In this document: piece by piece, positions 1-64,000 of the stretch
Numbering within the stretch: position 1 is the stretch's first letter
Layout: each line of letters starts with the position of its first letter
NCBI RefSeq assembly: GCF_002775205.1
Contig: NC_036443.1
Location: 13,713,373-13,777,372, forward strand
DNA length: 64,000 nt
Source of the DNA: Xiphophorus maculatus
Taxonomy: Eukaryota > Chordata > Actinopteri > Cyprinodontiformes > Poeciliidae
Reading direction: 5' to 3'
The notes under the pieces: model-generated
Databases searched by the model: none
What the model saw: the letters and a program-made list of their open reading frames with translations, nothing else
What the model was told of the DNA's origin: nothing
Translations under genes and position numbers: made by a program

Positions 1-1680
1 ATCTCCAGAAATAGCCATTCGTTTAGTATTTTGTTCCCTGAATATGTAACGTCCTTAAAAAAAAAAAAAGATACTCGGTATAATTGTTTTACAGTAGTTG
101 CTAGAAGGCTTAGATTCTCACAGCAGGATAACCTTTCACTCTGTCATTATTTTTATGTTCCTTAATTTGTATTCTTGTGGAAAATAGGAAACTTTAGATC
201 AGCAATGTTTATATTTTTTACATCTTCATCATGAATGCAGTTTTTAAATGTTGTTACACGGCCTGAAACTGAGTATACTTTAAGTTTTAAAAATCAATTT
301 TTTAATCCATTTGATGTAATCTGTTACATGTGATACATGTAACAAATTACATGTATCTGTTACATGCTTACATGTAACAGATACATGTAAGCATCTGTTA
401 CATGTAACTAAGCATGTAACAGATGCTTAGTTACATGATTTTTATTTAATTGTATATGTATTAGATAGGTAAATCTTCACAAAACAGTGACTGTTTTTCG
501 TTTGTTCTTAATATTATAATATAAGTAGTATAATATCTCTACTTCCTTGCTTTATTTCTTGTGACTCAACAAAATCTAAAAGTTCTTTATTAGTATTAAT
601 GTGCCAACATCCAAAGCCTCTTCATAGCCATTCAAATACAGAGCCAACCAGATCCTTCAAATGTTTGATTATATGTTGTTTGCATAAAATTAGTCATAGA
701 TTTGAATCCACACTGGTGACGATTCGTTATCCTATAAAAAAATGTCTCATTACAGATTTCACCTCACAATCTGCTTTGCTTTTGCATCAAAAACAGCAAA
801 AGCTTTAAATGAGTCCAAGTTACAGTGTAGAAACACATAAACGCGTAAGAACGATATGTCATTTCTGCAGATTAAAAGAAGGTTGTTTCCACATATTTCT
901 AATGTCATGAAAACATAGATATTATACTCACTTTATTTTTGCTAAATAATCACCTTGAATATTAAATCTTTGTTTTTGTCCTACATCTACTGTATGTCTG
1001 TGTTTGTGATTTAGCTTCTGTAAAGACAGCCCGTCTCATACCAAGTTGAATACTCATAATATGAACCAAATTACATAAAAATTACAAAAGATAGCCATGT
1101 CTGCGTTCCCAGCAGCGGGGCTCAGAGGCTTTAAAATATTAGCTTAGACCTCCTTCCTGTCTGACAGGCAATATTGTGTGGACTGTGAGCTGCCTCCGGG
1201 AAGCCTGTTTCCAAACATATTGAATGATAGGAATGTGCATCAGCTTTATGAAAACAACGCTTTGTTATGAATAAAACTGAGAGTCCAGTGTCTGACTCAA
1301 GTCACCTGTTTGCAAAATCAGTAAAGACGACTTCTACAAATCATTGTAAGAAGAAAAACTTCGTTACTATTTTGGTTTACACTGCATTGACTTTGACGGT
1401 CGGAAAAATGTCCGGTGGATAAATACAATCAATTCTACAAATTTGATTGAGTGAGTGTGATGGTGGGTGAGTCAAAGAACAGCAAACCTCTGCCTCCTCC
1501 TCTATTTTCTTTCAATACAAAACAGTTATGCAATACGTCACCCCCCCCCCTCCCCCACCGACCTCCAGAGAACGGGACTTACTCACATTGAATTTGTTCC
1601 TGCATCATCATTTTGTATCTGATCCCTGTGGAGGTGTGGACTGCTGCGTGCCCACTTTGAAGTTTGGTTATATCATGTTT
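1..1680. other. Non-coding flank, no gene recognised
   Basis: I see no convincing coding exon on either strand. The stretch is AT-rich, with an A-run at about 58-69, a palindrome cluster at 318-437 (listed separately) and a C-rich run at about 1541-1556. It lies upstream of the ahcyl1 exon found here, so it could be intergenic or part of a longer ahcyl1 first intron if the canonical first exon lies outside the window. Confidence 0.5.
318..437. repeat. Chain of overlapping perfect palindromes
   Basis: Three perfect inverted repeats follow one another and share sequence. 347-366 pairs with 371-390 (20-bp arms, 4-nt loop). 391-404 pairs with 413-426 (14-bp arms, 8-nt loop). 401-415 pairs with 423-437 (15-bp arms, 7-nt loop). 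All are built from the motif CATGTAACAGAT and its complement. There is no coding content and no obvious mobile-element end. Confidence 0.85.
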
Positions 1681-2042
1681 ACAGTGCCTTGCAAACTTAT
1701 TTGCACTATTGATCTTCTCCACATTTTGTCATGGTAAAACCACAAACCCGGAGGGATTTGTTAGGATTTTAGGTGGCAGACCAACACAAAGAAGTGAGGA
1801 ATTGTGAAGTGCAAGGCAAAGCACATGTGGGTTTTCAAAGATATTAATAAACATTTGTTTTCTATTTGGAAGACTTAAAAGAGCCGTGTCAGTTTTCCTT
1901 CCACTGCTCAACTATGGACTACTTTGTCTTGGTCTACCACAAACAAGCCGAACAAAATACATTGACGTTTGTTAATTATGTGTCAAAATGTGAAAAAGTT
2001 CAACTGGGTGTTAATATGATATAACAGACGCAGCGCCTTGCT
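1681..2042. mobile_element. Tc1-related non-autonomous relic
   Basis: The left end reads ACAGTGCCTTGCAAAC and is followed by a 'CCACATTTTGTCATGG' block. The right end has the inverse block ('TGTCAAAATGTGAAAAAG') and a degenerate GCCTTGC. In between are segments resembling 'GACCAACACAAAG'. These are hallmark end sequences of a widespread fish Tc1-like repeat, recognised from general knowledge. The copy is about 360 bp, internally deleted and without a transposase frame. Confidence 0.6.
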
Positions 2043-2754
2043 ATGTGAACATAAAAGGCTATTATAGCAGGAATGTATTTAGTAATATTCACTTGTGTAT
2101 ATATTGAAGGGAATTTAAACATCACTAAATGTCTAAAAACGTTTGGATTGGAAAATATTGGTTAGGTTAGAAATTCAAATTCAAATATCATCTCAGAGCC
2201 TAAACATTCTGGGACTCTAAAATGGTCAAGAAAATATAAAAATCTTTTTCATTCCTAAACCTTGGTTAAGAATACATCAAATATTTTATGTTGATGGAGC
2301 ATATCTGGGGTTTGGGACTAACCATTTTTCTACAGGTTGTAGCTCAACAAATAGAAGTAAACAGTTTGCCTTCTTCTCCTTTTAATTATAATCATATTAA
2401 GTTCTTCAGCTTTTGATAGATTTGATCAATGTCCTGTATTATCGAGATTATCTAATCTCTCTCCCAAATAGTTCTCAATAGTTTATGCTTCGCATTTTTT
2501 AATCTTTTTCCACAGTGCAAGATGGAGAGGTCTGAGTAAGGCAGAACGGATTATACTCTGAAATGATGAGGAATCAAAGTTAATGCTGTAATGAGATAAG
2601 GTGGACAAGGTGGGGGAGGACCGCAAAACAGAAGTTCAACATGAAAGCTTTCGGATCCTCTAAAGACTGTCCCACATTCGTCATTTTCATTTCAGTAAAC
2701 CCTTCATGCAAGTGATTACACATTTGCCACAGGAGTGTATCATCCTCTCCTGGG

Positions 2755-2790
2755 GTGATATTCACACTCCATACTGAGTGTGAATATCAC
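2755..2790. repeat. Perfect 15-bp hairpin
   Basis: 2755-2769 (GTGATATTCACACTC) is the exact reverse complement of 2776-2790, with a 6-nt loop (CATACT). It is not part of a recognisable transposon. Confidence 0.85.
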
Positions 2791-3006
2791 GCAGTGGAGG
2801 CTAGATGACGTGACGGTACCAAACAAAATAAACTCAGATCCTCTGTCTAATTTTTTTTTTTTAAACTCAAGTTAGTTAAGGAAGCATTACAACACATCCT
2901 CACAAGTTTTGTTTTTCACCGTTCCCTTTACTTTCAAGATATTTAATTCATTTTAGTGCATCTTTTGACAAATTAAAGCATTCATATGGCAACGTTGGAT
3001 TTTCTT

Positions 3007-3111
3007 GGTATAACCTCTTGTTATGAATAAATACAATCCCTGTATTTATTCATAATACAGGGATTGTATTATCCCTGGTATATCACCTCTTGTTATGACA
3101 AGAGGTGATAT
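3007..3111. repeat. Compound nested palindrome with direct repeat
   Basis: Three perfect inverted repeats overlap or abut. 3021-3035 pairs with 3041-3055 (15 bp, 5-nt loop). 3030-3046 pairs with 3054-3070 (17 bp). 3080-3093 pairs with 3098-3111 (14 bp, 4-nt loop TATG). In addition, the segment around 3007-3026 (GGTATAACCTCTTGTTATGA) recurs almost exactly at about 3077-3098, so inverted and direct repeats are interleaved. Confidence 0.85.
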
Positions 3112-4511
3112 GAAGTCAGTACCTAACCTGAAGTAGGTAACTCTATTGTCATTTTCACTTTGATGATAAAATAACTTGAACTTCAAAACATTTCTTTGAG
3201 GTTTATTTATGCACAGTGACTCACACAGAAGGGACCGATTATTTCTGCAACATTCTGCAACGTGAAATGCGTTAAGCATATTTTTTGATGTTGGGTTTAA
3301 CATGGCCGACCTCTAAGTTAGACTTCCTCTGATGCCCTGTTACCTAAAAAAAAAAAAAAAAGAAACCTGGTTTAATTAAAGTAAAGACCCCAAGAGAGTT
3401 ATTTACCACAAGTTAATGATTGAATATAGCATCTTACCAGAACCCCACATGGAAAAAAAGTCTGGATTAGCCCTTTAAATCAGTGTGGCTGTACTGCAAG
3501 TGTTTATTCATGAAATACGGCTGCATGTTATCTTAATCAGGAGAACTTATAGTTTCAGCTGAAGGTCACAAAGCCTGCAAGGAAGGCAGGATTAGTTCAC
3601 AGTGTATTTTTTTCACAACACCGTGTAATCGGTCATGCATGCATTGATTTAAACAGTAGCCCTTGCATACCAGGAGGAGTGTGCTGATTTCAGTGTTATA
3701 CATCCCTTGAAACTTGCCTTGCCGTGTGACCTGTTTTACCCGCTGTGCTGCCTGTGTTTGACTTGTTGAATGCAGCGGCTGTGAGCAGTTGACGGCGAGG
3801 ATGTGTGTGGATTACAGTTAGATGGTGCCATAGAGCCGCGGTGGCGGTGTCTGGTTAAGTAGTTTTGGTTGCCTTATGTCGGGGCCACACTGAGCCTTTA
3901 CGCCACTGACCGACTGTAACACTCTACGGCTTAAGTCTTTGACCTGGCCTGTTATCTGAGAGAGAAAGGGTATTTTTAGCTGCAGGATGGGTCTAAAGAG
4001 ATGCCTAATGATGCAGCAGAAGGCTAATGGAGAACGGGTTTAATTCCTCCTGCCAATCCCAGTACATTTAGTGCTGCAAATTAGGAACTCAAGCTGAAAA
4101 TACGAGCTTCAGCAAATGTGTTTTTGTACTTGTTTGCGTGTGGTGTCGTCATATCTCTGGTTCGTACAATGCTCTATCTGCACTGTAAAAAAAAAAAAAA
4201 AAAAAAAAATCCCCATAAAATAAAAACTGAAGCCTTCAGCAGCGAGTTGTCAAGGACAATGCGGAGCAAACGGCGAGAGAGAGAGAGACTTGTTTGAAAT
4301 TGACCTCTCTTTTTACGTCCTGGCCTGTTTCAGCCAAAGTTGGCCATTTAGAAATTATGGTAATAGGTGGGAACCTCCCCCTGAGCTGCCTGGGAGTGTT
4401 CTGGGATAATAGCATCAGGGACACCTGGTACCATCGCGCGTACACACACACACAGGACTCAGAGAGGTAGGCTAGAAAGCTGAAGCGAGCAGTAGACAGT
4501 GACCGGCAGCT

Positions 4512-17059
<12,548 letters not shown>

Positions 17060-17603
17060 TAAAGATGTCTGCTACTCAGTGAAACGTTGCCCTGGGATAA
17101 ACAGAGATATCTATTTTATTTTCTAAACTACTGCAAAACGGAGGAATTATTTTACTTATGCTGAATGTAACTTATTAATAGCACCTTAGGAGTAGATCTA
17201 AATATTTCAGGATAAGACATATAGAGAACTTATAATATATAATGAACTAACATGGGTCTGTCTTGTGTTCAGAGAGTATCCTACTTGCATGCATTGATGT
17301 TTTCGTGTATTTAGTTGTTAATGAGTTTTTGTTTCCTGATCACAGAGCTGTCGATTTGTTCGTTTACTCTATTTAACGCACAGTGCCAAACGATGGCCGT
17401 TTCTGTTTCGTTTGTCAGTGGTGTGGAGAATTTATGGGCACATTCTTTGAACCAGAGTTTAGGCTGAGCCAAAGCAAGCTCTGTGATGGTATGCACATTA
17501 TCTTAATCGTTTCGTATGCATGAAAACATTTTTTAATGCTGCCTGCACATAAGCCCTAGAAGGTAACATCCACTAGATCATGAAGAATAAAAAAATGTGT
17601 TTA

Positions 17604-18600
17604 TATGCATTTTTTTTGTAACAATACAACCAAAAGCTTCAATATTTCCATTGGGATTTTTTGACAGCATCGCAAGGTAGTTGAAGGATACGGGATTTTT
17701 CAAATGTATACAAATAAAAATCTGAAGAGTCTTACATTCAGCAGTTTTCTTCTCCCCCCCTGAGTCAAAGCTTTGGATAACCACCTTCTACTCAAATTAG
17801 AGCTGCACGTCTTTAGAGACTAACGTTTTGTCCATTCCTCTTTGCAAAATAGTTCAAACTTATTCTGATTGGATGGAGGCCTTTGGTTCAGATTTCATTG
17901 TAGCTCTGGTTGTTTAGGCTGAAAGTTAAACCTCCAGCCCCGTCTCAAACTTGCTGCCTCTGGTTTCCTTTCCGGACTCCCATATTAACTCTTGACAACT
18001 TTCCAATAATTTCTGCTGAAGAGAAACATCCCCCTTGCATTATGCTGCCACCACCATGTTACACAGTGGGGACAGTGTGCACTTTTCCACTGCAAAGTGC
18101 AAAACTGTTAGCTAAAATTGTTTTACTTTTGTGTCATCTGACCAGAACACTTTCCTCCACATATTTACTAAATCTTCTATGCGGCTTGTGGTAAAAGTTT
18201 TTGCCTTCGTTCTCCACAATCCTTTTTGTAGAGTTCACAACTAGTAGTAGTGTTGTCAACAGATTCTCCAACATGAGCTGTTGATCTCTGCAGCTCCTCC
18301 AGAGTAACCTCTTGTTCTGCTTCTCTGACTAATGAATCATTTTTCCATTTTCAGATGAATACTGATAAGGTAGGGGCATTGTGGTAAAAGGGGCCAAATA
18401 TAAGTGCTTGACTCACTTTCAGATTTTTATTTGCAAAACAAATAGGAAAAAATTTTAACCATTAATCGGTTTTTTCTCACTCCACAAATATGCTGCTGTG
18501 TGTTGCTTTATCTAATAAAATCCCTTGAAGTTTCTGGTTGAAACGTAAAAAAGGTGAAAAAGCTTAAAGGATGTGAATACTTTTTTAAAGCACTGCAATT
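17604..18600 (-). mobile_element. Tc1-like transposon relic, transposase sense on minus strand
   Basis: The + strand carries the reverse complement of fish Tc1 blocks: 'TTGCAAAATAGTTCAAAC' near 17840, 'ATTATGCTGCCACCACCATG' near 18039-18058 (the complement of the transposase-coding CATGGTGGTGGCAGC region), and 'TGATCTCTGCAGCTCCTCCA' near 18282-18301. The end block is GGATGTGAATACTTTTTTAAAGCACTGC at about 18569-18596. Many stops are present and no intact frame remains. Confidence 0.7.
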
Positions 18601-19473
18601 CAACATTACAATGTAAAGAAGTTTATTTAACAAAAGAAAAAAATAACAGAAATTGTTAGTTTTGACACAGTACAGTATGTGTTAAAAATAAAGGCTTTAC
18701 ATATACCTGAGGGGAACTTGGGAAAAACCTGAAGAGAAAAGCCACAAGAGCTCTCTCAATAAGTGACTCCCCTCATTTATTTCCAACTTTCCATTTGCTC
18801 TGACACATTCCAGTCCTGATCTCCGTCACTGTAAAAACCTTTTGCCTGAATGATGCCTTTAAAGGCCATGGTATGAATGTGCCTTTTTGATTTTTTTATA
18901 ATCCTGTATTCAAAGAGGTTGGGACACTGTTTCAAATGGAAGAAAAATACATGATTTTTTCTCTCCCCAGAAAGAGAAATTTTGATCTTTCCGGTTAAGA
19001 ATGATTGTTTTTATCGGAAAAAATAAAAGACTAACATTTCTGTCTGTGAGAACCAAATGCTAGCAGCAGAGAAACCTAATTTGATTTTATTTCTATTAAA
19101 ACTTTAGACCCAAAGTTTTAATGGGTTTGAGTATCTGCACTATTTGCTCCAGTTTGGAAATCCCATGAGTGTCCGAACTTGTTTTGAAACAGGTTTTCTA
19201 TACCAACCATCAGCGCTGACCTTAATTTAGCGAATCATCATTCCTTTTTTTAACAAAACCTATTTAAACGTAACGTCTTCCTTCCACTGCTTATGGTACT
19301 AATTGTAACTTTAACATATGAGATGTATTTTAAGAAAAATAATGAACTTTATGTCTGGCATATGATTGTCACTGTCTTAATTTGATTCAACTGTGTCACC
19401 TTAATTAACCATTTATGTGATTAAAATAACTTTAAGTGTGTACTATGTATGTAAATTCCTGCATTAAATCAGC

Positions 19474-19479
19474 AATAAA
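19474..19479 (+). terminator. Candidate ahcyl1 polyadenylation signal
   Basis: AATAAA is followed about 30-55 bases downstream by a T/GT-rich stretch (TTTTTTTGTGTGTGTGTGTGG, about 19513-19533), the usual arrangement of signal and downstream element. It lies about 330 bp before the hsp70 TATA box. Confidence 0.6.
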
Positions 19480-19593
19480 GCAAAGCTTTTTAACTGACTT
19501 CAAAAGTGTGGAGTTTTTTTGTGTGTGTGTGTGGAGAATGAGTCATTTTAGAGATAAAATTCGAGTTGAAGACAGCAAGAACTTCCTCCTGGC

Positions 19594-19817
19594 TTCCAGA
19601 ATGAGCCTTAATGCTACTGCATTCCCTGCATTGCTTTCCTCTCAGTCAGCCCTGCTGGCTGGGCGTCAATCTGCTCTCCCTCTCCAGAATATTCACACAC
19701 TCTCTCGCGCTCCAAGCCAGCTGCATTAGTTTCTAATATTATCAGTTTCCTCACTGGGCCTGAAGGAGGAGGAGGGGTTACTGGGAGCCTTCTGGAAACC
19801 AGGGTGTTACTATATAT
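19594..19817 (+). promoter_or_regulatory. hsp70 promoter: heat-shock elements and TATA box
   Basis: Heat-shock-factor sites are built from alternating GAA/TTC units. TTCcaGAA is at 19594-19601. cTCcaGAAtaTTC is at 19682-19694 (three units, one base off). GAgccTTCtgGAA is at 19785-19797 (three units, one base off). A TATA box, TATATAT, is at 19811-19817, 14 bases after the last element. The layout is that of a strongly heat-inducible hsp70 gene. The region also overlaps the sequence just after the presumed ahcyl1 poly(A) site. Confidence 0.75.
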
Positions 19818-19839
19818 GCAACGGGCCTGACTCAATCCA

Positions 19840-21059
19840 GGCATTATTTCAGAAGAAACACCTGACGGCAGAAGCTGACGAGAACGAAGCTCTAACCTTT
19901 TCCTCAACAAGGAGATCACCACTGACTGTAAGTAGCTGGAATTCTACTATTTAAATAGTCAAAACATGTAATTGAAAACGCTTGGAGAATGAAAAGGAAA
20001 GGAGTGATTATTTCAGTCGGTTTATCTTTTTTTTTATTAAAATGCTTTAAAATATCTGTTGACAGAAAATTTTGTGAAGGTTCATCTTAATTTCTTTGAG
20101 TTGGTTCAAATGAGACATGCTGGGTCTTACTCTTTAAGTCTGTAGCAATAGGTCATTGGAAATGTAAGTCAAATATTTTGATGTGAAGACGCACAATTTG
20201 CTCCATAAAATCTACTACAAATGTGCTAAAGGTAACACAATTTGAACTGTGGTATCAGACTTAGAGGATGAAACTCTTTTTGCTTTATGAGGAGGAAGAA
20301 ATCTAAAAAGGATGTCAGTAAAAAACAGAAAGCAGTCCAATAAAAGACACTAACATTAACCAGTTAATACATCACTGCAGAAATGCTGTTTCACTGTCGT
20401 CAAACAGGCATATCTATTGAATTTAGCTGAAATAAATTAAACGTCTGAGATAAGTGGCAAAAAGAGGTCAAGTACAAAGACTATTATGAAAATGTGCTAC
20501 AATTAGGTGCTATTACTCAAGGCAATTAGAAAAGGTACATACTGTACATGTAAAGAAACTGAGATTCTACATTGAAATAAAAAACTTTAAGGCATTTTAC
20601 TTCGCCTACAATATGTTATTCTGAAAAGGCGGAGGCCTATAAATTGTAGTCAGAACAAAATTACAGATGGGGCACTAAGGTCCCATTTCAAGACCTCTTC
20701 TGGGCAACACTGACCCTACTCTATTCAGTTCAATGTTTTAGTCTTCGCTTGATGATCCAAGCATGTTCCTAGCTATATTGAAATGTGAGGTATATTAGTC
20801 ACATGTGTCAAAGTGTTGAATGACTGTAAAACAGCCTGGGGAGATGATTCAAAGCTGCACTGTAGGTGTTAAAAAGATAAAACTACAGGCCAATTTTTCT
20901 GAAACTGATGTCTAAATGAATGCTGAGCACAAAGGTTTTTTTAATCAGCATTAGTGATCCTAACAGTTTTCTTTCACTTTGAAGGCTTTCATCAGAGATT
21001 ACCCTTAAAATAAAATTATTTTAATTCTGATTCTATCTAGGTTCATCTCAACCAGCAAG
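19840..21059 (+). other. hsp70 5'UTR exon and 5'UTR intron
   Basis: With the TATA box at 19811, transcription should start near 19840. A donor (ACT|GTAAGT) gives an exon end at 19927. An acceptor (TTCTATCTAG) ends at 21040, leaving 19 bases of 5'UTR before the ATG at 21060. The intron is therefore about 1.1 kb. It holds no recognised coding sequence. The exact start site is inferred. Confidence 0.65.
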
Positions 21060-22976
21060 ATGTCATCAGCTAAGGGAATATCCATTGGCATCGATCTGGG
21101 CACCACCTACTCTTGTGTCGGGGTCTTCCAGCATGGAAAAGTGGAAATTATCGCCAATGATCAAGGCAACAGGACAACTCCCAGCTACGTGGCCTTTACC
21201 GACACAGAGAGGCTCATTGGGGATGCTGCCAAGAACCAAGTTGCCATGAACCCCACCAACACAATCTTTGATGCCAAACGGCTCATTGGAAGAAGGTTTG
21301 ATGACCTGGTGGTCCAGTCTGACATGAAACTCTGGCCCTTCAAGGTGATCAACGACAACGGAAAGCCCAAAGTCCAGGTGGAATATAAAGGAGAAATTAA
21401 GACATTCTGTCCTGAAGAGATTTCCTCGATGGTCCTGGTTAAAATGAGAGAAATAGCGGAGGCCTTTCTGGGACAGAGGGTGTCGAATGCGGTCATCACA
21501 GTGCCAGCTTACTTTAATGATTCCCAAAGGCAAGCCACAAAGGATGCTGGAGTGATCTCCGGACTAAATGTTCTCCGCATCATAAATGAGCCGACAGCTG
21601 CAGCCATTGCCTACGGCCTTGATAAAGGCAAAAGAGGAGAGCGCAATGTCCTCATCTTTGACCTTGGTGGAGGCACTTTTGACGTGTCCATCCTGACCAT
21701 TGAGGATGGCATATTTGAGGTGAAATCCACGGCCGGGGACACACACCTCGGCGGAGAGGATTTTGACAACCGAATGGTCAGCCACTTTGTGGAGGAGTTT
21801 AAAAGAAAGCACAAGAAGGACATCAGCCAGAACAAGAGAGCAGTGAGGAGACTGCGCACAGCTTGTGAGAGAGCAAAGAGGACCTTGTCCTCCAGCACTC
21901 AGGCAAGCATTGAGATTGACTCACTCTTTGAGGGCATTGACTTTTACACCTCGATCACAAGGGCACGCTTCGAGGAGCTCAACTCAGACCTCTTTAGGGG
22001 AACACTGGAGCCAGTTGAGAAGGCCCTACAAGATGCTAAGCTGGATAAATCCAAGATCCATGAAGTTGTCCTAGTTGGTGGCTCTACAAGAATCCCCAAA
22101 ATCCAAAAGCTCCTGCAGGACTTCTTCAATGGTAGAGAACTAAACAAGAGCATCAACCCTGATGAAGCAGTGGCCTATGGTGCAGCAGTCCAGGCTGCTA
22201 TCCTCATGGGTGACACCTCAGAAAATGTCCAAGATTTACTGCTCCTGGATGTGGCACCCTTGTCGCTGGGCATTGAGACAGCCGGTGGCGTTATGACACC
22301 TCTTATCAAGCGAAACACCACCATCCCCACAAAGCAGACTCAGATCTTCTCCACATACTCAGATAACCAGCCAGGAGTCCTGATTCAGGTCTATGAAGGT
22401 GAGAGAGCCATGACAAAGGACAACAATCTCCTGGGGAAGTTTGAGCTCTTGGGTCTTCCTCCTGCTCCCAGAGGCGTGCCACAGATCGAAGTTACCTTTG
22501 ATATTGACGCCAACGGCATCCTAAACGTGTCTGCCGTCGACAAAAGCACGGGCAAAGAAAACAAAATCACAATCACCAATGACAAGGGCCGACTCAGCAA
22601 AGATGAGATCGAGAAGATGGTGCAGGATGCAGACAAGTACAAGGCGGAGGATGACCAGCAGAGAGAAAAGATCACGGCAAAGAATTCCCTGGAGTCCTAC
22701 GCTTACCACATGAAGAGCAGCGTCGAAGACGACGCCTTGAAAGGAAAAATCAGTGAGGAGGAGAAAAAGCTGGTTATTGACAAATGCAACCAGACAATTT
22801 CCTGGCTGGAGAACAACCAGATGGCAGAGAAGGAGGAGTATGAACATCAGCAGAATGAGCTGGAGAGGGTGTGCAAACCGGTCGTGGCGAAGTTGTATCA
22901 AGGTGCAGCAGCAGGAAGCTCCAGCAGTCAGGCTGGAGGAACCTCTCAGGGTCCCACTGTCGAGGAGGTCGACTAA
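21060..22976 (+). CDS. hsp70: Cytosolic heat-shock protein 70, inducible type
   Basis: A 638-residue single-exon CDS, normal for the family. The N-terminal ATPase domain has all three Hsp70 signatures: IDLGTTYS (11-18), [14 protein letters not shown] (199-212) and [15 protein letters not shown] (336-350). Then follow the interdomain linker ([18 protein letters not shown]), the substrate-binding domain, the helical lid, a G/S-rich tail ([13 protein letters not shown]) and the terminal EEVD that binds TPR co-chaperones, which places it in the cytosol/nucleus. It folds and refolds client proteins with J-proteins and exchange factors (family knowledge). An intron-free CDS plus upstream heat-shock elements and TATA box point to the inducible HSPA1-type rather than constitutive HSPA8, whose coding region is split by introns. 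No frame damage is seen. The start codon context is CAAGATGT. Confidence 0.96.
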
Positions 22977-23073
22977 AACTAACTGCAGCATTTGACTGCT
23001 GGATAAAGATTTCTGACTTATGTTTGGTTTCTGAAAAAAAAGAAAGTTTTTCATTATTTTTACACATATTTAT

Positions 23074-23079
23074 AATAAA
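23074..23079 (+). terminator. hsp70 polyadenylation signal
   Basis: AATAAA lies 98 bases after the stop codon in an AT-rich context, followed by a T/G-containing stretch. This predicts a short 3'UTR of roughly 120 bases, as expected for an inducible hsp70. Confidence 0.65.
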
Positions 23080-23099
23080 TATGTTCAAAAAATAACATT

Positions 23100-24529
23100 T
23101 GCCTCTTATTAACCATTCAGTGTTGATTAAGTACTTTAACATTTAAGGTGATAAGAATAAATACACATGAGATTCAAATAAAATCCAAATATAAAAGGCT
23201 AAATAAAAACAGATTTCCTAGGATAATATATGATGACAGAGTAGATGAAAGTCGTCCATCAAATGCAGTGATTGTCATCACTAATTGAAATATCAACAAA
23301 GCGCTAATTTATTTGAATAAGTAAGTTAAAAGGATCAACTTGTACATTATAGATATACTGTACAAGAGTGATATATTTAGATTGTTCATTTCTGTAGGTC
23401 ACAACTAATGACAACAAAATTCTGTTTCCTTGGACAAACAAACAAACAAACACAAAAAGAAACTTTTAGATAAAACGAAAAGGATTTTTAACATTATGTT
23501 ATGGCCATACAATCGTGAAGAAATTTAGATTTTGATTTCTACCTTGCAAAATTAATTTCTTATTTCATTTATTGAGACCCTCTCTGTATTTGAAGTTCAT
23601 TTAATATGTTGTCCACTAGAGGGAAACCTCGAGCTGTCAGTTGTCTGATCGCACAAGAAGCCCAACAACTACCTGTTGGATCACACCGTGAGCTGTAATT
23701 TACTTATTAAATAAACAAAATCATGAAGGGGGTGAGAAAAGAAATAACAACTAAACATTTAACGATGAATTAATCAGTTCAATAAGATGACATAATTAGA
23801 TTGTGTCTGTGTGTAAGAATTGAAATAATTTTCACCAGATTAAACAAACAAACAAAAAAAATGTCTAGCGTGAAATAACAGATAATTGTATTTAATGAAT
23901 GTTCAATGCACCTCAACCTGGAGGGAAAGTAAATAGGGTTAATTAAGCAGGGTTGTTGCTCTCCTCTCTCTTTGCCGCACAAACACTTGATGAGCCTGCT
24001 GCGCTAATTAGAGGGAGCCGGGGATTCAATAAATGATGCGTCAGCCCACGGCAGGCAAAGAGTTAACTCGGTCAGCCTGTTGTTATGCGCTCCGTCCAAC
24101 CGGGCTGTGTCGCTAAGGGAAAAGAGGCTGCGCTTCAGGAGGTGTAACACATCCCCAGCTGCAAAACGAGCTCACATCTGGCGCGCCAGAAGAGCCCGGT
24201 TTTTAGCGCAACCTGTCTCGGAGTAGTTCCTCTGAGCTGGATCAGCGTCCCCGTGTGTATGAGTGGAGAGAGGTGGAAAGTTGACACGGATTAGAGCTGG
24301 AGGTCGGATTTGGTCTAAAACGGAAAGATTCGTTTTGGATAGGGCGCGCTTGGTTTGCGTAAAAAGCCAACTGCGTGTAAATAAACCAAAGGAATCACCT
24401 GCAGAGTACGGAACAAATCAGCTGAAAACATCTGAACCGTGGCGAGGTCTCCCTCAGGTGGATTCCTTCACTTTTATCCGCTCGTTTCTGTTTTCTGGCA
24501 GCAGAAAGTCATGGGTCACTGACTCTGAC
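23100..24529 (+). other. Spacer and probable kcnc4 promoter/5'UTR
   Basis: 23.1-24.0 kb is AT-rich and featureless apart from AC/CA-rich runs. From about 24.0 kb the base composition becomes much more GC-rich and CpG-bearing (for example GGCGCGCCAG near 24180), which continues into kcnc4 exon 1. This is consistent with a CpG-type promoter and leader. No TATA box is evident. Confidence 0.45.
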
Positions 24530-24607
24530 ATGAGGACGCACCTTCCTTCTCTCAGCCTTCTGATCAGACCAGCGGCCAGCAGCGGGGAGCAACAAGCTTC
24601 TAAATGA
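24530..24607 (+). promoter_or_regulatory. Upstream ORF ending on the kcnc4 start codon
   Basis: An ATG at 24530 (context GACATGA) opens a 25-codon reading frame starting MRTHLPSLS. Its stop TGA (24605-24607) overlaps the kcnc4 ATG (24604-24606) as ATGA. The same frame is free of stops for about 90 further codons upstream but has no earlier ATG that I found. The kcnc4 ATG itself has a weak context (T at -3, A at +4). Control by termination-reinitiation is possible but unproven. Confidence 0.5.
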
Positions 24608-27600
24608 TCAGCTCTGTGTGCGTTTCGACCTACCGAGGGCGCAAGTCAGGAAACAAACCTCCGTCTAAATCATGTCTGAAGGAGGAGATGGCCAGAGGGG
24701 AGGACTCGGAAAAAATCATCATCAACGTTGGCGGCACCCGGCATGAGACCTACAAGAGCACCCTGCGGACGCTGCCGGGGACGCGCCTGGCCTGGCTGGC
24801 CGAACCGGACTCCCAGGGCTGCTGCTCCGAATCGGACGCCGAGCTCCCGAGCGTCTCCGAGTTCTTCTTTGACCGACACCCGGGTATCTTTGCCTATGTG
24901 CTCAACTACTACCGGACCGGGAAGCTGCACTGTCCGGCGGACGTGTGCGGCCCGCTGTTCGAGGAGGAGCTGGCCTTCTGGGGGATAGATGACACCGACG
25001 TGGAACCGTGCTGCTGGATGACCTACCGGCAGCACCGGGACGCGGAAGAGGCTCTGGAGATATTCGAGCCGCCCGACCCGGAGGACACAGACGACGACAG
25101 AGACACGCCGAGACGGTTCGGCATTGAGGACCGCAGCGACAGGTCCAGGGGGTGCTGGGAAGTTTGGCGACCCAAACTGTGGGCCTTGTTTGACGACCCG
25201 TACACCTCCAAAGCAGCCAGGGTGAGTTCAGCTGGTGGGTTCTCTTTAGATCCACTTTGTTTCCAGATTGAGACCAGAGCATCTTGTGCTTTGCATTTGA
25301 AGATGTTTTTTTTTCCCTTGTTCTGTATCAACAGGTGTCCCCTAAAGTTTCAGCCAGTCAGGCAGCAGAACTACTGTGCGTTTATAGATTTAAAAACATG
25401 CACACAATAATGATAAAAAGTGATAAATTAAAGTGACCCGTCAGTGAAGTCCATGACACGTGGTTTAATTTATTAAATCTGAACAAATAAAAAGAGATGC
25501 AACAATCAATGACCGGAATCAACACATGCTTTTGTTTTATCCACTATGGCAGGAGAAATACTGAAAAAGCAGATCTTTTATGGAGTTAAATTTGTTTCAC
25601 AATTATTCAATCAAAAAACAAAAAAATCATGTCAAACAAAAAATAGAGTTGTGATCATATTTTTGGATTAAAAAAAATGTTTCAAACAAAAAATATAATT
25701 ATTTTATTTTAAACAAAAAAAATTGCTTTAAAAGCTTTTTAAAAAAATTGAAATCACAAATTTTCGTTTGAAATGTTTATTTTTGCACATCAGAAGTTTT
25801 TGGTTGAGTAAGTTTTTTTTTATGCTCCCTTTTCTTGGTTGAACTCGAAGATGCGAATCTCACATGAACATCCTGGGCGGGGCCTAAACACGAGCGATGT
25901 AAGACGTGTCTAGATTCAAGATAAAGTGACATATAAAAGTTTCCTGTAGATTAAAGGTCTTCAGGAAAGTTGCCTTTGAAAACTTGTACAAGCTCTGAAT
26001 GCATGTCAGAGAACACACACATATGCTCAGTTTTATCACTCATAAGCCAATAATGATCGATTGAGTAAACACTTAACATTCAATGTTGATCAAAGATAAA
26101 GAACATTTATATTTACACAATTGTGATAAAAATATCTTTAGCTTATATATGTATGTCGCAGAAGAGATTAATAACATTGATTAGCTGCTATCTGACTGTT
26201 TTCATTGTGTGTGGAAACAGTCATTGTTTCAAGTATTAGTTGAACATTTTCACAGTTTGTTATGTAATAATCACAGCCTAAATTATATTTTATTTGGGTT
26301 TTATGTGATACATAAAAGCAAACTACCACATAACTGTTGAGTGGAAGCATGCTGATACATGGTTTCCAAATTTCCTTGCGAATTCAAATCTTAAAAGTGT
26401 GGTGTGTATCTCCATTCAGCCATTTAAGCCTGAATGCAGATCAGGCTTAGATGGCTGATCTTTTTTACTGCAAGTCTTTTGTTTTTGTCTGTACCAGCTT
26501 GGAATACCTAGAGAATAAAATCTGGGCCTATTCAAGTTCTGATCGGATTGTTTTTTTTATTACCGTTTGTCTTTGTAATACCTGAATATGCTTAAGTACA
26601 ATAAAAAAGTAATTTATTGTACATTAGTTCCAGAGTTCCAGCAATGAAATGGTTTGTTTACAGGTATGACGTGTGCAATATGTGTGTAATATAAAACAGA
26701 CTCTGCTTAGCTCTTGATATCTGTGGTCTGATTGTTATGTAAGCTGAAGTGGATTTCTGATTGATACATCTAAAACTATCGGGTCACTTGTCTTGCCTTT
26801 ACACACAAATAAACCTTAATGACAACCCATTTTCAATACAAAGTCCTAAATATTGTGGTGGTCCAACCATTGCAGCCATAGCAGCCGCAACTCACGTCAG
26901 CAGGTTATTTACAAGGTTTAGGTGTTCATAGGAATTTCTGAACATGCTTCCAGAATTGCATTTGTGAGGTCAGACACTGATGTTGGGCAAAAAGACTTGG
27001 CTCACATGTACTTCTCCAATTTATCCCATAAGTGTCTTATAAGTTGTAAGTCCAGGTAACTGTTTTCACAACAAACTTCATTAGTGCACAGTCATCTTGG
27101 AATACAAAGACCCAGCCCAAAAGGTATTTGGATGCTGAGGCATTAAAGGTTTGTTCTACTGTAACCAAAACCACCGGCCCTGAAAAACTACCCCACACCA
27201 TAATCCTCTCTGCTCCAAACTTTACTCTTGACACAAAGCAGTCAGACCAAGTGCTGTTTTTCTGGCAGTGGCCAAACCCAGACTTCTCTGGAATCCCAGA
27301 CAAAGCATGATTCATCATCCCAGAGAGCACGACTCCACTGCTCTAGAGTCCAGTGGCACCATGCTTTATACCACTTCCTCTGACTCTTTGCAGCTTTCTG
27401 ACAACTGAAACGACTGGTTTAGACATTTTCAACTGAAATTTTACAGTACACTTATTGCTCAGGTGGAAACCCATCATGGTTAGCTCTTTGGAATTCACCA
27501 AGCTGCAAAAAGCAAACCCTTTAGTTCACAAAACATTTGTAGAAGCAGTTTACATTCCTCTGATCTGGATTTGATGCACCTCTATCCATAGAAGCAATTG

Positions 27601-30600
27601 AAAGAGGTGATTAATGATTTGGAGAGGTGAGCAAACTCTTTAGGCAATGCATGCATGTCCAGCAGCAGTTTTACAGATCTCACGCGGCAGAGCTGTAAGC
27701 AAACAGTCAAAGAGATGCTGAGCAGATAGCCAGCTAACAAAGAGCGGGCTCACATCATTGTCTGTGATAATGCATAAAATTTCAAAGAAGAAAAGAAGGA
27801 TGATGCAAACATTGGCTTCTTTCTCAGCAATGCTTCTTTCACAGTGCAGTGCGGAAAATAATTGTCTCTTCGTGCGCCTCGAACTCCTGCAGAGCTGCTG
27901 AGGTGTCTGTTGTGCAAAGCACTGATTTCATTAAATTTGCTCTACTTTGGATGTGCAAGACTGTGATATTAAATGTGTGGGAATCAGATTAAGTCTAGTT
28001 TGCTTCATCTGAAAGAAAAAATAGATATATATGACCAAAATGTAGACAAATAAATAGAAACAAACTTAAATATACCCAAATAAAACAGCAGAGATGATCA
28101 CTCAGTGTTGTCCACTTTACAAAGTGGTGGAAACCAGACGTTTCTGGTAGTAAACAAACATCCCTCTGTGAAAAATAAATACAACTGACATATCAAGGCA
28201 ATTACGTACACTCTTCTCAGGCTTAAATAAAACAGATAGTGCTTTGTGACAAATCGAACATGAACTCGTTGAGCTTAGCTTGCTTTCGTTCTTTGTACCC
28301 CTGAAGATACAGCACTCCAGCTGTAGGCAATTGAAATGCTGCTATATGCCTAATGGCTCAATAACAAAAGCTGCAGAGTGTTCATTGAAGTAACCATGAA
28401 AGCAAGTATCAAGTGTCATCAGCAGGAGTTGTCAGGCCAGAAAAGAAAATGTGCTTAGCTGAGAAAGGTTCATTGTTTCTGTAACATCTGTTTGTGAGCT
28501 TAGCTAAGTGGTCTTAGCTAAGAAACTCTCAGTTTTACACAAGTGTAAGGTAATGTGCAGTCCACAACTATTAAATAAACAGTTTATTTAATGGTTCAGT
28601 CAGGGGATATCTGAAGCACCTGTGTTGCTTCACAAGACCTCTGCTGTACCTGCCAGTTCATCACATCTGTCGGTGTGTTTGCAGATGAATCCATTTGGGA
28701 AGTTCTGCCAAAAACCCCCAAAACAAAACAAAACAAAAAAAAAAACTACTGTGTAGATTTGAATCCGTAGTGCAAGCAGTTTCATATTGACCCAGTCATA
28801 ATACTCTGTCCACTTCCTCTCTGGGTAGAACATGTATGTACTCTGCGTGTGCATTATGAGAGCGTGCTCTCCGAGAGGATGAAGGGACTCACGTTACTTT
28901 TATGGCCTTTTTATTTCAGAGAGCTTCTGAGCTAAGTTCAAGTAATGTGATTTCTAAAAGCTCATCTGTGCGTCTTTAAAGCCACATCCTCTGAAAGACC
29001 AGGTTTTCGGTGCGCGTCTGCTAAGGTCAGCTGAATTTTCTGTGTCATGACCACTTTATTCATGTGAGATTTTTTATTTTTTTTAAATACAGCACTTAGA
29101 AGTTCTGCATTTGAAACCAGCTGCATTTAAATGGCTGACCAGTTTAAATGTGGAAGCATATTTGCAGAGTCTTGAACTTGGTCCACATTATTTCACATTG
29201 CGATCACAAACTCCAGCGTGTTTTGGGGGATTTTATGTGACCAGTCAACACAAAGTAGAAATTCAACAGAGAGCATCTTCGAGTCTTACCAAATACCTTC
29301 AGTTAGATTTTGTTTTGGAGTTTGACTGGACCATTCTCCCACATGAATATGCGCTGATCTAAACGAGTCCTCTTTTTCTCCAGCTGTTATTCAGTTTTTG
29401 GTTATAGCTCCATTTTGGAGTTCGGTCATATTGTTACATTTTAGTTGCATTTTACAAGAGGAATTTCTTCTACATGTTTTTTTTTGTGTCCCTGTAGTGG
29501 CAAACAGAAAATAGGACTGCTTTTTTGTATTCTGCGCAACTAATAATTGTCCAAGAAACAGATTCCCTCACCTGTATCGATATATCCTGATTTAATCATG
29601 CATTCCGCCTTCTAATCACTTCTATATTTTAAATCTTACTTTATAACTACTTTTTGTTGGTCGTAAAGATCTTTGTTGAGAGCAACATATGTTGATCTAC
29701 AACAGCATTTCCACATCTACTAATAGCTGGTGGCACGTAAATGCATAAATCAGATATGCTGAGCAGAAACGTGCATCACCTCTTTTCATTCCTCTAATTA
29801 TGACCCACAGTTCTCTTTCCAAATAACAGTCAAGGTCACTAGAAATAAATCATACAGGATAAACTTCTGTTTCAACAGCGGAGAAAATGTCTATGATGTC
29901 AAAAGTCAAGTAAAGTTATTTTTTGTATTAAACATTCTAAATGCTTTACACCATAAAAACATAACATTTTAGCCAATTATGAAACTAGCAATAAATATTA
30001 CATTTTGTCAAATGCCAGCATCTAAACTGGAGCATTTCTATGATCCAGTGATCGTGTGAAAGGAATAGTTTGCCTTTTTTATGAAGTCAGATTGTGTGGC
30101 AAAATCTGCATTTATGTAATTCAAATGATCACATAAATTAATATGTAAGACACAAGAGTACTGGATGCTGATTACTAAACAGCCTGCAAGACATATCACT
30201 GCAAGTTCAGCCCTGTTTTATAGGATAAGATGCTAATTCTCTGGAAGTCAGAGAGTTGTTTTCAGAAAAAGGGTTTTTGGACAGTCGGCCTGAAGGATCG
30301 TTACACATGTTGTCTTTGGACCAGTGCTCAGTCTCTGGGAAGTCATAAAAGGAAAAACAGGAATCTTTCCAACCCCGGATTGCTTCCCAGAAAGTAAGAG
30401 TGAAAGATACTCCAAAGGTTTAAAAGCAACATAAAGTGCTGTTCTGGAGATTTAAAAAATGGTTTGATCCATCCATGCTTAAATTAAAGCGTAATTCTGT
30501 GTATGAATCCATTAGTGGTTTCTCAGACCGTCGAAAGGTCTGTGCTTTGTAGAGCATAATAACTATAAATAGAAATCAACATCTCTGATGGATCTGGACT

Positions 30601-33600
30601 CGGTTTCTTTGTGTTTCCTCACTCTGTGAACTATTAGACAAAGGCTAGACAGCTTTTATCTGACTCTTGTATTCTCCTTCCATCGGGAACCAATCTAAAA
30701 ACCTAGTGTGGGATTGTCTGACTGATTTTCAGCTCTTAAACTGTACGTATGGAGGTGGCTTTGCTAGAGTGTCCAATTTTTATTTTCTTCAGTTAATGTC
30801 CAGGAATTGGACCGACTGGCAGCTTTACAGCTCCTATGTTGTTTCAGAAAGACGGGAGGAAGGAAATGAGAGAGGCAGATAGACTTAGTTATCTGCCTGT
30901 GAAGCTGGCAGATAACTCGGTCTGACCACGGGCTGGATCAGTTAAATGCGTAAAAGCAGGAGTCAAGAAACCGCAGCGGCAGAGAGAAGTGCACATGCAT
31001 TCCTGGGCATTAATGTCATATTCATTTTCAGCCTATAAATATGTTTTTTTTAAATTGTTCTTTTCCCGGGACATGGAATTAAAATGCAATAAACATACAA
31101 ATAAGCAACTTTAATGACTTTCCAAAACAGTGGTGCACAAATACAAACCCTCCTAATTAAACATGCAGGCTCAAATATGCGCACTATAAACCCGAATTAG
31201 TAATCATTACGAAAGCTGCACACAGTATGGGATGGTCTAGATTTGACAAAATCAAAAACCAAACAAATCAAACTCTAACATAGAGCTTGATTTTTTTGCT
31301 CCTGAAATCGCGTCTCATTGCTAAAGAACTCAAGGTTTCAGTACTAATAAGTTACTAATAAGTTACTTATGTTTATCAGCAATCATAACTCACGTTTATT
31401 TGAATTTTTAAATGTAAATTGTAATTCTTTTTTTTTTTTAGAGACCCACCTGGTATAAAGTCAATTTTTCGGTACTGGAATTACACCGAAGATAAATTAG
31501 TTTAATCAAAGCATGTCTTGATTATGTGTTCATGAACTCCATCTTCAGTCCAGAGCATACTGGTTTTTTTGTTGCTTTTGCCACCACTAGTTGATATGCA
31601 TGTAAGACATAACATAAACAGCACTATTCAGAGATGCAATGAGTTTATAGCAGTTGTACGAATTATCGAATCGTTTGTTGATTTGCAGCAATCCACGTTA
31701 ATAGCAGACATAGATCTAGCAGCATGTGTTAGACTTAGACTTAGACTGACTTTATTGTCATTTTGCATGCACAGGGTGTATACAGAACGAAATTTTGTTG
31801 CATACGGCTCAGGACAATGTTTTGAAGTTCCAATGTTGTGAGGTTACTCCAGAATAAAATAAAATACAGTATAAAATATGAATATAAATATGAATATAAA
31901 ATATAAAGTGCAGGACTGACAGTAAAATGGAAGTTACTTATCTCTGTACATGTGCAAGGTATAAAGTGGAGACCAGTTTTTGAGTGTAGTCCAGTTAAGA
32001 GTTCAGCAGTCTGATGGCAAGTGGGAAAAAGCTGTTTCGGAACCTGGTGGACCTGCACCGGATGCTGCGGAACCTCTTTCCAGAGGGCAGCAGGGAGAAC
32101 AGCCCATGGTGGGGGTGTGAGGGGTCACTGACGATGTTTCGGCCTCGGGACACGCAGCGCTGGGATGAAATGTCCTGAATGGAGGGATTGCTATGCATTG
32201 CTATGGCAGGCCCCAACAAGAAGAGTATAAAATTCAATTTATGCTGACATCCATGCTGCTTTTATAAAATGCACAGCTTTGTCAAGACAATATACAACTT
32301 TTGCACAGGAATGGAAAAGAAAAACAATCCTCAGTGGGCTCTGCATGAGTCAAATGTGGGGGTTAAAAAAAAAATCAAAACAGAATTGAACGAACTAACA
32401 CAGTTGAACTAGCAAACAAAATTCACAGGTAAGAATTTGTAAATGAGAGTTGTGTCAGTTCAGAGCCATTAGCACAGCAAATACTCATTTTGAGTAGTTT
32501 ACAATTCACATTTGTTTAGTAATGTTCAAAAAACAATGAAAAGATTAGTAATTATAGGTTTGCTTATTATGTAAATGAATATTTAGGTTTACAGTGTACA
32601 CACCCACTATTATTTGGTTAAAAATCATTTGAAGGGTTGCAGAGAAACTACACAACATGGTAGCATCTCCTCGCCTGCAAATTGGACCAGTACATTGCAC
32701 AAAGCAGGTAGGTAAAGTTTTCTCCTGCCCCATAGGCTATCAAATGATCAACGCTTTAGTTACATACCAAACAGATTAGTGTAATTTGTTGACTTTAGCT
32801 AACCTCCCTTTCACATTAACAGCTGCTTCAGTATTCTGTATCTAATCCTTTAAAATGCACTGGAAAGCATGCCCTTGTTTACTTCATTGGCTATGGCGTT
32901 TTAAAATTGACTTTATAGTTACATTGTTTACCCATAAAACCTTTAATGGTCAAGCTCTTTTATGTTTGTCAAATTGCCAGCAACGCAATGCGGAACTCTC
33001 CAGATGTCTGATTGTCTGGTTATCGTTTTCTCTTACTGAGAGCGTCTCAATTCACATCGGAGAGGCTCCTGCATTTGTTTCTAACTAATATTATGGATCA
33101 TTTTTCATAATTCTACTACTTTTGTGATTACCATTTGTTCTTTTACTGTGATTTGTGCAGTTTTATTTCGCAGCTAAATTGTGTGCAGCCTTTTGTCGAT
33201 TAAGGCTGGTCCTCGTTTTGATTTTGAAATTGTTGCTTGTGACTTGGGAACTGAGTTTATCCCTAACAAATGAATAAATACCATCTTAAAAAAATAAATA
33301 AGTCAGTGTTGTTTAAGAACTTTACCTACAGAGTTAGAGACCCAAAGCATTCAACCATCTACATGTTCAGAACAACGACTCAATCCAAGTGGCTTTGTTT
33401 CCTTACATCTAAAACTTTTTACCAATTGCTACAATAAACTGAATGTATTGAATCTGCGCCTTGTGATGGCATTTGTTGTGAAATGGCTCTATATAAATAA
33501 ACTAAACTAAATTAAGTTATTCCCAGTATTGTTGTTTGTGAACCTTTTTCCTTTGGAATGCTAGGATTTGATTTTCCATGACCTCAAAGCATCAGAGTGT

Positions 33601-36600
33601 TTTTAAAGACATTCTCCTAGCTGCTTTTTTACGTTACCTCTTGGCTGCCGCTATTACCTCCCCAGTGGTCGAGAGAAATATATAAAATGTCCTTTTTCAC
33701 TGAAGCAGTAAAGTTTTTAAATGAAAGTCAATAACAGCCCTCCAGCTGGCCTAAAGCGCCAGTTTTACTGTTTATATTTTTATTCTCTATATTGCCACAA
33801 CGGCTGTTGCTGCAGATTTTGTGGATGTAATTTGTCTGATTTTGTTGTGTGTGATTCCTCTTTGCTTGAGCTAAACTTTAATTTCCCTACGGGGACAAAC
33901 GAAAGATTGAAAAGTGAATTTATATGTCACTTTTAGCAAACAATTTATAGTACTGAATAATTATGCTCTGCAAAGAGAGCAAAATTCATGCCTCTGTCAA
34001 CGAATGTCCTGGTTCTGAATCAGCAAAGCAGCTCTGGCCATGTTTGACTGAGATGTTAATTTTCTGAAATGTTGTATTAGCTTTATGCCAGATGTAGCAG
34101 GATGAAAACATTACAAAAAGTCACATTTTTCCCCCCAGAGTTTACAGAATAGTTCCCCTGAAGTTTCTCTTAGTTTGAGCAGGTGTGATATGAGGATTTG
34201 TGTTCTTTTAGTTTGCAGTTGTTTTTAGGACTAACCTTATCAATGGGGGACATTGTTTGCCCAGTTTCTTTGTTATTGTTGAATTATCATGAACATTGGT
34301 GTTAAGTCAGGCCTGTTGTGTTTTAGATGTTTTTATTCTGGGTTCTTCTGTAACTGTGGTTTTTGTAATGACCATGTTTCACATCTGTTCTTGGGTTCCT
34401 TAAGTTGGGGCAGGAAGTGTTTCTCTGCGAGATCCTTCAGCCTACTTCGTGTTTTCAGTCAAGTTCTACGCAAATAATTTCTTGATTTTTACAGATAAAG
34501 CTCTTATCAGTCTTAGTTGTGGCTCTTGAAGTAGAACCCCCAAAAATATTCTGATTCACAAAAATGTATGTTTCACGAGAGGCTACCTAACATTTTTTTA
34601 TAATAATTTGGAGTCAAAACTGACAACTAAGTCCTAATTAACTGCACAGGCATATGAATTAGACTAAAAAAAACTGTAATATTTTAAAAAGATGTTTTAG
34701 AATCCCATATTTACACTGCAAAAAGGATCTCACCATATTACATGCATTGATTAAAAACTAAAACACATCTTTGACTGCATACTGGAGTAATCCTCTTCAA
34801 AAAAAACATTTCCTTTTGAAGCTGCCCCTGATCCTCTGATTGGTCAGAGAGGTTTCGCTCTCAATGTTTCCACTGCAGACACAGAGCAGCGTTAGACTGT
34901 GTACAGTGCTGCTTGTGTGAATGATCCTCCTAATCCACTTGTGTCTCCCCTCTGTGGAGGAGGCTCCTCACCTCTCACCCACCGGCTGAGCGCTGCTCTC
35001 CTGCTTCTGCTGGTCATACATGAAGGTCTAATAAAGTGCAAAATGACATATAGCCCCCCGCAAGAACCGCGACTCAGACCTGCCGTAATAATTTCATCCA
35101 GTTATACATCATGTGTAGATAATCACCACCATTTTTCCAGATATTTTTGGCTCTGTGAATTTATGAAATATAAATGTCTGATAATGAAGTGCCCAGCAGA
35201 GATGTGGCTGTCAGGCTGAGTGGTGGAGATTAATGTTTTGTCCTCAGGTGAGCAAGACTCGCAGACATGAATCAGTGTGACATGCGTTCCAGGAATATCA
35301 GAGCTGGCTGCTCTTATTATCTCAATTGAGAGCTCTGTGGGTTTGTTACTGGTCCTCTTGCACATAGCATGTCCGTACTGGTGGTAGCTCAGCGTGATGC
35401 TCGGCAGCTTGCTGTGATGACTGTGACGGGACCCCGCACAGCTGCTGCCGATAACAACCTGCTGCTTGATATTTTTCCTGCTTTTGTTCCTTCAGCTCTA
35501 ATTTTACCGGATAGGATTGAGCCGCTTCCCCCCGGTGGGGAGTTTGGCTGTAACCGAATGCACACTGAAACCTGATAACATTATGCTTTGACAATTAATT
35601 AAATGATTGAGCAATAAAATGTTTGGAGCCGTGTGATGTCAGCCAGAGGTTTGTTAAACTTGACCGGCCCGCGGCCTGGTCAAGTTTAAGGAAATAGTTT
35701 GTGTGCTGATTCCTTCCTTTTCCAATATGACTTGACACAAGTGCACAAAGCAAGGTCCACATGGAGGAGCGAGTTTGGTGGGAAAGAACTTGCACAGAGT
35801 ATCGATTTCAATGAGCCCGCCCCCTTTTAGAATGACATATAATGAAAACTGAAAGATAAATGTCCTGCTGGAAGGCTATTTAAAAGTTCACATAATCAGA
35901 CTCCTAAACGTTGAGGAAACTCTCCCGAGAAGAGTTGCAGGAGAGGATGGAAGAACTCCTTATTAAACCATATGGCTCAGGAATGAAATGTTACTCAACT
36001 TCATATGATTGTAATGGCCACTAACCCACTTCCAAATTCCTTAACTGCACAGAAATCAGCAGCTTTATGACACAACTGGTTCCCTCTAAGAAGACTTCCT
36101 TTTTGTTTTTACACAGTTCAAGTTGGAGACACTAAATGACGCCTTTAGAGTTTCTAATGCTCGGTTTCTCTTTGTGTCAAGCATTAAGTGAGCCACAGAG
36201 CGGTTTCTTGGCAAACACTCACATTTACACAGAGATAATGAGCAAGAGAAATAACTACTTCTCTTTGGTCTACTACATAAGCAGTTCTCTGGCAGCTCCC
36301 TGCAGACACATGCTCAATAGGTGTGAGGTCACGTAATTGTTACACTGTTTGGTTACGTCTCAACTGTTTTCATGTCTGTCAGAGCATTGATCACCTTCCC
36401 TGCAGAGACGCCCCTGGCTGCAGATTGCCTGCTCTGTTTAGTTCAAAGATAAACCATTGGGAGTTTCAGTAAACCCCAGGCTGCCGGGATCTCATCACTT
36501 CAGGACTGCGGCAGCTGGTGGGTTTATCTAGTCTCAGCTGTTTTGTTGGTATAACATCAGTAAACGCTGGAGTTCTCCCCGTGCAGCATCTGTTAGTCAA

Positions 36601-39600
36601 AGCTATGCAGAAGCCCACGGACTCGCTGAAGAAAGAAGCTTTCTCTTTGGTGTTTAAAAAGCTCTGCTGTTTGGCGATTTTCAATTGCATTCTTGTTTAT
36701 CTCGTGTTGTGGACCTGCGGTTAGTTGGGCTCACTGTGATTTAAACGTGAGAGCACCAAGAACGTTTATCCAATCTGTGAAGTTAGGCTCATTCTAAAGC
36801 CAGGTGTAAGAAAAGCAGAGGCCTAAAGTCATATCTGTGTCAGATATGATTTAAGCAAGATGTTTTTGTATTTGATTGGATGTAAAATTAATATTTTTGA
36901 ATGACTCAGACAATCTTGAATCTGATACAGAATCTGTGGAGGGAGGCAAAGATCACAAGACTGTTAGGAGGCTTTTCAAACTCAAAGACCTGGAGCAGCG
37001 ACAAGATAAATCATCCAAATGCTAATAGAAACATTCGGAAAGCTGCTCAGCAAACATAAGGATCATCCATTGATGACTTAGAATGAGTTAGATAAACATT
37101 AACAAGCCATTTAAAAAAAGAAAAATTAAACACGCCGACCTTTCTGAAAATGTGTACTCTTTTTGAGAGATGCTGTCTCATTTCCTCTCAGAAACAAACT
37201 TCTTGGTTGAATGAAACTCATTTTAAACCTAAATCAGTCAGGGATGTGAATTGTTTGGGGATTAACTGCAGTTACACTGCATTTGAATATGTTTTAATTT
37301 TAAGTCTCATTACTTATGCTGTTTTGTCTAAATAAAAAAAGAAAAAGTAATTAAATTATGCATATAATCTTCGACCTGGTGACATTATTTTCTAAATAGC
37401 ATCAACGACTCCTTTTTCCTCATTGCTCTGCTTTATGTCAGTGCGTGTATGCTGCTCACTGGATTTACTTAGCAGCTTTCAATAAAGCTTCACTTTTACT
37501 GAGCAGAGCAGAGCAGTAGGCGATGTTGGGGTAACGGCGATACAATAACCACTCAGTGCAATGAGTCACAGGAAGAGTGAACACAAAAAGAGCAACTCAT
37601 GTTGATGTAATCAGTCTCTTATTGTTTGGATTTGCAGCCCCATAATTGCTTGTTTTTTTTCTGTGGCAGACTGAGTGTAGATGTAAGTTTACAGGTTTAT
37701 AATTGTTATCAATTGCTATTTATTCAGCAACCACTAATTAGTGCACGCGCTGATAGCAGGAGATGCATTTTATGAACCTATCTGGATTCAGATGCTTTTG
37801 GACCAATGTCTTCTTGATGAGCATCGCGCGGCCTCTGGTTTTATTGCCTCTCTGCTTCAACAGATTGCTCCAACAATGTGTGATTGAGGGCCGTGTGATG
37901 TCAGGAGGTATTGGTTGTTGAGCATGGATGAATGGATGTGAGGAGGTGGAAGTCAGAGGGTTTAATGATGAGCCTATAGTGAAGGCGGGGGAGGAGGGTC
38001 AGTGTGAGGCTGGGCGACTCTGGTGCTGGTGTGTCACCAACTCTCATCAGTTCAATAAGTGCGAGAGAGACGATGGAGAGCAGATTAATGGGATGCTAGC
38101 AATGAGATGAGGGAGGAAGGTAAATGGGTGAAAGGAAGTGGAGGGTGGTTGAAAAACTGGGATTTTATGAAGTTATGTATGTGGATGCAGTGACAGGAGA
38201 AAGTATTTGCCTCCATAAAGCTTTCTTCTGCTGTTATGTTTTGTCACACCAAAACGTTTCAGATCATCAAGCAAATTTTGATGTCAGTCCTTGTATCTGC
38301 AAGTGCAGCGAATTCTTTACGTCACCCTGGAGGAATTTTCTTCTTTGCAGAATTAAATTGTTTAGAGCATGAGCAAAACATCAGCTCTTTTAAATTTATG
38401 TCTGGACTTTAACTAGGGCACTCAAAAACCTTAATTTTGTTATTTTATTTAACACTTTCATAGATGGACTGCTGCAAAACTCAACTGAGCTTGAGTTTAG
38501 GGTCATGAACTTATCAGTCGGTCGTCTTGTTTTCTAGTAGAGAGCAGAATTCATTGTCCGGTCAATTATGTTTTGGTGTGAAAGAAAATTAGATAACACT
38601 TTATTTGACGAGGCGTGTATAACACTGACATGACACTGTCATAAACATGACATAACAGATGAAGGAGTCATAATGAATGTCTGTGACTGTTGTCATGAAG
38701 CGTCATTCGGTAAATAATGACACTTGTAATACAAAGTTGTTCTATAAGTTGCATACCAAATGACACTTCATAACAGTCACAGACATTCATTAAGACTCCT
38801 TCATGATCATAAGGTGTTATGTCATGTTTATGACAGTGTCATGTCAGTCTTATGCACACCCCGTCAAATAAAGTCTTACTGAAAAGTATAACAAGTCATC
38901 TTGGTTCTGTAGCATCACACTACCACTAAAATGCTAACTTTATTTTTGTCTGACATTCAAATTTGTTTGCTGATCTAAAACATAAGTGTGACAAAAATGA
39001 CATTATTTCCCTGAGATGTAGCGGAGATGTTTTAAAAAGTCCTTGATATGAAACAGTGGTGCTCATAGAGATTTTAACATGAAGATATGTTTGGAAAAAA
39101 AAAAATTGCACATCTTGAGTTTTGTTGATGCTTAGTTCTCATCATTATTGTTCGCATTCCTGATAGAGACTAGTGAAAAGTGCTGCAATAAAAACAGAAT
39201 TATTATCTCTCACTAAAATGTTTGGAAAATGAAAACTTTTGTTTTGATTACATTTATTCAGAAAGTAAGAAAATCCTACATTTTGAATTTTTTAAATAAA
39301 ACCCTTGATGCCTCTACTTTTGATGATATGAAACCAGTGACAACCTGCTTTCAGTTTTCCTGGAGAAGGTGCAAAATGTTTATTTAAATTCAGTTTAAAG
39401 GATTAGACACAATGTTCCCGAGAGTTTTTGGAAAAGAAGCAGCCCACAGCATCATAAATCCACCACCATGCTTAACAGTGGAGTTCAGGGACTTTTTTCA
39501 GCATTAACACCTGTATATTTGTTGCCAAATAAAAACCCCAGTCTTATCTGACTACAGCAAACAGATCCTATTAAGAGTATATAAAAATTGTGTTCTTATG

Positions 39601-42600
39601 TTTGTTATGTTTATTTTGGTTAGTCAAAAACAGTTTTAAGATAAGATTTTATTTATATTGCATTAGCACTTTATATGACAAAAAGGAGTATTTTCTAGAA
39701 AATTGACAGATAGATCTAATGTGACACTTTGTTGGTAAGTCTGGGTGACTAGTCAATTTCCTGTCTTAGTTTAATTGAGTTAATAAAAGCAATTTACTTT
39801 AGATAATGCTGATTTTCCGTCACTCTTTACAAAATGACTGTAGTAACATTAAAAGGTTTGATTTTTCAAAAGATTTTCAGTGTGAGATCATGCAGATGAT
39901 AAATTGATTTTTACACATCTTTACCGCGTGTGCTAATCAGCATCACAGATGTCACATACTGTAAAGTTAGAGTTCTAATTTATGTTTCATTTAAGCCATC
40001 TCAACGTGCTAAATGATAGCAGCTACAGTAATTCGCCTCAGCGCAGGATGTGTTTATGTTCGCCCTGTAAGAATGTCTCCTGTGAGTTTCTCCCTGGACG
40101 GAGCTGAGGCTTTCCCTGCTCTTCGTGTAGCAAAGTCATCATCTTCCCAAAGGGCTGCGAGCGTTGTCATGGCTGATCCCTGCTCTACAGCAGTACAATG
40201 CTGATGCTGTTTCAATCACGAGTTAATAAATCCCTATTATTCAGACTGGTTCTTATTGTGTTTATTTGCCTGTAATTAGCTTTTCGTGTTGTATGTCCTT
40301 TTCTAATCCAAGACCCAAAAGAAAACCCAGCTGAATAAAAAAAATGAACATGGTTCCCGAAGGGAGAGAGTGCGCTCGTGTTACAGGAGCATTATTCATC
40401 CAGCTGGAGAGTCAGAAAGGATTGAGAGTCAGCTTACTATTAGCGCAGGCTGCATTTAGCACAGAGCATGTATGAATAAGCGCCCAGCGTTTATACAAAC
40501 AGCACAGGTATTGTTGTGGAACAGGTGGGCTCCCTCCATACAGTCAGTGTAAACTATCACATATATTAAATGTTTACATCTAAAAAAAAGGGCATTTAGA
40601 GGGTTTACACAGATTTAACAAAAGAGCAAACAAAGTCCCTCAACATCTATTAGATACTTTTCCTGGACATGTTGCTCTGTGTGAATGGTTGATTTTATAA
40701 ACGCAATTGTGTTGGGTACTGAATGACAAATAAAATAAAATCTTTACATTTATTTAAAATACCTAAGAGGCTGCCCTCCCATGGAGGTGTGCACAGCACT
40801 GTCACAGCGCCTCCTGCTGTCAGTGACGGGCTTGACTCCTGTAATCACACTGTAAAAATAAACGTCTCTAATTTATGGTATAATATCGGCACCTGTGGTT
40901 GCCAGAATTTTACCGTATTTGTGCAGTAAATACGGTAAAATTTTACAGTATTTAAAATGTTCAATGATTAAAATTTTCCAGAATTTTACTGTATAAATAC
41001 AGTTTAAATACAGATGCTGGTATTTTACTGTAAATTAGAGACTTTTATTTTTACAGTGTAGGATCCCAGCATGATTGGTTTAGTTTAAAAAAAGTTTTGA
41101 TTTCTAGGAAATGTACTCCCATCTGCAGGAATAGCAAACAGTTTTAACTTTTTATTGTGATAAAAATAACATGATAATTTTAAAAAACTTAAGAAAATTA
41201 TATAATAATGTGCCAGAATATTCTGGTTTTCTTCTAAAGTCAGGGCGGGTGTAGAGATCTACACTGACCATTATTTTCTTTGACATACAAATACACACCA
41301 AGGATAAATGACAGAATGATCGTGTTACTGTTCTGAACCCAGTTTTTTTTAAAGCATGTCACTTTTGGGAGGTGACTGACATTTCATCGTCCGTTGTCAG
41401 TGGTTTCAATATTAAGGAAAAAGGAAAACATGGCATTATGGTAATTAATGTTGATTATCTGTCTCAAACAGGGAGTGGCAATCATCTCTCTCTTCTTCAT
41501 CCTGGTGTCCATCACTACGTTCTGCTTGGAGACGCATCAGGCCTTCGACGTAAAACAAAACATTACAGAGCTTGTCACAGAGGGAAATATCACGCGAATG
41601 GAGATCAGGGATGAGACCGTCACCAACCCAAAGCTCATCATGGTGGAGGGAATCTGTGTGGTGTGGTTTACCTTCGAGTTCCTGGTCCGAATCATCTGCT
41701 GTCCAAACAAACTGGCCTTCATCAAGAACACACTCAACATCATTGACTTTGTGGCCATCCTGCCTTTCTACCTGGAGATGAGTTTGAGGGGTCTGTCATC
41801 CAAGGCGGCCAGCAACGTGCTGGGTTTCCTCCGCGTGGTGCGCTTCGTGAGGATTCTGCGGATCTTCAAGCTCACGCGTCACTTTGTGGGCCTGCGCGTG
41901 CTGGGTCACACGCTGAGGGCCAGCGTCAACGAGTTCCTCCTGCTGGTTATCTTCCTCGCATTGGGAGTGCTCATCTTTGCCACCATGATTTACTACGCCG
42001 AGCGCATTGGAGTCACCTACAACCCCAAGATTGAAAATCACTTCAAAAACATCCCCATCAGCTTCTGGTGGGCGGTGGTCACCATGACGACGCTGGGCTA
42101 CGGGGACATGTATCCACAGACATGGCTGGGTATGATGGTGGGGGCGCTGTGTGCTCTGGCCGGCGTGCTGACCATCGCCATGCCCGTCCCGGTCATCGTG
42201 AACAACTTCGGCATGTACTACTCACTGGCAATGGCGAAGCAGAAGCTGCCGAAGAAGAAGAAGAAGCACACCCAGAACCCAGACGCGCCGACCGACTCGG
42301 CCTCCTTTGTGAAATCGGAAACAAACTCACACATAGACAGCACTCAGAGCGACACGTGTCCGCTGGCGGCGGAGGAGAGCAGCAGCAGGAACCGCTCAGG
42401 TGAGGCCAACATTTCACACTAAAGGGCCAGTCCAACCAAAATGCACTGCAGTCTTTGCATGCCGTTTGATTTTTTATTTTTTTATTTATTTTTGGAGCTC
42501 AATGCCTTAAAGAGCTCAGAGGTTTTGATCTGTGGTTCTTTTATTAGATTTTATTTTTTCGATAATATCCTACCTGCGGAGTAGGATAGTCACTCTGGTG

Positions 42601-45600
42601 TTAAGGCTGCACAATATATAGCACGTTTCTTGTAATATCACTGTTTACATTGTGAATATGGCGAATAAATACCCAGACTATCATACACTTATGTTTTCTA
42701 TGTCTGCAGTATAATTGTTCATTGTTTAAACAAATTATTATTCAAGTATTTAAGTTTAGGATTCTTTATTTCTCCACCTGAAAACAGGAGACTATTCATG
42801 ATGAATACTATGTATCTTCTACGGTACGGAGCCCTCTAGGGGACATGGGGAATTTTTTTTCTTTTGCGTTACCTCGCAAAACTTTTGCGTTCCCTCGCAA
42901 AACCTTTTGCGTTACCTCGCAAAACTTTTGCGTTACCTCGCAAAACTTTTGCGTTACCTCGCAATACTGTACTGGTCAGTTATGCAGCATAATTGAATAC
43001 TGCAAGCCTTTCCTACGGTGGGCGCTGTACTTTCTGCTTTAATATAAGGTTATGTGAGGTATTTCCATGAATTTTAGTATCTTTTTGTGAAATATCTGAA
43101 GTTTTATATCTTTCTTTAGGATAGAAAGGCACCACAAACCTACGATATAAACAGAAACCTTCCGTAAGTAGGAAAGAAATAAAAATACATTATAATTTGG
43201 ACTATTTCTGAGTAATTATCGCGGGTAATAAATCATCTGACAGTTTTGATTGTGTCTCTGTTGTGTTCGTAGTCTGAATGGTTTAAAGAGCTGCTTTCAG
43301 TGCCGCTCCATCTTCGCCTTAACAGATATAAACATTCAATAAAAAATAAATCGATTTTCAATCAGTGTTTTGCACCAAACAGTTTTTACTGTTAACAAGT
43401 TTTTATTATTAAACACACGACAAACTAATGATGGTAAAGGGCCGCACTGGGTTAACTCGGGGAATCTCATCTGTCCGTGTATCAATCAGCTCCAAACCTT
43501 TTCTTTGTTCTGTCACAATTATCGATTTATTCCATTTTGATGATCAGGTTCCAAACTTTGCAAGGACTGACCGCCCCACTCACCGCTTCCTAATACACAC
43601 AAAGCCAGTATCCTTCCCATTCATACCTGGTGACGTCACTCCCACGTCGACACACCTAAGTGTCAAAGCCGCTGCTCCTGTCATATCAATAATTACTTAT
43701 TTCATTCATAAGGCTCTTACAGAGCCTCAGTGAAAACGTGTTTATTATTATTAACTGTTTGGTGCAAAACACTGATTGAAAATCGATTCATTTTTTACTG
43801 AATGTTTATATCTGTTAAGGCGAAGATGGAGCGGCACTGAAAGCAGCTCTTTAAACCATTCAGACTAGAACACAACAGAGACACAATCAAAACTGTCAGA
43901 TGATTTATTACCCGCGATAATTACTCAGAAATAGTCCAAATTATAATGTATTTTTATTTCTTTCCTACTTACGGAAGGTTTCTGTTTATATCGTAGGTTT
44001 GTGGTGCCTTTCTATCCTAAAGAAAGATATAAAACTTCAGATATTTCACAAAAAGATACTAAAATTCATGGAAATACCTCACATAACCTTATATTAAAGC
44101 AGAAAGTACGGCGCCCACCGTAGGAAAGGCTTGCAGTATTCAATTATGCTGCATAACTGACCAGTACAGTATTGCGAGGTAACGCAAAAGTTTTGCGAGG
44201 TAACGCAAAAGGTTTTGCGAGGTAACGCAAAAGTTTTGCGAGGTAACGCAAAAGGTTTTGCGAGGGAACGCAAAAGTTTTGCGAGGTAACGCAAAAGTAT
44301 TGCGAGGGAACGCAAAAGTTTTGCGAGGTAACGCAAAAGTATTGCGAGGTAACGCAAAAGTTTTGCGAGGTAACGCAAAAGAAAAAAAATTCCCCATGTC
44401 CCCTAGAGGGCTCCGTAGTAATCTTCTAATACCACAAAACCACTGTGGTTGGCTTTCAGATTCCAGAGTCGTTGCATTTTTCCGACAGATGCTCTGCGTT
44501 TACTCATATAGACAGAAATCCACCGTGATCAAATTACTGCCCATAACATCTCAGTCAAATTGGATTTCATCACAGCAAAAATGCTGCTTTTTATGCAATG
44601 TGCCTCAGCCGTGGTCTGGATCTACGGGGAATCCTTAATAATAGCTCTGGCTTTCTTGCCGTCGTGTTTTCGTCTCCACGCCAGACTCCAAACAGAACGG
44701 GGACGCGAATGTGGCCCATTCAGACGAGGAAGGCTGCAGTCTGACCCAGCCGCTGTCCCCCAGTGAGAAGTGGTCGCTGCACTGCTCCAGAGGACGAGGC
44801 AAGAACAAGGAGGGCACCTGCTTCATCCTAACGTCGGGAGAGCCCAGCATCCATGTTGGTGGGTTACATCACCTCAAGTTTCATTTAGCTCAGTTCAAGT
44901 AAATCCAATCCAATGAAATTTACTTCAGTTCAGTCTAATCCTAATCCTGTTCAATTCAAGTTGTTTAGTAAAGATTCAGTTCACTCTTTATAAAATGCAG
45001 TTTCAGTTTAATTAAGTTTAGTTCGGTTTTTATAAAAACCCCAGTTCAGCTCAGTTCACTTAAATTAACTTAGAATCCATTATGTCTTTACTGTTGGTCT
45101 TTGATTTCTTTAATTATAATTGCCATACTTGGGAATCAAAGTTTTTTTTTTTTTTATAATTAAACTAAGATGTTGGTATCTGATTGCAAATGAAACAGAT
45201 AATTAATTAATGAAACAATAGTCATAGTGACATTGAAATATAATTCAATATATTTGAATTATATATATATTTATAATATATATATTTATAATACGATATA
45301 TATTTTTCAACAAGAAAACAAACGTAATATGAAAACATATTTAGCAATCAAAGGAAAACCCTCTTTTTGGATTAGAGATATTAAACTCACAACTCCAGTC
45401 TCAAAATATCTTGATTGGCTTCCTGTCTGTTGTTGCATTGATTTAAAATCTTTATTGCTCACATTTAAAGTTTTAAATGATCTAGCTCTGTCTGATTTGT
45501 GCAATCTTCTCTCAGCAGCCACACACCTTTAAGAGCATGTTCCCAGATTAAAGTTAAATCATAAAGGTGATCTACGTGTCCACAATGCTCAGCATAGATT

Positions 45601-48600
45601 CATTTAAATGTCTTTTAAAAACTTACTTATTTTTCATAACCTTTGACTGCTAAATAGATTTTGGAAATCCTAACAATCTTGTTTTTAATCACAGTTTTAT
45701 ACCATTTTGTATTTTATGATTGTCAGCTTAGCTATAAAAGACTTCTGTCAACCGTTGTTGTTTTAAATGTGCTAAGTAAATAAATTTGACATCTGCATAT
45801 TTTGGTAATCTCAACTAACCCATTAAATGTCAGACAGAGTGAAAAAAATATATCTCATAAATATTTGAATTCAACTCTATCTGCCAAAACTGATGCCGTT
45901 TTCTTTTCTTTTGTTTTTTCCCCGCCTACGTGTTACAACTTGTCACCAGCTTGCAACAAATAACATTAATCAACACTCAGTGAGTGATGGAGCTTTCAGG
46001 AAATACATTCAAGTACAAAGTCCATGTAATGGGCTGTTGAAAAAAACATGCAAACTCTCTCGGGCCACCAGCTGTAGTAAGTACTCCATTTATGAGGCCT
46101 GTTTTTATTTCTCCCAAAGCAATAAGGCTAATGACCTCTCCGAGTGAAATGCAATTTAGCAAAGTGCAAAAAATATATATATATATATAGATATAGATAT
46201 GTGAAATGTGAGGCGTTCTAAGGGTGTTTGGTGATCTCAGAAAAAATGGTGGGATCTCTGTTTTAAATGAGTTTGATGTTGCTAAATCTGAAATAATTAC
46301 AGGAAAAAAATTATTATTGTTTTGCTAATCAAGCAAAAGATGTAAAGGAAAGAGAAAATGCACAGATTACCCTCTACTTTTAGATCGTCTTCCCTTCTTC
46401 ATCTGAAACAAGTAAAGTGAGCATCTTCACGTAGCTGCAGCTACCTGTCTGAGGAAAGTTGTCCGACTTTTTTCTTTCAGTTGACAAGATTCAGGGATTT
46501 CTTGCATGTTTCTCCTGTTTCTAAAGTTTCTCAAAAGACTCTGATGAAGCAACTTATCTTCCAATTTCTAGTGATTAGCAAGCCATTAGTGGTTTTACTG
46601 GTATGGTTTAGGTCACTGTCATGTTGCAGGGTCAGCTTAACCAGACTCATCAGATGCTACAATCGTTTTTCTGAAGGTCTTTTGATCTCACCATAGTGTT
46701 TGCTCTCCTGTCAGTCAAGATAACAACAAAATAAACTGTCCCTATTTTTGTTTTTAAATCCTAATACTATACTGTGTGGATCTTTTCCCATTAAACACCA
46801 GATGTGTTTTGGTGCCCTGTGTCAAATCAGCAGCGGTGCAAGAGAAACATTAGTTTTCGTCAGCACAGACAGAAAGATGATGCAATTACAGCTCCAAAGC
46901 TCTTTTATTGATTTTCTATTGATCTGAAATGTAAAAAATGACACAGAGCTGCCTGTAGTGACTCCTGGTAGCAGAGATTCCTCAGCTCACGCTGACGACA
47001 CTGTCGTCCCCATCAGCTTAAAAACTGAAGTTCTTAAACTGTGAAATCAAACTGAACTAAACTCAGTTCAATGGAGCCCGTTTTGATAAATGAATTGAGT
47101 GTAGAAGAGGATTTGAGGTGCTTAGTATTTGTAATCCCACAAAAGGCTTTTCCTTTGATTGCTAAATATGTTGCGCACGTTACTGTTTTTTAACAGCTGC
47201 TTCGTTTCAACGTATTTCCACACCCTGCAGTGATGACTAATTTCTAAAGAGTTACAATAGTCCAGGTGAGAGCTTATAAAAACATGAAGCACCTTCTTCA
47301 GATCCTTATAGGAGAGATAACTCTTTTCTATCTCTGGAAGTCATTGCAGACCTCCACAAGTCTGGTTTGTCCTTTGGTACAATTTCCAGATGCTTAAAGG
47401 TTTAACACTCATCCGTTCGTGCAATTTTATTCTTTTATTCTTAATGTCAAACAACTTTCAAGTGTAAATGAGATGAGGGATATGTAAAAATAATGGAGGA
47501 AAAATAATCTGAAAGCGTGAAAAAACCCCCCCTAAAATTTCAGGTTCTCTTGTGAAAAAGTGAGAAAAAGAGACACAAGTGACAAAATGCTGATGAAAGC
47601 CAGAACATCCCAGAACTAATCTGTGATGGAAAGAGAAGCGTGTTAATTGAATCCAGTGGTCTGTATCTGGTGAGCATCTGTATAACAGCATCCTGTTCTA
47701 TTACAGGATCATCTCACATGCATGTGTCTCTTATTAGCCAACATTATCTGAAAGAAAGGTCATTCTATTAACTCACATTTCGCTCCAGCTCGAGATGTTT
47801 CCATGTAGAGGTACTAGGCTAAATTTAGCTTGCTTCCTTTCTTGTTTGATATGACTTGTTGATAATTTTGCTTATAGTTTATTTTAATTGTAGTTAATTG
47901 TGAGTGGAGAAAACCTACATCCTGCTGCTGTCCTATTTCATAAATATTTCTCATACATGTGCTGCTGATTAACCACCATTATCAGAAAAAATGGATAAAA
48001 TTCAAAATTCAAAGTCTCATTTTTTTTTCCAAGCATGAAAAAAGCTGCCTGCCTGTGGCTGCAGCCATTTTCAGTGGGCTTGTTGTAAATAGATTATGAC
48101 TCAGTGGCTCTGGTCTTCAGTGCTGTGCCCATGGGGGCTTGGGCTGCTTGATACCAGAGAGTTGCCGGGTAAAAGGTATGGATAATATTTCACCAAAGAG
48201 GTATGAATTGCTGCAGAGCAAGAGATGGATGGATGGATGGATGGATGGACGGACGGATGGACATCTGGAGATGCTCTCAGAGTTAACAGTAAAGGGAGGC
48301 TTACAGCACCAACAAATGGTTGACTTGAATAAAGTCAGCACAGGAAGCTTCTTCAATACTTAATGCCGTGTTTTTATACATGTAGAACCAAACACTTTCA
48401 AAATGCATTCGTAGAGTAGAGTGCACCATGAGAGTGAGTGAGGATGTGCAAACAAGCAGAGGAAATGTTCCAGATGAACCTGGATATTCCTCAGAGACTC
48501 TTCTGGATAAATTGGAAGATTGATTTTTTTTTTCCTCACTAGTAGGTTTCCATTAACAGCACAAAGATGCAAAGCAGAGCCTTTTGTCAACCTCAGAGGT

Positions 48601-49519
48601 TTTCTGTCTGCGGTGTACCGTTGTATTTTAAATAGTTACTAGTTAGTTAATGATCATTTTAGTCCTTTAATAACCTTTCTGAATTTTTACATCTGATGTA
48701 GAATAAAAATTTAGTTATTCCATCTCTGTTTATTTGTTCCCTCCACACACTTTGCCACTGCCCACGATGCACAGCTCAGCACTAGAAGTTTAGATGTGAA
48801 TAGCTAATTTTTCAATTAAACTATATTCAGATGTGCATTATTCTGTGCTGATTATTTTAATGCCTGGTCTGAATGAGCCCTCTGAGTATTTTCTATGGAA
48901 CATTTTGTTCTGCTCTGTCAAAACTAGAGATTTTAACTCAATCCAACATAACAGAGTAATAAACAAATGCCGGGTCCTTCAAGTAGGTGAAGAAATTGCA
49001 CTGCAAAAACACAAAATCAAAGTATTTTTGGTCTAGTTTCTAATGCAAACATCAAAATACACTTAAAATGACACAAGAGGAGCATATTTTAAGTGAATAA
49101 TTCTTTTTTTTATTTTAAATGTATTAGTTACTGGTAGATTATTTCTTAACAAGACATTTTTCCCATCTATAAGTGAAATAAATGACAGTGGAACTAGCAC
49201 TTTGTCATGGAATTATTGAGTTAAACCAAGCTCCAATATCTTGCTGAAAAGTTACTTGTGACATCGTTTTTTCTTATTTCAAGAGTACTAACATGTTTGC
49301 ACTAGAACTGTCACTCAGTTCATAAAGTGAAACTCAAATTATATAAATTCTTTACACATTAAGTAATTTTTTCCCCATGTATTCTTTAATGATCGTGGCT
49401 TACAGATAATGAAATATTGTTGTTCATCTCTACCTTTGTGTTTCTCAACAGAAGGCTGTAGAGATATTCTCGGTACCACTGGAAACTACACCCAGCCGGA
49501 GGTCACCACTCTGACCTAA
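24604..49519 (+). CDS. kcnc4: KCNC4 / Kv3.4 voltage-gated potassium channel, 4 coding exons
   Basis: Coding exons 24604-25221, 41472-42399, 44685-44858 and 49452-49519 join in phase to 1788 nt, 595 residues. The N-terminus [16 protein letters not shown] with Cys6 and Cys24 is the Kv3.4 inactivation ball (fast N-type inactivation, redox- and kinase-sensitive). The T1 tetramerisation domain (about 36-150, [10 protein letters not shown]) carries the zinc-site pattern HCPADVC...CCW. Exon 2 encodes S1 to S6: two N-glycosylation sites (NIT) in the S1-S2 loop, S2 about 264-283, S3 about 295-310, S4 [18 protein letters not shown] at 327-344, S5 about 359-383, selectivity filter GYGD from 415, and S6 with PVP at 444-446. 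A lysine run (PKKKKKH) follows. Exons 3-4 make the cytoplasmic tail ending QPEVTTLT. It gives high-threshold, fast K+ current in the plasma membrane (family knowledge). Intron 1 is 16.2 kb. The ball sequence separates it from Kv3.1-3.3. Confidence 0.95.
26417..26457. repeat. 17-bp hairpin with one mismatch
   Basis: 26417-26433 (CAGCCATTTAAGCCTGA) pairs with 26441-26457 with a single mismatch and a 7-nt loop. It lies in kcnc4 intron 1 and no transposon context is seen. Confidence 0.8.
26930..27640 (-). mobile_element. Tc1-like transposase relic
   Basis: On the minus strand the translated sequence has clear Tc1 transposase blocks in order: SGMMNHALS (family WSDESRF region), [49 protein letters not shown], and further downstream [11 protein letters not shown] ~98-residue open piece lies at 27037-27330. 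The catalytic region is broken by stops and frame shifts, so it is inactive. It sits antisense in kcnc4 intron 1. Confidence 0.85.
29140..29360. mobile_element. Tc1-type terminal fragment
   Basis: Contains GGGGGATTTTATGTGACCAG followed by TCAACACAAAGTAGAAATTC, and later GACTGGACCATTCTCCCACATGAATATGC. These match the end and [11 protein letters not shown] blocks of the same fish Tc1 family as the relic at 17.6-18.6 kb. It is only a fragment, with no transposase frame. Confidence 0.55.
30873..30917. repeat. Overlapping 9- and 11-bp hairpins
   Basis: AGTTATCTGCC at 30887-30897 pairs perfectly with 30907-30917. GGCAGATA just upstream (30874-30881) can also pair with the same TATCTGCC, so the motif occurs three times in alternating orientation. 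Confidence 0.75.
31735..32190. mobile_element. Interspersed fish retroelement fragment
   Basis: Begins with (GACTTA)n and 'GACTTTATTGTCATTTTGCA'. It later contains the block 'AAAAAGCTGTTTCGGAACCT', 'TGCACCGGATGCTGCGGAAC', 'GGCAGCAGGGAGAACAG' and 'GATGTTTCGGCCTCGGGACA'. I recognise this as a common teleost dispersed repeat, probably retrotransposon-derived. The class is uncertain and no coding frame is intact. Confidence 0.5.
33450..33520 (+). mobile_element. LINE 3' tail fragment
   Basis: 'CTTGTGATGGCATTTGTTGT', then 'AAATGGCTCTATATAAATAA' and 'ACTAAACTAAATTAAG', resembles the 3' terminus of fish LINEs with short simple-repeat tails. Only about 70 bp is recognisable. Confidence 0.4.
35654..35689. 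repeat. Perfect 12-bp hairpin with GC-rich loop
   Basis: TTAAACTTGACC (35654-35665) pairs with 35678-35689. The loop itself contains GGCC..GGCC, extending the palindromic character. Confidence 0.8.
35748..35810 (+). mobile_element. Short Tc1-like transposase fragment
   Basis: 'AAGTGCACAAAGCAAGGTCC' and 'GAGCGAGTTTGGTGGGAAAG' followed by 'TTGCACAGAG' correspond to the PVHKARS...EFGVEEL...AQS block of Tc1 transposase DNA. It is about 60 bp only, with deletions. Confidence 0.5.
38190..39580. mobile_element. Fragmented Tc1-type repeat, split by a MITE
   Basis: The left portion (about 38190-38500) has 'GAGAAAGTATTTGCCTCC', 'TTTTGTCACACCAAAACGTT' and 'TCAGATCATCAAGCAAATTT'. The right portion (about 39400-39580) has 'GAAAAGAAGCAGCCCACAGC', 'CCACCACCATGCTTAACAGT' and 'CCCCAGTCTTATCTGACTAC'. 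These are blocks of one known fish repeat family, now separated by a MITE (38593-38880) and unrelated sequence. Confidence 0.5.
38593..38880. mobile_element. Palindromic MITE, copy 1
   Basis: About 288 bp with ~60-bp terminal inverted repeats. The left arm is TAACACTTTATTTGACG, then GACATGACACTGTCAT. The right arm is its complement, ending TGACAGTGTCATGTC, then CGTCAAATAAAG. A second copy of the same family is at 56455-56741. No coding capacity. Confidence 0.8.
40847..41059. mobile_element. MITE with ACACTGTAAAAA ends
   Basis: About 213 bp. The ends are ACACTGTAAAAATAAA and its complement TTTATTTTTACAGTGT, with a TCTCTAATTTA block inside both arms and nested palindromes (TACCGTATTT...AAATACGGTA) in the middle. 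Non-coding; hAT-like by its ends. Located 410 bp before kcnc4 exon 2. Confidence 0.7.
42862..42966. repeat. Hairpin-unit minisatellite, left arm (5 copies)
   Basis: Five tandem units of about 21 bp, each of the form TTTTGCG-ttacct-CGCAAAA, so every unit is itself a small palindrome. One unit carries TTCCCT in the loop. Translation in any frame gives meaningless repeated peptides. Confidence 0.9.
44170..44382. repeat. Hairpin-unit minisatellite, right arm (10 copies)
   Basis: Ten units of 21-22 bp, complement of the left array: TTTTGCG-aggtaa-CGCAAAA. Variants have TATTGCG or the loop AGGGAA. Twice the copy number of the left arm, so the arrays have diverged in length since the arms were last identical. 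Confidence 0.9.
45310..45800 (+). mobile_element. 5'-truncated L2-like LINE, 3' end
   Basis: The + frame from about 45318 encodes a LINE ORF2 segment (ITP-like [14 protein letters not shown], then [20 protein letters not shown]), the conserved C-terminal block of fish L2-type reverse transcriptases. A stop follows at 45530-45532, then an A/T-rich 3'UTR ending AAGTAAATAAATTTGACAT. It lies in kcnc4 intron 3. The upstream flank is a TATA-rich simple repeat (45258-45305). Confidence 0.7.
48224..48262. repeat. (GGAT)n microsatellite
   Basis: About nine GGAT/GGAC units in kcnc4 intron 3. Confidence 0.9.
48999..49307. mobile_element. hAT-like MITE, right end missing
   Basis: Starts CACTGCAAAAACACAAAATC, followed by GTATTTTTGGTCTAGTTTCT. 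The inner right half has the complements (AGTACTAACATGTTTGCACTAGAA) but stops before the terminal complement of CACTGCAAAAAC, so the right end is truncated or eroded. This is a familiar fish MITE family. It ends about 145 bp before kcnc4 exon 4. Confidence 0.7.
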
Positions 49520-51540
49520 CGAAGGAGGTGGAAATGTGAAGTCTGCTGTCCGATCCCTGCTGTCGAAATATACCGCAGAGCCACATATTGTACATCAAGA
49601 TGAATCATTTCTGTTTCCTCCTGTAACATATTTGATCAACAGTAAATATGTACAGCCATATTTGCGAAGCACTTTGCATGTATTGCATGACCTAACATGG
49701 TACTAGAGTTATACCAGATACACTTAAAATGAACTGGACAATATAGCTCCTTTTAAGGGCCCGGAAGCCGTTTATTTCTGCATACTTATGCGCTACAGGC
49801 TCATGAAACCTCAGACAGTTCTCCCTCCAAAGGAAATTGTTCTATTTTTTTTTTTTACAGTTCAAAGTGGTAAAACCCCAAATTTTACTATTTCTGTTGC
49901 GAGAATCATTTTCCTCCAGTACAGCGACATTACGCAGTAAAAAACAAACCCACAATTATTTAAAGAAAGAGGAAAACAAAAAGCACCAAAGTTATGTAAG
50001 CACTTTTGTTCTTCTTCTTTCAGCATGGCAATACATCTTATTCTAAAATGTGATATTATATAAGTAAATTAAGTAAGAGGTCAGCTGGCCGCTAAATAAC
50101 TAACTAACTAACTAATTTAGGTCTTAAACTCCAAGCAAGAAACTTAGTAAAGAACTTTGAATTTGTTTAAAATAATTTACAATCCAAACAAAAACTGTCC
50201 TCACAGTGACTGCTATTTATTAGTTTGTGTAGTTAAATCTTTTTTTTTTAATATAATTTAGATAGGTAGTCACTGGGATTACAACCTTTACAGAAATATG
50301 AGCACACACACCTATCATGGGGATATTGTGTCTTATTCATTTTGGATTTTTAATCATTTATTTGAACTGTTGAGTTTTCCTGGTGGAGTGACGACACGAC
50401 ATACAACTTTAATTTTTTTTATAAAAATAAGAATTAGGAGCACAACTATAAATTTGCTTTGGATTTTCTATCCACCAAGAGTCAAAAATAATACAAGCAG
50501 CTCTAATACATACATGCAGTACATCTAATATTTTGCTACATGTCTTTTAGCAGATAAATCAACCACTTCTGTATCCATCAATAAGCTCCGGGTTCCTTTC
50601 TGGTGCAGAATCAGATTTTAACTATTTTACTGGCTTGAGGTTGAAAATTTTAAAGGAGTAATTTGCGAACTTTAAATTTTGACACAGTTAAGTTCCTAAC
50701 ATAATATTAGACTTCTGTAATGGTATTGACAACAATAGTATTGAAAATTTCGGAGTCATTTTTAAAAGTAGAGTCAATATCTGGACACAAAATTAAGTTA
50801 CTAATATTATATCTTATAATAAGCAAGGCAGGATATTTAGCCAGAAATACTTTATGCCTGCTGGCTTCAAAAAGTGGAGGCGTTTATCTGAAAATTAGCA
50901 TTGATTATTGAACCAAATCATTGGAGTTGTATGTTGTCTTATCATTTCACAGTCGAAATAAATCAATAAAAGCCTAAAATAATACAATGGTGGTGGTAGG
51001 TTTGAACAGAACCGTAGGTTTTTATTAAGACACCTTTGAGCCTAGATTATCATATTTTCCACTGTTTGCCTTCTGCTGCGTCACTGCCTTCTAATGCTGC
51101 AGAATGTGCAGATCTGTCTGTCTGGAACAGCCCAGAAACAATGCTGCTTAAGCAACATGTTAACTTGTAAATGCTTGTAAATTAGGACAGTTTGACAGAA
51201 GCTGGAGAAAATAAATCGGCGGAGCAGTATTGTCTGTTTACCATATTAGCTCAGTGCAGTCGATGCATCGTTACTGGTTGACTCTGGACCAAAATGCAGA
51301 CTATTAGATTACGTGGTAGATTTTCTGTACGTGCTGGTAAAAATACATACGGTACAATGCCATCGGTTCCGCTCGTGCCTCATGGTGAGTAATGGAGTTT
51401 AGATGTCTGTAATGTAATCAGCTTTTGTTTCTCGCTGCTTCCAAGCCCAGAAGCAGCAGGAAAAGGATTTCTTTACCCATGTTTATAATGTATTCCTCAT
51501 GCTCTACCATAGTGGCCTTATGTTTAATAAAGCAAAAGGG
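49520..51540 (+). other. kcnc4: kcnc4 3'UTR and flank
   Basis: AT-rich non-coding sequence after the stop. Candidate polyadenylation signals are AATAAA at 50957-50962 and 50965-50970 (overlapping pair) and another near 51526. Which one is used cannot be decided from sequence. Confidence 0.4.
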
Positions 51541-51675
51541 AAATTAATTTATGTCCTTAAACTATTTCTATACTGACGCTGATGTCTGTAACGTATAAGC
51601 AGCTGTAAGTATGTAGCACAGTACATGATACATGATTAATTACCTGTAAGGTCTGTGTATGCATCATAAAATAGC

Positions 51676-51703
51676 TCTCTCATTGTTAACCAACAATGAG
51701 AGA
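51676..51703. repeat. Perfect 12-bp hairpin
   Basis: TCTCTCATTGTT (51676-51687) pairs with 51692-51703 with a 4-nt loop. Confidence 0.85.
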
Positions 51704-52504
51704 TCATTATTTTGAATATTCACCTTTTTACCCTTATTTTCTGTATTTCCTGTTGTACATATTTGACGTTATCAGACAAGCACACTGCACATCTGTTCAA
51801 TATTTGACCTGAACTGATCATAAAGGGAACTGTGGTGAATTTTAGCCCAGTTTAACTGTCAGGTGTGTCGGGGTGTGTGTGTGTGTGTATGGGAGGGAGT
51901 GTGTGATGTTATACCTCCAAGGCATGTATTTCTATGCAGAAATTCAAATAAAACCCATTTCCTCCTCCCCCCCGGTGTTGAAGATACGTTGGTGTCGTTT
52001 CTGTTTTTGTTCCTCATTAGCAGAGGAGTTTTTCCATCAGCTTTATCTGCAGCTATTTATAGACGAACCAGCAGACGGCTCGTAGCGCCTGCTCGGAGCG
52101 CTGCAGCGGCAGTCACAGCTGCGCCTCCTGCTCTCTGCTGCCTCCCTGATTATGTACCAAAAGGTGTAGATGGCACGCAGATCACATCTCCATGGAGATC
52201 AGAGATGACAGGCAGCTAATTAACGCTCGGCTACACGCGTCCCTTTCTCTCACTGCTGTTTATCACATGCAAATAAACGCTGCCTGCTTGCTCTGGTTCG
52301 CTCAGACGACTCGCAAGCTTCCACTTCGGTGCGGCAAAATGATCAGTGGATTAGCTCCTTAATGAAAAGGTTGGATGTTCAGGGATGCAATGTGACGCTG
52401 AGATGGAGGGAAATGATCAACGAAAAGAATCATTTTTAGGAAAAGCTTTACATGAACTTAGCCCAGGCAGACAAACCAGGATGACAAACATACTCCTCTT
52501 CCCT

Positions 52505-52890
52505 ACACATGCATTTTCAATAAGAAATGTATACGTGTTTTTTTTTCCTTCATAATTGCATTTTTGTCAAAAAATGTATTTATTTATTTTTTTTTTTTCT
52601 TAAACATGCATTTTCATCAGGAAATTTATATATTATGTTTTGTCTTTTCCTTATACAAGCATTTGTTCTTTTGTCATTGCCTCGGCTACTGTTTTTATTT
52701 TCCTTTTCCTTTTTGCGTGTCTTGTTATCAAGAGATGTTTAAATGCGAATGAGGGGTGGTGTCATAAGGCCTCAGCCTCTGCTGATTGGTTGGTTAGCTT
52801 CACACCATTTCTTGACGAAAACACATGTTTAAGGAAAAGAAAAAACAAAATATATAAATTTCTTGCTGAAAATGCATGTATAAGAAAGAG
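52505..52890. repeat. Mixed tandem and inverted repeat
   Basis: On the left (52505-52670) a ~50-bp unit containing ATGCATTTTCA, AGAAAT and a T-rich run is repeated about three times. On the right (52808-52890) two units occur in reverse complement (AAGGAAAAGAAAAAACAAAA, TATATAAATTTCTTGCTGAA, AATGCATGTATAAGAAAGAG). About 135 bp of unrelated sequence separates the arms. Confidence 0.7.
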
Positions 52891-53765
52891 GAAAAGCATA
52901 AAAAAGGAGATTTCTGTTTTTATTTTTAATTATGTCAGTTCTGGTCCTCCATACAAACGTTGGTGGATCAAGATGTAGTCAGATATATTTGGGTGCTCAT
53001 GATATGTTGCTTCACCCAATTGCTTCTTTATCCAGGTATTCATGATTCTCTTGTCATTCTCAGAAACAAGGATTTTCACATTATCTTTTCTATTTATAAT
53101 TTAAGCTTTGTTTTTGGATAGTGGTGTTCATTGCTTCTGGAAAGTGATGATCCTGTAGCGGTCCACCCCTGATGTCCTCTGATGATGTCCAGATCCAGAT
53201 CTTTATGTTCCTGAGTGATCCAGCATTTAACTATGAGACAACTGTTTCAATTAAAAGGGACAGTTCACTTTTAGTTGACTGTCTTTCTTCAAGAAAGATT
53301 TTGAATATTATAAGGTCCATCAAAATATGTTTACTCCCAAGCATGTTTATCTTTTTATTCAAATCTCTTATCTCGTTTAATTTAAACATAGAATACTCCA
53401 TGGTGTCTTTTAAGTCTACATTCACTGTAGCTTCTGAAAAACTTTAAAAATAGTAAAAATGTTATCATGAAAAAGTTTCAGTAACAAACATTTACTAAAT
53501 ATGATCAACAGCGTTGATACTCTGTCAGGAGTTTTTGTCGAGCTTTAAAAAGGTGTTTATAACCTTTGAACTGTTCTAGATTTAGAGAAATTCTGATAAC
53601 AAACTAATGTGTTTCATGGGATTTCAATTTTTACAGACACAAATAATGAAAAAAAAAACTGTTCAGATTTGAATTCAGTCCCCTTTAACCGGATTATTCT
53701 GAAATAAAATCCAACACTCCCAATTGATGAAAGTTGTTTCAAATGTGATCTTTAAATGTAGCAAA

Positions 53766-53804
53766 GAATGAATGAATGAATGAATGAATGAATGAATGAA
53801 TGAA
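53766..53804. repeat. (GAAT)n microsatellite
   Basis: About ten uninterrupted GAAT units followed by TAATTGATTAA. Confidence 0.9.
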
Positions 53805-56454
53805 TTAATTGATTAATTTCAATGCCAAGAGCACCTTTAAATTGATAAAAAAATGAACTGTGGTTGAAGAGGAACAGTCAAAGTTGAAGGGTGATGGAGA
53901 ATCTGCCAGGGCTTGTCCTGTCATCCATGATTACTCCCTTTTATTGTTCCTGCTTGTTCCCTGCTTTTTCCCCCTCTGCAAGAGGTTGTCATGACAATAG
54001 TGAACATGGTTACCATGGAGAGGGGCTCAACCAGAGCCATTTTGCTGTCTGAGCCACTCATACTGTGTAGTCTTGACTTATCCCGAATAAACTTCTGCCA
54101 GTCCATTAGTTAATGAGGATGTAAAGTTACATGTTAATGATGAATCGTTGTTGACCCGAATCATTATTGTGAAAGCATTTAGATAGAGAAACGACACGCT
54201 GAACTGAATCTATTTATTGATCTTGCTTCATGCAAGTCAATTCAAGATGAGCTGAACGCAAAAAAAGTGTGGATTTGAAGCAGCAGTCGAAATGTCGGAG
54301 TAATTTGGAGACTTTTTTCTGAACCCACAGTCCAGCAGGGACAGATGACAGATGGAAGAAAATTAAAGGGGAGAGAGAGCTCTGGAGCTGCCCTCCCTCG
54401 CCCCTTTCTGGTTTTTATTCTGCAGGTCCAGCTGAAAATGCCAGCCATGTTTCAGAGCTCTGATCTGAAATTAATTGCTTCTGAAAGTTGTTGCTGCTGA
54501 ACCCGGTTTACAGCTTATTAAAAAAGTAGATGACCTCTAGTGGTCCAGTTTTGCCAATTTTAGCTTTGATCATATTTTTCTGTATTCTGTATTAACTCCT
54601 CCGAAACGTCTTTTTGCTCTTGTTAAAAGTGTACACTGTTAGGATTAATCAGTTAAATCACTTTTAAGACATTTTAACATAAATTCACGGCGCAAAAAAA
54701 CAAAACAAATTCATGTCCAAAAGCTGCAATATGACTTTAAACCTTTCTAGAACCAGTTCAGTTTGTTATCTTTCTTTGGAAAACCAGGCTAAATCCTGAG
54801 GCTGCTGCCAAGTATACTTGGAAATTATGAGGCCTTGTTATCTTAAAACATTTTATAAAGCTACAAATATCAATGCATATTTAATGATTTCTGATGTACA
54901 AAATGTATGTCTTAGAGTGTGATAAATTAAAATAATACTAAAAAATGTACACAGAATTTGTGTGTATTGCTTTGTCATTTGGGTGTGGAAAAATGTCTTT
55001 TCACAGGAAAGGTTAAATCATGATCACATCTTTCATCCATTTGAGTTAAGCTGAAAGTACAAAGAAACAGGAATTCATGTCCACTAATCACATTCTTTCA
55101 ATAAATCTTTCAATAAATCATAAATGTTTAAAAAAAAAATCACTTCTTAAATCAAAGATTCACATGGCTTAAAAGAAAATGGCTGGTTCTCACGTCTGTC
55201 TCCTCTCCACTCTCTGATTTGGTTTCATAAAAACTTCATAAAGTTCTAATACGACCACCCTAAAATTAAAGGTCATCGAAAAAAAAACAGACGACAACAC
55301 CACAGGTGAGACGTAGGATTAACTTTGTTTGAAAAGACAGCCCAAGTACCATAACAGAGGTTCTTCTGCACTTCAGAGGCTGCAGAAGCCATACTTCCCT
55401 GGGTGTTTAGCGGCGGACGCTCACTGTGTTCCCTTGTGTTTGTGTGAGAGAGAGGGAGAACACTAATCATACCCTTTGAATGTACGACTCCATCAGCGTT
55501 GACCCTGACGGGCTGTATGTCACCCCGACTCCCCCGCTCCTGCCACCAACCTCTGCGCCTCGGCCTCTGCCACCCCCACACGATGGTCGGCTGCACACCG
55601 AGCACCTCCGCAATCAGGAGTTATATTGAATTTCATTCAAATTAGCCTCTGAGTCGCCGCTAACAAGCTTCAAAGTCTGGCTCAAGTCATCCTCGGTAAA
55701 GCACAAAGTAAAGTGTGATGACAGGCAGCCGTGCTAACGAGCTTTAATCCAATAACGTCTGGCGACACCAGGGTAGCGCGTGAGTCAGCCTTACTTTGCA
55801 CATCAGCCGTTTTGCTTTGCACACCTCTCATTTTAAGACTGAATGCTGATATTTTAACGTCCTTCAGAAGCAAACTGCTTCATGCACGTATAGCTGAGAC
55901 TTTTCATGTTGGCATTTTACATCCTCAACTCGCCTGCTGAACAGAGCTGCAGTAAAGGTTTAGGGCAGGATGGTGTACTTCAACACTATGTGACATTTGT
56001 TAACATGCAAAAACAAGTGAGACACGGCAACTATTATTTAAACACTTCTTTTACATCATTATTCCTGATGAATTTATACTCCAAATCAAATCTCAGGTAA
56101 TTAGCACAGGTTAACAGGTCACTTTGTGTTATGACTAAAAGCTACTTTGTCAACGCAAGTTTAAATAATGCTGTAAAATACACAGCCACTGCAGTCTTCA
56201 GAGAGTCCATCAGTCTGTAATGTGATATCATAACAAATCCAGCCATTCTGTGAAGTCCTCAGGTTCCTTAGAGAACATTAGAGAACATCTATTAGTTCTA
56301 CAAGACATTAATAAAACCTTTAAGAAAGAGTGGCGAGATGAGAACAGAAGACAGAATAGTTCCTGTTTAAAATTTGCCACAGAAGATCTCTGGTCAGCTG
56401 AGATGATAATTTTTGACCTACATAATAACCACATTGGGTGTGGGAAAATATTCA

Positions 56455-56741
56455 GTAACACTTTATTTGAAGGGGTGTGCATAAGACTGACATGACACTG
56501 TCATGAACATGACAGTGTCATGAAGTGTCATGAATGTCTATGACTGTTGTCATAAAGTGTCATTTGGTAAATAATGACACTTTTAATGGACTTCTACTGC
56601 AAATTTTAGGAAAACTTTGCATTACAAATATCATCATTTACCAAATGACGCTTCATGACAACAGTCAAACATTCATAAAGATTCATGTTCACGACAGTGT
56701 CATGTCAGTCTTAGGCACACCACTTCAAATAAAGCATCACC
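56455..56741. mobile_element. Palindromic MITE, copy 2
   Basis: Same family as 38593-38880. Left arm GTAACACTTTATTTGAAGGG, then GACATGACACTGTCATG; right arm the complement ending CTTCAAATAAAG. The shared inner block is GGTAAATAATGACACTT. It differs from copy 1 by numerous substitutions and a different centre. Confidence 0.8.
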
Positions 56742-58960
56742 AAATGTTCAGTACATAACAGTAACATGAGGTTGTAGTGGAACAAAATATGAAAAAGTGT
56801 AATTTCCCTGTACAGATTGAAAGTAGCACCTAAAAGTTTAGCTGTTTCATTTCCAGCAATGTTAGTTGATCAAATGTCTTTTTTTTTGGTATTCATTTTA
56901 CTTCTGGTCAGTATTACTAAGTTGTTTGCTAAACAACTGGTTTTATAAAATGCTGTTGGGTGTCAACAATTGTTCAAGACACCATATCAGTAAGATAAAT
57001 ATTGATGCAAGTCCCATCTGAATCATGAGGCAGAAACATCCACACTCTTTCACCGTACAACTATAAATTGATTCAACCTACAAGCAGCAAAGACTTGATC
57101 TGAAGTCTGAGGTCAGCCAAAGCCAAGTGAGATCTTGATACTGCATGAAAAGCTTCTGGACAGCTTAAAGCTTTTAGTTACCATTATTTCATGTTAGATG
57201 AGATTCTTCTCAGAGTGAAAGGATGTCTTTTGTAAAAGCGTAGCCATTATGTCTCAAGACAGGCGGGAAATCACTCAGCCATTACCGTGTGCATTTGCTT
57301 CACTTGCCAGTTTTCTGAAATACTGGCTCCATTTGAACATAGTTCAACAGAGAATAATAATGATAAACAATTAGGCTTTTTTTTTTTTTTTTTACTATTC
57401 AGCCATATCTTTATTTAGATGAACCATTTTTAAAGCAAAAGCACCTTTAGAAACAAGAATGGAACTAAGGTGGAGCCTGTACGTTTCTGCATAGCAACAT
57501 TTTTTTTTACTTCATTGCGATACCAATGAGAAGGCGAACATGCACTCCTGCTCAGCAGTGGTCTAATCAGCCGCCCGCTGCTCTTCGGCTGTCACTGCAA
57601 AAAGGCTTTTCCGGCGCTGCTCTCCAACAGAATCCCTGAATGGCTGCAATTATCCCCTTTGATGAAGCCAGCGCGCATGAAATGGCAAACGCATTAGAGA
57701 CGACACGTCCCACACCCACTCCCAGGTAGGAAGGAAGCCATTAAGGCCAAAATGCTTTTCATCAAGGAGCCTCAACATCTCCATGTTCAATGTCATGTTG
57801 TTAAATATTGATATTCCCGCTTACTAATTGCTGCTCGGTCGAAGAAAAGCACCTTTGATTGCATGTGGGTGGGTTCTATGACCACACGCTTTGTTTTAGG
57901 ATGTGACAAGTAAAGGCAAACCTGTCAACACAGGGGACCAGAGCATCAGAAACTGCTGCAGAAACAGATAAATATTGATGTTGTTTGAACTGATCACAAA
58001 AAAATTACATTTTCATTTCCATCTTTGGCGAAGAGGACAGCTTGTATTATCAAAACATGTATGTTTCCAGCTTTCACTTGCTTTAAAGAAACTCTTTCCC
58101 AGCTTTCAATGTCACTGTCTTTCTGAAGACAGTTTTGGTGAGACAAATAAAGCATGAGAAGTATTATTGTTCTCAGAGACAGTGGATGTCCTGGTTCTCA
58201 GAGATCTAATTGAAGCCCAGGAAGACGAGGAGCATCGAGTTCGCAAACGGCTGAGTGTTTGGAGATAATAGGCTTCAGCTGTTCTCTTCTTTTATCTTCA
58301 AAAAAGGGTCAAAATTCAAAGCAGTTGCCCCATTACTTCGCAGTACATCAGCCTTTGTCTAATGGGCGTGCTTCTGAACTTTGTCCCACTCTGGTGTCAA
58401 ACAGCTGACCTGAAGTTTTCCTCCTCCAGCAGGAAAAAACAGAGTGAGGCTACAGAGCTGCAGCTCGTGGCCTTTTTCCTACCTGTTTTTCTGCCTTTTT
58501 CCTGATTATAGACGATGTGCATTTTCACCTTAACATCGTCTCATATCGCTATGCAGTGAAATAGCGAGTTATCTGTTATGTAAACAACTATTCTCTATGT
58601 TGGTTAAAGTCACTGGCTATAAGTTTGTGACAATGTGGGTTTGATGCTATAATTTGAACAGGATTGACAAAAAAAAAAAAAGAAAAACATAAAGACGAAT
58701 CAAATCTTTAGCTAGAAAATATTGAATGAGCTAACTACTCCCAATGTGAAATGACTGCAATTAGATAGGTAATGTTAGAAGATTAAAAAAAACGGTAAAA
58801 TGGAAATCTTAATTAGCAAAACATGAGACTGCTTGTACAGGAACGGCCTGTATCATAAGACCTGACCTCATACTCTGGGGCTGTGGCATGTCAAAGTCCA
58901 CCACCGGATTTCCAGAGGGACACAGTGAAACACCGTCTCCAAGTTCGATGTCTCTGTGTC

Positions 58961-59399
58961 TTTAAAGGGACAGTATTATGTAAAATGGACTGTTATTCCC
59001 GTCATAACAGCTATACCTGGAGAATTGCCTTGATTCTTTCATGCATGTATTTAATCTCCATGGCAACCGTTCAGCTGTACAAAACGCCTGGGTGGACCCA
59101 GCTCTGCCTCGAAGACGCAGCTTCGTCTTGGAGCTGCAGTGTCAGCTCCTTCAGACTAGTGGCAGCAATTAGCAAACACCTGGTGGATCTGCACATCTGC
59201 TGAGCTCATTATACCATTGATAAAAATGTTGCCAAAGGCTCTTGTGATGTGTTCCTGATGGTGAAAGAGATAGAGGCCCAACTTCAATTAGATAGACACA
59301 GCATTTTTCTGACAACTGAACGTGACGTAGTTACTTGATTTTGCTATTTTGCTAAATGGCACTGTGTGGCTGGAAAATAGATAATACTGCCACTTTAAA
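58961..59399. mobile_element. TTAA-flanked inverted-repeat element
   Basis: About 440 bp. The left end TTTAAAGGGACAGTATTAT matches the complement of the right end (TTTAAAGTGGCAGTATTAT) at 17 of 19 positions. Both ends contain TTAA at the boundary, the target preferred by piggyBac and Kolobok elements. The inside has no transposase frame. Confidence 0.65.
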
Positions 59400-60487
59400 T
59401 AAACAACATCAAGTCCTTGCATTTGTACTTTTTGTTTTGTTTTGCTTTTTTCAGTATTACTTGTAGGTCAAACAGCACTGGCTTGTCCTCTCTGAACATG
59501 TTCTGTACAAGACCATGTGTCTCTGCTGTGGAAAAAAACAGCAGCTGGAAGAGCCATGTGAGAATATGACTGGCAGATCTTTGCCCACACAGACCCTGTC
59601 TGCTAGAAAAATGCCTCTAGAAGTGTGAAAGCTGTCCATCAGCAGTCTTTTTTTAGAACAGGTGACGGGGCGGTGGGAAATTAGGAAGCAGCTGCCTTGG
59701 CTGCAAGCGCTGGTGCGAGATAAATATCTGTAACAGAACCTACAGGTGGTGTTCTCGTCGTACAGCCTCTCTTTCTCTCTCTCTTTCCGTCTCTTTCTGA
59801 ACATTATCGGGTCACTGCAGCCTGTTGGTGAAGCCCATGTGTTACACTGTGATGGGAAATGATTTGTTTACAGGATACAGACAGGAAAGACAGTCTTCTC
59901 CCTGACTGTTTTACACAGTCGAGAAAGGAAGCGCGATATTTGACACATACTCACTCGTGACCAGTAGTAGCACAACAACACTTGGAGAAGTCGTCTCAAA
60001 GTGCACGTTCAGTAGCATAACAAGATGCTACATGAACCCAGTGTTTAGTAAAATTTAAGCCATTGTTATTACACTTTCAAAAGCAGCAGAGTACCAGAGT
60101 ATTATGTGGTAGGTGGTACTGTCAGATTAATTGTACTCACTGAGAGTAGCAGTACTTAAACACAGTAAAACAATACATTACTCAAATAAAACAAGTATTT
60201 GGTAAAAATGTCGCTCAAGTACTGAGTAACTCCTAAGAAAACCTGATCAAAGCCAGACAGCCAGAAAAACGTAAAGCCATGTGCAAATTCTTGTGTTTAT
60301 TACATATATCTTTGTGAATGTAAGCAATAGAAGAATGGAATTTACTTCCACAAACAATACCTACTATTGCTGCATGTTTACTTTGCTTCAAAGTGGTTCA
60401 GCTGACAGAAAGATACAGGGTTTCTGTATCTTATGTTTTCTCCTACATATAATGTTGTTTTTAAGTTAATTAAGTGCCCAAAGGTCT

Positions 60488-60488
<1 letters not shown>

Positions 60489-60542
<54 letters not shown>

Positions 60543-60669
60543 CCATCCATCCATCCATTTTCTGTTCACCCTTGTCCCTAATGGGGTCGGGAGGGGTGCT
60601 GGTGCCCATCTCCAGCTACGTTCCGGGCGAGAGGCGGGGTACACCCTGGACAGGTCGCCAGTCTGTCGC

Positions 60670-60732
<63 letters not shown>

Positions 60733-60747
60733 GTTGTTGTTGTTGTT
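60489..60747. repeat. (TTA)n microsatellite split by a mobile ~130-bp unit
   Basis: (TTA)n at 60489-60541 and again at about 60672-60732, passing into (TTG)n to 60747. Between them (60542-60671) is a second copy of the repeat at 13251-13376: CCATCC repeats, GGGGTCGGGAGGGG, CCGGGCGAGAGGCGGGG, CCTGGACAGGTCGCC, CGCAG. Confidence 0.85.
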
Positions 60748-61202
60748 TTCATTTTTCAAACAAAAAAAGAATACCCACAATAAAAATGTCTGCTTGTTGT
60801 ATATATATCAATGTATTAGTGTGCTTTTCCTGTTTCTGTGCAGGACAACGGATTACAATAAATCACTAGAAGAAACTGAGGAGCAGGATGATGCAGTTTT
60901 GTATTGTATTTTTGTGACGATATCTCAGATTAATGACTTTATATCTACAGCATTAACATAACAGCTCTGTTGTATTTACAGCCTTTAACTAGACAAAGCT
61001 TGTGCACAAACAAGAAGTCTCACTTTGACATAAACTGTAGGCTTGTCTGCATCTGGTGCATTTTTGGTGACAGCGTGCTTCTTCTTCATTCAAAGGAGTT
61101 AGTCATTGTTGGTAGAGAAGACAGAAGTTTTACTCAAGTAAAGGCAGTGGTACATTACAAAAATATTGCTAAAGTAAAGTGCAATAAAATTACACTTAAA
61201 AG

Positions 61203-61224
61203 TTTTTTTTTTTTTTTTTTTTTT
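61203..61224. repeat. Poly(T) run
   Basis: About 22 uninterrupted T, possibly the tail of a minus-strand retroposed sequence; no body recognised. Confidence 0.7.
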
Positions 61225-64000
61225 ATTTGTATTTTTTTTAGAAAAGCTGTGGATTAAGAATCAAAATCCATTTTTTCCAGTGCTTCGTCAAGCTCGAGGA
61301 TTTTCTCCAAAGGAAATTTTGAGCCAGTTATTCTCAGGAAAAGATAATTTTCCTAAACTTCTAATCTGAAGTGACTTAAACAGGAAACTTCAGTCTGATT
61401 TAAGGTTAGATGAAAGAGAAAAGCTTTTCCAAGCCTATTGTTGCTATTAATTAGCTTATCTAACACCCACACAAGATGGGAACATTGAAATCCTCGTTTT
61501 ATGTTTTTTCTCTTTGTATTTGAAACATTACAGCTTAAATAAAAAAATACATTTAAACATTGGAATAAAACAGACACACAAAACGCTCTGTTCAATAAAA
61601 GTGGTTATTTTAATTTCCTCTTCACTCCACAGTGTTTTTACACTATAGTCACTCTATCCACCAAATTAGTTAAAGTTCCTGTCTTATTGTTACAGTCATA
61701 CATGTCTTCCTGATTACGTTCCCAGTTTTGCGCTGGACTTCATCACAGTTCGAGTGAAAAACACAGAGAAGAGATTGCTTAAACGTCAGTGGTCCCGCTC
61801 CACCGCAATGACATTAGATTTCATGTACTGGTTTTAGATAAGCAGCACACAACACTGAAGGAGGAGAAAAACACAGAGCGAAAAACACCAAAAACCAACA
61901 CATATTTTCACTTCACACACACTCTGACGCTCCCTGTTGCTCACTCTCGCACATAAACACACACGCGCACACCGACAGGCGCTCGGTTTTTATTATCAAC
62001 AACAACCACACACATAAACACCTGAAACCAACAGACACCAATGTAACAGTACCGACAGTACAAAAAAAATCCAAAAAATATCTGAGAATATACAAGTATT
62101 TACAGCTCAAGTATACACCCTGTCACTCTCACCATAGATACTCAGTGTGACTTTATCAGAATGTACATCAATATGTACAGGTTAAATACATCATCTTAAA
62201 TACTATAAATATAACTATATTTGGTCACATGAAGACTATTTGCACATTTAAATAGATTTATTGGTACTATGTCTTTGTCAGCTTCATGTTGGTGACTCAG
62301 CTGAGATGAACTCCAGAAGTTGCAGCAGACATGTGGACAAGACGAGGAGACCCTGGAGTCTTTGCTTTCAATCCTATTCATTATCAACAACAGATAACAG
62401 CTTTTTCTGCCTAAGACATCTTTGTAAATGTTTAAAGCAAAATCTACATAGATCACTGGTTGTAATACCATCATCAGTGGCGGGTAGCTGGGACTGTGCT
62501 CTGACCAATATTAGACATTAGAGGGCAGTTTTGTTGCTTTTATTGATGGCAGTGCGTTTTATTGTGAAGCTGTGCTCTCAGTGTTTTTGCAGGATGCTGG
62601 ATTTAAAGTAGACAATCAAAATGTCCGTTCACCAACCAACATCCTCTGACTGCAGGATCAGAGATACAACTTAAAATTTCACTCATCGTGACATAATAAC
62701 TCCTGCAGGCCCACGGTTCTGTGCTATCCTAAAATGTGCTTTGACCTCAAGCTGAAGCTGCACTTTCAGATGTGTGCCTTGGTTTCAGGTGCCATTTAGA
62801 AAAAGCGTGCCTTGTAAGTTGCCTGAAATTGTCAGAAAAAGAACCACAAGCATATTTAATAGCTCCATTCACATGTCATAAAAGGTTATTGTTATTTACC
62901 CTGACAGATAAAGATAAAGAAAGTTTAAGGGGAGTCCTTTGAGAAACTTTAGCATTTCATTGTGTTGTAACAGGATAAGTGGCTTGGAATCAATGGAAAT
63001 GTTGCAGATATTACAATTATGCTGCAAAAACTCCATATTTTGGCTTAAATGCAACAGAAATTAGAGCTTATTGTGACAGAATGGTAAAGGAATCATAGTT
63101 ATTACAAGAGTGTATAACACCTATTAACTCTAGATGATTTTCTTGCAAAAACATGTTTTACTAAAAATCAATAAAATTCAAAGATTTTCACCACTTATTT
63201 CCTGTGCTTGTTCTTGACATTCATTCTGTGCTTTTTTTGTTTTTGATTAATATAATCCCAAAATAAATAAATAAATACATATATAAGTATATTCTCAAAT
63301 TTGTGCTTAACAAACAACTCCAGGGTCTAAATCTAATTGAAGTGCTCATGTGAACGAGACAAAACATTGTTGCAAACAAAGAAAACAGCAGAGATCAAAC
63401 GACAAAAAGCATAAGGCAGACGACACAGATGCTGCTCAGACACCAAACAAATGTCTCTGATTCTGCTTCACTCCCTTTCTGGAGGCAGCCTCAGGTACTG
63501 GCGCTTTCACAGGGAGGGGCCACAGACAAAATAACACCACTGGTTCCTCTGCTGGCCAGCAGTGACATCCAGTGGCCAAATCCAGGTACTACCACTTATC
63601 TAAAACAATATCACATTACATTTCCACTGTCTTTCAAGATTCTACATCAAAAATAAAAAAAGGCTTTGTTTTCACACTTTGGATAGCAAAAAAAGTGTAG
63701 CTTCTAGTGCTGATTAAATTATGTTGCCACAATAAGAGGAATGTACAAGACTTCAGCCCAAATCTCATCCTCTCAGGAATGAAGTGTGACTGGTCCACAG
63801 AAGCATGGCAGTGAACCACATGTAGTCAGTGCGTTGTAACAACACTGGTGAGGACTGCATGTAGGGCACGGGTAGATGTGCAGGTGGAGCAGACAAAGCA
63901 AGGTGTCCGCGCCACCGCTCCTCCTCCACATCAGATCAGAATCGGTTTCTATGGTGCATGTTGCCACGGCTTCCCCTGAGTAACGCTGCTCTATTTTTAA
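61225..64000. other. Terminal flank, no gene recognised
   Basis: No coding exon seen. A CA-rich patch lies at about 61913-61970. Some stretches (for example 62.0-62.3 kb) look UTR-like in composition, so the 3'UTR of a minus-strand neighbour lying beyond the window is conceivable, but nothing in the sequence establishes it. Confidence 0.35.

Follow-up and report, generated by a model that had tools for sequence, protein, structure and literature searches.

A foldback DNA transposon with arrays of palindromic units in kcnc4 intron 2 of Xiphophorus maculatus, most likely of the IS3EU superfamily

A foldback element in kcnc4 intron 2

The window analysed here is a 64-kb stretch of Xiphophorus maculatus DNA (GCF_002775205.1, NC_036443.1:13,713,373-13,777,372, forward strand), and all coordinates are relative to it. 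It contains a Kv3-type potassium channel gene that we take to be kcnc4, from Kv3.4 sequence and from the name given in an earlier note on this DNA. A BTB_2 domain is encoded by exon 1 and an ion-transport domain by exon 2. The last base of exon 2 is 42399 (CAG/GTGAG) and the start of exon 3 was placed at 44685, where the junction forms DSKQNGDAN. These limits enclose the element described below, as the earlier note had claimed in locating it inside intron 2, and the element makes up 70% of that intron. Its parts, and the bases that flank it, are as follows.

42400-44684, + strand: kcnc4 intron 2, 2285 bp (donor as above; acceptor CCAG/AC as placed here)
42814-42819, no strand assigned: left copy of the probable 6-bp target duplication, ATCTTC; TA, which comes next, likewise recurs on the right
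42820-42824, + strand: TACGG, five additional bases that match the first five of the element tip
42825-43384, + strand: left terminal inverted arm, 560 bp, tip TACGGAGCCCT; limits taken from alignments
42861-42968, + strand: left hairpin-unit array, 5 units
43385-43752, no strand assigned: central segment, 368 bp, in which no coding similarity to relatives was found
43753-44417, - strand: right terminal inverted arm, 665 bp; limits taken from alignments
44168-44381, - strand: right hairpin-unit array, 10 units
44418-44420, no strand assigned: GTA, three additional bases that match the final three of the element's right end
44421-44426, no strand assigned: right copy of the probable 6-bp target duplication, ATCTTC, from flank comparison

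Two near-identical inverted arms thus surround 368 non-coding bp, which bears out the proposal in the earlier note of a foldback-like transposon with long terminal inverted repeats. Its estimate of 600-680 bp per arm holds for the right arm (665 bp), the left being a little shorter (560 bp), and this difference arises because the arrays differ in unit number. The arms consist of an inverted pair of 348 nt at 99% complementarity, another of 135 nt at 92%, and pairs inside the arrays; the first two are the longest among the inverted pairs listed for the window. Over the 416-bp array-free portion, the left and right arms differ by three substitutions and one 1-base gap, with two more differences at the edges of the compared stretch. 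In a purely computational RNA fold, the predicted partners of 558 among the first 565 bases lie at 43752 or beyond. The element therefore combines the structural features of a foldback (long inverted arms, internal tandem repeats and a non-coding middle), the class to which FB belongs.

The tips read TACGG..CCGTA at the two ends. When up to three mismatches were allowed, the 18-base tip TACGGAGCCCTCTAGGGG matched the window twice (0.01 expected), both times exactly and once at each end of the element. Further copies were sought within the window, and the search gave only short matches of 15-21 bases (E 0.085 or worse). Nor was a transposase remnant found: tblastn with residues 101-408 of P0056, a predicted protein related to the element (see below), gave no match in the whole window at E up to 1, in agreement with the earlier description of a centre devoid of transposase. 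The other query pieces gave tblastn matches that overlap the arrays, except for one weak match at 17504-17457.

Each array is built from units of the form TTTTGCG-N6-CGCAAAA, so that the units are themselves palindromic, and the copy numbers of 5 on the left and 10 on the right are those already counted in the earlier note. All 13 intervals between units in the window are 21 or 22 bases, about two turns of B-form DNA.

Several other features were seen in the window. An uninterrupted Hsp70 ORF (21009-22976, + strand) precedes the ORF with kcnc4 exon 1 by about 1.6 kb. Exon 2 contains a full-length match to Rfam RF00485, the potassium channel RNA editing signal (42093-42206; 95.4 bits, E 9.1e-19). 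This family was described from KCNA1, and the match may reflect homology of the pore region rather than an editing site. A second palindromic element, with arms of 64-70 bp, is present in two copies about 18 kb apart that are inverted to each other (38584-38883 and 56447-56748), and short inverted-repeat pairs at 13410-13635, 40847-41059 and 52579-52904 (arms 50-86 bp) look like small MITEs.

Relatives, their ends and the target duplication

A unit length of 21 bases lets reading frames cross the array by chance, and we therefore searched predicted proteins with the chance ORFs that cover the array and tip. The plus-strand ORF recovered at least 10 proteins (the 7997 candidates sharing most words were scored) and the minus-strand ORF recovered two (P0048 and P0058), while P0009, an apparently complete short two-ended copy, recovered 51 when used as a query. 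Pooling gave 58 distinct relatives, all of them predicted peptides, so that their tips and duplications are stated below as compatibility on back-translation and not as DNA sequence. Since the relatives were collected by array similarity, their arrays are not independent evidence; most were found with the tip-bearing query P0009, which means that the sharing of array and tip is partly selected, and the flanks outside the tip are unselected. Relatives with weak or degenerate arrays (e.g. P0002, P0003 and P0006) were kept in the counts. P0004, whose likeness is confined to a short repeat inside an apparently unrelated bacterial protein, was left out of the array and spacing counts (57 relatives) and kept in the tip count (58).

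The first 11 bases, taken exactly as TACGGAGCCCT, were compatible with a left end in 27 of 58 relatives, with a right end in 30 of 58, and with at least one end in 39 of 58. For comparison, 200 shuffled 11-mers in one orientation were compatible with a mean of 0.7 of the 58 proteins and a maximum of 23. Among the relatives recovered with the plus-strand ORF, five of ten had a compatible tip (P0001, P0005, P0008, P0009 and P0010); neither of the two recovered with the minus-strand ORF did (P0048 and P0058), and these two, with P0055 and P0056, are among the 19 of 58 relatives that lack one. Read together, the frames suggest that the relatives' tip is TACGGAGCCCTTTAA(A/G)GGACAT, which would agree with the window at 20 of 22 positions. 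The earlier note had made mobility depend on homologous ends elsewhere, and relatives on other contigs do carry a compatible tip together with the same units. The inner arm and centre of the window element had no match among the relatives. Sequence words from the tip and unit were also sought in literature text; among the matches listed, only acggagccct occurred, in papers with titles unrelated to transposons.

The 57 counted relatives hold 283 compatible stem-complete units (TTTTGCG-N6-CGCAAAA), and 48 of them hold at least two. The shuffle control for this stem pattern is loose, with a mean of 2.8 units, yet one of 60 shuffles reached 71. The number of units differs from relative to relative, and one ORF holds as many as 11 that are stem-complete. 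Of 96 intervals up to 22 bases, 59 are 21 bases, 34 are 22 and three are 20, which places 93 at 21 or 22. Longer intervals span units that fail the stem pattern; the commonest is 41 bases (n = 40), compared with 42 (n = 8), 43 (n = 14) and 44 (n = 2). The 41-base peak, one short of two 21s, counts against strict phasing of the units. Scans of viral contigs for the tip and unit patterns gave no match, and a scan of bacterial and archaeal genome contigs for the unit gave one 20-base match in a bacterial MAG, taken as chance given the size of the collection.

We then enumerated, for both tips, every possible DNA coding sequence of the adjoining outer residues and tested whether k bases touching the tip could be common to the two sides. 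Eighteen relatives are two-ended, one of which (P0040) is too short for the test at k = 6. A 6-bp duplication touching the tip was compatible with 16 of the 17 testable copies, the failing relative being P0041, and with 5.9% of 289 mismatched left/right pairs. This was not true of other lengths (5 bp, 3 of 18; 7 bp, 0 of 17; 8 bp, 1 of 17; 9 bp, 0 of 16), nor of a 6-bp repeat at 15 offsets shifted by 0-3 bases on each side (0 to 2 of 16-17). Thus, 6 bp is the most likely length of the duplications that the family produces around its TACGG..CCGTA ends.

The window copy itself is flanked by an exact 8-bp repeat, ATCTTCTA, at 42814-42821 and 44421-44428. Among 20000 random pairs of window flanks, 0.21% shared an exact 8-mer and 1.7% a 6-mer, with offsets of 0-6 allowed. 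This repeat had been put forward as a likely 8-bp target duplication; it is indeed present on both sides, but the relatives (16 of 17 at 6 bp against 1 of 17 at 8 bp) make 6 bp the better reading, and the duplication of the window copy is probably 6 bp. ATCTTCTA can be read as ATCTTC followed, at either edge, by an element beginning TAC. The 6-bp repeat does not touch the tip in this copy, since five bases intervene on the left and three on the right. A parse with 5 + 3 extra bases, or a simpler one with fewer or none, was obtained for 198 of 200000 random flank pairs. IS3 forms a joined-end intermediate, and one possibility, by analogy, is that TACGG and GTA are the trace of a similar intermediate; another is that they are two later small duplications.

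Transposase and family assignment

In P0055 and P0056, the frame leaves the array and continues into a protein that has a Clr5 domain and an integrase core. Both match the integrase core listed by Pfam as rva_4 (E 2.5e-14 for P0055 and 7.9e-22 for P0056) and Clr5 (E 4.1e-5 and 3.8e-5, respectively), and neither contains a MULE or THAP domain in Pfam. The last part of P0055 looks frame-shifted. Against NCBIfam, P0056 gave hits to IS481 (E 2.8e-4) and IS3 (E 3.7e-3), both far below the cut-offs, and a weaker one to IS630 (E 0.016). P0023 carries a compatible tip, the array and the start of a transposase ORF of the P0055/P0056 type in one frame, and aligns with P0056 (E 1e-14); Pfam gave no match for it. 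The two-ended copy P0045, which lacks a transposase, can be aligned with P0056 over the array and the stretch next to the tip (E 2e-29). P0056 had no relative by sequence among solved structures, and the model predicted for its structure had a mean pLDDT of 35.7, too low for use. When viral contigs were scanned with P0056, one stretch was matched by pattern and no relative was confirmed.

On this evidence, the element is probably a non-autonomous foldback DNA transposon, most likely of the IS3EU superfamily, which an IS3/integrase-like transposase from an autonomous relative would have inserted into kcnc4 intron 2 with duplication of 6 bp. The earlier note recognised no family; IS3EU is indicated by the 6-bp duplications, the TA..TA ends with TACGG tips, and the weak IS481/IS3 similarity of the transposase. 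In excerpts of the published descriptions, TA..TA ends are a constant feature of complete IS3EU families, whose duplications are usually of 6 bp (PMC10045372), and IS3EU elements of rust fungi have TAYGG..CCRTA ends and 6-bp duplications (PMC12730594). A tree that also holds IS3 and IS481 is described, in the text available, as separating IS3EU/GingerRoot poorly from IS481EU (PMC10045372). The weak similarity of P0056 to the IS481 and IS3 models fits this tree, as far as the excerpts describe it (PMC10045372). As given in passages of PMC4455052, the Repbase rule calls for terminal 11 bases that can be aligned, with one mismatch, to those of a named family with duplications of equal length. Repbase keeps IS3EU families (PMC10045372, in part), and the family of this element may well be catalogued there already; the identification made here is by published IS3EU descriptions and not by named sequences.

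The window element departs from IS3EU in its long foldback arms with a palindromic array. In excerpts of the literature on IS3EU, no such array is described; those naming both IS3EU and foldback come from a single oyster satellite survey, whose available text describes none, and the same holds for excerpts naming IS3EU with tandem repeats and TIRs. Prokaryotic IS3 and IS481 elements share with the relatives the distant similarity of the P0056 transposase. In contrast to the TA..TA ends seen here, they end in TG..CA (PMC10045372, in the passages available). The foldback shape itself seems, in partial text, to belong mainly to Mutator-like transposons, with exceptions such as the P-like Galileo (PMC4079207, PMC4168063).

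That last point is one reason to weigh a foldback or MITE from a superfamily with longer duplications (of hAT, Zisupton, P, Merlin or Mutator type), in which the true duplication would be the 8-bp ATCTTCTA and the ends would be CGG.. and TAC... The exact repeat on both flanks would permit this for the window copy alone. We consider it quite unlikely, given that a duplication of 6 bp suits 16 of 17 relatives with a compatible tip, against 1 of 17 at 8 bp and 0 of 16 at 9 bp, and that their transposase shows, in Pfam, solely the integrase core and Clr5. Each candidate fails on one or both grounds: Mutator/FB (about 9-bp duplication, MULE transposase) on the 9-bp fit and on the absence of MULE from P0055 and P0056; P/Galileo (7-8 bp, THAP transposase) on 0 of 17 at 7 bp, the single fit at 8 bp and the absence of THAP from the same proteins; and Zisupton/hAT, whose 8-bp duplication is the usual one for hAT (PMC12730594, in part), on that same single fit. 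Merlin, with GG ends and 8-9 bp duplications in the excerpts of PMC8101967, agrees neither with tips that begin TACGG nor with the counts at 8 and 9 bp. A local inverted duplication that was never mobile, its arms and array having arisen in place, would account for inner arms and a centre that are unmatched among the relatives; against it, copies on other contigs again combine the tip with the array and the window copy bears a flanking repeat, and we regard it as very improbable indeed. Arms of this kind are not known from prokaryotic IS3 or IS481 elements. We prefer the reading of an IS3EU foldback.

Possible function of the arrays and significance

Among known foldbacks, the closest likenesses are in architecture. 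Tetris of Drosophila has long inverted arms, internal tandem repeats and a non-coding middle (PMC4079207); Galileo, of the P superfamily, has long inverted arms and, in one D. willistoni copy, tandem repeats of unequal number (PMC4168063, PMC4079207); and Tm1 of nematodes, a Mutator element, has composite foldback-like arms (PMC3169594), all as given in excerpts of these papers. Unlike the window element, in the same excerpts the three have 7-10 bp duplications and other transposases where these are known (none is known for Tetris), and their repeat units are about 140 and 220 bp, with no palindromic units described.

In the mechanism we propose for an IS3EU foldback, the transposase of an autonomous relative would act in trans on the window copy, recognising the tip and perhaps the array. 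An analogue would be Galileo of D. buzzatii, whose internal repeats are said, in passages of PMC4079207, to contain extra transposase binding sites. The palindromes would likewise serve as binding sites, mostly kept near two helical turns, a spacing that would suit a transposase bound along a single face of the DNA, with the 41-base peak as a reservation. Unit number (5 and 10 here) could change by hairpin slippage or unequal exchange, and the arms could stay alike through recent origin or conversion.

The same IS3EU foldback might instead merely carry the hairpin units as a self-expanding minisatellite, a rival to the mechanism and not to the family. Unit numbers that differ between the arms and among the relatives would be expected of such a passenger, as would the prominence of the 41-base interval. 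The narrow spread of the shorter intervals, with 93 of 96 at 21 or 22 bases, suggests otherwise, as does the array that adjoins the tip even in the copy with a transposase start (P0023). We lean slightly away from the passenger role, which has a substantial chance of being correct. A bolder and rather doubtful extension would join the two functions: the ends of an IS3EU lineage would have become long foldback arms, and the near-identical palindromes on them would form a ladder in rough phase with the helix, at once a platform for loading transposase at multiple sites and a hairpin-driven, self-expanding minisatellite that the transposon scatters through genomes. The extra TACGG and GTA would then have been left behind by a circle-like intermediate with joined ends, of the kind formed by IS3.

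If this is a foldback lineage on the IS3EU side, then the foldback shape evolves repeatedly, and arrays of palindromic sites can belong to foldbacks. The element is also a concrete candidate for the seeding of minisatellites by a transposon. Finally, a near-perfect stem of about 560 bp in a potassium-channel intron offers a natural test of how far introns tolerate double-stranded RNA.
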